A stretch of DNA of 64,000 nt from Planoprotostelium fungivorum (taxonomy: Eukaryota; Evosea; Variosea; Cavosteliida; Cavosteliaceae), in assembly GCA_003024175.1 (NCBI GenBank), contig MDYQ01000089.1, positions 1-64,000 on the forward strand, in the 5' to 3' direction. Position numbers and translations under genes: made by a program. Shown here one piece after another: positions 1 through 64,000 of this stretch; the first letter of the stretch is position 1; each line of letters begins with the position of its first letter. The notes beneath the pieces are model-generated. The model was given only the letters and a program-made list of their open reading frames with translations, was not told the DNA's origin and did not search any database.

Positions 1-688
1 CTCATCAACCTGTGCGGACCCTTCCCACAGAGCCTCCAGCCATCTGAGATCACCGTGTCCCAGGGTGCAGATCTCTCCGTGGTCGGCGTCGGATTCTGCC
101 CACAAGACAATGTCGTCAGACTGGACGACTATCCCTTCCAGGGTGTCGTCGTCAGCCCCAACGAGGTTCGCGTCAAGTTGGGACCCAACGTCCTCGGTGG
201 AACCTATCAAGTTGGAGTGCAGAACAGCAATGGACAACGCTTCGGTGTTGTGCTCCGATCAGACTTGAGAGTGCACAACGGATGTCCTTACAACTGCTCG
301 GGTAACGGTTACTGCAACGGTCTGACCGATCGCTGCGTCTGCTCTGCTGGTTACACTGGTGCAGACTGCTCTCGTGAGTCGATTTGTTCACATCTGCATC
401 CCATCTCTCGGCTTCGAGAAAAGACGCGGGAAAACGGACTGACTCGTTGTAGAATCGAACCAGTCTGTCTGCCCCAACGGTTGTGGTGGCAACGGTATCT
501 GTGACACACAGAACAGAAGATGCATCTGCCTGCACGGTTTCATCGGTGCAGACTGCAGCCAGAGAGGAATGACTTGCCTTAACGACTGCTCTCGCCACGG
601 AAAGTGCGACACCAACACGGGCACATGCAAGTGCAGCTTCTTCCACTGCGGAAACGACTGCTCGAAGAGATGGCCTCTGTGCCGTTAA
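1..688 (+). CDS. Secreted IPT/TIG and EGF-repeat protein (5' end outside window)
   Basis: The frame is open from base 1, so the start lies upstream. The visible part begins with an IPT/TIG-like beta domain (residues of the type GVGFCPQDNVVRLDDYPF) and is followed by three cysteine-rich EGF-like modules, for example NCSGNGYCNGLTDRCVCSAG. An intron at 374-452 (GTGAGT donor, GTAG acceptor) splits the second module, and joining it gives CSQSNQSVCPNGCGGNG. The protein ends WPLCR, with a TAA at 686-688 and no transmembrane segment, so it is probably secreted or part of an extracellular matrix. TIG/EGF secreted proteins are abundant in amoebozoans. The ligand or partner cannot be read from sequence. 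The domain call is confident; the function is unknown. Confidence 0.8.
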
Positions 689-980
689 TCGACATCTCTG
701 CCTACACGAGGCGGTAATAAAACGAATCGAACGAAGACTTGGTACGATAAGATGAAATAAATGGTTTAAAGTTGGATTTGTAAAGGGATGAGGTGTACGA
801 CAAGATCGGGGATATGTAGAAGTCTCCGCCGCACAGGCGACCTGAGAGGCGGATTTCTGTTGTTTCTGATTGCTGGGTTGTTCTCGTTGTGACGCGAATA
901 TATCGTCACGTGGTGGCGCTTGTGTGCCACACTGCGGACTCTTTTGGCCCTGCGGAGGATCATTATTCTCAGACAGCAGC

Positions 981-3383
981 ATGAGGAACCTGGTTGTGCT
1001 CGCCATCGTGGCCTGCGTTGCCGCTCAGATCGCTTATCCCAACAATCCTGAATGTGGTTGGGGAGATCAGGTAAGAACGAGAGAACTTCCCGCTTGTGAT
1101 GGCAGAAACAGAATGATGTTGATGGAATCCCGTTTTTGACTTGATATCACAGGTCTATCGTGCAGTTGGAGACTGGGCCATGGACGCTGGCGCTGGATCA
1201 AACTGGGATCCCTCCGAATCGAGAGGAGTGATGACAGCCACCCACGCTCAAGCTTGTGAATACAAGGCTAAGGTGTCGGGACTTCGCCCTGGCAAATCCT
1301 ACCAATGGAAGGTGAGATCGCTCTCTTACCCGATGTGCTCTACCTCTTCAGATCATGATCTGAATCTGTTCGGGGAGGACCTCAAGTTTGTCAACAACGA
1401 CTCACATGGCACACAACATAATGATCTGATCGAACTGACAGGTGACCATCGGAGGTTCTTACAACACCAATTGGGGTTGTGTCGGATTCAACGGACCCAA
1501 CTGCACTTTCACTGCCGATGGCAACGGACGAGTCGTCTTCCAGATCATCGCCGTGAGATCTGACATCTCTTCAATCATCCACTCACCCTCAAGTAGTCTT
1601 ACTCTTATCCTCTGGCGGCCCTTCCCAGCTCGAACAACAGTTCACCCACGACAGCTACTCCCACTCCTACTCAGTCTCCCGCCCCTGGGCCCTCTAACGG
1701 ACGTTTCGTCTTCGCTCATTACATGATGGGATACGCTGATAACAACGACCAAGCTTATCTCGAGAAAGAGATGAGATTGGCTATGAACGTCGGCATCGAT
1801 GCGTTTGCCGTCAACGGTGAGCTCATCGATCACCTCTGTCTCATTCGCATCCGAAACTGACGATGATGGCGACAGTGGGTGCAGACGGTCAGATGGGAAA
1901 GATGCACGATTTCATGAACGCCGCGAGAGCAACAAACTTTAAAGTCTTCATCTCTTTCGATATGAACGAGTTCAAAGCAGCATTCGACTCCTTCACCAAT
2001 TGGATGAACACTTTCAGTAGCGATTCAGCTTACTTCCAGTGAGTTGTAGATGCACACTTACGAATTAAACCCCACAGCTACAACGGTAAACCGTTCGTAT
2101 CGACTTTCAATGGAAATTTGGGAGGTGCTCTACACAACGACGCGTGGCAGAACTGGAAGAACGTGGGAAATTCCATCGAAATCTCATCTGACGTGTACAG
2201 TCCTTGGGAGGTAACGTCTACTTGTGCCCCAACATGTTCGGATCGCAGGACGACAACAGTTTTAACTCGTGAGACGACAAACTTCACGATCGTGTCATCG
2301 TAGAGCTGATGCTCCATCAGGTTTCCCTCGGTTGATTGTCTCTTCAGCTGGGCCGGTTGGGGCAAAGAATCTTCTCTCAACGAAGACATGCGTATCATGA
2401 GCCAGGCCAACGGCAGACAGGTGACCTTCTTAAGAGGCTCGTCGATGGAGGAGACTGATGGAAGCTGTAGTACATGGCGCCCGTCTCTCCTTGGTTCTTC
2501 TGTCACTTGGAGCAGTGGGGTAAAAATTGGGTTTGGTCGAACAATGCGTACGACGGTTACGAGCACATTTACGCTCAGAGATGGATCCAGGCCATCAAGG
2601 TGATACCAGGACATCGATCTACAACGAGACTGACGTGGAGTGAAGGAGGGAGCTCAGTTTGTCGAGATCGTCACGTGGAACGATTGGTCTGAATCTTCTT
2701 ACATCTCACCCCTGCTGGAATCGGGTCACGTGAGTCATACGTATCGTACGTACCGAACTGACACGTTTAGACTTTCAAAGATTCCGACTTTTACACCGAC
2801 GGACAACTTCACGCCGGTTATTACGTGAGATTTCGCGTGGAATTCGATTCCTGACGATCGGTCAGGGTATGACTGCTTACTTTGCAAACTGGTACAAGAA
2901 CGGAGGGACTCAGCCTTCCAAGAACAGCGTCTACTGGTCTTACAGGAAGCACGCGACGAACCAGCAGAGAAACGACGACAAGGGAGAGCTCACCTTCTTC
3001 TGGAGCGTGAGTCGATGATGATGATGATGATGTCGCTCATCGCAACAGCCTCCTGATTGTGTCGCCATGTATGCCATCAGCGCTCAACCTGGAGCCATAG
3101 TCAACGTCCAGATCGGTGAGACTCGTCTTCATCATCCATCACTCGATCGGCCATCTCTTCCATCATCAAGATATTGATGAGATAAACAGGAGGTAGAAAC
3201 AACTATCACACCGTTCAGAACACGTTAGACTCTTGGTGTGTCGATTTCCAGGGCACTGGTGCCGTTCGTGTCAGCGTCAACTTCAATGGACAGACCACCA
3301 ACGCTCCTTACAACGGACCTGATATCGAGGGATATGGACAGTACAGAAATTTCAACCCCTTCTCTGGCGTCATGGACTACTGA
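981..3383 (+). CDS. Secreted GH71-type alpha-1,3-glucanase (mutanase-like) with N-terminal carbohydrate-binding-like domain
   Basis: The start at 981 opens a signal peptide (MRNLVVLAIVACVAAQ). A small beta-sandwich of about 110 residues follows, containing SYQWKVTIGGSYNTNWG; it resembles the carbohydrate-binding modules that precede amylases. After a Ser/Thr/Pro linker comes the catalytic region, beginning FVFAHYMMGYADNNDQAYLE and continuing GIDAFAVNVG. This is the typical start of glycoside hydrolase family 71, which cleaves alpha-1,3-glucan of fungal cell walls. An EIVTWNDWSESSY-type segment near 2660-2705 is also characteristic of the family. The gene has about ten short introns. A C-terminal domain ends GVMDY at 3383. 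A secreted enzyme of this type suits an amoeba that digests fungi. The family call rests on motifs; substrate specificity is inferred. Confidence 0.8.
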
Positions 3384-3608
3384 GGCTAGCACAAACAATA
3401 CACGCGGACAATTCGAAAGCAATTTGAGTGCTTGAGATCGATCGAATGTGTGATGAAGAGATTTAGAGACAAGTTTGTGTCGTTGTGTGGATCATCATGA
3501 GCAGTTTCAAGGAAGGCGGCCCTATTTACGGATATTTTCTGCGGTTGAGAAGGTCACGTGACCGGCGGGTTTCTGTGGCTCAGACCGAAGCCCCTCGGAA
3601 CAGCGACC

Positions 3609-5154
3609 ATGGCGAGTCTTGGAGAAGAAGTGAAAATAGACACAGCAGAATCGACAACCGTGTCGGATGAACGTGTAGCTGAGGTAATTATCAGACGTCT
3701 TTACGATATGTTATGTATCGGTTGGTGGCTAATTGAGGGTAGACAGCTGGCACGACGACTGAGGAAAAAATGGTGGAAGATGTTGTTTCGTCTTACAATC
3801 AAACTGAGAAGAATGGAGATCAAAACACAGACAGTCGCAGAGATGAGACGGAAGGAGAGCAGCTATCGCAAAGCAATCCATTGAAACTGTCGGATCCGCA
3901 TTTTCAGAAGCAGGTAGAGGCCGCCCTCGCAGAGGCGCGTCAGCAAGAGACATCAAAAGAGGAGGCACACATTGCTCATCACGGCGAGCCATTCGACACA
4001 CCCACTCGAGGTGAGACAAAGAACGTGGATCCCATTTTGGCTCATCGATCTCTTCAGAGGAGAGAGATTCGCCTTCTATCCGAAGGCAAAAGTCTATATC
4101 TGTTCTTGGCCCCACAGGATTTCCATCTGAGACGGGCAGTACGACTCAGCATGCTGAGACATCATTCGACACGTCTGACCCGTACTACGCGTATCAAGTC
4201 GAAAATGAGAATCTCATCTTGACTGCAGAAGAGAATAAGGTAGGCATCTATCGATCATCATGCATGAAACCATCATCTCACAGTGGCTCAGGCTTGGGAC
4301 GAACTCTTTCACCTCGCCAAGAAAGAATTCTCTCTACTCATTCCAAAGACAAAGAGGGACGTCTTAAAATATCTCATGGCAAAGAAATTTAACGTCGAGA
4401 AGGCATTGGTCGCGATGTATTCTTACCAAGTGAGAATCGTGGCACAATGAAAGTCTTAAGATTCGCAGAACATGAAGCAGATGGTGATGCCAGGCAAGAT
4501 CACCATGCAAAGTGTAGAAGCTTTCTTGGCGAGCGGCGCAGTGGTGAGGATCTCTACATCATCTCGACATTGAAATATTTTAGATGTCAGCGCCGTGTGC
4601 TAGAGATAAAGAGGGCCGGAAGATCATCATCGTGACACCTTCTCTCATCACGTCTGAGACGGACACGCTCGTAGCTCGAGCGAAGGCTCTCCTCTACATC
4701 ACGGAAAACGAAATCGACAGGTACGCTCGGTTATAATTCTCATCATCTGACACAACATCAGCGTTCAATCGCAGCGTAATGGTTTCTCCATCATCATCGA
4801 CCTCAGAGATGCATCTCCAACTCATTTCAACCGCCCTTCATTGAAAGTCATCCTGAGCGTTTTCGAGGTAATCATCACATCCCATCACATTATCTCCATC
4901 TGACATCTAATCAGGACGCTTTTCCCGCAAGATTTAAGCAACTCTATGCTGTCAACGCTCCTTGGTGGTTAGACATCGTCTACCGTGTGGCCAAGTTGTT
5001 CATCAAGCCCAAGCTGCGCGACCGAATCGTCAAGGTCAACCAAGAGGAGCTGCACAACCTCGTCGAACCCTCACAGCTACCTTCTTCTTTGGGAGGAACG
5101 AGTTCGTTCGATCAGAAGGAGTGGATCGAGACGATGAAGAGGATGGACAGATGA
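3609..5154 (+). CDS. SEC14/CRAL-TRIO lipid-binding protein
   Basis: The protein starts MASLGEEVKIDTAEST and has a hydrophilic, acidic N-terminal half. It then shows a CRAL-TRIO N-terminal helical segment (KKFNVEKALVAMYSYQNMK) and the SEC14 fold proper, with GFSIIIDLRDASPTHFNRPS, then DAFPARFKQLYAVNAPWW and VEPSQLPSSLGG. The last blocks are the classic SEC14 lipid-binding-pocket signatures. Family members bind phosphoinositides or other hydrophobic ligands and exchange them between membranes. The stop is at 5152-5154, only 21 bp from the convergent stop of CEP104, so the two 3' UTRs must overlap. Several short introns are inferred from frame continuity. The ligand cannot be predicted. Confidence 0.85.
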
Positions 5155-5175
5155 TGAGATGATAAATTTTTTGTT

Positions 5176-8100
5176 TTATCGTTTCATCGGAAGCCGCCGA
5201 GGATTCATCTTGCATTGACGGGTCAGATGAGACCTCCAACTCTCTTCATCGTTCATCAGATCGACCTGAGAGACAATGTCAATCACCTCCATCTCATCTC
5301 ACATCATCTTCTATACACACCTTACACAGAGGACATCGGCTTCTGCCCGTCGAGGGGTCTGGCAGTGGAGAGCAGTTTCCGTCGGCCGCGTGAAGATCGT
5401 ACTCATCTGACGGAACGGCTTCCGTGCAGATTGGACACTGCTGGAAGCTCTCGTATGCTTGACATTCATCGGGCATGAGCTTGTGTTCGTTGAAACCGGA
5501 TATCTCGATGACCTGTGTGAGCGATTAAGGATGCATGCTTATCGATGAAGATGTTTGAGTGGATGACCATGCATCATCGTCACCTGGCCACAGAGACACT
5601 CGATCAGAACTGGACACTCCTTTGCCAGATGATCGTCATAGACTGATTCCACAGATAGAAACTCCGGATCATGCATCATGCAAAAGTGGCACGTGTCTTG
5701 TTCGAAGACCTTGAACTCTTCATCATCCTCGACGGCGATGTTCTTCTGAGACGTGGGAGGTGGTGCCTGATGCTGCTTGTTGGCCAGAACAGCTGACAGA
5801 TCTTGACTCGAATGCAGCGACGGCACAGTCTTCTTTCCCGCCGCCTTCGCCTTTGGTGGATCCCTTTTGTCATCGTGAGACGCCACGCTTCATCATCAAG
5901 CTCACTTGGTTGGTGCGGACTCCTTCTTAAGAGGAGCCTTCGCTGCTGGAGGTGCAGCAGCCTTTCCTGCCTTCGGTGCAATCGAAGGTGAAGAATCGGT
6001 GCGTTTCGGTTTGCCTGGCTTCGTCTTCTCTTCTTGCACAACCGCTGGCGCGGCTGATTTTTGGGGGATCTGACAGCGTCAGATCATCGTCTCCTCATCC
6101 GTCTCACGTCTAATGGATGAGAGAGTTCCTTTTCAATGAGCTCCCGCAGCTGCGGCTTCATCTTTGTCCAGTGAGAGCTGATCGATCGGTCTTGTGAGTA
6201 GCAGGCGGCGGCCAATTTCACCGCGGTGCTCCTCACGTCATGACTCGAATTGTCCAAACTAGTCGTTACAAATTGGAAGATCTGAAGATGTTTGAGATTT
6301 GAATTCATCTGATCGGATGCTCACCTCTTCTGCTGGCATCGTGTCATCAGAATCTCCGAGGCCCCAGATTTGGATCTGATCCAGCAAGAGTTCCAATTTC
6401 GCTTGGACGGATTTCGGATTCGGTGCCTGCTTCTTCTTCTGCTTCAACAGGTGATGCACGATGAATTGGGGGCCCAGATTAGACGTCTCCATCATGAAGC
6501 AGAGCAACTGTGTACTCTGGTCTTTCAGCTTGGGATTTGTTTCTCCCATCTTATCGACGATGATGTCCGTGTGGGTGGCAACCGATGAGGTCAGATTAGA
6601 GCGGGAAAGGCTCGGAGCTGCTTCTCGGATCAAAGTGAGGAGGAGCTGCATGGCAGCACAGCAGACACTGACGTTCTTGTCGGCTATTCCGATGTCTAAT
6701 AGCTTCAGACCACCGCGGAAGACATCTAGTGGATCGACGTCTTTCAATACTGTCGGTATGTTCGAGTTGACCTAGTCATGATCAACATCACATCATCAGC
6801 ATCATCAGCGTCATCAGCATCAGCAGCATCAGCATCAGCATCATCTCACCTCCTTCAAGGCTGTCTCTCTCACGCTCCAACTCTTTGAGAACATGGATAG
6901 AACGTTTTGGTCACCAAAAATAGCAAACAGAGGCTCGTAATCCTTTCTGAACGAGGCTGGTACCTCCTCTGGAATATCGTTCTCTTTGTTCGGGGCCTTG
7001 AACTCATCTTCTTGCTTCGGTATGTTATTTCTGCTGGCGCCTACAACTATTCACGCGTCACACAACATCGTCTTCGTCGTCATCACCTCCACGCCGTAGA
7101 CTAGTTCCATCAGAAGGTTCGTAACCGCCTTCCTTGTTCTACGCAGAGTCAGTCCGATCACATCATCGCGTCTCACCATGTGTATGTGTAGGACGCGTTC
7201 GTCCGCTGGGTTGGGTCCGATGGGTATCTGTGAATGCCTCACGTTGCCCACGTTCTTTGGAGCGGGCAGAGGTTTCTCATCGTGCGGGATCTGAGTTTCT
7301 TCTCCGAATGCCTCTCTCGACTGACGCGCCGGCCTTATCAGACGCTCCTCCGACCTCTCATCCCTGATCTCGCGTGCCGATAGAGGGCCCTAGGGACATT
7401 GAGCGATGACGGTGTCGTGAAGATGATCACTTGGATGTTGGTGTTTCCTTCCTGGCGTCTGACTCGGCTGGCACTCTGAGCTCTTCCGTTTCTGTACAAT
7501 TGTTCGAGACGTTCTAGGTGTGATGGATCTTTACCACAATAATCTGCTGGTAGAGCCTGAGGTACGGTAAATCGACTGTAATTTCGAAAGCACAGATTCA
7601 CCCTTAAGGCTTCTATTTTCAGACGATCCTCCTCTTGTTTCAGTCTTCCTGCCTGGGCGTAATCTTCTTCCGCGACAGCCTGTTTCTTCTGTTGTTCGAC
7701 CGTTTTCACCTTTTCTGCGGCGATTTTGAAGTCCTTTTACACTCTCAATCTCTCGTTCGCGATATAGTGATCACCTCGATTGCCAGCTTCAATTCGTGAG
7801 CCAAATCGAAATCTTCCATCTCTACTGCGTGAATCTTCGCTTGATTCAACTCTTTCAGCTGTCAACATCGTTCAGCATCAATTTCCGACGCGATCGCGAT
7901 CACCTTGAGTGTCATCAGATTCTCTCCCGACATCTCTTGTGCCTCCTTCTTTCCTCGCGTGACGGAGCTGATCGACAAGGGATCAGGTTGAACGCGTCGG
8001 CTACTGTTCGGTAGTGGTGGATCCTCTGTCAAAAGTACACCGAGAGGTTGCAGTGCCACGATGCCGACCTGATTCAATACGTTTCTCTCGTTGATGTGAC

Positions 8101-8506
8101 ATTTGTGCAGGGAAAGCTTCAGATAACTGCACTGACGGTCGATTGTGACATTCTTGTACTCTCTCGCTTGATAGTCTGAGCTCTCATTGGAATCTAATGC
8201 GAGATAACCGATCCTCTTCCAGTGAATGGTCTTCTCCTCTCCCTGGTTGTTGTCGGTGTTGCCGATGTAAAGATCGACTCGCGATGAGATCATAAATTCG
8301 TGGGAGAGAAATTCGAGCTTGTTGACTTGTGCTGGACCTTCCAATTGGACGACTAGTTCTTGAGGATAGTTCGGATGAGCTTTCGTTCTCCATCCGTCTG
8401 TGGTATCTCTCACATTGGTGCTGATTGAAGATGCTGGGTGTGCAGGTTCAGAGCTGGATACGTGAACGACTTTGTAATGGAGTGGATGCAGGCCAGAGCT
8501 GCTCAT
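5176..8506 (-). CDS. CEP104: CEP104-type centriole/cilium-tip protein
   Basis: All four parts of CEP104 are present in order. The N-terminal jelly-roll domain (MSSSGLHPLHYKVVHVSSSE, then FLSHEFMISSRVDLYIG and LKLSLHKCHINERNVLNQVG) spans about the first 170 residues. A charged coiled coil with KKQAVAEEDYAQAGRLKQEE follows, then a TOG/ARM-type helical array (NVSVCCAAMQLLLTLIREAA). A C-terminal zinc-finger array contains CHFCMMHDPEF, CPICTEAVPSDEYDLH and CPLCKVCIEDD. One further splice at about 5290 extends the last finger to SWRSHLTRQCKMNPRR before the TAA at 5176-5178. CEP104 caps centriole and ciliary microtubule tips and binds tubulin and EB1. Its presence implies that this organism builds cilia at some stage. 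Confidence 0.92.
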
Positions 8507-8762
8507 GCTGATGCTGCCCGCTTCAGAAACGGACTCGCGCGGGAAATCGTGAGCACTACAAGCTAAATTGACAAATTCATTTTTCCAGCCATTTTACGTA
8601 TCGATGGTGACCTCGATGATTCTATTGACTAATAGTACCAACCCCTAACAAAATTCTTACTTGAATCAGCGTGTTCTGTGGTTGCATCATCATCTAGAAG
8701 AGCCTGTTGTGATTTATGACAACGTGACAGCTACAATCTACACAAGACAAACACAAGTAGCG

Positions 8763-10900
8763 ATGATGGAAGATGATACGCGACGAAGGAACGACGTTGG
8801 GAAGGGCAACGAAGACGATGGAAGTCTCCTCGACGGCGGACGCAAGGAATCCATCAATCTATACGGATGGCTGGTGTCATTAACAGCAGGTCTTGGAGGA
8901 TTCCTATTTGGTTACGAAGTAGGAATCATCAAGTGAGTCCTCTGGAGCGACCATCGTTCTACATTCCAGATGTCAACAACACCTTCTAATCACGAACAGC
9001 CAGATACTGACAATGTTACCCTTCCAATTGTTCTTTAATATGGTGGAGATGGATCCGACATCAGGCCATTACATCAATTCTGCGGATAGAGCTGACACAG
9101 AAGGTTGGGTGAGAGCTGTTCTCCCTTCATTTCTGTCGAATTCTTTCTCTTCAAATGTTTTCATCACCATCGACATCATCTGACATCGATCGTCCAGATC
9201 ACATTCACCTTCCTCATCGGAGCTGCTGCTGGCGCCCTCTTCGTCTCTTATCTCATGAACGCCATCGGAAGAAAGAGGACCATCATCTTGGGTGGCAGTG
9301 TCTTTCTCGTCAGTGTGGTCTTACAGACCATCGCCACATCACCATCACTCCTCTATCTCGGTCGAGTTGGAGCGGGAATCGGTGAGATTTCGACCTCACT
9401 CCTTCTCATCCCAGTCAATCGCCAAATTTGAACGCGACGGCGCATGTCAATGAGAAACTGAACTGATTGTCGACAGCTGTCGGCTTAGAGAGTGCTACGG
9501 TGCCTGTCTACATTTCTGAGACGGCTCCAACTGCCATCCGAGGCAGGCTCATCGGGCTGTACGAGCTGATGATCAATATCGGAATCTTCGTGGCCACTTG
9601 TGTCAACTCGGTGTGTACGTACGTAACGTACGTATGATGACGTACGTACAGTTGATCATCTTGTGGGTGGGAGATCAAGGAGGAAATTTCGAGTGGAGAC
9701 TGTCTCTGGGTCTGCAAGTGATACCGTGCGTGTTGATGATGTCGGCCATGTCTGTCATGCCTTATTCACCGAGATATCTCATCTATAGAGGGGACAAGCA
9801 ACAAGGACTGAAGGTGGACGCATTTTCACATCATAATGTTTCATCACGATCATTATGCCACCGTAATGTGATCATCACCGACATCATGTCACACCGTCAT
9901 GATCTTCTTCTTCATGACGGTGTGACATGATGTCGGTGATCATCTCTGATCAACAACGACCGATTCCTCACAGTCTCTCGCAAAATTGAGAAGCCGTGAA
10001 ATCTCCGACGAATTTCTCCAGAGGGAGTACGAAGAAATTCTCACCTCCATCGACGAGCAGAAGAGGCTGGGTGAAGCCTCCTGGAAGAGTCTATTTATAG
10101 ATCGGAAGATCCGATTTCGGACTTTCCTCGGCATCACGAACCAATTCTTCCAGCAGTGGACTGGTATCAACGTCATCTTATACTTTGGCTCCACTCTATT
10201 TGACGCCATGGGCTTCTCACCCATGCTGGCCAACATCGGTACGTAACGCAAATTCTCGTCTCGTTGTAGAGAGTGAGATTTCATCAGGATTTCCCATCAT
10301 CAACAGTCTGATCAAGGTCTTTGCCACTCTGCCCGGAATGTATCTCATCGAGAAGATGGGAAGGAGGAAGCTCATGATCGTCGGTGGCATCGGCATGTCT
10401 ATCTCTCTCCTCATGGTCACCCTCTTTGGACAGATCGGACAGAGTCGAAACACGCTAGATACGTTGGGAACAGGTGCGATGTCGTCATCGATCATCATCA
10501 TCATCATCTGACGATGGAACATCAGGTGCCATCACGTTTGTTCTGAGCTTCACCCTCTTCTTTGGATCCACTTGGGGACCCGTCGTGTGGGTCTATCAAG
10601 CAGAAGGTCAGCCGAACATGAAAATCCACATTTATCTCATCGCTCGCGATCTGAACTCCAATAGTCTTTCCGTTGAGATACAGAGCCAAGGCAGTGTCTG
10701 CATCGACCATTTCTAATTGGGTATGGAATGCCATCGTGTCGAAGATCGCTCCCATCATGATGTCACGTCACGGATTCATGAGCTACCTTCTATGGGCTGG
10801 TTTCTGCTTCGTCATGTCTCTGTACGCTTATTTCTTCGTGGCAGAGACGAAAGGACTTTCCCTCGAACAGGTGACATCCATCTTTGATGATGGAAGATGA
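8763..10900 (+). CDS. Sugar transporter of the major facilitator superfamily (SLC2/HXT type)
   Basis: The product is a twelve-helix transporter. Diagnostic blocks in order are GWLVSLTAGLGGFLFGYEVG (helix 1), NAIGRKRTIILGG (loop 2-3 motif), ESATVPVYISETAPTAIRGR (helix 5 region), PYSPRYLIYRGD (variant of PESPR), NQFFQQWTGINVILYFGS (helix 7, QQxxGxN), EKMGRRKLMIVGG and FVAETKGLSLEQV (variant of PETKG). These mark a hexose/inositol facilitator or proton symporter in the plasma membrane; the substrate is not determinable. ATG 8763 is chosen because it directly precedes the acidic N-terminus and the first helix; an upstream in-frame codon near 8661 is possible. The intron at 9814-9973 is unusually long for this genome and carries a perfect hairpin. 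Confidence 0.9.
9874..9940. repeat. Perfect 29-bp inverted repeat (hairpin) inside a transporter intron
   Basis: The arms at 9874-9902 and 9912-9940 are exact reverse complements with a 9-nt loop (TCTTCTTCT). The structure lies entirely inside the 160-nt intron 9814-9973, while sister introns of this gene are about 40-60 nt. It could be a small foldback insertion or a recent local inverted duplication. No terminal target duplication is obvious. Confidence 0.9.
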
Positions 10901-11139
10901 CCCGATCCAGATCGATGAGAAGTTCGATCCACAGAATAGATCTTTCGATGGAGAAGAGATGGAGGAGGATCGTTGACGGATGGATGTCTAAATGAATGTA
11001 TCGAATAAAAGGCCGTTGTTGTAGAGAGCTCCACATGCATCTCATCGTGATCAGAAATCGTCACCTCATTTTGGAACACTACTGAATATCCTCTATATAG
11101 CTTATTTAGTGACGCGACTTATCTCTCCGTTTGCCTCCG

Positions 11140-13240
11140 ATGACACAGCCCCACAATCGAGATATCGTCACTCCACGAGGATCAGAGGCTGCTTCAGAAG
11201 GAGCCTTAATCTCGGAAGAGGATACTTCTGAGCAGGTGTCTGTTGAAGATGACGATCATCGGCTGACTTTGTAAAATTCAAGATACACGAAGATGATTTC
11301 GAATACGGCTTAACTGAAGAGGAACACGTACAGCATGAAGACGACCTCGAACTGTCTGACGATGATGAGGTAGAATACCCGTTTGAAGGAAACGCACCAG
11401 AGGTAAATGCTTCCCCAACACCACATTCACCTGACACCGTAGGAGGAAACAGAAGCTACTGATGAAGATCTACCCACCTTTGCTTTTGGAGAAGATGACA
11501 TCATTGACTCAGCGGAAGAAGATGCGCCTGAAGATTCGATCAGGAAGGTCCCTGTGAGTCACACCCTCCATCTCACCGTCTCACGCGCACCAGTATTGGG
11601 AGGTCAAGGAAGAGAGGCAACATCATGAGAACACCGAGTCCCCAGCTATAGACGTACCGAATGATAAACCGGTGACTCCTCGCGTCAATTCGAATCTAGG
11701 TTCACATGGCACCAGTGAGTTCTTTGACCACAGTTGCATCTGATGTTGGATGTAGACTTTCCATCTCCAATGATAAGAGGTGGTTCTGCTGGTTCCCTCT
11801 TCAGTAGTTTAGTTTCAAAGTTGAAAGGCTTGAGCGAGATAGTGGAACAATCTCCCGATCCTGACGACTATCCACCCAACTCGAACCGCAGCATGAGATC
11901 GGATATAGAAGAGGAGTCTGAAGATGCGGAAGATGATATGGGCGAGTTCGCGAGCAGATGAGGTGTCTGCTGACGTGGTGCAGTGTCCTCCAAGAATGAC
12001 GCCATCATATTGGACAAGACGAATAATGGAGATTACTCGTTAGTCATCAACCAGCCACAAGAAACAGATGAAAGAGTAGTTAGGTAGGACATGATCTATT
12101 GAGGATATGATCATTCTGAGGGTCGACAGGTTGTCCTCTCTGAAAGCCTCCTCAATAAGTGAAAATAAACTGAAAGACGTTCAACTCCAGGTGTGTAAGA
12201 TTCAATGATACCAAACTCAACCCCACAGCTGCAACACCTACCTCCTATTGACGATTCCGCCACAGACTCTCAACTGGCTTCCTACCGAGTGAGTTCATTC
12301 CCAATCGTATCATCCTTCACGTCTCAATTCCCACAGTCCAACAGCTCCATGAGCTCCCGCTTCGACTTCCAGTTTCCTCCAATGGAGACGGAAACAGAGA
12401 AAGATTGGAGCTGGGACACCCACGCCGAACTCATGGCTGAATCTTTCGTAAACGTTTGCATCAGATCAGCTCTGAGGGAGATCGAGGACGTGACAATGAG
12501 AGAGAGGTTATCATCTTCACCACACAGACACTCCGATCCAGATGAATCCCCGACACGCATCCGAAAACTCGCCTCCTTTCACGTGAGTTCGTTTCCGACG
12601 TAACGCCGACGTAACACCGACGTAATTGTCCCAGGGGAGACCCTCCGACGTCGACAACAATCGACTCATCAGGAGATTGAGTTGGAAGGGAATTCTGCCA
12701 CCCGATCAGACCGCCAGGAGACGACTGAGCTTGGGAAATGCATCTGATGAAGAAGTTATACGAGAGAAATCGGCAGACGCTTCGAATGCCAAGGGAGCGA
12801 TGGGTGGATGGAGGAGGAGAGTGGGCGGTGATGAGCTGAATGGGGAAGCTGAAGAACCAAACTCGGAAGATAACGATGAAAGTGCTTCGTCTGTGTCGAC
12901 ACCGAATTGCGGAGGAGATGTTCTGGAAGACTTTCTCGAAATCGATTGGGAGGCTACGGGGGCAGTGTATGACGATGAGGATGAGGTGGCGGTCACGATG
13001 ACGCGATCGTGATGCAGACGAGATTGATGAGAGTAGGAAGAGCCGTCCGAGGACGTCATCGGCACCATCTTGGATGACCTACCCGAAGTAGACATTGGAG
13101 AGATCGAAGATGAAGTGGAGCAGATGTTACAATGTCAACAAGAGAATCAAGAGCGAAGGAAGAAGGCGGATCAGTTGATGGCGCTCATGCAAGCCGCCCT
13201 CGCAGTTTCGGTCAATAGGAACCCACCTTCACAACAGTGA
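11140..13240 (+). CDS. Highly acidic protein of unknown function
   Basis: Starting at 11140 (MTQPHNRDIVTPRGSEAASE), about ten short exons join into a continuous frame ending SVNRNPPSQQ at 13240. The product is rich in Glu, Asp and Ser, with blocks such as HEDDLELSDDDEVEY and DIEEESEDAEDDMGE. A basic stretch, NRLIRRLSWKGILPPDQTAR, sits past the middle. The C-terminal end (VEQMLQCQQENQERRKKADQ) looks helical or coiled. No known domain is recognised. One junction (exon end 11941, next exon 11984) fits only a GC-AG intron, because the canonical alternatives leave an in-frame stop. Composition suggests a cytoskeletal, trafficking or nuclear scaffold protein, but that is a guess. Confidence 0.7.
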
Positions 13241-13557
13241 TGAGAGTGTAATCGATAAAGTTCGAGCGATAGACCGATGCTGACGAGGAGAATAAAGCAG
13301 GGTTATGGTTTTCCCTGGGGGCTCGGGAAAAGTTTGTACGAAGCAGTGCTCCTTGAGGAAGCATGATCAGGCTTGCGGACTCTTTAAAAAGAAATATTTC
13401 TGACAGTTTTATGAAACTCCGCGTAAGGTGCACAAAGGCCTTGTGTGTCTTTCATTATGATTTTCCATACAGGAAAACTGCATCACATGGTGGGGTCGGT
13501 GGGACACGATCGGTGTCTGATTCTTTGTCTTCTATTCGTTCTCTCATCGTCGCTGGA
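13241..13557. other. Intergenic region
   Basis: These 317 bp lie between two plus-strand genes. They should hold the 3' UTR of the acidic protein gene (ATAAAG at about 13291-13296 could be a polyadenylation signal) and the promoter of the seven-pass gene. No coding or RNA feature was recognised. Confidence 0.5.
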
Positions 13558-14851
13558 ATGTCAGAACGGTGTGAAGAGCCAGAGGTGGAATTCAGAGGGT
13601 ATGGTGGTGAGTTATGTTTGATGGTCCTCTTTAACGGGATCAGGAGGAGTTCTGTGGTTGCCCTGTTCTTTGGGAGGGAGACCGTTGCGAGAAAATGTGG
13701 AATGAGAGTCACGATTGGATGATCTTTGTCACCATCTATCAGATCATTAATATCCTCCTCTTTGGGGGTTTGTTCATCTGGTCAGCTTTCGAAATCATCA
13801 AAGTATTTCGCAACTCCGACCTGCAGAGAGCGCGCAACATTGCCATGTACGGCTTGACCCTGTCCTCTATCAGTTCTTTTCGTAAGCCACCCAAACATCA
13901 TTTCGATCGAAATCACTCACACGCCATCCAGTCCGATGTTTATCATTCGCATTCGATCCTCACGGTATCCGGGGTATCTTGGGCGTGAAGTTGTTCAGGA
14001 TCTTGACTTCCTTCATCGCCTCTACCTGGATGTGTAATGGCTTGGGTGTCTGTCTATACTGGTGCGCACATTCATAATCGCCGACATCGTCGTCTCTCTC
14101 ACCACTCACATACACAGGATGGAGATCTGCAAGTATGTCAACACAGACGGCGACAGCCGTCGCGTGAAACGTCTGAAACCCACGCTTTACGTTCTCATCG
14201 CAGCTGTTTGGGTCTCTCACTTCCTCTGCTCCCTGTCTCGAGCCACCGTATCGGACGTCACGGCTGATGCCATCGCATATATTGTCACATTAGGATGGTT
14301 CCTCACCTTCTTGACCATCTCAACTATCTACGGACTCAACTTACGATCTCAATTGAAGCCTCTGAGAAGTCCAGAAGCGCAGTTGATGAGAAATAGAGTG
14401 AGTGATGTGATGCATGTGGATGATTAATTGTGATGCAGATCGCAGTCTATCTCATCATGCTTGTCACCTCCTTTGTCATAGAGATATTCGACCACATTTT
14501 ATTGGTCGTTTATCGTTGGATGTTCTATAAGGAAACGTATCTCCTCATGCAATCATTCAACCGAGGTAAATATCGAATCACATCATCAACCTCTTCACAT
14601 CCTCATCTTGAATGAATCTGACACAAACAGTCGCCGAGGCCACTCTCGTCATCGCTTGGATCCTCCTCTTTAGAAAATCTTACAAACCGGTCCATTCAAA
14701 ACAGAACCCTCCCTCTTCCACCATGACCATACGATCGGCCACCTTCAGTCGCAACGATCGCAACGACTCCAACTCATCATCATCAGAGGTCTTGGGAGAC
14801 AGCTACAGTCACTCGATGACGGACAACGATGGAGATCTGAAGGAAGAATGA
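13558..14851 (+). CDS. Seven-pass membrane protein
   Basis: The chosen start (13558, MSERCEEPEVEFRGYG) joins across an intron of about 75 nt to DRCEKMWNESHDWMIF; ATG 13695 is the alternative. Seven hydrophobic spans follow, including TIYQIINILLFGGLFIWSAF, VKLFRILTSFIASTWMC, KPTLYVLIAAVWVSHFLC, YIVTLGWFLTFLTISTIYG, VYLIMLVTSFVIEIFDHILL and EATLVIAWILLF. A Ser/Asn/Asp-rich cytoplasmic tail (about 50 residues) ends DNDGDLKEE. Short loops and the lack of classic GPCR motifs resemble TOM1/THH1-like seven-pass proteins more than dictyostelid cAMP or GABA-B-type receptors. The gene at 53.1 kb has the same general layout and may be a relative. The ligand is unknown. Confidence 0.75.
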
Positions 14852-14971
14852 GGAACGACTAGCAACTCTGTATGTATAAAGATCGAATCGGTGTCTGTGA
14901 CATGAAAGAACAAGTGAAGAAGGGGAGGGATGGGATATACGTAATCCTTTTCTTTTATTCTAAAGGTGAAA

Positions 14972-15686
14972 TCATTCGCTGTCGCTGTCACTGCTACTAC
15001 TCGAACTACTGCCACTGCTACTGCTCTCTCCCTTCTTCTCTGTTCCCTTCTTCTCTTCCCTCTTCTCTTCCTTCTTGTTTTCCTTCTTCTCCAGCTGACC
15101 TCTGAAGTCTCCCTCTACCTGTCCTGCCAGCATCGACTGCGACGCCATCAAAACTTTAAAACCGAATAAAACACCCACCTCGGCGTCGAACACGGGAGGG
15201 TCCTCGGGTTCGATCCTCGGTCCCTGCTGCGTCTCTTTTTGCTTGTGGGCCGTCGCATTATTCTTGTATCCTCCATCGTTCTCAGCCATGTCCATCGTGA
15301 TGTGCTTGTGTTTACACTGACCCCACTTCAGTCTACGTCATCGCGCTCGTCATCATCACCTGAAGTCTGTGGCAGAATCCGTGGATGGCAAACTGGTGAC
15401 AATATTTCCCGCGAGGTAAGTGTGCGTCCCTCTTTGTTTTGGGTGGTTGCATCTGTTTGTTTGTCACTTGAAGCTGAGCGACGTTGGCGTGGATGTGACC
15501 ACAGTTGATGGTCTGCACGGGAGGTCAGTGATGACGTGGAATGACGTGTGATGACGTCATCACCTCGCAGAACTTGTGGTGTAGGAAGGAGAAACAGAGT
15601 TTGGAGACTTGGGAGGGTTGCAGGGGGTTGATGTTTCGGGTGTTCGGGATTTGTTCTTTCGGGTGGAGGTTCGGGTTCCACCTCAT
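14972..15686 (-). CDS. Tandem CCCH zinc-finger protein with acidic Ser-rich tail
   Basis: Spliced reading on the minus strand gives two consecutive fingers with identical spacing C-x8-C-x4-C-x3-H: LCFSFLHHKFCETINCGHIH, and CHQFAIHGFC followed by HRLQCKHKH. Both fingers cross introns (donors at about 15563 and 15362), and only this splicing keeps them in frame. The C-terminus is a Lys/Glu run followed by a Ser/Asp tail ending SSSDSDSE. Paired CCCH fingers usually bind single-stranded RNA, so a role in mRNA processing or turnover is likely. The start at 15686 (MRWNPNLHPKEQ) is preferred; an upstream in-frame ATG at 15737 would add 17 residues. A 16-bp palindrome covers the donor of the first intron. 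Confidence 0.72.
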
Positions 15687-15751
15687 CCGAGTCAGCGAAA
15701 TTTCTCGACAAAAACAATTGAAGAGATATAATTTCATGCTGTAGACCAAGA

Positions 15752-15823
15752 AAAAAGTTTTAAAAAGAAGAAAGAAGAAGAAAGAAGAAAAAAGGAGAAA
15801 AAAAGAAGAAAAAAAGAAGAAAT
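15752..15823. repeat. Polypurine (GAA-type) tract
   Basis: About 70 bases consist almost entirely of A and G, in GAAGAA and GAAAA units, on the plus strand. It lies between the stop of the ICE2-like gene (15826) and the start of the CCCH gene. On the coding (minus) strand it is a long pyrimidine run, which could act as 3' UTR or promoter sequence. Confidence 0.85.
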
Positions 15824-15825
15824 CC

Positions 15826-18800
15826 TCACTTGGGTATCGATATGGGAAGATTATCCGACTGAAGAACCATTCCCTGTCTGTGAGATTTGTGTAGATCAAA
15901 CTCGTACTGACTCTGCTGCTGGACTACATTCTTGTAGAGGATGAGATTGTGCGTCTCTTCGTTCTTTCTCGTAAGGAGGTAGTGTCCTTCTTCTTCGATC
16001 GTGTGGAGGTGCCTCAAGATGGAAATGAGAAGTTTCGATCCAACTTCGGGACTGATCGCGATCAGTCATCTATTCGATCGTGAAGATGTCTCTTATGATA
16101 TCATGACATCTCTCTCTCTCATCATCACAATCATGTGATGATCACATTACGATCATGATCACATCACGATCACATGCAATTCCCAACTCGAAACATTGAA
16201 ATCTCACCTGAAACCACAATTGGGATGCAGTATCGAGGGCATATCTAAACGATCACTCTCCAAGACTGAACCCACAGCAGGGTCGACGCGAGAGAACATG
16301 AGATGTGCGTCTGGTCGAATGAACGTGTAGATCCACATGTTGGCCGTCTCTTTTTGTGAAAATTCGGAGAAATTCTCCTGACCCTCCTCCCTGTACTCCA
16401 TCTTGGCGCGCAGACCGATGCAACGATGTTTCTGCGAAATTTCTCAGACCGGAAAATTACGGAAATTTTCTGGATAGGATGGAAGAATGCGGAAAAATAC
16501 GGACCTTCGGTAGTTTGGGATCGGGTAAGTGTCCGTGTATCTTGCAACGGATCAACAGTTTGAATTGATCAAACTGCCACATGTTGTACGTTACGTTGTC
16601 CATGTAAACGTTCCCTTCTTCTTGATTCTTACCCTCCACCTGCGTGACGTCACGCCACGTCATCACCCTCCCCCACCTTCTTGTCAAAGTCGATGGGTGT
16701 CGCGTTGAATTGTAGACCGTTGGCCTCCAAAGCCACCTTGTAAAATAAATTGTTCTTCTCCACGTTCGTCATCGATTTACGAACGAGAGGCTTGTCGATG
16801 AGAATGACCTTCTTGTTCTCCTCTCCCATCTTCCTCGTCTCCACCTGTCGCGGGTTCGATCCTCGTTCCCGGCCTTTTTTTTCACCTTGATGGGTAGTTC
16901 GAACTGGGAGGGGGGGTCGATCAAAATGGATAAAACACCACTGGACAAGACGAAGTCGGCTTGGTGATGATCCACTAGAGAGGGGACCTCTGGATCTTCA
17001 GACACGGACGGATAGATCTGTTGGCATGTCAACCTGTGTCGATGTATAGATCCTCCCGATCACCTTCTTGTACCACAGACTCTGTGCTTCGGTCTCTTTA
17101 CTTTCGGCTGAAGTTTCGGTCGTCTCTACTTTTGCCTTTTGATTTTCTTCGAAATAATTTCTGTCTCTCGGTATCTCTTTCAGTGACATCTGGTAGGGAT
17201 AATGTTTTCCCTGCAATCGTCATTGTCCGTCTACATCGTTGTAGATTGACGTACCTTCTGGAGGACGTGCTGCTTGTGAGTTAAAACGGGGTCGCCTGCC
17301 GCGGGGGTGAAATTTCTGAGATCGATGATGGACATCATCTCGTAATATTGAGGATACGTAAACACCTGACACTCATCAGCATCTTCTACACTCCAACTCT
17401 GCACGTCGATCACATCGTCATCACATCATCATCACATCATCATCATCATCGCGATCGCGATCACGTGTGATCGTCCGTAACAGATCGACACTCACCAATG
17501 CCCTCTTCTTCTGAAAGAATGCCTCCAGTTGATTCTCGACTTGTGGACTGATGTACCTCAACTTGGCCATGTAGTCTCTGTTACCCTCTCTCCTCAGGGT
17601 CTGAGACTCCCTCCACGCCCGCTGCTCCAGCGTAACGTACGCGTTGAGGTAATCGTACATCTCCTTCTCTTTCGGTGTCATGACTGCATTCAACTCTGCT
17701 TCTGTCATCTTTCCTCTGTGTTTTTGGATGTGCCTGATTAATGTCAGAAGAGAAGTTCAACGCATGTGTCGTTGAAGACAAATCGGGTGATGAATGGATA
17801 AGATGTAACGATATAAATCATCTCTCACAGGAATTTGTTGTGCAAGTTGATGTAGAGGGAGTGCTCTTCTGCTGATAGCATGGGATCGGGGAAGAGAGAT
17901 AAGATGGACGAAGAGGGTACAGATTGGCTCACGGATAACTTCTTCGCCTCCTTCTTCTCCATTTGAGGTAGTTCTCCTTGCTCGAGAGGGAGATTCTGAT
18001 TTTCACCCTCCGTCTTCTGTTTCTTCACCGGTGGTTCGGCCTGTTACCTTCAACATCGAGAAGAGACAAAAAATGGCCGGGGCCGGGTTTCGATCTCGCG
18101 AACACTTGCTCACCTTTTTCCTCGGCGGTGGGGTCAGCATGACGACCTTCGTTGTAGATGGTGGTTTCTTTCTCATTTCGATGACTCTCTTCTGCTTGTC
18201 ACCTTCTTCTTGTATCTCTTCTTCTCCCATCTCTCCCTCTTTCGCTGTCTCGCTCGCGTCGAGCACATCATCGAGCGGGCTCATCATGTCGATCTTCTTT
18301 CGGAGGGTGATGCGTGTGACCTCGGGCCGTGCCGGTTTGATGGGAAGACTCGGAGGAGGAGAAGTGGGTGTCGATGATGGTGTCGATGTCGATGGCGATG
18401 ATGAGATCTTGATGGAGGTGGAAGATCGTCTGCCACCTTTTGGGCCGGGCTTTTTCTTCGGGAGTCCTGGTTGAGTGTCAGGTGATGTGAAGGTGATGTG
18501 AAGGTGATGTGAAGACGATCGGATGATGAAGAGATGACTTGGATGATGATGATGAGCAACGTGATGGTGAGATGACAATGATGATCACCCTTCTTCGTTC
18601 GACCAAAGGGTGCATCCGCGTCGGCATCACTGGGTGGTGGTGAAGATCCTCCCTCATCCATCAGATTGTCATTGAACAGATCATCATCGTCCAGAGTCTC
18701 CATCACCTGCACCTCCATCATCATACCGTCATCACATCACCTCTCACCTTCTTCGGTTGTTCTGGTTTTTTCAAGAGCCTTGTTGTCGGGCGAGGTGGAG

Positions 18801-19501
18801 GTGATGCTATGGTCGGCACCTTATCTGGCTTGGTCTTTGTGGGCGACGTCTCTTCTTGTGTGACTTGAGTCCGCAGATTTGAAGGTCGCGTCTCTTGTGA
18901 TGGAGGGTGTGGATGATTCACGGGAGGTGTTGCTGACGTTGTCATTTGAGATGGATGGGTGATGTTGGGTGTTGGAGTATACGTGTGTGGAGGTGGTGCT
19001 GTGGATTGATTGTATTCGGTGCTGTGAAGATCAGAATGAAGTTGAGATTGGATGATGCGACACAACAATGGTGTCAGGTATACAATGGTCTCACTTGTGA
19101 TAATCATTTGATGGAGGTGGTAGATTGATCGCGGGAATATTGTAGATCGGATCGATCTTCTGCATCGAGTGTCCTCTCAGAGATCGTGTATGATTGAATA
19201 CCCTGTGAATCGATTCGGTCATTCTGTTTCGTAGTGAAGACATGGAACAGTCCTCATACTGCTGTTCCGTAAAGAACGGCTCCTCTTCGATCGAACTGAA
19301 TCGACTACGTTTGAACCCCGCCGAGCTGTTTCAATCAATCGTGGCTCGAGCGACGCAATCATCTCACCGAGAGAGGGAATCAGATGATGCAGGAGGAGGA
19401 GAGAATAATGTTGGAGGGGTGAGTGGTGACACTGGAGGTGCTAACTCGGTGTTGTCCAACCACTGTCTCACAAGAGGGTGAGAGCTCTTCCCATCCATCA
19501 T
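15826..19501 (-). CDS. ICE2: Little elongation complex subunit 2 (ICE2/NARG2) homologue
   Basis: The start at 19501 gives MMDGKSSHPLVRQW, then a Pro-rich leader and a PFFTEQQYEDCSM box like the N-terminal motif of NARG2. A long, low-complexity Pro/Ser/Thr/Lys middle follows. The C-terminal third is the NARG2_C-type domain: NVTYNMWQFDQFKLLIRCKI, KETANMWIYTFIRPDAHLMF, and EEGHYLLTRKNEETHNLILY followed by EFDLHKSHRQG, ending LPISIPK at 15826. In animals the ICE1/ICE2/ELL little elongation complex drives RNA polymerase II transcription of small nuclear RNA genes. An snRNA gene lies in the same window at 45.3 kb, though linkage is probably accidental. About fifteen introns are inferred. Recognition rests on remembered motif pattern, so the call is probable rather than certain. 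Confidence 0.72.
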
Positions 19502-21178
19502 TCGAGATTTGATTCGAAATCAGATCGTTGGTGGTGCGTAACTTCAATTTTCGCAAGATCATACGGAGATGCTCGTAGCTTTCACGTGCATCATCGACCA
19601 GAGAGAGATATAAATATCCATCATTGAGGCTAAATAGATAGTGGAATGCATACATCTGATCCTTCTTTCCTGGATCAAAGACTGATCACGCTTCATCTCC
19701 GACCATATTCACGAAAGAATATTTACAGTAGAAAGCCTATTTGGGTGGGGGACATGATGCACAGTTGTGTGCACAAGTGATGACGAAAGGAGCGCATCTG
19801 TTCGGACACTCGCAGCGTACTCCTACATGAACAATTTGTAGGTTATCCGATTCCAGTTGGAGCAGGTCCTTCCTATCTTGATGCATTATGCACGTATAAA
19901 GCCGTACAAGTAGATGGTCTGTTTTCCATAGATACCATTGCGACCACAGTAGAAAAAGAAATTTTGATTCTGATTCAGCCAACATGTGGTGTCACTGATC
20001 TGAGATTCCTTTGAAGAAGTGAGGTGGCGACGGGACCAGAGCTACATTGACCTTGGCTGGGAGAATTAGATCAATATGAACAGACAGGAAAGTGAACAAT
20101 GAAGAGAATTCCAACGAGGGATGACAAGTCAAAGACACCATCGGCACCATCTCCGCATCGTTCGTCTCTTCGCTTGAGACATCTACTCAGACTTGTCGAT
20201 GGTTGATGACATCTCCCTTCACTCTTGTAACTGATGAAAAGACGAGAAGGGCTTCAAAGACAGAGAAGATGAGTGAATGTGATTTATTGCAAGACTTGTG
20301 TTTGTGTCCTTGTTTCGCCTTACGCCTGAGAACTGAGTGGAGTTAGACTGCAGAAGAGGTAAAGATGGAATGGCTCACGACGCGGCTGCTTCGAGAAGAG
20401 CTCCTAGTCTATCTATCTCTTGACGATCGACATCAGACAAGTCCTCTAAACGTACTATGCCACGTAACACGCAATATAAATTGCCCCCCTGCCTCATCTG
20501 CAGGAGTTCCCTCCTGGAAACATTCAGAAGAGGCATCAGGTGTGTGCTCACTCGGTGTAAATGATAGGAGGCTGAGCGACGGCAGAAGGTGCCATGTTTG
20601 GCGCCTGTGCTGCGTGGACGACGTCTACAACGGGTGTGTTCTGGGTGGTCCTGGCTGTCACAGGAGGTAGAGGCGACGCGTGTAGTGGGGCTGTAGTGTT
20701 GAGCGATAGAGAAGATGAAGTCACTTAGACTGTCTCTGCGTGGCGGGCGATGCTACCACAGGTGGCAGCACTGGGTCTTGGGGTTTCACTGTGCCTCGGA
20801 TGGGTGCAATCGATCGGACATCTTGCTGCTCTTGACCATTGCCGCTTCGTTATGTTACAAACAAGTGCAGAAGCATAGTTCGATCTCTTGCGCTTGTTAC
20901 CGTGCGATGACGCGGTCGACATCTGTCTGCATGTCACGTTCAGAGCGCATTCCTTGGTGCTCTGAGAAGGTGCTATGCTAAAGGAGTGATGGAGCATGCC
21001 CTTGTTAAAGTTACACATCTGATGTTGTCTGGACAACTGACAAAACAGAGAAGCTGCGCTCATTCCTTACAGCTCTGAGAAGGTGTTATACTGCGGGATG
21101 GATGGAGCGTGCAGGTGTTAAAGACACAGATCTGATGGAGGAAGATGATGGAATAAAAACAGCTCGCCAGGCTGCGGC
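19502..21178. other. Gene-poor region with possible minus-strand coding fragments
   Basis: No complete gene could be assembled. Three minus-strand stretches look coding-like. Around 19520-19690 the frame reads VFDPGKKDQMYAFHYLFSLN followed by DGYLYLSLVD, vaguely like a longin fold. Around 19740-19985 there is a Cys-rich segment ending CECPNRCAPFVITCAHN and then CASCPPPK before a stop at about 19740. Around 20550-20850 a Pro/Val/Ala-rich segment ends APSAVAQPPIIYTE. Their frames do not join cleanly, so they may be exons of small genes I cannot resolve or decayed copies. The rest, including 19990-20350, shows nothing recognisable. Confidence 0.35.
20945..21136. repeat. Imperfect tandem duplication of about 80 bp
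   Basis: Copy one (20945-21024) and copy two (21056-21136) share TCTGAGAAGGTG, GATGGAGC, TGTTAAAG and ATCTGATG in the same order, at roughly 75-80 percent identity by eye. They lie about 111 bp apart in non-coding sequence immediately before the LINE-like insertion. Confidence 0.75.
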
Positions 21179-21615
21179 ATACTGAGCGTGTGATCTCACA
21201 CCTACGCACTCCCAGCAGACATATGTGACAAAGGATTGATACCCAAAGAAGCGATCAAAAAGCTTAAATATAACTACCAAGGACCACAAGCAGACTTCGA
21301 CAAAGTGATGAGGCGGTGGTACAAGAAACGACACGAGAGAAATGGATCAGTCGAGTAAAGGGTAGACAGACGAAAAGAAAAGAGATAAGACAATAAGAAA
21401 AGGACAGAGATTAGTCAACACCACAGACGCCTATAATACATACAAGACCACCAGACCACCCAGATACGCAGAGAAACAACGACGCAAATCTACAACGGTT
21501 GCCAGCTGGCCGCCGGGGAGGAGAGTTGCACGTAACAGTGTTAGTGGCCCGCTTTCTGGACCAAAACTCTCTATTCAATAAATAGATAGAATAGATAGAT
21601 ACTGAGCGTGTGATC
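21179..21615 (+). mobile_element. 5'-truncated LINE-like retrotransposon flanked by 17-bp target duplications
   Basis: The 17-mer ATACTGAGCGTGTGATC occurs at 21179-21195 and again, identically, at 21599-21615. The 403-bp segment between them (21196-21598) begins inside an open frame (TYALPADICDKGLIPKEAIK, then FDKVMRRWYKKRHERNGSVE and stop at about 21355). It continues as a 3' UTR of about 240 bp and ends in a short A/T-rich tail built from ATAGAT units directly against the second repeat. Exact direct repeats, loss of the 5' part and a simple-sequence 3' tail are the hallmarks of target-primed reverse transcription by a non-LTR element. The surviving coding piece is too short to assign a clade. 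Perfect repeats suggest a recent insertion. Confidence 0.75.
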
Positions 21616-22111
21616 ACAGCTGTAGCCGTGACGCTTGCTCACATCCCACTGTCGGACATCTTACAGATCTCTCTCTATACCCTAGAACAAACTGTAATGA
21701 CTGGGAACTCTACAGAACGATGGAACTGTCGATTATTACAAATCTATAGGGAATACACAAGCACTTGAGGATAAATCTCTGTCTTCAAGTTCCGCACAGC
21801 AACTTGTACCCACTGAGAGCAATCTGCTCCACTGACGCGAACACTCCAACATGAACGCCCACAAGTGTACCCTCTGTTGTGACTCTTCATCATCTCCAAA
21901 GTCGCATCTTGTACATCTTGGAACACATCTCGTAAAATCACAGTCAACTCCAGGGCGAATGGAAATCGATCAGACACCCAATAGAGCACTGACACGACCA
22001 TCAATTCCCGATTGCATGGTCAAGTCAGGCAGAGGGGTTCGACTCGAAAAGGAAGAGGACAGGATCATCCAGTTCGATCACAAGATGATGATGCACTTCT
22101 GGTCCTACACT
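21616..22111. other. Intergenic region
   Basis: These 496 bp lie between the LINE-like insertion and the stop codon of the minus-strand kinase. Short open frames occur on both strands, but none shows splice continuity or a recognisable motif. It probably includes the kinase 3' UTR at its right end. Confidence 0.45.
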
Positions 22112-23095
22112 TTATAATAATAATCTTCCGACGATACACCCGAACGTCGTTCTCTCTTTGATCCACGGGTGTTTCGCCACTTGCTCTAACGTCATCCTCT
22201 TTTCAGATTCCACTTGCAGCATGCCCGAGATGAGGTTCTTCGCCTCCTCTGAAACTTTGTTTGGGTTTCTCTTGTCTGCAAAGTTGAGAGGTGGATGAGG
22301 TTGGCCCTTCAGAACGGCCTTGACTCTCGTCTTAAAACCGAAGGGGAGCTCTGCGTAGAGGAGGATGTAAAGGACCTGATGTGATTAGATGATGGAGGAG
22401 AGGAGATGACACACGACGCCGAGAGACCAGACGTCGCATGCTTGGCCGTTGTAAGGTTGCTTCTGAAGGATCTCGGGGCAGCAGTAATCTTGGGAGCCAC
22501 ACCATTTGTTGTATAATTTTCCCTCTTCGGTCCGGCAGCACAGACCAAAGTCGATGATCTTGATGCGACCATTTTCATTCATAATTATCTGAGAAGGTAT
22601 CATTATGAATTCGAAGAGTAAATCGTGTGGCGGGTTTGATGCGGCTCACATTTTCCATCTTGAGGTCTCTGTGCTGTATTCCATTTAGCACATACCGCAG
22701 TTAACATCAGAGTTACTCACCGCAAAATGCTGTTCGTGAACGTATTGTACTGCTTTGACGATCTGCTTGAAGATCTTCCGGGCGTCCTTCTCTTTGAAGG
22801 GAACAAACTTCCTCTCTGATATGAGAGCAAAGAGATCTTGACCCTTGACGTATTCCATCACCAAGTAGTGGTACATTCCCTCTTGGAAATCATCCGAAAC
22901 TCGAATGATAGAGGGGTGTTGAAGAGTTCTCGCCGCATCAATCTCGCTGGCCAGCAACTCTTTCTCCACTTTCAATCGGTGTATCTTCTTCAAAACCACC
23001 CTCCTCCCAGTCTTATCGTGGCAGAGAAGTATCTCGCTTGCGGGGCTCTTTGCGAGACACTTCTCAACCACAAACTCATCGTTTGCCTCAGTCAT
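22112..23095 (-). CDS. CAMK-like protein kinase with a degenerate glycine loop
   Basis: The start at 23095 gives MTEANDEFVVEKCLAKSPAS. The position of the glycine-rich loop reads LAKSPASEILLC, with none of the usual glycines, but the lysine strand RRVVLKKI is intact. Catalytic features follow: YHYLVMEYVKGQDL (hinge), HEQHFA joined across an intron to HRDLKMEN (catalytic loop), KIIDFGLC (DFG), WCGSQDYCCPEIL (APE replaced by CPE) and DVWSLGVVCH. The kinase domain fills the whole protein, which ends VGRLLL at 22112. The layout resembles SNF1/TSSK-like CAMK kinases. ATP can probably still bind through the lysine and DFG, but the missing loop glycines make activity uncertain. A second kinase of similar type lies 800 bp downstream. 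Confidence 0.85.
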
Positions 23096-23268
23096 GCTGG
23101 ATGGCTATTCTTCGTTTTCGTTCGTTCTTGAGCGTCGTGTGTGTGTTGGTGCCTCTGTTACCGCGCCTTCAAGGCCTTCTTCATCTACTTTTCAAGGAGA
23201 TTTTGAAGTTTGACGTCTACAAGTTGAAAAAAAGCGTCCCATCCCATCATCTGGACGCATCGTTGGGG

Positions 23269-23887
23269 ATGAGCGATAAGAAGAAAGAGCCGAGTCCCAC
23301 GGGAAAGAAGACGATATACCCAGTCTATATCAACTCGAAGAAGAAGATATCGGAGGGAAGAAGGATCGCCGTGGCAAAATGTTGCGAGAACCCTTCTCCT
23401 ATGGAGATTCATGATGTGTGCAAACACCTTGGCTTCAAGGTCGAGATGCAAGCGGATAAAGCTTATTCAAGAGATGCCACACAGAGAGGACGCGTCATCG
23501 TTCATCTCAAGGTAACCAACATCTGGATGCCTTTCACATTGATTGAAAGAATATCAGGATGCCTCTGGAAAATTAATCGACCCCACAGTCGAGAACAGTG
23601 AGTGATGTTGTCTGATTTGGTCTGACATCATCTGATATCACATCTTTTTTCACGTAATCTTCACTCTCGATCAACGATCATATTCAAAAGTGTTCACACT
23701 CTCAATATTCTATTCATATCTCGTTATTCCTCTGTGGCTCATCCCCACTCCAGAGGGAGACATCTTAGAGAAGGTAGCTTCTCTCATTCCGAAGCTGCAA
23801 TCACGTGTGAATCGTAAACCAGAGGCAGCTCCACAGACAACAACCACGACCGCTGCCGCTGGCAAGAAGAAGAATAAAAAGAAGTAA
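23269..23887 (+). CDS. SRP19: Signal recognition particle 19 kDa protein
   Basis: From ATG 23269 (MSDKKKEPSPTGKK) the frame shows the SRP19 core: TIYPVYINSKKKISEGRRIA, ENPSPMEIHDVCKHLGFKVE, and GRVIVHLKDASGKLIDP after an intron. A longer intron of about 155 nt (from about 23600) joins to GDILEKVASLIPKLQSR and a basic tail ending GKKKNKKK at 23887. SRP19 binds helices 6 and 8 of SRP RNA and stabilises SRP assembly for secretory targeting. Length (about 130-140 residues) and the Lys-rich tail match the family. The gene is divergent from the minus-strand kinase, whose start lies 173 bp away. Confidence 0.9.
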
Positions 23888-23901
23888 ATTCTCTCAAAAC
23901 T

Positions 23902-24898
23902 TTATCTCATGATCTTTCGGACCATGCTCCTGAATGGGCCACTGACCCTCCTCTTCAGATGACGTCTCATCGTCCACTCGTGACTCTGGACGTCCATGAT
24001 GGTCATGCGGTCCTCTGGTTCGACACATAGACACCCCATGATGAGGTTCTGAAGTGACGGTGATGCATCCTGAAGTGGAATGTAGTCTCCCCTCTCTGCT
24101 CGTTCTCTCTTTCGGATGATGTCTAAGCCGGCCCAAGGGACACAACCACTGACCAAGGAGTATAGAAGGACACCTAATGACCACACATCGGACTGCATGC
24201 CGCAATAGGTCTTCTTCTTCATGATCTCGGGGGACACGTAGACGGGAGAGCCACAGGGGGTCTTCATGATGTCATTGTCTTTCGTTCCTCGAGAGAAGCC
24301 AAAGTCGATGATCTTACAGACACCCGTGTCGGTCACCATGACGTTCTCTAGTTTGATATCTCTGATGATGAATGTGAGTCGAACTGAAGGCTATGGTCGT
24401 TTGTATCACCTGTGGGCGATGCCATTACCATGAAGATATTGTACAGCGGCAACGATTTGAGAGAAATAAACGGACGCCTATGAAATCTTTAGGAGGCTAC
24501 ACATCAAAATCATACGCTCACCTCGCTCTCTGATAATCCACCCTTTTGTGAGTCGGAAATAACGTCTAAGAGGTCTCTTCCTTGGATGAATTCGACGACC
24601 AGACACGTTCGCCCCCGATCTTCATCTTCTATGACTTGTATGAGTTGTGCAATGTTCCGATGGCGTAGCCGAGAGTGGATCTCGATTTCTCTACGAAATT
24701 GAAGGTATCCGACTGTCTGTTCCATCATGTTTGTGTTGATAAACTGCCAGAAGTTCAGATCGACAAAATGGTAACATCTCATTGACTCACCTTCAGCGCT
24801 ACTCTTCTCCCCGTTACTCTGTGGACTCCCACTTTGACTTTACTGAATGCACCCTCTCCAATCGTTTCACCAATCTCGTAGTCACCGATGCATCTCAT
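23902..24898 (-). CDS. CAMK-like serine/threonine protein kinase
   Basis: The protein starts MRCIGDYEIGETIGEGAFSK at 24898, giving a complete glycine loop; VTGRRVALKFIN carries the ATP lysine, split by an intron. The series continues RRTCLVVEFIQGRDLLDVIS-like hinge, LHGNGIAHR joined to DIKLENVMV (catalytic loop), KIIDFGFS (DFG), TPCGSPVYVSPEIM (activation segment) and DVWSLGVLLYSLVSG. It ends FRSMVRKIMR at 23902. All catalytic residues are present, so it should be active. The domain is a lone CAMK-type kinase fold (SNF1/NIM1/TSSK-like) with no extra regulatory domain, and the target is unknown. Its stop faces the SRP19 stop across 14 bp. Confidence 0.88.
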
Positions 24899-25751
24899 CG
24901 TTCTTCACGTGTTCAATCGTCGTGTTTCGTGTTGATTGCTCTATGCAGCTTAGCGTTCTATTCCTGCCGGATCGGTGGTCTCTGTTGGTTCCTCCTCTTA
25001 AACTTACCGGGAAGGGGTCGTTCATTTTCCTGAGCCTGCCACCTTTATCAAAATGAGACAGTTAGTATAGATTTTCATAGAAATCTGGTTACAAAAGCAC
25101 AGCTCCTGTCCATGCCGTGGGCGGTGGTGCTGATTGGTGTAGAGATTATACCCTCGAGGATGTCGGTGGTGGCAGGTCGGAGCACCAGCGGAATCTCCTC
25201 ACGAGGACCACCGGTTGGTTAGACCCACTGGTGGTCTATGGTCCGGGGCCAATCTGGTATTCATCGGTAGGTGGAGACGAACATTTCTGCTAGTGCCTCC
25301 ATTGAACCAACACTCGTGAAGAAGATTATCTGCCAATGGCAGATATATAACCAAGAGGAAGTCGTCATCGAACGCCTGTTCATGTCAGGCCGTGCGTGTT
25401 GGTCCATTTTGTACTCTCAAAGCTTCCAGGAAGCTGGAATAGCAGGGCCGACGTATCTCCCGTGAGGTCGAAGCGGGGATGGTGTTGAATCCCACATCTC
25501 GGTCGCTAGGAGCAAGCCATGACGGAGCACGCGACGCGATCGTCAGGTTGCGTGGAATATCTGCCGAGAAATACTCATGCATCCTCCATTTGATGTCGTT
25601 TCTGGCTTGAAAATCGCGCTATTAAGTGGTGAATAGCCTCTGGTGGATGCTTTGGAGTCAATTACTTCAACCAATATACATAAAATAGGACATAGAGGCA
25701 TGCTTGAACGTTTCAATAGAATGACTATCATAGTACCGCAGCAGCAGGTGA
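24899..25751. other. Intergenic region with unassigned sequence
   Basis: These 853 bp separate the divergent kinase and phospholipase D genes. About 25090-25560 has a different texture from neighbouring introns, being GC-richer with few GATC/ATC repeats, and contains an imperfect inverted repeat (GACCACCGG near 25203, CCACTGGTGGTC near 25228). No gene, terminal repeat or RNA was recognised there. The ends should hold the two promoters. Confidence 0.4.
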
Positions 25752-28700
25752 ATGAAGAAAGTGATAGAAATGTGCGGACCTCGTGTTTCATTTTCCAGCA
25801 AACAACGAGACTCCTCGAAACGCAGCGACCGGATCAGCAGATGCACCATCATGTACGTAGTACAAGTGCACAATTTGAAGGCAGTTCTGCCGAGCACTGA
25901 ATCCACAAAGGACGTACATCTAGAGATCTACAGCGAAGGGCATCCTGCCAGGTGATGATGATTATCACATTGTTCTGAACTCAACCGCTTAGACGTTTCA
26001 ACCTGGGACGTTTCGGCCGACAATATGTAAAGCAACGCAGCTTCGAGTCCATCACCCATCTGACCAGCGCACCCGTCACGCTGAAGCTCATATTGGGCCC
26101 CAGACGTTATCATTCTCTCGGCAGTCACATCCTCTTAGACTTTCTGTACACATCTGGAAGTGAACAACCGACTGAATGGATCGAAACGAGGCACAAGGGG
26201 GTGATGATATGTGATTCCATTCTTCCATCGTCTCACACCTGATAGCAACTCGTGTTCGGTCGAGGAGAGACCGCCACTTATTATCTCAAATACACCATAT
26301 CTCCGGTTTACTTCTCATATCGATTCGCCCTCAATCAAGTCAATTGTTTAGAGAACAATTCACCCCTGGGCTTGAAAGACAGACTGTCTGCCGTCGTCGA
26401 GTTCAATCACAGTCCACATCAGATCGACAGCGGCCCAATGAGTCGTTATGACCTGGGCGTCTATTCTTCTCACGACATCGGACCCATCCACACCTCTCAC
26501 AATCATATCCTTTCTCTTCGTTCCATCATCGACGATCGTCCTTGACGATGTGCACTGAATTTCTCAACGGTCAGCAATTTCAGGATCAAGTTTATGGTCA
26601 ACCGAGTATCGTTGAAGCAATACGATCTTGGTTCCCTCAAATTCGTACCTTTGACGCAAGTGTTCAGAGTGAGTTTCATCATCGCAACTAGACATCCATC
26701 ACCACTTCATCTTTCAACATCGAACACGATCATCATCATCCATCACCACGTCATCTCCTAATCACCCCTCTCAGAAAGTCAAGAAGGGTGATGCCGACAC
26801 CACCGCCCCGGAGCAGCACCTCTTAGAAGGTGTCCTCTTCCTCAGAGAGGGTTTCATCGGTGCAGAAGAAGGCGTGGACGTAGAGGACAACCACCAACTC
26901 TTACTCGATCGAGAGTCTTTCGTCATCAAGAAAGTCATCATGGGCTCCGGTCCAGATTCAACCTACGGAACCAACTACGAATTCACTTTCACCCTCACGA
27001 AAGAAGTCCACACGAGCAGACTGTCACTCATGAGCGTCGGCAACATGGTCAAGAGCAGCAGCGAGCAGCAGCAGAAGCTCTTGGACTTTATCAACGAGAA
27101 AGATTTGCCTTGGGTGTTGGCCAACGGAAAGATGAGCGAGCAGAAGAAGAGACACAAGCTCATCACGGGGGGAGAAGAAGTGGATGACATCGTGACGAAC
27201 AAAAAATTGAAGGGAGAAATGAGCTACAACAACGACGTCGAAGTCCTCATAGACGGTCAGCAGACCTTCCAGAGATATTTCGAGGTGAAATTTTGATTCG
27301 AGTCGAAATTTCGGGTCGGAAATCGACGAGTTGACATTTCGCGTAGATCTTGTCGCAGGCCAAGCACAGCGTCAAGATCTTGGCTTGGGATTTGACTTTC
27401 TCTTTTGCTCTCTGTCCGAAACAGAGCCACACGCCCCACACGCTCGAATTCGAGAGGTGGCATACGTTGGAGGATGTCATCATCGAGAAGGCCATACAAG
27501 GTGTATCGATACAGATGATCGTGTGGAGACACAAGGTGTTGAATTACCTCGAGAGGTGAGATGTCAATGATCACGATCAAGATGATGATCGCGATGACGA
27601 TCGCGATGACGATCGCGATGATGATCGCGATGATGATGAGACTGATGGTGGCGTAGATTCTTGTACAGTGGAATCGGTGGTTCCACTTCGATCGAGCAAG
27701 AAGTCCTCAAATTAGAGAAGCGTTGTCTCCAACTCGGTATCTCCATCAAAATCCTCCACCTCATGAGCGACAGCATGGTGAGCTCGTCTACAACCCGCCG
27801 CTCCTGACCCTCCCCCAGCCTACCCCGGACTCCCCGTACTCCACTCCATCTGATGCATCGAAGATCAGTACGGTGACCATCATTCTCGTCGGCAGCCCCA
27901 GCGGTATCTACTTAGCCTCCCACCACGAGAAGCTACTTCTCGTCGATGCAGAGTGCACCCGCCACGCCAAGGCCTTCGTGGGGGTGAGCTCCATCTACAA
28001 CGCTCCATTCGAATGAAACGGTCACGTGACACGACCCAGGGATTCGACATCTGCCGCGGCCGCTACGATTCACCGAACCACGTCATACCTAAGAAGGCAT
28101 CGGCGAAATCAGATGCACCCGAGCACCCACACACGGCACCGGCCGGTCTCGGCGTGGGGCTGTTGTGGCACGATCTACAATTCCTCATCACCGGGCATTC
28201 GACACAGATCTTGTACCTCCACTTTCTGCAGCGGTGGGTTCACGCATTCAATCGTAACGCTCCGAAGACGAGGAAACAAGTCGTCATACCGAAGATGATG
28301 AAGGTGAGAGAATGGAGTGATGATGGAATGCGAGGGAAATGTCGGTGAAATATCGCAGGAATGTGAGAGTGTAGAGGAAGTGGAGGAGAAGAGGGAGACG
28401 TTCAGAGGAACGAACATCAGAGTGCTGAGAATCTGGAAGGGAGTTTTCGATACGTAAGTCGAAATGTCACCGATATCTCCACATCTGACGCGTTGTAGAC
28501 AGTACTTATTCCGCGAATACACCGAGATGATCCAGCAGGCCAAGAAGAGTATCTACATCGAACATCAGTATCCCTTTCACAACTATCCCCTCACTCACTT
28601 TATGTGTCAAGCTTTGATCAATAACCCCAATCTACAACTCATCATCGTTGCTCCAATCAAGACCGATCTGCTGACGGGATTTGTGGGAAATCTCGTCGAT

Positions 28701-29423
28701 TGGTCCGAAGATCACAGTGAGATCTCGATGAAATTTCACGTCTGACGTGTGTCAGTCATCGAGCATCTGAACACCATCAAGAAGACGGCACCGCAGAGAG
28801 TTGGAATTTACGGAATACTACAACAAGATTCCAAGTCCAGTCGAGGTGACCGTCTACACCGTTGTAGATGACTCCCTCGTATTGAATCGACTCCAGTGGA
28901 ACCTGTCTACATCCATTCGAAGATCTGCATCATCGATGACGAATGGATTCTGACTGGCAGCTCGAACATGGACAACATGTCCTTCTTCTACTCTTCTGAA
29001 CTGTCATTCTCTATGATGAATCCAGCTCTGGCGAAATACACGAGAGCGAAGCTTTTCCAGGAACATCTGGGCCACCACTACCACTCTGACATGACGGACA
29101 ATTTCTCTCTTGCCTTCGATGCTTTCAGACAGGTGAGTCACGATAAACGAAATAAAAGGAAATAAAATAGAAGATTGAATATCGCACAGGTGTCCACGCA
29201 GAACGACAAGAAGATTCGCTCGGGTGACAAACTCATCGGTCGTCCCGTGATGATGAGCCCATCCGAACCTTATCAACAAGTTCTAAAGAGAGTCTATCCA
29301 CTCAGCACGTGGAATCAGATTCTATTGACCGTGGGAAGAAATGTAGAGGCAGGGATCCAGTTTGTGGGAGAGAGAGGAAGAGCGGTCACGCAACAGCTAC
29401 CCGGTATGAGGTCGAATCTATAA
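25752..29423 (+). CDS. C2-domain phospholipase D
   Basis: The N-terminal region holds a C2-like beta sandwich (MYVVQVHNLKAVLPSTESTK, then KDVHLEIYSEGHPAR). A long beta-rich segment follows, and then two phospholipase D halves. The catalytic motifs are HHEKLLLVD in the first half, followed by FVGGFDICRGRYDSP, and YIHSKICIIDDEWILTGSSN in the second: two H-x-K-x4-D sites, as needed for phosphatidyl transfer. The product is phosphatidic acid from membrane phosphatidylcholine. ATG 25752 is the best start but is uncertain. The junction between exons near 26534 and 26580 does not splice cleanly, since the frame reads through DDRP then a stop, so an exon boundary there is unresolved. The stop TAA at 29421-29423 lies two bases from the opposing BBS2 stop. 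Confidence 0.83.
27581..27628. repeat. Intronic 12-bp minisatellite
   Basis: Four consecutive units of the form GATGAYGATCGC lie inside an intron of the phospholipase D gene. Each unit carries a GATCGC core, so the transcript could form alternative local hairpins. Similar ATC/GATC-rich repeats recur in many introns of this window. Confidence 0.85.
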
Positions 29424-29425
29424 AA

Positions 29426-32400
29426 TCACGTGCCGTCTCTGCTCTTTCCGTGTTGGATGATGTTGAGGAGGTTGGGCATGTTGTTCTTCTTCAAGGCCTC
29501 TCGACAGCCGGTTACAATTCGTGTTTTCACGGGACCGTCTGAAAAGATTGTCAGAATGAGGAAGATGCGTTGATCGTGACGATCGTGAGATCGGATGATG
29601 ATGTTGATGGTGTGATGACATACATCGCAATCGAGAGCACTGTTGAATGATCTGATTTGTCTCCTTTAGGCAATCCAATAAGGCATTGAAATTGTTAACT
29701 CTCTTGGCATATTCACCACACAACTCTTCGTTCAGACTCATCAGAGAACGGTAGAATCGTTTCATACTCGGTCTAAATTTGTCAATCGATTTACAGTCCC
29801 TTCTGTATGTTCTCACATCTCTGATAAGATTCTGGCGTCTTCAGCTCGTACTACCAATGTTTTGATAAGGTTAGCACTGTCTGCCATCGCCACAGTCAAT
29901 TTCGTTCTCGTCGCATCGAACTCGGTGACCTGTTCATCGATCACAATGAGTAACCATTGTGTGCGATAAATCCAAAATCAAGCTCCTCACCCGATTGACT
30001 GATTCCTGCAGCCGAACGAGTTCCTTTGGAAAATGGATCTGTGACTCCAATTCGCTCAATTGTAAGAATTCGCACAGATCTTGGATCATCTCTCCAGCTA
30101 CTTCGATGTCATCCGTTCTCAGGGTGAACTGCAACAATATCAGCGTGACTCCACATCCAAGTATCTCACCTCTCCATCTTTCATCTTCATGGTGAGTATC
30201 ACTCCTGTCTTGAAGTTGAGGAATGTTTCGTTTAGCGTCTCATCCAACGGATGATTGATCAAAAAATTCTCGTTTACCCATAAGAGTATCTGCACGTGTT
30301 AGTCCTATTCAACGATGCGATCGACATCGATGACTCACTCGATTGACTCGATCCGCAATGTGACAAACAACATAGCCTGACGGTTCAATGATCTCGTAAT
30401 TCGCCACAGTCGTCACCGGGGCGTAGAGAGCAAATCGAGGAAACGACATGGCTTCCTCGAATACGTGGAAATGGTCGACACTGTTGGATTCAGCAGTTTA
30501 GAAGGGTTTACATTTCACCTGTATTTTGTTCCCACAATGGTCTTGATGAACAATTGTGCAGAAGCGTTCCGTTTCGGGTTGATGACGACTTCGACGTATT
30601 CCGTGGGCGTTTTGGGGTGTCTGCGATCGAATCAGCGTTTGATTCGTAAATGTGACAGCTCACATCATGATGGCCTCTTCCTCGAAAATCTGCTCTCCAA
30701 ATACAGACACGCAACGGATGAATACTCCCGGTGACGTCTGTATGGATAACACGACCGTTCTGTTGATGTAATTGGCAAAAATCTGGCAAGAGACGGAGGC
30801 ATTACGGTTGATCTCCGTCTGCGATTCGCTCGCTCCATCACTATCCACCACGGCGTCACTACCATAACTTCCATTGGAATCTTGTCGTCTCAAAATGAGC
30901 GAGCCCCTCTTGTCCTTCTTCTGCATCGAGTCTGAGGAGCCCTGACGTTTGAGAGAGCCAGTGGAGTCTTGTCGGCCCAGATTCGCCGTCGAGTCTCTCT
31001 TCTTGAGTGAGAGTGAGTCTTTCCCCTTCAGTTCTGCCCGTGAGTCCCTTCTGCCCAGCAATGGTGTACCGAAGATGGATCGAGAGGTGACAGACTCGGC
31101 GGCCTTGATGTTGTCTTCCAAGTTTTTCAGTTGTTGCAACAGCTCCTGATAGATTGTGAATGATAGAGAAGGTGAGACGAGCTCACTTGTTTTGCTTGGG
31201 ATAAATGTTGTATCTGCTCTTCGTCTGCCCTGGCTACCATCGAAGCAATAGCGGCAGCCTGGGCCTCTCCCATGGAGCGATTGTACCCACGGACTGTATA
31301 GATTCAATGCGATTCCCACACCTTCTCCACACCTTCTCCATCTACCGTAACGCACACCACTTGTTCTTGTCCATCCATTCGGTAGTCCGAAATCACGATG
31401 GCGGCGATGCACGATCCCAACTCATCCGAGTACAAGACACTTCCATCCTCCATAGACCTCACTTCGAATCTCCCTGAGGACCAGCCGCACAGCAACTCTG
31501 ATATCCCGTCTCCGTTCAAATCAAAACTGAACGGATGAGATGAACGAATGATGTTCTGCGCTCACGAATGTAATGCCGTGATTCGATGTTTCGTCTTGGC
31601 TCTCCAAAGGCGATTCGTGCCTTCGTACACACCCACGGTGCCGTTTTCGAGACCGTAACTGGAATGATCAGCTGAGCGATAGAGATGAGGTATCACCCCA
31701 TCCTCCCGATGTCCATCGAGCACACTTTGACGATCTTATCTGCCTCCGTGATCTCATGCATCACCTTTGTGTCCGTCAATGTTGATGTCACCAAGCATGA
31801 CGTTCACCTCTTCTCCTTTGAACACACGAAGTTCGAAATCTTCCGATCCGACGATGAGATTATTGTTTCCTTCTTCTAACACATCACCGAGTGCCAGAGA
31901 TGAGACGTTATCTCCAGTGATGGTGTAGAAGATCTCTTCTCCCTTCGGGTCGAAACCTTGTATCGTGCAGTTGCCACCGACTATGCACATCGGTGTCTTA
32001 TTCTCTCCCAGAGAACCTACCACCATCGTATTGACTCCATCGGGGACCTAATCAGTCAGCCTTATTCACCTCTGACGATCAACGCTCACTTCTTTGAAAA
32101 ATATGTCTGTGTTGGCCTCCACATCGTATCTGCGTGATTCAGCTGTTGGTTTCCTAGCTCATCAGACATACCCCAGTAAATTGGTTTGCGTTCCTACGAA
32201 TAGATACTGTTTGGTTCTGAAATCCTCTAACGCTCCTACACCCAGACCACTGACCGTTTGATTGATGTTAAGATAACGGACTTCAGGATCGTCCGGTTTA
32301 TGGTGTGGATCGTGAACTAAAATCCTACCAGCCGTGGTGGCGCAGGCGATGGAAGGATGAACTCCATCGACTGCAAGACGTGAGCCGACATTTAGCCTTA

Positions 32401-32483
32401 ATCCCGCCCTCACATCTTCCTACTGTCACCAGGCCCTCTGAGATGCTAGTTCCAAGAGAAAACTTGAAAGTTGAGCAATACAT
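29426..32483 (-). CDS. BBS2: BBS2, BBSome subunit
   Basis: From ATG 32483 the protein reads MYCSTFKFSLGTSISEGLVT then VGRFDGVHPSIACATTAGRI across the first intron. The beta-propeller motifs match BBS2: FVGTQTNLLGYV, NLIVGSEDFELRVFKGEE, GDGISELLCGWSSGRFEVRS and YRMDGQEQVVCVTVDGEG. A coiled coil follows (ELLQQLKNLEDNIKAAESVT), then a GAE-like domain, and the C-terminal helical part MKRFYRSLMSLNEELCGEYA then RVNNFNALLDCLKETNQIIQ. It ends QHGKSRDGT at 29426. A Ser/Arg/Asp-rich insert (about residues 350-410) is not usual in the family. BBS2 is a core subunit of the BBSome, which carries membrane proteins along cilia. With CEP104 it supports a ciliated life stage. Confidence 0.93.
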
Positions 32484-32581
32484 GCGGAGGGCTATTCAGG
32501 CTGCTCAACCGTTTTACGTGGGAAATTGCGATAAATTCGTCGCATCATCAGATCACATCAAACACAACAACACGAAACATC

Positions 32582-32881
32582 ATGGGGTGATCCTTTCTTC
32601 TGCTCTTTGGTCCGTCTAACCTTTTGTTTCAGTCTAACTGGTCTCATTTTAGACACAGTCGCCATTTCCTCTGCCTTCGCTGGACTTCGCAGAGCCACAG
32701 GTTACAGGTGCGAAGGTCTGAGGCCTTATCATGCTCATCAGTTGGCAGCATCCAAGAGAAGATCGTTCCAAAGATTAACAACGTCACCGCCAGAACTTCT
32801 CTGAACGCTTTCTTCAATGTGGGAGAGTTCATCGTGGACAAAGGAATCAAGGCCATCAACAGCACTAGCAAGAAGCAATAG
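32582..32881 (+). CDS. DUF1748-type mitochondrial microprotein
   Basis: Splicing a tiny first exon (ATGGG) to the next exon gives MGLTGLILDTVAISSAFAGL then RRAT. After a second intron the protein continues GSIQEKIVPKINNVTARTS, then FFNVGEFIVDKGIKAIN. The order of a hydrophobic helix, AG-RR-[ST]T and a [LF]-x-[VA]GE[FW] box matches the DUF1748 family, about 70-80 residues long. Its yeast member (MIN8/YPR010C-A) is a mitochondrial protein linked to cytochrome oxidase assembly. Two second-intron choices are possible, one of 43 nt and one of 26 nt; the latter keeps an extra GYRCE. The gene shares a 98-bp divergent promoter with BBS2. Confidence 0.6.
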
Positions 32882-32893
32882 ATAATAAGTCAT

Positions 32894-35466
32894 CTATTCT
32901 ACAAAGTATGATGATCCTTCCTGATATGTGATTCGTCCTGGCATCTTCTTCCTTGATAATCTCGTTTCGTTCTTCTCGTGTTCCTTACAGACCTCCCACT
33001 TCTTGTATCGAATTTTGCTCCATGCTGCAAACGTTTAATTTCAGATCTTACATCATCTCCACTCACGCGTTCTTCCAGTAGATCCTGTTTTGCTCGAGAT
33101 TGACCATCAGCTTGCCGACCTCGGGTAAGAACGACGTCCAGACCTCAAAGATGGGTCCAACGATGAAATCGATGAATCCAATCTGGCACTTGGCCTCAGC
33201 AGGTTTGCCTCTGTCCATGAAGGCGGACACTGGTAGTCCTTGCTTCCGCTCCATGTCTCCCTTGATGCATGTGAGTTCTCCTCCATCATGAAGCACTCAC
33301 CTGCTTGTAGAACTCGCTCAGCACTCTGTGTGCCCATGTGTTGCACATAGCCTGTGGTCTCATCGGGTTCGAAATATCAGCACACTTGATGGCGATCTGT
33401 AACAGCAGCAGCCTGTCCTTCCTGTCCTTTGGATCGAAACCTTGGCCGGCGATCTTAGATTTGAATCGTCCGAGCAGATCAAAGTGCTGGGCCATGTCCG
33501 TAGCCATGACCATCGTTACAATGGTTTCTCTGGCTTCCTTCCTTTGAGCCTCCGTCAGCCCAGAGAAGATGTTGTTGCTGTCTTCGTACAAAACTTTGAA
33601 TGCAGAGGCCACGTGGAAACTCTCGAGTACAGAGCGGTCGTTATATCGCACTGCCAGCTCCGATTGGGTGTTGATCTGGTAGGCGTTGTTCAGACCCGGA
33701 TGCATGTAATCGTGAACGATGGCTGCGATCACAGCGGAGAAGACATCGAGTTCGGTGATGTAAGCCGAGAGTCCACCCTTGACGATGAAGAAGTTGAGTG
33801 CGTGTAGAACGTCTGAGGCATGGATGGCGTTGTGGTAGGGGTTGGTGATATCGTAACCGTCCTCGATGACGGTGAGGAAGTGTTTCAGCCTCGATTCGTT
33901 GATGTTGAACTTTCGGATGAAATCGTGACGATTGAAGAGAGCCAGACCGGTGGCAAAGAGAGGTCTTCCCTCCGTTAGATCCGTCATCTCGAATATGTTG
34001 AACTCCCAGTCTTCGATGCGCTGGAGACCGGCCTCTATGCGTTTCTCGGTTCTGTCGATCGTGAGTCAGGAACGAGTGAGAGCACTCACCCTTCGTCCAC
34101 GAGTGGTAAGAAGCGTGCGATCTTGCCGGTTCGTTTCTCGAGCACGGCGAGCTTATTCTCCGTGTGTTTGTCTTCTTTACCGTCCTCGATGAGATTTTGA
34201 ATGAAGGATGCTACCTCTCCGTCCACTGATTTCTCCTCGAAATTAAGCTCCGGGGCGTACAATTTGTTCGAAGACAGTGTCTTGATGACGAAGAACAGCT
34301 GCTCTCTCGTATCCTCGTCTGCTACCCTTCAGTACCAAGTTTAAACTTCGGTCATACCTGATTCGTTGGCCATATTGCGTAGTACACTGATGACCTTCTG
34401 AATGGGAGCATCCAGATCGATGTCGTCCTTCTCTTGCTTATATTTTGTGATCTCCTTCTTCAGCTCTTCTGTCTCTTGCTCCAGTGTTTGGATCTTGTGG
34501 CTGCGGTCCAGTAACGTGTTGGCGTACAACTTGACGAATTGTTCTAAAAATAGAAACCCGATACCCAGTATGGCCAGTGAGCAGACGAAGGTGAGTTCCT
34601 GCTGCCAGTTGATTGGAGGGTCCAGAATTCTTCCCAATTTGAAATCCAAGCCCGTGGCGTCTCTGTACCAGACCATCATAACGCAGACAGCGGCCACGTA
34701 GATGAATAGGAAGGACAAGATGTAGATCATCAAGTGGATTTGCAGGGACATAAGACCTGATTGGAGGTAGATGATCATGACGTAGCTGAAGAATAGCACC
34801 GTGACGAGAATATCTGTCTGGGAGTGAAGGAAGACGTCAGTCATTCGATCTCAGATCAGATGAGGATACGAGCTTCTCTCGATAGAAAGACGAGAATTGC
34901 AAAGGGAATGAGAGTCGCGTAGAAAGGTAAGACGGCCTCCCAGACATCTCCTAAGAGAGAAGCCAGTCGGCATGCTTCTGTAATGACATAGAAGATCATG
35001 AAATCTGGTCCGGTCAGAGCTAGAGAAGACGGGAGACTCACAAGGTACGAATGTGATGAGACGAATGTTGGGTGCCCACTGTAAGAGCTCTGCAGATGCG
35101 ATGATGAGGGTGAGAATACAATACATACCAGCGCTCTGCACGGGATTAGCTTCCTCCGACCGATGTCTGACATGGTGTGCATTAAAATATTTTGTCTGCT
35201 CTTACCTGAATTAAAACTGGTCCCTTCAAGGTTCCCGCCGATTGCATAGCATACAGAGAAGATGGTGCCGTGGTCGGTCGGCTGATCTCCATCACGCTTA
35301 ATCTCCCACACATCACTCACCTCCCCGAACTCTTTGGTGTGAAATCATTCATGTTACTCGTGCGTGAGTTCAACCGTCTCATGGATCTCCTCTTCGGTAG
35401 CTTCAATTCGAGTGCTATCTCTCCCTTCGTCCCATCGTCTATCGTCTGGGGGTGATCGTCTCCCAT
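32894..35466 (-). CDS. Membrane-bound class I cyclic nucleotide phosphodiesterase
   Basis: The start at 35466 (MGDDHPQTIDDGTKGEIALE) gives a soluble leader of about 75 residues. Six hydrophobic spans follow, including GMYCILTLIIASAELLQWA, YFMIFYVITEACRLASLL, PFYATLIPFAILVFLS, VTVLFFSYVMIIYLQSGLM, IHLMIYILSFLFIYVAAVCV and LTFVCSLAILGIGFLFLEQF. A coiled coil (QTLEQETEELKKEITKYKQE) links to a complete PDEase I domain with HNAIHASDVLHALNFF, VHDYMHPGLNNAYQI and KCADISNPMRP; the metal-binding His and Asp residues are present. The enzyme should hydrolyse cAMP and/or cGMP at a membrane. The last exon (KIRYKKWEVCKEHEKNETR) depends on a GAG acceptor near 33012; otherwise the protein stops at 33063. The upstream exons rest on splice inference. 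Confidence 0.85.
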
Positions 35467-35781
35467 CTCTTCAGAAGATGAACTGTCCTCTGTGACGATA
35501 GACTATTTTCCTCCAAGTGGCCGAGCAGAGTTATTAATAGAGCGCGGAGAATATTACGGGTTCCGTTATCAGTACTTTGGGTCCGCAGCTATAACGGCAA
35601 CAATTCAATACGAGCCCAGCGTTTGACGTTCTTATTGTCAATTTAGATCGACACCGAAAACTATCCCCAACAGCGTCGCACGGTCGCATGAGCTACTCAA
35701 CTTTAGACAATACCTCGTTAAAGAATCACTCGTCGGTGCGTCAGATGAAATGTACTGTCAAGACACTTTATCCTAGACCAA
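35467..35781. other. Intergenic region
   Basis: These 315 bp lie between the phosphodiesterase start and the CSN6 stop, both on the minus strand. They should contain the phosphodiesterase promoter and the CSN6 3' UTR. A short plus-strand frame from an ATG near 35690 has no support. No RNA gene was seen. Confidence 0.5.
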
Positions 35782-37002
35782 CTAATAGAGTGGGTTGCCC
35801 TTCCTCTTCTGCTTCTCATATACAACGTTGAACTTGTCTATCATCTCGTTCATGCCGTTCGTTCCCTTCGTGATGGAGGCCAGGTAAGTGATGAGGAGAG
35901 AATCGTTGAATTCCTACACTTCATTCAGCCTAAAGAACGAATCTTCTTAGACATTGCGATGATCACGTCACATCGATCGGTGACCATGATGATGATCCCA
36001 TGATGGAGATCGTGACATGTCGTACGAAAGAGAGGAGTGTAGACTCACCACGATGAAATCGTTCTTCAGCTCGTCTGAATGAAGAGCGGGGAGTTGATTG
36101 CAGAGGCTGCCCAACTGCCTGAGAAGTCCAGGGTCGGCGGCAATCTTTCCACTCTTCACAGCTTCTAAGAAGCTCTTGAGAATGCGAAGTCGTGTTGCCA
36201 ACATTCCGATCGAGTTGTGAATGCCGGTCAAGTGTGTGGAGACTGATGATGGGTGAGAAGAGGTTGCATGAGAGTGGCGTCTCACTCTGAGAGGTGTTTG
36301 AATCGCCCGATGGAGTGATCCTGGCGATGTGATCGACGGAGATTCTCTCGGCCTCTCCGGATTCGATCTGGTAAGGAACTTTGGAGAAGAACATGGTGGG
36401 TTGATCCGAGATGATTCGGATCTCTGACTCCATGATGGAGATGGGAATGTCTTTCGTCTCCGGCCTCGAGGCGGCGACTGTGTCTAAGAGGAGATAGAGA
36501 GGAGATTCGTTGATCTCGGAGAGCTGTGATGAGATTGATATCAAAGTGATGTGAACATTGTATAGAGATCACCTGCTTCTGAGTGGTTAAATCGTCCTGA
36601 GTTACACCCGATCCAGTGGAATACCATCCCAGAAAATCGTATGTTGCAAAGACCTTCTTAACTGAACGATCATAGTGTCAGTCACAAGCGTAGAACGGTG
36701 TTCTCTACAAATGGAGAAGACATCTCACATTGTTCGGATTTCATCATGAGGTATTCGAGGTCGATGTTGACGAGACTACCCTCCTCTTTGTATGCAAGTT
36801 CATACGAGTTGAATATTTCCACTGTACGTCCGTTTTGTATGCCTACGATAGCTCCCACAACTCTGGGGTTCTTGACGTTGTTCTGGACCTTGGCTCTCGT
36901 CCAATGATCTGAAATGTTAATGATGACCAGAGGGTGGAGCTTGATCTCCAATGTGGAGCTCTTCTCTACGAGAATGTTGTTCTTTGTCTCTACGTCCATC
37001 AT
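35782..37002 (-). CDS. CSN6: COP9 signalosome subunit 6
   Basis: From ATG 37002 (MMDVETKNNILVEKSSTLE) the MPN domain follows: IKLHPLVIINISDHWTRAKV, then VVGAIVGIQNGRTVEIFNSY. It lacks the JAMM metalloprotease signature, as CSN6 does. The rest matches CSN6 closely: SPLYLLLDTVAASRPETKDI, SIMESEIRIISDQPTMFFSK, ESGEAERISVDHIARITPSG, LLRQLGSLCNQLPALHSDEL and TKGTNGMNEMIDKFNVVYEK, ending KGNPLY at 35782. CSN6 is the inactive MPN partner of CSN5 in the signalosome, which removes NEDD8 from cullins. It is divergent from VPS28, with 107 bp between the two starts. Confidence 0.93.
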
Positions 37003-37109
37003 CGTCACGTCGAATGGCGAAAAAATGTGTGTTATTGAGAGAAATGGTGGTTTACAACGCTATCCTCCTCTTCTTTGAAAGAACGAACAGACACGCACGT
37101 ATAGACAAG

Positions 37110-37929
37110 ATGCAAGGGCCGCAGGTAGTCAAGTTGGCCGATAACAACAGAGAAAGAGAGAAGTACGATAACATCGCCGATCTCTATTCTATCATCAAAA
37201 CGGTAGAGGCATTAGAGAAGGCATACGTGCGAGACGCAGTGTCATTCGAAGAGTGTGTTCTATAATACGTCAACATCTGATGGTCGACAGTTACAAGAGA
37301 CAATGCTCGCGACTCATCACACAGTTCAAGACGGCGCAGAACGTGACGAGGGAACATATCACAGACATTTGGAAATTTGCCGCTGAATACAAAGTGAGTA
37401 CGTCCACTTCTATAATCTGTAACATGTAAACCACAGATCGACAACTGTAAGGCTGGTCTTCACCGGTTGTTGGTGGAGCCAGTGATCGTAGCACCCACAC
37501 AAGGCCCAGAGCCGCACATCATCGCGGAGATCGTCCAGTATTTCATCACGACGATGGATTCTCTCAAATTGAACATGGTCGCCGTAGATCAGCTCCACCC
37601 CCTCTTAGACTCACTCTTCTCACACCTCTCTATGATATCAACTCTTCCACCTGATTGGGAGGGAAAAGTGAAACTCAAGCAGTGGTGAGATTCTTTAACG
37701 TTACCACCATTGTAGCCTAAGATGAGAGATGATGCATCGTCTCTAATGGAACGAACAGGATCATCCTGTTAAATCGAATGAAGGCAAGTGATGAACTGGA
37801 CCAAGAACAAGCCAGACAACTACTCTTCGATCTCGAGAGTGCGTACAATGCGTGAGTCCACACGACGTCTGTCATTCGATCATCTCACCAGTACTTAGAT
37901 TCCACAAGTCTTTATCCTTGAAAAAATAA
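37110..37929 (+). CDS. VPS28: VPS28, ESCRT-I subunit
   Basis: The start at 37110 gives MQGPQVVKLADNNREREKYD, followed by IADLYSIIKTVEALEKAYVR, the VPS28 N-terminal core. The C-terminal four-helix domain reads VQYFITTMDSLKLNMVAVDQ, then LPPDWEGKVKLKQW and, after an intron, ILLNRMKASDELDQEQARQL then LFDLESAYNAFHKSLSLKK. Five exons are joined by short GT-AG introns. VPS28 joins VPS23, VPS37 and an MVB12-type subunit in ESCRT-I and links it to ESCRT-II for sorting ubiquitinated cargo into multivesicular bodies. Length (about 215 residues) and all conserved blocks are normal. Confidence 0.95.
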
Positions 37930-38005
37930 ACAAAGGGATTGTGATAGCAACAACATTTATTCTTCTGTCTTCTGTTTCTTTGTCTTGACTGCAAATCGCA
38001 TTCAA

Positions 38006-38341
38006 TTAATGTTTGCGTGATACGATATCGATCTCACCCTCCTCTTCATCGTCCGATGAGCTGGAGTCACTATCGCTGCTACTGTCCTCCCCCTCTGAGT
38101 CTGATGAAGATTCTGCCTCTTCTTCCTCGTCGTCTGAACCCGCCCTTCCGGCTGCCTCTCTCGCCCTACGAATGACCTCTTCGATCGGAAGGTCTGCCTC
38201 TGCCGCTAAAGTGTCCGTCTCATCTTTTCCAATCGGACCGAGATCGGCGGGATCGTCCTTCTCCTCGTCTGAGATGGAGTCTTCCTGATCTTCCTCTTCA
38301 CTATCTACATATGATTCCTCTAAAATCTTCTCCTCAGACAT
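38006..38341 (-). CDS. Small acidic protein of unknown function
   Basis: The frame from ATG 38341 (MSEEKILEESYVDSEEEDQE) encodes 111 residues, about half Asp, Glu and Ser. A short amphipathic middle, ADLPIEEVIRRAREAAGRAG, separates two acidic blocks, and the protein ends EGEIDIVSRKH. The intron-free frame also extends upstream of this ATG, but that part (Arg-rich, less biased) overlaps the probable promoter. Composition suggests a histone- or nucleic-acid-associated acidic factor. No family is recognised, so the function is open. Confidence 0.6.
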   Translation of the reverse strand: MSEEKILEESYVDSEEEDQEDSISDEEKDDPADLGPIGKDETDTLAAEADLPIEEVIRRAREAAGRAGSDDEEEEAESSSDSEGEDSSSDSDSSSSDDEEEGEIDIVSRKH

Positions 38342-38618
38342 GGTGCTGCCTCCTTTGTTGTTGATCGAGTTTTGATTTCCCGCCTTTTTATTCCGTTTGT
38401 GCCGGAAAATAACGGTCCCCCTTTCGCGAAGACGATCCGTCCTCCTTTCGGGCATTGAGGGCCTTCGTCTCTCCCCACCAGTTGTACCTGTCTTCACTCA
38501 GAGATGGTGACGATGGTGATGCTACGACAGACCTGACACGGTAGTATCGAGTGTGTATCATCGGACCATTGTGTGAACCGACGGCAAGGTGGGAGAGGAG
38601 AGAGTCAAAGTTTGCGTC

Positions 38619-38909
38619 ATGAGAGTCGCTCAGTTTCTGTATCCAGTGATTTCGCTGCAGCAGAGGGCACCTCCTCCGTCCCGCATTCATCAGCTCATCT
38701 CCTGGACATTATCCATCCAACGACCTGTCCAATCGACGTCTAAAGGAAATGGTCTCATCAGGTTTCCGCGTACCTCGAGATGATCTACAACGGGATCGTC
38801 GTGGCTTTAGTCATTCTCCTTGGTTACTTTCCGTCAGCAACCGGATATTCTGTGGCTATTGAAGAGAGATGTGAAGACGTATGATACTTTGGTAGAGTCC
38901 AAATATTGA
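38619..38909 (+). CDS. Possible small protein gene, unresolved splicing
   Basis: An ATG at 38619 opens MRVAQFLYPVISLQQRAPPP followed by SRIHQ. A convincing protein end, QPDILWLLKRDVKTYDTLVE then SKY and stop, lies at 38847-38909. The middle can be read as LLDIIHPTTCPID and SAYLEMIYNGI if short introns ending TCATCAG or CGTCAG are removed. The exact joins cannot be fixed. No family was recognised. The reading is supported only by amino-acid texture and splice signals. Confidence 0.35.
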
Positions 38910-39014
38910 GTCATGTCCTTCGAAGAGCACGTATGGTGGAAGGTTGCGTGACAGACACTACGTCCGAGCTGAGCTAGGTTAGAGCATCCTCTTCAGTGGT
39001 CTTTACAAGCAGGT

Positions 39015-39202
39015 TCATCTTCGGTGATGCGAAGGAGTGAGCTCAGCTTGGGTCGGCATGCTACTGATGACCCGCGACTGTGATGACGCGAATCATATTT
39101 CCAATCAAATGTGACAATAGTGAGACCAACCGCGATTACCTCGTCTGATGGATCGTCTTCGTCTGAGCCTGGGTATGTTTGTCGGTGAATATCTCCGACC
39201 AT
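39015..39202 (-). CDS. Possible microprotein
   Basis: An ATG at 39202 opens MVGDIHRQTYPGSDEDDPSD. A good GT-AG intron (donor at about 39138, acceptor CACAG at about 39078) leads to SRVISSMPTQAELTPSHHRR and a stop at 39015-39017, about 41 residues in total. The gene would share a 62-bp divergent promoter with the plus-strand kinase at 39265. Evidence is weak: one ATG, one splice pair and acidic composition. Confidence 0.3.
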
Positions 39203-39264
39203 TGTAAACCTGTGTTTTGAGGCGGGAAAAATGAAATTCAAAATATTCCAAAGATCAGCGCATC

Positions 39265-40818
39265 ATGCACAAGCGCACCTACGCTCTCTGTGGAGGTCTG
39301 GCATTCGTGGGGAATGCCAAGACCACACCTCGGATAGAGACATGTAAACGCATAGAGGGAGCACCCATCGTCGAATCAGACGGTCGATTAATGCACCTGA
39401 AACCTCACATCCTAGACACTACGATAGAAAGCGAAGGCCCCATATCATTTTACGAGGAATCTTCTTTGGACATCGCATTGGATACATCTGTGGACGAATC
39501 AGAGGAAGAGATTTCACTGGACACTTCATTCACCGACACAACGTCCGCATTCGAGGATTCTTTTACTGAGGAGGAGATCAAGGACACACCCAATCGCTCC
39601 ATCATCAAACCGAAACTATTTGTCGATGGAAAATCACCATTCAGAACACCCATTAGTCGACCGAAAGCGACACCTTCACCACTCAGTCGACTACTGTCAC
39701 CATTTAAAGGATTGACACCCATCCGAAAGACCACAAAGAACATGCGAAGGACGTCCATCTCAGAATGGACGAAGACACCCTCTAAACTGGGAGTGAACGG
39801 ACAAGATGCCATCTCGGGTGGAAGATACGTCCCCACCATCGACGTTGACATGAAGTCGGGTAAGCATGGATCTGTCTTCTTCGTAGAGACACCCACAAAT
39901 AAGAGTAAATACGCCGTCAAGATGCAAGAGGTGAGTTCATCTCGATGATGGACATCTCTGATTGTTCACCCAGGTCGCGAAGCCAGGAAATCGTGACGAG
40001 AGGGCTTATCGTGAGCTATCTATCTTACAGGAACTCAGCACATTAGACTGCGATGGTTTTGTCGGCATCAACGATTGGTGGAAGGTATGACATCATCGCA
40101 GCCATCTCCACACAACTCACCACCACAGATACGAGACGAGAAACCGGAGAAGAGGAGAGGGAAAGAGAACGGAGACCCTCAACAGATGTACATCGTCATG
40201 CAGAGGGGCGATGCATCATGGAGTGACCTGAAGAACACCTTCACGACCAACCAAATCAGAGATCTCCTCTTTCAACTCCTTTTCTCTCTCGATTTGGCTC
40301 AAGAAAAGTATAAATTCTCACACAATGATCTCCACGCGGGGAACATCCTCATTCGGGTGAGAGATCGAGATGTCGATCCGATCAACTGATGAAGGATACA
40401 ACAGTCTACAGATCGAGTGCAAAAGTATAAGAAGGGGAAAGAAGAATGGAGGACGAATGGACCGACAGCCATCATCTGCGATTTCGGTCTGGGATATCTC
40501 GAGAGAAAGAAACAGACACCAGGGGGAGAGGTGAGACATCTCTCCCTCCACCATCTCCACTCCATCAGCGACATCATGCAGACTCATCTCCTATAGGTCA
40601 CCGAGAGGATCGGACGCCCCCCCGCCCACATGCAAGGAGACGTTGACTCGCTGCGACACATCTTCTGCACCACCAAGCCCGTCGATGCGAAAGACCAGAC
40701 TGCAGAGACGAAGAAACTGATCAAAAGCTTGAGAGAAAAGCTTGGTTCAGAGTTACCTCCACCACCGGGAGAGCTGCTGAAGCATCCCTACTTTGAACCT
40801 CTGAAGGTTAAGAAATGA
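39265..40818 (+). CDS. Divergent protein kinase with HNDLHAGN catalytic loop (haspin-like or virus-like)
   Basis: The start at 39265 gives MHKRTYALCGGLAFVGNAKT and a leader of about 180 residues rich in Ser, Thr and acidic residues, including LSRLLSPFKGLTPIRKTTKN. The kinase region starts at about residue 185 with GKHGSVFFVETP and KYAVKMQE (ATP lysine), then RAYRELSILQELSTLDCDGF. The catalytic loop is SHNDLHAGNILIR and the metal motif is ICDFGLGYLERKK. The usual HRDLKxxN is thus replaced by HNDLHxxN, a pattern seen in haspin (HRDLHWGN) and in several giant-virus and poxvirus kinases. A conventional APE motif is not obvious. The protein ends FEPLKVKK at 40818. Subfamily assignment is uncertain. 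Confidence 0.75.
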
Positions 40819-41294
40819 ATCTGTGCTTGTTAATTTCTCCCTTCCCGTGACATCATGCCTATGTCCAGTCTGACTTGTATTTCCTCGACTGATATCATTC
40901 GATAGAGATTGTGTGTTATAAATACATCGACCGCTTCTGTGGCGAAGGACCAATTCCCTGCAATAAGCATCGATGTTGAAATTTCGATGTCGAGCGGTTG
41001 TCACTCTAGCAGAGAGACATCTATACCGCTCATCTATTGAGTACGTCTCATGATCCCACTCGACATCCTCTATAATCATCTCCTAGTTCATCAGCGAATT
41101 CGCAATAAAGAGGAAGCCGTCGACGTTGCAGCGCTCACGTGACCAATGGAAGGGCTGTTCCGAACACCCACGCCAGCGAAAAGTCGCAGCAATTAAAGAT
41201 TTCTCTTGCAATTTAGCTTCTCGCCAACAACACAAACACCGACTCCAAACGGTCATCGAGAGATAGTCTTTCGATAGAACATAGAGAACTCATC
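40819..41294. other. Intergenic region
   Basis: These 476 bp lie between two plus-strand genes. A TATAAATAC element occurs at about 40918-40926. The right half should be the promoter of the GRAM-VASt gene. No coding or RNA feature was recognised. Confidence 0.45.
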
Positions 41295-44200
41295 ATGTCG
41301 AAAGAAGAAGGATGGGCGACCAAGATAGATCGGCTCGTCAATAATGTGAACGCTACGATAGAGAGGAAGACAGGTGGGTTTCATGGTTGTCTTCAGACGT
41401 TGAATAAGAGGTCGAATCTGAAGTATGCAATAGGGTACTCGGGTAGAGTAGGTGGCTCTCCGCCAGAGACGCACAGGTATATCTTATAACATAATCTGCA
41501 TTTATTTGACCCAACAAATTATTTCAATCGACTGATTTGTAATCAGAATGATGGTCGATAAAAAGCTGAGCTCAAGCAACGTCATGGAGGATTTAACAGA
41601 AACATCCACACCCCTCCCCGTCCAACCATTGTCGATGTCTCAGGTAAATGAACCCTGTCATCCGCTGTCGCCAACACCTCTGTACAGATATACCCTTCTT
41701 CTGCGTCCTCTGTATCGCCCATCGACGTTCCACACTTATCCTCCGCCGAGACCCCAAAGAGCTCACCTTCATCCAATCACACATCTACATCGGCCACACC
41801 AACCAAAGCGAATACAGTAGACCCGGACAAAATCACCGACTTCAAATTACTTTTCAACCTCCCAGGCGAAAATCTCATCAGTGGTGAGTCATATCACCTT
41901 GTCATTTAGAAGAGAACGAGAGCTGATCTTTCGCAGATGTCATGTGCGCGCTGATGGAGAGAATATTACTCCACGGTAGAATGTACATCTCCGAGAACTA
42001 CGTCTGTTTCCACTCTTCCATCAGCTCCAAGTCGAACGTGAGTCACCGATCTACTTGTTGACGCTGAATCCTCCCTAGAAGATCATTCCATTCGCAGACA
42101 TCATCGACATGCAGAAGAAGTACACCGCCATCCTATTTCCCAACGGTATAGAAATCCGTACGGCAGAGAAAGCCTACAACTTTTCATCCTTCTTGACCCG
42201 AGACGAGACCTTCACCTTCCTCTACAACGCCTGGAAAAGTCATTGGAGGTAAGTCCGTCATCATCATCATCCCACGGCTGAACTTGAAGCAGTAAAAATC
42301 CACAACTGAAGGCCAAATTCGAAGCCATGGAGAGAGAGAGAGAAATGGAAAAGTGTGAGGCCCTTCCCAACGGAACCGTGGAGCTGTCCGACCTCGATCA
42401 CAGTCCTCAGGTGAGATATTCCGATTTTCCGTCCGACCAACTCTCGCAGGACCTGAACATGTCTACCGCGTCTCGCTCCGGTCACTTTGAAATGGAAGTG
42501 AAAGATGTGAGAACATTCGAACAAAAGTCATCGTCATTCACACTGATGGTAGAAGGACTATTCGAACACGACAGAGGAGATCGATTTAGAGGAAAAGAAG
42601 AGGAGGAGTGTCTCCGTCTCCACGGGTGCCGAATTATCCCGCAACGTGAGCTCGTGATCTCGTGGTCATCGGCTGAATCGTCGTAGAACAAGGCTAAATC
42701 GGTCAAAATGAACCCCATCGTCAGCCCGAAATTAGCCAGACCCGTCACTCATCACGCCGGAGTCCCAGCACAGAAGCCCGCGACGACACAGCCCGACAGC
42801 GCACCCGTCGTGGAGAAGAAGGAAGCCCCCTTGAACGCCTCACAAGAGAAGATTCTCATGCCACCCGTCTCCTCCTGCACTCACAGCTTCCGCGGCGAGT
42901 TCACAGACGCCGAATTTTTTATCAAGACGAAGGTGAACGAACGTAAGACGCTCATATCTCACTGCCTCCACAGATCAACGTCCCCACCGTGGAGAAATTC
43001 TACAAGGCATTCGTATCTGGCGATTGGGTGCTCGAAGTGCAGCAGGCTCAAGGCCTCATCGGTGAGCTGACATGCGTCATCATCATCACCGACCGATGTC
43101 TAAGAGAACGTCCTCGCCCCTTGGACTCTCAACTCTGCCGGCTGCTGTCTCGAACGTGATCTCAACTTTGTCACTCCTCTCAACAACCGTATCGGCCCGA
43201 AATCAACGCGAGTGACTTCGAGCCACCGCTGCCACATGCGAGCGGCCAACGTCTTAGCTTGGGAGCAGCTCGTCGTCAGTCACGATGTCCCCTACGGTGA
43301 CTCCTTTCACATCCGAACCCTCATCTTGGCCACCGGCACATCAGAGGGCGTCATCATCCAGATCGGTTCCATCTTAAAGTGGACAAAGTCCGTGTGGGGA
43401 ATGAAAGGTGACAGAGACTTGTCCTCTATCGAAGCTGATGCCTCCAGGCATCATCGAAAAGTTTGCACAAGAGAACAATCGAAACTTTGCCAACAAGATG
43501 GTCATGCTGATGGACCAGAAGATCAGCGCCGGGGGGGTGCCTCAGACGCCTCTCATCACAGAAGCTTCTTCTACTTCGACTGCGGTGCCCGCCGTCACTC
43601 GACCCAGAAACGGATCGAACGTGAGCGCACCCATGCCATTGTTGGCCAACATCGTGAGTGATGACGTCACGATTCGTAGTGATGACGTCATCAGCCGGCT
43701 TCTCCCAGGATCACCACGGTACAGGCCGTACCGCTGTCTCAAATGAATGCGACCGTGTCGCACGGTGGTGACACCTTCGTGGATCGAACCAGTCGGCTGC
43801 GTATATTGGGGGTGTGCTGCGTACTGTACGCACTCACCATCCTGCCCCTCTGGTCATCCTCTCGTTCTGCAGAACGAAGGGCTGCTGCCGCCGAAAAGTG
43901 AGGGTAATGGTTTCGCATTGGATTGAAACCTATCAGGGTGGCCGGGACAGTGGGGGACAAGTTGAACTTGCTGGAAAACTTCCTGGCGTTAGACCCGGCG
44001 CGTGGAGAGGAGTTCAACGCGTTCAAGAGAGACCACAAGCTCAACCGACAAGTGGCGAGCCAGATCAAGACGTTGGAAGATGAGCTGCGTCAGATGACCG
44101 AGAGGGTGAGATGAGATGGTGTCGTCATCGGGCTGAGAATTGTAGTTGGGTCAGATGAGCGGTCATTACGTGGCCGACACGTTGCATGAGGCGGCAGATG

Positions 44201-44358
44201 GAGGTTCCATCCTCTATAACGGAGACTGGCTCTTTTGGATCGTTGGTCTGGGTCTCTTATCCTTTGCCATCTTTTGTTTCGTGAAGAATAAGGACAGAGT
44301 CTCGGCTTACATCTCGGCGTCACCGGCACCGGCATCAGATCACATGAAGGCAGACTGA
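41295..44358 (+). CDS. GRAM and VASt domain membrane protein (Lam/GRAMD1/Aster-type sterol transfer protein)
   Basis: Starting MSKEEGWATKIDRLVNNVNA at 41295, a Ser/Thr/Pro-rich leader precedes the GRAM domain: FKLLFNLPGENLISDVMCAL, HGRMYISENYVCFHSSISSK and TAILFPNGIEIRTAEKAYNF. After an acidic linker comes the VASt domain, with PPVSSCTHSFRGEFTDAEFF, PTVEKFYKAFVSGDWVLEVQ and VLAPWTLNSAGCCLERDLNF. A hydrophobic segment (LRILGVCCVLYALTILPLW), a coiled-coil stretch and a final span (WLFWIVGLGLLSFAIFCFVK) follow, before the end at 44358. This is the layout of ER-anchored sterol transporters at membrane contact sites. There are about fifteen exons. The intron near 43654-43709 contains two TGACGTCA palindromes. 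Confidence 0.85.
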
Positions 44359-45281
44359 AGAACAGAAGAAATGTTTGAGATAAAGACAAGATGAGATGGC
44401 GTGCTTGCTTGTGTGTTGTCTGATGTCGTGCGGCCCAAGCGATGAATCACCTTTTTAAAAAAGTGTGTTAAGAAGACGAGTGGATCCATGTTGATTTTGC
44501 ATTATAGTAGCGCGTGCTAAAGAAAGGTAAATATTCCGTGGGCTGCACAATAATCAGAGACGAAACATCACATCACCGATCGAAGATGAATGGAACGACA
44601 CAGCGAAGATTCCACGATCGAACCCAAAAACGTTTCAGCCGTTGGCTGCATAAAATTGGCCGGCTCTGCTCATGGTCGCCACAGTGATTGATTGCATTGC
44701 AAAGAGCAACTGAGATGATCTGATCTCATCTGCCATGAAGCTCGTGCGATGCACCAGGTCAAACGACGAGAGTACGATATTCTGGAAAATGGTCTATTTC
44801 TCGTATTTGTGTTGTAAAAAGAGGTGCGCGCGCCAAAAAAAATTTCATTTTCAAAAAAAGTCCGAGCGCGGCAATACGCCACCCCAACCGCATGGTCTAT
44901 CTTCTTTCCACCTCGAATCCTTTTAGATCAATGTATGATCAATATAGCATAAACATCAATCTATCTATATCTTTCCACTTACGAGAATGCTCTTCCATTT
45001 TCCATCGACCTCTCCTCTTTAGACCCTCAACCACTTCCAATCGATGAGTAAGACCCTTTGAATCCTTCCTATCCTTTCCTCTCTTCGAATCAGATGCATT
45101 TATCAAATCGATTATCATAGTTACCATGTGGTCACGAAGACCTTCTGAACCCTCCCTACACTCTTTCTAACGCTAATGCAGGTTAATCCGGGCCGATTTC
45201 GAAGCGGAGGGCAATTGTTCGCCGCCCACAATTATTGTCGACGGTATTAACGGCTAGTCGACGCTGCGGGACACCCCAGGA
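44359..45281. other. Intergenic region, upstream of U2 snRNA
   Basis: These 923 bp follow the GRAM-VASt stop. The right end (about 45190-45281) is the presumptive U2 promoter. It contains CAATTGTTCGCCGCCCACAA and GTCGACGGTATTAACGG, but I know no amoebozoan snRNA promoter consensus well enough to mark a proximal element. No tRNA or protein gene was recognised. Confidence 0.45.
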
Positions 45282-45550
45282 AGCATCTTCTCGGCTTTTT
45301 AAAGCTTAGATCAAGGTAGGCCCCTTTCTATTTCGATCATCATCATCATACATCATCACCCAAACTCGTCTAATATCGCCGCAGTGTAGTATCTGTTCTT
45401 ATCAGTTTAGTCGACTGATAGCCCTGGGTACTCCAGGGCATCCGACTAAATTAATTTTTCTCTCGGGTGAGAGGATCAACACCGGAGCTTGCGAAGGTGC
45501 CTCTTACACGGATGAATTCAGCATTGCACTGAAGCTGACTTTCGTCCACC
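45282..45550 (+). ncRNA. U2: U2 spliceosomal snRNA gene interrupted by an intron
   Basis: Exon one (about 45282-45315) reads ATCTTCTCGGC, a self-pairing stem I (GCTTTTTAAAGC) and TTAGATCAAG. Exon two (from 45385) continues TGTAGTATCTGTTCTTATCA, the universal U2 sequence containing the branch-site-recognition GTAGTA. Stem IIa (TATCAGT/ACTGATA, 7 bp), stem IIb (GCCCTGG/CCAGGGC, 7 bp), an Sm-type site in AATTAATTTTTCTC, a small stem (CTCTC/GAGAG), the conserved GGAGCTTGC, and a stem IV with TTCAG/CTGAA arms around CATTGCA all follow in the right order. The mature RNA would be about 200 nt, the normal U2 size. The 5' and 3' ends are estimated to within a few bases. In the spliceosome U2 pairs with the branch site and with U6. 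Confidence 0.95.
45316..45384 (+). other. mRNA-type intron within the U2 snRNA gene
   Basis: The 69-nt insert begins GTAGGC after ATCAAG and ends CGCCGCAG before TGTAGTATCTG. Removing exactly these bases restores the universally conserved ATCAAG-TGTAGTATCTG junction. A plausible branch site, TCTAAT, lies about 14 nt before the acceptor, a distance like that in the protein-coding introns nearby. Body composition (ATC repeats) also matches those introns. The GTAGGC donor differs from the usual GTGAGT but is acceptable. Confidence 0.93.
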
Positions 45551-46279
45551 GTTCAAATAATCAAAAGATACAAAAATATAAGAAAATCGTCTGAAAACGA
45601 TTCAGCGGCAGAAACAACGAGGAAAAACACTCGGAGTACGAGAAGTGAGTCTGATCGAGATGAAGTGACCGACAACAGACCAAGGATCGATACGAAGACT
45701 GAGAGGTGAGTGATGATCGACATGGCATGACAAAGGAGCGTGCATCGTGTTAAAGACCGACGTGAAAATCTTTGCATGAACGAGGATATGTGTCGTGGCC
45801 GGGAGGCAGCATGAGTGTAGCGATCACCGAATGCGATGATCGAAGCGATGGAATTGCACATCACGGCCTAGAGATAATAAAGGATTCCCTTTCCACCATT
45901 GTGCGATAAATCGTTATTCGATATTGAAGGATATTTGCTCAACTTTTGAGTCCAAGTCTGATGTGGTGCCATGCATTCGTGACATCCATCCAATACGATC
46001 GGTGAATGTAGTGTGCTCGATTCGTGTCCTCGTTCCATATGATGTTACACGTGATGATGACTCGATGAACTCCTTTGCCCTTCAGTAGATCAATGTTGGG
46101 TTCTACTTTCATCCACGAACGACACCACGATCTCCGTCATCACTGGTTGCATCTCATTGATCGTCCCTTAAACAGAGATACCGTAGGTCGAAGTTCAGCG
46201 ACCAGAATCTGGCTTCATTGCAGACGATCGACATCATTGATGCACCTGCCATCACTGTTTCATTCGTCTTGTGGATACC
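45551..46279. other. Intergenic region between U2 and 5S rRNA genes
   Basis: These 729 bp start with the A/T-rich U2 3' flank, where an snRNA 3' processing signal would lie. Minus-strand and plus-strand frames of about 100 codons exist but show no splice continuity or domain. I searched by eye for U1, U4, U5, U6 and tRNA signatures and found none. Confidence 0.45.
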
Positions 46280-46284
46280 AAAAA
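46280..46284 (-). terminator. RNA polymerase III terminator of the 5S rRNA gene
   Basis: A run of five T on the minus strand directly follows the last paired base of helix I of the 5S rRNA. This is the standard polymerase III termination signal. Confidence 0.85.
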
Positions 46285-46401
46285 GCTACGATACGATGGC
46301 TTCCTGCGTGGTCGCCCACCGCGGTACTAGCATCGCCCATGTTTGCTTACCTTACGAGTTCGGAATGGGATCGTGGGTGTTCAAGCAGGTATGATCGTAA
46401 C
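46285..46401 (-). rRNA. 5S ribosomal RNA
   Basis: The 117-nt RNA begins GTTACGATCATACCTGCTTG and ends ATCGTAGC; the first and last eight bases pair to form helix I (one G-U pair). Internal conserved blocks are GAACACCCACGATCCCATTC, CCGAACTCGTAAGGTAAGC and AGTACCGCGGTGGGCGACC, matching the eukaryotic 5S consensus including the region of the internal A and C boxes. Only one copy is seen in this window. It is isolated, neither tandemly repeated nor next to the large rRNA genes. Confidence 0.95.
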
Positions 46402-46760
46402 TGTTGAGTCTCTCAACATCGCTAACACATACGCAAAGCGGGTCAATCAGTTTCACAAACTGAAGTCTCCTGTGTAACGAATATTGAAGCACATATGAAC
46501 GAATAGCGTGATCTATTCAATCTACTCAACGAAAGAGGAGGTCGTAACTGAAGACTCTCGACATCGTCAACGCGAAGTTGGTAAACAGTTGAGCAACAGT
46601 TGAGCATTTCAGTAGATGGCTTATGATTCGTAGTAGCGATGCAGACCGAACGAATAGCAAAGAGTTAAACTCGAGAGGATCACAAGGAAGTAACACAAGA
46701 AACAAAGACCTAAGATTAAGGTTGCATTTATCGCATCCATCACGATACTCGCGGTCGCAC
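46402..46760. other. Intergenic region between 5S rRNA and RPL3
   Basis: These 359 bp hold the 5S upstream flank and the RPL3 3' UTR. A segment resembling the 5S 5' flank (GTAACTG then ACTCTCGACATCGTCAAC) recurs near 46546-46574. Nothing else was recognised. Confidence 0.45.
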
Positions 46761-48097
46761 TTAAGCGTTGGTGGCGGGGGCTCCGGTAGCGGGGGCAGTC
46801 TTGGCACGGGGGCCAAAGTACTTCCTCTTCTCCAGGGTGGTCTGGAATCTTCCGTGTCCAAACTTGGAGGAGGTGTCGATGAACTTGAGGGACACCTGCT
46901 CGAGGGCAACACGGTTGGTCTGGGGGACGAGGGACTTACGGAGAGTGATGACTCTCTTTCTTGTTCCCATGACGGAACCCTTGACCATGACAAAGTCGTT
47001 GGTGACGTGTCCGTAGTGAGAGAATCCTCCCATGGGGGTGATGGTCTTTCTGGTCAGATCGTTGTCGGTGCTTCCGTTTCTCTTGTTGGCTCCGGATCCG
47101 ATTCTGTAGACCTTCTTGTTCAGCTCGGTACGGTTGTGGAATCCACGCTGTCCGGCTCTGGGCACGGCCCAGGACACACGGGCGGGATGCCATGCTCCAA
47201 TACAAGCGACCTTACGCAGACCCTTGTGGGTCTTTCTGGGCAGACGTCTGGTTCCCCAACGGGCGGTAACTCCCTCGAATCCGTGTCCCTTGGTGACACC
47301 GATGACGTCGATGTGCTCAGACTCCTGGAAGACGTCGGAGACCTTGACCTTCTTCTCAAAGAGGCTGCGAGCGTAGTCGACCTTGGCGGCGATGTCTCCT
47401 CCGTTGACCTGGATCTCGAGGACGTCGGCCTTCTTCTGGAATCCGACCTTTCTGGCCTGAGTGTGGGCAATGACTCTGACGACAGTGGCGAACTTCTTGA
47501 TTCTGGCGATCTCCTTGTCGATGGATCCGGCCTTCTCGGCGACCTTCTTGGTGTACTTGGTGAAGGCCTTCTTCTTGGAGGCGTACCATCTCTTGTAGTA
47601 CTTTCTGCGGTACTCGTCGGACAAAAAGTTGGCCCAGACGGTGGTGAGGGCACGGAGTCCTCTGGGGGTCTCGGTGTAACCGACAACTCCGATGACGACC
47701 ATGGCGGGAGTCTCGAGGATGGTGACGGGCTCGACAACCTCCTTCTTGTGGAGCTTGGATCCGTTACGATCGAGCTCACGGACAATGTGGGTCATACCGG
47801 CCTTGTAGCCGAGGAAGGCAGTAAGGTGGGGGGCCTTGGTCTGGTCATCCTTGGGGAAAGATCTGATCTTTCCACGGAGTCTGCTGGCTCTCTTTCTGGG
47901 GGAGAATCCGAGGGAACCACGACGGGGAGCTGAAGAGAGGATCAGCCTTCTGCACGTTCGAGTCCATCATTCACAATCATATCATCGATCTCGATGGATG
48001 GATGAAACCATCATCGAGGAACGATTATGAAGGGATCGTATCGTATAGACATGGATGCATCGTTCGGCAGCTCACCTCTGAATTTTCTGTGCGACAT
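46761..48097 (-). CDS. RPL3: Large-subunit ribosomal protein L3 (uL3)
   Basis: Exon one (48076-48097) encodes MSHRKFR, and a 146-nt intron (47930-48075) follows. The remaining 388 codons are uninterrupted, for a total of 396 residues, normal for RPL3. Signature blocks include [80 protein letters not shown] (the W-finger and the histidine methylated in other eukaryotes) and [20 protein letters not shown]. It ends ATGAPATNA at 46761. Strong codon bias, with C or G in most third positions, marks high expression and explains a long open frame on the opposite strand. The long, single 5' intron is a common arrangement for ribosomal protein genes. Confidence 0.97.
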
Positions 48098-48307
48098 AGT
48101 GATGGACGACTGTGGATGGAGATGCAACACAATGCTTCGCGATCGTTCTTTCTTCCTATTCGAGATGTCATACCCCTTTGTCTCATCCAACTTTTTGGAC
48201 TTCTACCCCACTTTCTCGGATTCCTATTTTCCGTTAAAACCTTCTACGAAAGGGAACGCGAAAAAGAATGGAATGGTCACACAACACCGGGAACGCATCT
48301 TCTGAAG

Positions 48308-50897
48308 ATGGATCTCACATTGACTGTTGGTGTCATCGCCGCCTTCTTGGTGATATTCTTGTTTCGATATCTATCGAACAGACAAGCGGCCCCCGCGCCC
48401 GTCCGCCAGCCTGCCGTGGTGAAAGAGTTTCACATCGAGGAGGTCACATTGGAAGAGCCCAAGAAGGACGAATCGTGCGCTTGCAAGGAGGGTAACACAA
48501 CCGACGAGAAGACGTCATGTTGCCGCTCGAATGATAATGATGATTGCAAGAAGGATCAGATCATGAACGCCAGAGTATTATACGGCAGTCAAACGGGTAC
48601 GGCGAAGGAATGGGCACATCATCTCGCCGCCAACCTGCGCTCGGAGGGCTACAAGGCAACGGTCTCTGATCTGGCCACGTTCGAACCCGATGAGCTCTCT
48701 CAGCTCTCCCTCGTATTCTTTGTCATCTCCACCTACACTGATGGAAAGGCCCCGGACACTTGCATCGGCTTCTATGAGTGGTTAGAGGACATGTCACACG
48801 ACTTCAGAGTCCCCAAGGACTTCTATTCCAAGCTCAAGTACAGTATCTTTGGCATCGGTGATTCCATCTATGGAGACAACTACTGCACCACCGCCAAGGA
48901 GATGGACAAGATGTTACAGAGGATGTCTGCACAGAGAGTTGCCCCCATTGGATTCGGAGACAGCGGCACTTCTGTCGAAATCAAGGACGGATACAAGCCA
49001 TGGTTCAAGGGAGTTTCGGCGGGCTTGAATGGCTCTCAGAAGCAAGACGTGAGAGATGATATGCATCTAATGAAAGATGACGTTCGGACAGAAGAAACAA
49101 ACGAAGACAAAGCCGAAGAAGAAGGTCGAGCTTGGAAGAATCTCTGAAGAGCCAGACGAATTGTCCGATGATGAAGAGGTGAGGCAGATCGAATGAACGA
49201 CATCTCATTTCATCGACAGGTGAAGGAGAACATCACAGACGTGGAAGATATGGGAAAATTCGTCAAGCCTGTGCCTCAGAAGAAAAAGAAGGTCGAGATT
49301 CAAGAGGAAGAGGAAGAAGAGGACGAGGAAGAGGATGATGATGATGAAGAGCTAGAATTGGTGGAAGGACAAGCCCCCAAAGAGATGCTGACCGAGTCTC
49401 TGAGAAAGAGTCTGACGAAGCAGGGTTACAAACTTCTCGGCAGTCACTCTGGTGTGAAGATGTGTCGATGGACTAAGGTGAGCTCCACTTTCATTTTTTT
49501 CCAAAGATTTATTTCATCTCTATCTGAAAAACATTTCCCGTCTACAAGAAAGGTTCTATCTCACGTTCAAGATTTATTTCATTTTATTCTGAAACGAAAC
49601 TGAAAGAGATCAGGCCATGATGAGAGGAAGAGGAGGATGTTATAAGCACACCTTCTACGGTATCACTTCATCTCAGTGCATGGAGATGACACCCTCTCTC
49701 GCCTGTGCCAACAAGTGTGTCTTCTGCTGGAGACATCACAAGAATCCCGTGGGAAAAGAATGGCGTTGGGTGGTTGATGAACCCGATATGCTCGTCGATG
49801 CCGCTATGAAGAACCACTACGGTGAGACTTTCATCCCACTTGTCATCACATCATGATCATCATCATCACGATCATCATCATCATCACGATCACAGCGATG
49901 ATGATGGTTCACCGTGGAGATGCTAAGGAATCAATAGGAATGATCAAGCAATTCAGAGGTGTCCCCGGTGTAACGAAAGAGAGTTTCGAAGAGGCGTCTA
50001 CCATCCGTCACTGTGCCCTGTCCTTGGTAGGAGAGCCCATCATCTATCCCTACATCAACCGTTTCGTTCAATTGCTCCACGAGAAGAACATCTCCTCCTT
50101 CATGGTCACCAACGCTCAATTCCCCGACAAGATCGTGAGTTTTCTCCGAATTTCCCCATTTCCACTCTTTTTCTCCCCATCTTCCGAGAATTTTCTCCTT
50201 TTCCTCGAACGTTCGACTCACTCTTCCAGGAAACTTTGGACCCCGTCACACAGCTCTACGTCAGCATCGACGCCGGCACAAAGGAGAGTCTAAAGAAGGT
50301 GAACACTCCACCCTCACCCACCGCTGACGTCATCAGGTCGACCGCCCCATCTTCGGTGACTTCTGGGAGAGGTTCTTAGGCTCCATCGAAGCCTTGAAGA
50401 GGAAGGGACAGCGAACCGTCTTCCGTCTCACCCTCATCAACGGCTGGAACACCGAGGAGATTTCAAACTACGCACAGCTCGTCGAATTGGGTGCCCCCAC
50501 CCTCATCGAGATCAAGGGTGTCACCTACTGCGGCACGTCCAAGGCATCGACTCTGACCATGAAGAACGTGCCCTACCACCAAGAGGTCCTCCACTTCTCT
50601 CAGGCACTGTGTGACTCGACTCCCTTCATGAAGGAGAACTATGAGATCGCCTGCGAGCACGAGCACTCGTGCTGCGTCCTCTTGGCCAACAAGAGGTTCA
50701 AAGTAGATGGAGTGTGGCACACGTGGATCGACTATCCAAAGTTTCACGAGCTGGCGGCTTCTGGAAAGGACTTCACCGCGGAGGACTACATGGCCCCCAC
50801 GCCTTACTGGGCCGTCGTGGGCAGTGAAGAGAAGGGATTCGATCCAGAGCAGGTCAGACACAAGAGGACCAAGCCTTATGCCGGGCAGGGCTGTTAA
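48308..50897 (+). CDS. TYW1: TYW1, 4-demethylwyosine synthase
   Basis: The start at 48308 gives an N-terminal membrane anchor (DLTLTVGVIAAFLVIFLFRY). A flavodoxin-like domain follows (VLYGSQTGTAKEWAHHLAAN, then FFVISTYTDGKAPDT and FGIGDSIYGDNYCTTAKEMD). A Lys-rich and then very acidic linker leads to the radical SAM domain, with ACANKCVFCWRHHKNPVGKE (CxxxCxxC cluster), TKESFEEASTIRHCALSLVG and LIEIKGVTYCGTSKASTLTM. It ends KPYAGQGC at 50897. TYW1 makes the tricyclic ring of wybutosine at position 37 of phenylalanine tRNA, using pyruvate and SAM. Domain order matches human and yeast TYW1. One intron (about 49477-49612) contains a near-duplicate of 25 nt. Confidence 0.96.
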
Positions 50898-51181
50898 TAG
50901 ACTCCATCGGATCTACTGTGTCGTGTTCTCATACGTGGGATGATGGGTTTGTCATCATCGTCGTGGAGGCTTGTTCTATCCATCTCACTGACCAGTGGAA
51001 TCATTCATTGTCGATTCGAAGAGAGTATTAGATGGTGGGTGACTCGAGAGATGGTCTCTTACAACAATCCATGATCGATGTAGATCAGATGAGGACAATG
51101 ATAAGGTATGGCCGACACTGACATCCATACGAAAGAAAAAAGAAGAAAGTAGAATGGGATTTATCGATACAAAACGTTCGT

Positions 51182-52589
51182 TTAGCATCCGGCAACAGCG
51201 AAAGCGAGGAGAGCATTGCTGGATCCGTAATCGAACTGGAACTTTCCTCCTGCGGCCACCTTTCCGGTCAAGTTGATGATGACGGGGTTGTACAAGTATG
51301 TGTTCGTCTTGCTCTGGTAGCCCTTGGGTGTCAAACCGAGTTGAAAGATGAGGTTGTCCTTCTGTGCGGCGGGGAGCTCCAGAGAGAAGCTGGCGGCAGC
51401 CTTGGATCTGTTGGTGATGGTCACGGAGTAGACTGTAGTGGTGCCAGAGAAAGAGGGGTAAGAGGCAGTGAAGGTCTGAGTGATGATGAAGGGGCAGTTG
51501 AGCTCGGCATCAATGGCGGCGGCTCTGATCTTGGACTGGTTGAGGATGGTGTAGTCAAAGATGGAACCACCCTGCTGCTTGGGGATACCAGCGGTAGAGA
51601 AGTTGGCCACGAAAGAGTAGCCTCCGAACTGCTGGCGAAGGTTGGAAGTTGCCAAGACTGCGATGGGGGGAGCGATGAGATCGGGTACGGCAGCGTCTCC
51701 GGTTCTCTTGTCTAAGATGGTGGAGTACTGGTACTGAGCGACGGCAGTGGAGACGTTAAGGTCTCTGGCGAGATCTTGGACGATGGCGGCCTGGTTGTCG
51801 GTGTTGGCGATGAAGTTGGCCGTGAGGACGTAGGCGGTCAGGAACTTGGTGTAGAGCTCAACCTTGACGGGGTCGGCGAGGTTGGTGGTCTGGACGTTCA
51901 CAGCAGAAGCACCGTAAGAGGCGATGTAATCGGACGAGCGGGCCAAGACCTTGATGTCGGGACGGTTGGCAAACTGGAGGTTGCCAGAGAAGGGATATGT
52001 CAACAGAGAGGCGTAGACGGTCTGACCAGACGAAGTCTTTCCGTTGAGGAGGGCGGCATATCTCAGGGGAGTGCTACCGACGGGAACGAAGGTGTAGTCC
52101 ACGTTGAGGGTGAGACCGTTAGCCAGAAGGATGCTCTGGATGAGATAGGCGAAACCTTGATCCGGTGTTAGCCAATGGTACGAAAGATGAACAAAAGATC
52201 TCACCTGAGTTGACAGCGTCTACAATGAGTGATTTGCCTCTGAGATCGGCGAGGGAGTTGACTCCATTGGCACCAGCGATGATGTAATCGGGTCCGAGAT
52301 CGGTCATGGCCAGGGCGGTGACATTCTGTTGACGGTTGAAGACACGGTTGAGCGTGTTGTCGATGGCCCCCTGCAGGATGTCGATGGTTCCATTAGCAAG
52401 GTACTGGTAAGCAGCCAGGGAGTTGGGGACGTTGACGACGCACACTCCGTTGAGGCCAGCCGTGGCGAAGAAGTTCTCCTGCTTGGCGATGGACAGAGTT
52501 CCTACGGTGGAGAAGATGCCAACACGGACATCACAGGTCTGAGCGAGAGCGGCAGCGACGAAGAGGGAGAGTAGTACAAAGCGAGCCAT
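51182..52589 (-). CDS. Secreted NMT1/THI5-like solute-binding domain fused to a CBM49-like domain
   Basis: ATG 52589 opens a signal peptide (MARFVLLSLFVAAALAQ). A periplasmic-binding-type domain of about 340 residues follows: VRVGIFSTVGTLSIAKQENF, DILQGAIDNTLNRVFNRQQN, LADLRGKSLIVDAVNSGFAY and STPLRYAALLNGKTSSGQTV. This layout is that of NMT1/THI5-like or SsuA-type substrate-binding proteins, normally parts of bacterial uptake systems or thiamin synthesis. The last 110 residues (QTFTASYPSFSGTTTVYSVT, then LGLTPKGYQSKTNTYLYNPV and FDYGSSNALLAFAVAGC) resemble the CBM49 cellulose-binding module found in secreted amoebozoan proteins. There is one intron at about 52156-52205. Codon use is strongly biased, like RPL3, so expression may be high. 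The ligand is unknown. Confidence 0.8.
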
Positions 52590-53090
52590 GGTGTGGATAG
52601 CTGGCTGTGATGGTACAGGATTGGTACAAGAAGTGCGGCTTCTCTTGAAGAATGTTGGTAAGAATGATGAGAGAGCAAGTGATTCTGCAGTTCCACGCTA
52701 TTCGCTGTTCTCAACCCTCTCACGTACTTCTGAAGATTATCCGTTACGGATTCAAATATCGTCCTTTGCTGCGAGGGTAACGCCTGAGCCCCATGGTCGC
52801 ATCCGAAAAGTACCTGTGATTATTGATTATTCCGCCCACGCATACGAACGTGACCATCGGATGTTTTCGATCGGAACATTAGGAGCCCATTAAAGAGGGT
52901 AGCATCGGGGCACCTTAGTCTTATCATAGAGAATTGTGTTCTTCTTTCACGAGATCAAGAGGCCGACCCGCCCAGGTGCCAATGTTTGGGGCAGATGATC
53001 TGTCAGGTTGACGTTCTTGATTATTCTTTAGGAACTTCTCAAGTACAGGTTTTCCAACGTTCATAATCTATTCGGTCATTCACGAAGACA
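52590..53090. other. Divergent promoter region
   Basis: These 501 bp separate the solute-binding-protein gene (minus) and the EGF seven-pass gene (plus). No coding or RNA feature was recognised. Both promoters must lie here. Confidence 0.5.
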
Positions 53091-54582
53091 ATGAGGTACC
53101 AGCTGACCTCCCTCCTCCTCTTGGCGTTGGCTCTCGCCGCTCATGCGCAAAACGCCAGCAAACCTCTTCCCTCGTGTTTGAAATTGAAGACAGGCTGCAG
53201 TGGACTTGGAGTCTGCCAAGACAACGGAGCCTGCAGATGCTATCCGGGGTAATAGAATTACTCGTGTCTCTTCGAGCGACGTCATCTGAATTCTATCGCA
53301 GGTTTACCTTCCCTACCCTTAACATCAACGGCACCGCCACCCGCTCAAGGGTTTACTGTAACGGAAGTAGGTCAAACTCGTTCGAGAAGAGAGGTTGACG
53401 AGACAACAGCCGTTCTGGATGGAGGTTCCTACATGAGGCCACTGGTGGCGGTCCTTCGATCTGAGATCAGCGTCTTGAATCTCATCTTGTTCGCTCTCAT
53501 CACCTACCGGTTGATTCTGGACTTCAGGCTCTACGGAAGGAGAAGGCACATCATCACAAAGGTCTCTCTCGGTTTCATCGCCGTAGCTACTCTCTGTGAA
53601 TCTCCACACGTATGTATTCTTTCTAAACGATTCAGTGTTGTTCATCAACAACGTATTGGATTACTGGGGGGTGTACGGTGTGATGCCTCCATTGGCATTC
53701 TTCACTTTCCACGCCATCATCGAGTGGCTTCTGGTTGGAGTGTTCTGTGCCATCGTATTGCACTGGGTCAACATATATAACTCAACCGTCAAGAGCATTA
53801 GGAGACAGGAGATGATCATGAAGATCAACTCCAACTACGCTCAGACGGTCTCTGTAGAAGACGTGGTCCAATCTGTGACCTTCCTGAAGATCTTCCGGCT
53901 TCCATACATTGCGATCACTGGAATCACTCTCTGCATCACCATCGCTCGAGTGAGTCATCACATCACCCTCCATCTATACGTCTTTCGTCTGACTTGCAAT
54001 CACAGCTCTTCGCTATTCCTCTGGTGACAAGTGTAGAGGGCTACGGAGGATTCTATCGGTTCTTCAATGCCTGGTTTCTCATCCTCTGGTTTTTATTCGG
54101 CGTAGCTTTCGCCATCTATGGATACAGACTCCAGCGCGTGATGCCGCCCGCATCATCACACAAGATCCAAAGGGTGAGGCTCTCTCCTCCTTCTCGAACT
54201 GACATCATCAGGTCACGGGTAAACTCTGTCTGATGGCACTCATCTGCACCATCAACGCGCTCTGCATGATCCTCTTGGACAATTACACACCGGTCTTCCC
54301 CTCTCTCTCAGGGAATGTCGGTCTCATCACAAGAAATTACATCACATTCAACACGAGGACCTTAGTTGCCGCAGTCGTTTTAGGTGAGAATATCATCACA
54401 TGAAGGACGATGAAGTCTCACATATGTTAGACATTCACATGCCATTCAGCAAGATGAGATACTGGCTGAACGGCAGCCTGTTCAGTTCACATACGACTGA
54501 CGGATCGGGGGGAGGCACGGAGGTTGCACAGATAGAGATGACGGTAAACAACCCCAAACAAGGGGAGGAGGAAGCAGTTTGA
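53091..54582 (+). CDS. Seven-pass membrane protein with EGF-like ectodomain
   Basis: A signal peptide (MRYQLTSLLLLALALAAHAQ) is followed by a single EGF-like module (SCLKLKTGCSGLGVCQDNGA then CRCYPG) and a short extracellular part. Seven hydrophobic spans come next, among them SVLNLILFALITYRLILDF, VYGVMPPLAFFTFHAIIEWL, LVGVFCAIVLHWVNIYNS, LPYIAITGITLCITIAR, FNAWFLILWFLFGVAFAIYG, LCLMALICTINALCMILL and TFNTRTLVAAVVL. A short cytoplasmic tail ends NPKQGEEEAV at 54582. An EGF module on a compact seven-pass core suggests an adhesion- or receptor-like surface protein. Its core resembles the seven-pass product at 13.6 kb in helix spacing. Family placement (TOM1/THH1-like) is tentative. Confidence 0.75.
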
Positions 54583-54619
54583 TTGAGAATAAAAGTACAG
54601 GCGAAGGTTGCGTCTTTTA

Positions 54620-55321
54620 TTACCACCATTCTGTTCCTCTGGGACCCTTGAATCCCTTCTGTCCTCCATCGATCCAGCTGGTGATCCATCCTGATCGTGA
54701 TGTTAACGACCACATCTCGATGATGGTGGTGATGATCATGCTCACCTCCGTAGAAATCGCTCTGCTGAGATGCAACCTTCTCTCCATCGACGTAACATGC
54801 TTCCATCTTTGATGGATAGAAGCAGACCTGATAGTACATCAGCTGCCTTCGGTGCCTCTTATCACTCACCGCATCTTTGATGGCGGCGAAGCCTGGTGTG
54901 GGGTCTGAATAAAACCAAGCGGCATTCTTCGTCTCTTTGTCTCCCACTTTGACGTTGTAATATCCGGCCCTTCCCTTCCATTCACAGAAGGTGCTGGGAC
55001 CTATTGACGTGAGCTTGTTGCTCAGGACTGAAGCTTACCAGATGAGAGTTGAAGGTATTCTCTGCGGATGTCTTTGAGAGGGATGTAATAGGTGGGAGGG
55101 TGACTGGTCTCTAGAACGCGGTGGGCGTCATTGGAATCAGCTATGGTCTGACCGTTATATACCACTTTGACGCTGTTAACATCAGCTCGAGCTGACGAAG
55201 CTTCGACTCACTTGTGCTTCACGGGTAGACAGGCTGGTGGTCTAGACGAACATTAAGAGGATGTTTTGATTGGAACTCACCTGGGATAGTCCCAAACACT
55301 CTCTACAGGATGGTTAGACAT
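54620..55321 (-). CDS. DUF427 domain protein
   Basis: From ATG 55321 the protein reads MSNHPVESVWDYPR, PPACLPVKHK, then VKVVYNGQTIADSNDAHRVL and ETSHPPTYYIPLKDIRREYL. It continues STFCEWKGRAGYYNVKVGDK, NAAWFYSDPTPGFAAIKDA, FYPSKMEACYVDGEKV, and ends GGWITSWIDGGQKGFKGPRG then TEWW at 54620. These are the DUF427 hallmarks (TCPWKG-like box, AAW-YPxPxP, GGW), in a family common in bacteria and fungi, often a lone 100-190 residue protein of unknown biochemical role. Four or five exons are inferred. The stop faces the seven-pass gene across 37 bp. Confidence 0.85.
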
Positions 55322-55472
55322 CTTAGTTGCGAATTGTCGATTGTGTCGTTGTGTGTGAGTGGCTGTTGTTGTGATGCGTCGCAGCATGAATACGTATCAC
55401 GTGGCGTCACGAATGCTCAAATATTTGGTCTGCACCAAAAACGTTCATTCAGACAACACAGGTTTAGACTCA

Positions 55473-55751
55473 CTAGCATAATGAAGATGGAGGGACAGTA
55501 TTGGTGGAGGTGTGATGATCGTCGTCCACAAACCTCAGGTTGATACACGCGTGGTGACAACACAGTTTTACAGCAGCTGAATGTTGAACTTGTTTGTGCA
55601 CAGCCTCGGTGATATCTTCTACAATCGTCATTCGGTTCGGAGCAAAGGTGCGACCTGTGATCATCTTGTCGACGAGAGAGAAGTCTTTGAGATGGAACTC
55701 TACGACTTGTATGGAGGTACCATCCTCTGACACAGCATCGAATGTTGCCAT
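55473..55751 (-). CDS. Small protein of unknown function
   Basis: ATG 55751 opens 92 codons with no intron: MATFDAVSEDGTSIQVVEFH, LKDFSLVDKMITGRTFAPNR, MTIVEDITEAVHKQVQHSAA, ending TVPPSSLC at 55473. The frame also stays open upstream of this ATG. It contains a mixed alpha/beta pattern and two adjacent His/Cys pairs (CCHHAC) but no known domain. The last 20 residues could instead be intron sequence after a GTTTGT donor. It is divergent from the ABC1 kinase gene, with 126 bp between starts. Confidence 0.5.
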   Translation of the reverse strand: MATFDAVSEDGTSIQVVEFHLKDFSLVDKMITGRTFAPNRMTIVEDITEAVHKQVQHSAAVKLCCHHACINLRFVDDDHHTSTNTVPPSSLC

Positions 55752-55877
55752 GGGCTGAACAACGTGATCTGGGATCGCCCTCTGTTTGCCTGCTTTTGAA
55801 AATTCCTCCGATTTTCCATCTCCACACAATGCCGTCACGTGCCGACGGAAATAACAAAGGGTGTTCATTGGAAGACG

Positions 55878-58121
55878 ATGTGGGCCAGGAGATTGAAAAT
55901 CGCAGCAGGAGTAGGGGCTGTCGCTGGTATCGGTTATCAGGTGGACCAGACGTACAACGCTCAAGTAATCAAGTGAGATCTTATCAAGTTACACGTCCAC
56001 CGGTGACGAAAGATAAAGATGATGACAAGATAACAGACGCAATGTCAGAACTCTGTATAACGGCATTATCATCGCAGCAGACTACAAGATCAACTTCAGG
56101 CCAGACAACGCAGACAGCATTGAAAATATCCACGAGAGAGTGGCACAAAGATTATACAACGTATGCAGAGAAAACGGGGGAATTTACATCAAAATGGGCC
56201 AGGCCATCGGTGATTCAATCGTTGTCCGGACAAGTCAAAGACTGACTTCTACGTAGCTTCTCAATCAGCCGTCCTGCCTGCACCTTACCAGAGATTATTC
56301 AGCAATTTGTTTGACTCTGCACCAGCAGTATCCTACGATGAAGTCGTCAAGGTTAGAATCATCATGTCCATCACGTGATGAATTCTGGCAGGTCATCGAA
56401 CAAGACACAGGCAAGCACCCCGACGAGATCTTCATGGAGTTTTCGAAAGAACCGCTGGCCTCTGCCTCCATAGCCCAGGTGAGCCCATCCATCTTCACTA
56501 TCCATATCACCATCTCATTCTCATCGTCAGGTGCATAAAGCGAGATTAAGAGACGGCACTCTCGTCGCTGTGAGTCCACACGATCCTCCCCTCGACTCAT
56601 CTCCTTCAGGTCAAAGTACAGAAACCCGCCATCCAGAAACAGATGGAGTGGGATCTATTAGCCTACCGCGCTCTCGTTCTCACCTACGAGAACATCTTCG
56701 ATCTCCCCCTCTACTGGACTTGTCAGCACGTCATCGATCACATCCGACAGGAGGTGTGTGTCCCCGTCGATCTCATCTCAACTCCGATCAGGTCGATTTT
56801 GTCAACGAGGCGAGCAACAGCAACCGAGCTTGGGAGTACATGAAGCGAGAGCCGCAATTGGGAGACGATGTCTACTGCCCCATCGTCTACGATCGCTACA
56901 CGACAAAGAGACTGATGGTCACCGAATGGATCGACGGGGTCAAATTGACGGACAGGAAGGGTTGGGAGAAGTGGAACTTTCAAGATCATCAAGTGATGAA
57001 GACCACCGTAGACATGTTTGCCAGTCAGATTTTCTCGAGTGGTTTCGTCCACGGTAGGTCTTACATCTCTTTCGTGTGATCGTGATCGTTGAGAAATGGA
57101 TGGTGATGGGGAGATGATGAGATGGCTGATGAGATGGCTGATGAGATGGCTGATGAGATGGCTGATGAGAACAGCGGATCCACATCCGGGTAACGTGTTG
57201 GTCAGGCCGAATCCAAAGAACTTCAAGAGACATCAGATCGTGTTGTTGGATCATGGTCTGTACATGCAAGAGAGTGAAACGTGAGGTGATGGTGAGGGAA
57301 CGTGACTGATGAATTCAGATTCAGGAAACAGTACTGTTCTCTGTGGAAGGCCATCTTACTGATGGACTTTGATGCAGTGGGAGATATCTGCAGACAATGG
57401 GTGAGAGATGAATGGAGATGAGAGAGGTTGACATGAGACAGGGTATGGATGATCCAGAGATCATGGCCATGATCACACTGCAGAGACCTTACCAATTGAG
57501 GAGGAAACCGAATAAGGAGACGGTCAAGAAGGACGCGTACGCGACACAGTTGGACGTCAAAGAGAGATTGAAGAAGATATTGTCCGATCAGGACAAGATA
57601 CCCAGGGAACTCATCTTCCTGGGAAGAAACATGGAGCTGGTGCGCGGAAACAACAAGGTGATCGGTTGATAGAGGTGGAGGCTGATGAACGTAGATGATG
57701 GGAAGTCCCGTAAATCGAATCAACATCATGGCCAGATGGGCTGCCAGAGTGAGAACGAGAGGAAACGTCGAGATTAACGAGAGGACAGAATGCTGGTTTA
57801 GACTTGTCGAGCAGGAGTGCGCTGACTAACATTCTGAGATCTCAATGGGGATTTGCCAGATTCGAGGTGAGGTGATGATGGTAGGATGACTAATGGAGAC
57901 AGTTCTCCATGTTTGTCATGAACTTGGGATTCACGGTACAAAAGTGGTCGGATAAGGTTTATCGTTATTTCATGGGAGGCGAGGCACAAGGATTCGAAGA
58001 CGTTTTAGAGACTCAGATGAGAGCGATGGTGAGGATTTGAATCCATGTTTGAAGACTCACCCACTTCGAGATGAAAGACCAGTTGGGAATCAACGTAAAT
58101 AATGTCACTTTTGATGCATGA
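55878..58121 (+). CDS. ABC1/ADCK (UbiB-family) atypical kinase
   Basis: ATG 55878 gives MWARRLKIAAGVGAVAGIGY, a hydrophobic N-terminus suited to mitochondria. The family motifs follow in order: RENGGIYIKMGQAIG (KxGQ), EPLASASIAQVHKARLRDGT (Ala-rich loop), VAVKVQKPAIQKQMEWDL (ATP lysine), DFVNEASNSNRAWEYMKREP, MVTEWIDGVKLTDRKGWEKW, VHADPHPGNVLVRPN (catalytic Asp and Asn) and IVLLDHGLYMQ (DFG replaced by DHG). Members with this C-terminal length resemble ADCK1. They act as ATPases or kinases in coenzyme Q or mitochondrial lipid homeostasis. The gene has about thirteen exons and ends NVNNVTFDA at 58121. Confidence 0.9.
57121..57168. repeat. Intronic 12-bp minisatellite in the ABC1 gene
   Basis: The unit GATGGCTGATGA is repeated four times exactly, within the intron that precedes ADPHPGN. 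Exact copies suggest recent slippage and possible length polymorphism. Confidence 0.9.
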
Positions 58122-58188
58122 GGAGCTGATGGGAGATGTCATCGACGAACGATGATGAGGAATAAATCCGTCAAACTTGAAACAGAAT

Positions 58189-60459
58189 TTATTCATCTTT
58201 GACTTTCTTCGACACGGTATCGATGAGATGACCGATGAGAACGTGGTCCATCAGGATCAATCTGTGGTCCCTCCCAGGTATCTCTAAGATCTCGATCTCT
58301 GGGACATTCTCGTCTTTCTCATGCAATCCAATGAATCTGTATCACGTAAGCCTTGCGAACTGACAACATCTCATTCTCTCTTCACCTCTGAAAGAAATTG
58401 AGGGAAGAGTAAGGCACAGAGCCATCACCGCATCGATTGTACTGAAACTCTTGAAGGTGAGACAGACCATCCGATGTAGGTTGATCATTGGGATGGGAAG
58501 AAGTCAACATCTCCGTGGTCACAGAATGGAAGGTGGGGCCATCATCGACTCTCCCTCTCACGGCATGCTTGGCTGTCGTCTTCATGTTCAGATCTTGCTC
58601 GGCTCTGGGTGAGTAGCAATATGTCCGTTGCCTCGTGTCTTTCGTCTCGTAGATGATGCCTCCCTTACTTCGATATCCATTGCTGGATGCTAACATGTCC
58701 CCCTTCGTGTCTAAATACACCTACTCGTCTCAGAAAGCTACAAGAGAATGATATATCACCTTTCCTGAACTCCGATGTCTCAGATTGTAACTGATTTCGG
58801 TGTCCGTCCCCGTTCCTGAACAGTCTCAATGTCACACGGTGTACGTACAGTACTTACCGTAGATCATGACGTGCTTGACGGGCGGTGGTCGCAAGTTCAT
58901 GGGTAACTGATGATACTCCTTGTGACAACTCGTCAATATGGTCTCCCAATTCTGACCAGACAGAACCTGCCTCCTCAGTCTCTCCTCTCACTCACAACAA
59001 TTCACCTCGATGGGTTCATCTTCAGTGATCTCCCCCTTCAGAGCACCCCAGAGAGGATCTTTCGTGTAATACTCTTCGTGATATCTCCACGTGTTCTGTG
59101 AGATAGGTCAGTGTGATCGATATGATGGATCTCACTTGAGCACCGGATAGTTCTAACACGGACTTTAGACTTCTCTTGTTGAAGGTGTGGCTGTCCCCAT
59201 CTCTCACGTTGCAACTGTAACTACTCCCTGAAGGAAACAACATCGGTACACTACCTGATTTGAGTTTCAGTGATCGACAGTTTTTTTCCATGTGATGTTG
59301 ATCAACGATGACACACCGAATGTTCTGCAGACATGTTTCATCTCATCGTATGAGAGGAAGAGCTCTAAACCATTACGAAAACCCGTGATGACCGAACGCA
59401 ACAGTCTCGGAGCCCCCAAGATGGGCGCAGCTATGGCAACTAACGTCTCTACGTTCTTCTCGATCCACATTGAATCTCTCTGGTGCTGCCACCACAGGAA
59501 ATATTGAATCGTCTTGTACCCTGATCTCCTTCAACTCTTCATCTCCCCTCTCATCACCCACCCATGCTGTGTGCTACGATGACCACCCTCTTCTCGTTTG
59601 TCTTTCGCAGCAATTCGATCTTTTTGATTAATTCCGTAAAGTAACCATCTCGGCTCTCTAAGTGTTGTGGAGATAGTCGCCAGTCGTACTGTGACGATTC
59701 AACATCATCTCTCGATCGCATCATCAATCACTGGTGCAGCGACCATGTTGGTGTCGTTATATCCTAGATCCTCCAGGTTGGAGATGACAGTACCGAAGAC
59801 TGTGCTGTGGCTCTTGAAAGGTTTACTTCGACTCAAGTAGTCGATGGCGTCGATGCCTTCAGGTGCTCTCAATTTGATCCCTGTCCCAATTAGGTCAGAG
59901 CGAGATGGTTCCCTCCATCTCACCTGGTGGGTCGCTGTGTCCATCTTGTTGGAGTGCGATGTGCTTCACCCATACAGCCTGAGTGATGTCAATTGATGGA
60001 TCGTAATCGTTGCTGATTCACGTGTTGTTCATCTTGTGGATCATCTGAATTCTCTCGGTGTTTATCACCTTTCTCCTCTTCATGGTTCTTGTGCAATTTG
60101 TCCAACAGAGTCGCTCGAACAGAGTGAGTCGTAGAGACAAACTGCGAAATCATCAGAGCCGTAAAGATCGTTCACAGACTTGGTCCTTCAAGAGTTTCCT
60201 GCTCAGCTTTCCCACACTGATCCAAACTCTCTTGTTCTCCCATTTTGGGATGGTTGATTCGGTCGCTTTTAGCACTGACGATGCCAGTCCTGATGTAGGT
60301 ATTAGGACTCACAAGGTTCTGATCGCGACTTCGTGCTACGCACCTGGAACGATGACCAAAGGAAAATGAGGCCTGTGTCCCTGAGCGTATTTCTCTTTAC
60401 CAATATTCTTCGACTCGTGATCTCCATCAGATTCCAATATGGTGGGTCCAAAGTCCATG
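58189..60459 (-). CDS. PDAT/LCAT-type phospholipid acyltransferase or lipase
   Basis: ATG 60459 starts MDFGPTILESDGDHESKNIG. The first family block is RPHFPLVIVPG joined to LASSVLKATES (the oxyanion-type PG..SS loop), then KWENKRVWISVGKL. Next come GIKLRAPEGIDAIDYLSRSK, VISNLEDLGYNDTNMVAAPY then DWRLSP, and RVVIVAHSMGNRVMKYFLWW with the catalytic serine in AHSMG. EKNVETLVAIAAPILGAPRL and the C-terminal DGSVPYSSL and EHRLILMDHVLIGHLID (catalytic Asp and His regions) follow, ending VSKKVKDE at 58189. LCAT-fold enzymes transfer an acyl chain from phospholipid to diacylglycerol or sterol. No clear N-terminal membrane span is seen, unlike yeast PDAT, so an LCAT-like or soluble member is possible. 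Confidence 0.85.
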
Positions 60460-60600
60460 ATGATCTTCTGTGACGACAGGGAACCAGATTGTTTCGGCAA
60501 TTGAGGGGAATCTCAAATTCAAAGATTGTACGAAACGGAATAAGAGTGAAAGCGGGAGAGGCAATTCATTCTCAATGCAGCTCTTCCTAACAACAACATT

Positions 60601-63600
60601 CTATTCCGTATCTTCCTCGTAATCATCGTCCTCATCCTCCACAAAGAAGCTGGGCTCGAAGGTGCTCATCTGCTTCACATCAGATCTCCATCGCTTTCAT
60701 GTGGACCCACCATCGCTTGTTCTGCCGCCGAGATAGGATCATCCAATGAACTACTATCCTCCGGGAGGTCCTCCTCTCCTGCAATCGTGTCAACTGTTGA
60801 AATGTGTAAATAATGCGAGTCGATCGTGATGATCGAAGACCAACCCTCACCGAGAAGACTGAGCTCCTGTGGTTTCCACTGCAGGGAAGCTCTCGGCGAC
60901 GTCGACGGCGACATACTACGATTCAAGAAGGAAGATCTTCTCGCTTGATTCGGCGGTGACACCGCATCCCACACCGAGCTCCTAAAGACATCAGTCGCCA
61001 TGCTGCCTCTCATCACTCACGCTCGTTGTCCCATGAAGGTCACCCTCGATTCCGCATCCCTCGGATTGCGACCGATCGCGGACGGTGAGCTGGGTGCCGA
61101 TTGGGGCGATTGAGAGGCTGAAGAAGGATTGGAAGATTGGACGAGGGAGTTGATGTTGATTGGGGCCTGCGAACGTCTCGGATTCTCGCCGGGCTGTCCA
61201 CTGTAGTCGACGGAGATCCTTCCCTTCAAGAGTCCAGAGGGTTTACCCTTGCTGTACAACTCCACCGTGAATTCGTTGCCTTCCGGTAGTGCGGCACCGG
61301 CCAAAGAGATGTACCCCTGACCTGATGGATGTCAGTCCATTCCCTCGAACGTGTCCTCTCACCCAACTCATCGTCTCCGATTCGATTCTTGACTAAGACG
61401 AGGATGGAGTTGTTAAATAAGATGTCTGAGTTGTGGATGAACGGATAGAGCTGAGGGACTTGGGAGTCCTTCCACTGCGGGTGGGTGTTCTGTAGGGGTG
61501 AGGAGGTAGAGAGGGAGGGGGTTCACCTTCTGGATGACTTCGGTGGACTTTTGTCCCTCGCAGAAATCGGAGACGAAGATGACGTAAGGTGAGACGGATG
61601 AATCTAATCCCAGGTTCTCTCCTTTCAGTTCTGTGATGACGATCTTACAATGTCCCACGGGTCTGTCAAAGATAAGAGATGTGAAGAGAGAAGAGATGAA
61701 GAGAGATGAAGAGAGGAGTATATGAGAGAAGAGAAGAGGAGGAGACACACTTTTCTACGATGGGTGAGATGAGATGGGTGGAGCTCTTGAGCATAGAGAT
61801 GAGAGGGACGTTAGACTTTTTGGTCATGATGACAAAAGTGGCGAAGACGGCCGAGTGATCGGAGGTCATGGGCTCGTTGGCACTATTGTAGGACGTCTGT
61901 GAGATGTAGTTCTCCGGTTGAGATCTCCACAGGATGCGATCACACCACGATGGAACTCTCTCTTTCTGTTCTCTTTGTCAGAGGAGTTGATGGATATAGT
62001 TCACCTCTGCACTGTACTCGCGTGATCCTCGGTTGAATCGATAGGTGGGTGGGAATCGTATGGCTGGATCCATCAGATGAGGAGATGAGAAAGATACGAA
62101 GAGAAATAGAGAGGGGAAGGAGTAGGAAAGCATAGAAATGAAGGGGAGAATGAGATGAGTGGAGTAGAATGGGAGATAGAAGGATAAGGAGAGACTCACC
62201 ACCCTCATTCCAACCAGCAAATGCGTTCCTCAATCTGCGTTGCTCTTGCAATTGATCCTTCTCCAGTAATTTACCAAATTGCTTCTGTTTGATCAACTCC
62301 AACACTTCGTTCCTGGGTAGATCCACTCTGATCCAAGTCAATCTACAACGCTGTAGATCACCACTCACCGATAATTGAGATCACCCATCCAGAACACGTG
62401 AGAGAATTGGGACATGACATCGAAGGTCTTGCGTCCCAGTCTCAATTGTTTGATGATGTCTCTGAAATCATCGTTACGATTCTGCCATTCATCCTGACGA
62501 GCACAGAGATGTGATCCAATGAAACACATCGACGTCTCGTTGAATTTGAAGGATATGGCCACCGCTCCCTTGTTACCGATCACACTACCTGTTCACGGTC
62601 ATCCATTCGTTCGTCATCCATGAGACGATCGATTCATCGTGAAGAGTGAAGGACGAGATGTTGTACGCACCGATACCCGTGGCAACGTGAGACGATTCGA
62701 TCTCTGTGACCTTGTAGTAGTGCTCTCTCCTGATGCAAACGATGATTCGGATGTAGAAGAGACTGATGTAACACAGCTTCACGTATCCCTTCCCCAAGTG
62801 CGTCTGAATGTGATCGAACCAATCCTGTTCGATGTTCGTGTTTCCCGCCATTTTCGGAGGAGAATAATTGCACTCCTGCGTGTTGATGATGTACAGATCA
62901 TACTTGTTCTTTGGAATCCACGGCTCTAAATCGGTGGGTGGTGCCTCACCTGACGACATCAATCTCCCTGCGTTCCTCTCCCTCACCCATGTTCCACGTT
63001 CCACAGAAGATCTCGATCTCTTGTTGTGTCGCGATACTGTTCTTGTCGGCCTGATCGAATCAATCTCCATTCACATCGATACGTCCTCACCTTTGGATTG
63101 TATCGCAGCATGAAATTGATGTACTCGTAGAATCTCTCTCTCTGTGCCTGCTCTCTCGTCACATGTCTCTTCCATTCGAATGGAAATCACCTGACTGGAG
63201 AAGATGATGCAGTCTTTCGTTCTCTCGTTGGGAGTCAATTGCCAGAAGATGGCCACCTTCTTTGGATCCGTCCACGATTTCGCAATCTGTCTCCGTCACT
63301 CGTGGACAGCAGAGATGGAATGTCACCTGAACGATCTGCTCTCCACCTCTCAGTGCTTTCTCCCCACTGGACGATCGTATGGCAATCATGGATCTCTCTA
63401 CGTTGACATCATACGTGATCTTCCTCCTCGCTCCCAGCACTTTTCTCGTGCCTTCCACCTCGAAGGTGGCCGTCCTGCCTGCGTAAGCTTCAGTATGTCT
63501 CCGCTTCGAGATGAAAAGTACGTACAGATCTCGGCGATGTAGCTGTCGCTGAGTGACATCGACTTCATCTCTCCGGTAGATCCGGTTCGTTTGAGGAAAT

Positions 63601-64000
63601 TCCCCGTAACGGCGAGACGATCGGCTGCGAAGGAGCGTCTGGCGAGGGCTCGATTGCTGGCCACGGTGTAGTTATCCACCGTCTTCGGTGTAGAATGCTG
63701 CCACATCGTCTTGTGTTGCGTCTTCGATTCTGCGTTGATCTGCAGCCGCGTGAGACGATGATGATGATGATGATGGAGGTACCTCATCGATCCTCGTCTT
63801 GTAGACTCTGAGTAGGGGCAGTGCCTCTTCTGTGGTGAAAGTGGTGGTTCTGACGTAGGTGCCGTTGATGCTCTCGAGCATGTCCTTCATCTTCAAGATG
63901 AGATTCCAAGTGCAGTGTTCGTTGACGCTGTGGAGGACGGAGACGGTGTGCTTGGCTGAATTACGAAACGCAGTCTTGGCCACGTCGGATTCGGTCTCCA
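60601..64000 (-). CDS. Inositol polyphosphate 5-phosphatase with C2 domain (5' end outside window)
   Basis: The frame enters from the right edge with a helical region and a PH-like segment (AGRPATFEVEGTRKVLGARR, then GGHLLAIDSQRENERLHHLL). The catalytic domain starts IEIFCGTWNMGEAPPTDLEP and DLYIINTQECNYSPPKMAGN. It continues MIGNKGAVAISFKFNETSMC, FIGSHLCARQDEWQNRNDDF, FWMGDLNYRIDLPRNEVLEL, FPPTYRFNRGSREYSAEVNY and TSDHSAVFATFVIM, a complete IPP5C set. A C2 domain follows (VGHCKIVITELKGENLGLDS, then SPYVIFVSDFCEGQKSTEV), and then a Ser/Pro-rich tail ending at 60601 after a very acidic stretch. The enzyme should remove the 5-phosphate from PI(3,4,5)P3 or PI(4,5)P2, like SHIP or INPP5 proteins but without a visible SH2 domain. 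Confidence 0.9.

Follow-up and report, generated by a model that had tools for sequence, protein, structure and literature searches.

Introns of the mRNA type have been described in genes that encode spliceosomal RNAs. The title of Takahashi et al. (1993) reports one in the U2 snRNA gene of the basidiomycete yeast Rhodotorula hasegawae. In fission yeast, an mRNA-type intron lies near functional nucleotides of the U6 gene, and PMC10484740 puts forward reverse splicing as its origin, in agreement with the original prediction, which had named both the intron and this explanation. U2 genes are also occupied by the non-LTR retrotransposons Utopia and Keno, which break the most conserved part of U2, and Utopia occurs in an amoebozoan as well, Acanthamoeba castellanii (PMC4640811).

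This study deals with a window of 64,000 nucleotides, i.e., the whole stretch of DNA that was analysed (contig MDYQ01000089.1, positions 1 to 64,000), from a genome that NCBI names Planoprotostelium fungivorum and that, according to PMC10639083, is Protostelium aurantium. The U2 gene of the window resembles that of R. hasegawae, as far as a title permits the comparison, in carrying an intron of spliceosomal type, but the host here is an amoebozoan whose genome contains both kinds of copy, nine interrupted and six intronless. As in fission yeast, the interrupted gene encodes a spliceosomal RNA and the intron sits close to functional nucleotides, but there the intron is in U6, whereas in the amoeba the two U6 matches over the cut-off, one of them degenerate, are contiguous. 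Like Utopia and Keno, the insert breaks the most conserved part of U2, but the Utopia site differs (U2 resumes at nt 39 according to PMC4640811), and the amoeba insert is only 65-69 nt long with splice-like signals. The kind of arrangement is already known from the R. hasegawae U2 and fission yeast U6 genes; no report of an amoebozoan snRNA intron or of a mixed U2 family was found in the open-licence literature, judged by titles and the beginnings of abstracts. Exact patterns of the interrupted U2 had no match in a viral and none in a genome contig collection, neither of which surveys eukaryotes; the uninterrupted U2 string was likewise absent from the viral collection, so that this collection is uninformative.

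The U2 family of the genome

The Rfam covariance model RF00004 identified a U2 snRNA gene at 45283-45554 (this and all further features between 44811 and 45674 are on the forward strand) with 77.4 bits against a cut-off of 46, and dropped about 20 positions of the U2 5' part because an insert separates them. The gene reads GCATCTTCTCGGCTTTTTAAAGCTTAGATCAAG, followed by 69 nt (GTAGGC...CGCAG) and then by TGTAGTATCTGTTCTTATCAG, which runs to about 45554. Exon 1 (45283-45315) holds the 5' end, stem I, and ATCAAG, which we take to be the U6-pairing segment; exon 2 (45385 to about 45554) holds GTAGTA or, in its longer form, TGTAGTA, presumably the branch-recognition segment, followed by stems IIa, IIb, III, and IV and an Sm-like site. 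The insert (45316-45384) splits U2 between ATCAAG and TGTAGTATCTG, and its removal joins the two directly, a junction that is found ungapped in the six intronless U2 copies of the genome. The original prediction of a U2 gene split by 69 nt, whose excision restores U2, was borne out on both points.

In the assembly (36.9 Mb, 471 contigs), U2 was found at 15 places, 14 of them over the Rfam cut-off. The same 15 were recovered when the spliced U2 sequence was used as a query against the genome DNA; of the 24 matches, 15 comprised exon 2 or the whole gene and nine comprised exon 1, and no spliced retrocopy of the interrupted class was among them. Nine of the 15 copies carry an insert of 65-69 nt at one and the same site, namely, those on C23 (the window), C90, C94, C120, and C451 and four on C387, one of which is cut by an assembly N and is not counted among the eight complete copies. 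The site is empty in the other six, located on C27 (three), C123 (two), and C234 (one). The original claim that production of this core splicing RNA would itself require splicing is not supported in that form, since these six copies are intronless. GC content at the 13 U2 loci measured is 45-50%, which is consistent with one organism. No Pfam domains were detected in five ORFs flanking intronless copies.

Aligned over 200 positions, the window copy shows 39 differences from an intronless copy on C27. With hand-set helices, stems IIa, IIb, III, and IV and the IIa-loop pseudoknot form in both the interrupted and the C27 class, and the two classes differ by two pair-keeping double changes (C-G to U-A in IIb, U-A to C-G in III). 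By the same method, the C27 copy has single outer mismatches and the C234 copy has more broken pairs. RNAfold returned the full textbook fold for none of the three U2 sequences folded.

Of the RNA families searched, U2 alone has the intron: contiguous matches were obtained for U1 (6), U4 (3), U5 (6), U6 (2 over the cut-off), U12 (1), and U3 (4). U6 matched nine genes or fragments in all, seven of them under the cut-off, and the degenerate tandem U6 (63 bits; 1604-1703 of locus L014, C74:56503-56602) follows the intact copy (95.1 bits) at a distance of 3 nt.

A snRNA promoter element, CCCACAAT, is located at 45225-45232 and occurs at -56 to -58 in all 15 U2 copies. The element or a near form of it is present at -57 to -64 in 6/6 U1, 6/6 U5, and 2/3 U4 genes and in the intact U6 gene, and the pattern CCCA[CT]AAT has three occurrences in the whole window, both strands included. 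Downstream of the U2 3' ends, an AAAAGA box (45563-45568 in the window) was noted by eye.

According to blastn of the window against seven other interrupted loci, the gene is part of a dispersed unit of about 0.86 kb (44811-45674) that begins at 44811 and ends between about 45630 and 45680; the 3' limit depends on the copy and lies further out in C94. Within this unit, 8/8 aligned copies show CTAA[CT]G[CA]T...CAGG at 107-118 nt 5' of ATCTTCTCGGC and, a further 117-120 nt upstream, a donor-like GTA. In the window, the pair delimits a possible second intron (45048-45181, GTAAGA...CTAAC-N7-CAG), and the upstream stretch used as a query gave 10 matches, at interrupted U2 loci only. This conserved pair could mark an additional intron, if the precursor is longer, or else a promoter element. 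At C425 (locus L063), a small-subunit rRNA end of prokaryotic or organellar appearance was seen by eye beside repeated flanking sequence, abutting different-looking DNA; organelle DNA, contamination, and misassembly are the candidate explanations.

The amoebozoan origin of the window is supported by the neighbouring RPL3 gene (46761-47966, reverse strand): an alignment that covers 97% of the query shows 100% identity with the RPL3 of Planoprotostelium fungivorum (Amoebozoa, Variosea). A 5S rRNA gene (46283-46402, reverse strand) lies between RPL3 and U2. Ciliary genes are present in this amoeba genome as well, i.e., CEP104 (6259-8593) and a BBS2-like match just under the cut-off (30660-31421).

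Splice-like signals, divergence, and host introns

The nine inserts have a common set of splice-like signals. All contain CTRAY-N7-YAG (CTGAC in six, CTAAT in three), with CTRAY at equal spacing; in the window this is CTAAT at 45370-45374, 7 nt 5' of the final CAG, in line with the branch-like site expected near the acceptor. All nine end in AG, and +3 is always R and +5 always G. The donors read GTAGGC, GTGGGC, GTACGG, GTAGGG, or GCACGC, i.e., GT in eight copies and GC in one, the latter (GCACGC) belonging to the C451 copy (L013). That diverged inserts at one site in 9/15 copies carry the same signals is more than chance and supports the original view of a spliceosomal-type intron.

Exons and inserts have diverged to very different degrees. 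Across the eight complete interrupted copies (the cut ninth copy excluded), 4 of 203 exon columns vary compared with 38 of 68 intron columns; the corresponding Fisher value of 3e-23 is descriptive only, as related copies are counted as independent. Exon 1 is identical in all eight and exon 2 is 98-100% identical, while intron identity ranges from 56 to 100% (mean 73%) and flank identity averages 62-63%, the upstream figure taking in one copy whose upstream region enters a gap. At each of the two splice sites conservation drops abruptly. This is explained if selection acts on the RNA after splicing, which would keep the exons while the introns diverge, whereas gene conversion at the DNA level is disfavoured as the cause of exon identity because it would be expected to homogenise the introns too.

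For comparison, introns of the host were obtained by spliced protein alignment, which yielded eight, of which six (in RPL3, TYW1, and a phosphodiesterase) were trusted; those at 49049-49121 (begins GTGAG, variable stretch) and 50329-50369 (begins GTCAT, open sequence) were dropped. The trusted introns all have the donor GTGAG. In the U2 inserts, position +4 is G or C, and the donors of the inserts look weaker than those of the host. Near the acceptor, CTRAY occurs in one and CTNAY at 5-8 nt in four of the six trusted introns; the RPL3 intron adjoining U2, which is fixed by the protein, reads GTGAGC...CTGAT-N8-CAG. In the window as a whole, 39 frame-compatible CTRAY acceptors were counted versus 9-19 for six scrambled motifs, an enrichment in support of the branch motif, and CTGAT shows a spacing excess at 5-8 nt. 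The same frame test is without power on donors (GTRNG 39, but GGRNG 29 and GARNG 33 as controls). Four of the six U1 copies (L024, L025, L026, and L028) begin ATACTCACCTG, and the other two (L023 and L027) begin ATACTTACCTG. The C of the four copies would pair with the G at intron +3, and GTGAG is the donor of all six trusted host introns, so that an adaptation of U1 to these donors seems indicated. As regards a possible donor intron, none was found: the window intron as a query matched only itself and the C451 intron, in a search that leaves out simple repeats and that did not recover the remaining U2 introns either.

Alternative explanations for the interrupted copies

Judged from sequence, it is very probable that the inserts are true introns of the major class, that they are spliced, and that the genes which contain them work. 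The original prediction had itself considered an intronless U2 elsewhere combined with a silent pseudogene at this locus. The first part is correct, and it opens the possibility that the six intronless genes make all U2 while the interrupted copies are silent or dying, to which the GC donor of one copy and the weak look of the donors beside the six trusted host introns would also fit. Such decay is nevertheless unlikely: exon columns are nearly invariant compared with intron columns and with flanks near 62-63% mean identity, the promoter element is present in 9/9 interrupted copies, and the paired stems are kept. A functional U2 that is longer because it retains the insert is highly improbable, as the insert adjoins the branch-recognition segment, its sequence identity falls to 56%, and the splice-like signals are what is kept.

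Removal of the insert by another spliceosome, as a minor-class (U12) intron, is very unlikely. A short distance from branch site to acceptor is also typical of U12 introns and counts in favour of this class, but the U12 donor, RTATCC, is found in none of the nine inserts, which makes the major, U2-needing spliceosome the likely agent. One U12 gene is present in the genome, and 265 minor introns have been counted in this species (PMC10639083), both of which would accommodate the minor class. An origin of the insert as a relic of a U2-targeting retrotransposon of the Utopia or Keno type, or of the interrupted copies as food-yeast DNA in the assembly, is extremely improbable. Amoebae of this kind are fed on Rhodotorula, a point for the latter, but the GC content of the U2 loci, the presence of CEP104 and the BBS2-like match in the window, and a promoter element common to other snRNA genes argue against it. 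Here U2 resumes at TGTAGTA with nothing lost, presumably about 7 nt before nt 39 by human U2 numbering. That Utopia inserts into U2 genes and is present in Acanthamoeba castellanii speaks for a retrotransposon relic, and the different point of resumption after Utopia speaks against it (PMC4640811).

Probable origin of the intron and implications for U2 supply

The position of the insert, the empty-site paralogues, the common splice-like signals, the exon constraint, and the promoter element are established. The reading that we prefer, with a probability of roughly 0.86, is that the interrupted copies of this protosteloid amoeba are working genes with a short major-class intron that would be spliced to normal U2, and that intronless copies coexist with them. 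Each interrupted gene would be transcribed from the snRNA-type promoter, and the ordinary spliceosome would remove the intron from the precursor to give normal U2. Points against this reading are the donors, which deviate from the GTGAG of the host, the conserved intron-like signal upstream, the lack of spliced retrocopies among the genome matches, and the RNAfold result. The circularity of a splicing RNA that depends on splicing is not absolute, because the six intronless U2 genes can supply U2 alone.

A single gain of the intron is probable, in an ancestor of the interrupted copies that later multiplied by duplication, and since then the exons would have been held by selection while introns and flanks drifted. 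Reverse splicing may have been the source of the intron; its site adjoins the pairing segments, between ATCAAG and TGTAGTA, as in mRNA-type snRNA introns, and this position fits. snRNA-gene introns are a main natural argument for intron gain by reverse splicing (cf. PMC10484740 on the fission yeast U6 case). Nine interrupted and six intronless copies at one site in one genome provide built-in empty-site controls, and the diverged introns under the same constraint constitute a set for comparison.

A more speculative, rather doubtful extension of the preferred reading is a two-tier U2 supply, in which the intronless genes would provide the founding U2 and a second isoform would be released only by splicing at weak donors. 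If this were true, the level of the second U2 isoform would report splicing capacity, and its precursor may be an extended transcript resembling an mRNA in which the conserved upstream intron is included. With this gene family, nature has also set up a way to ask if cells allow some of their supply of a core splicing RNA to rely on splicing itself, and since the two U2 classes can be distinguished by ordinary RNA sequencing, this question is directly testable.
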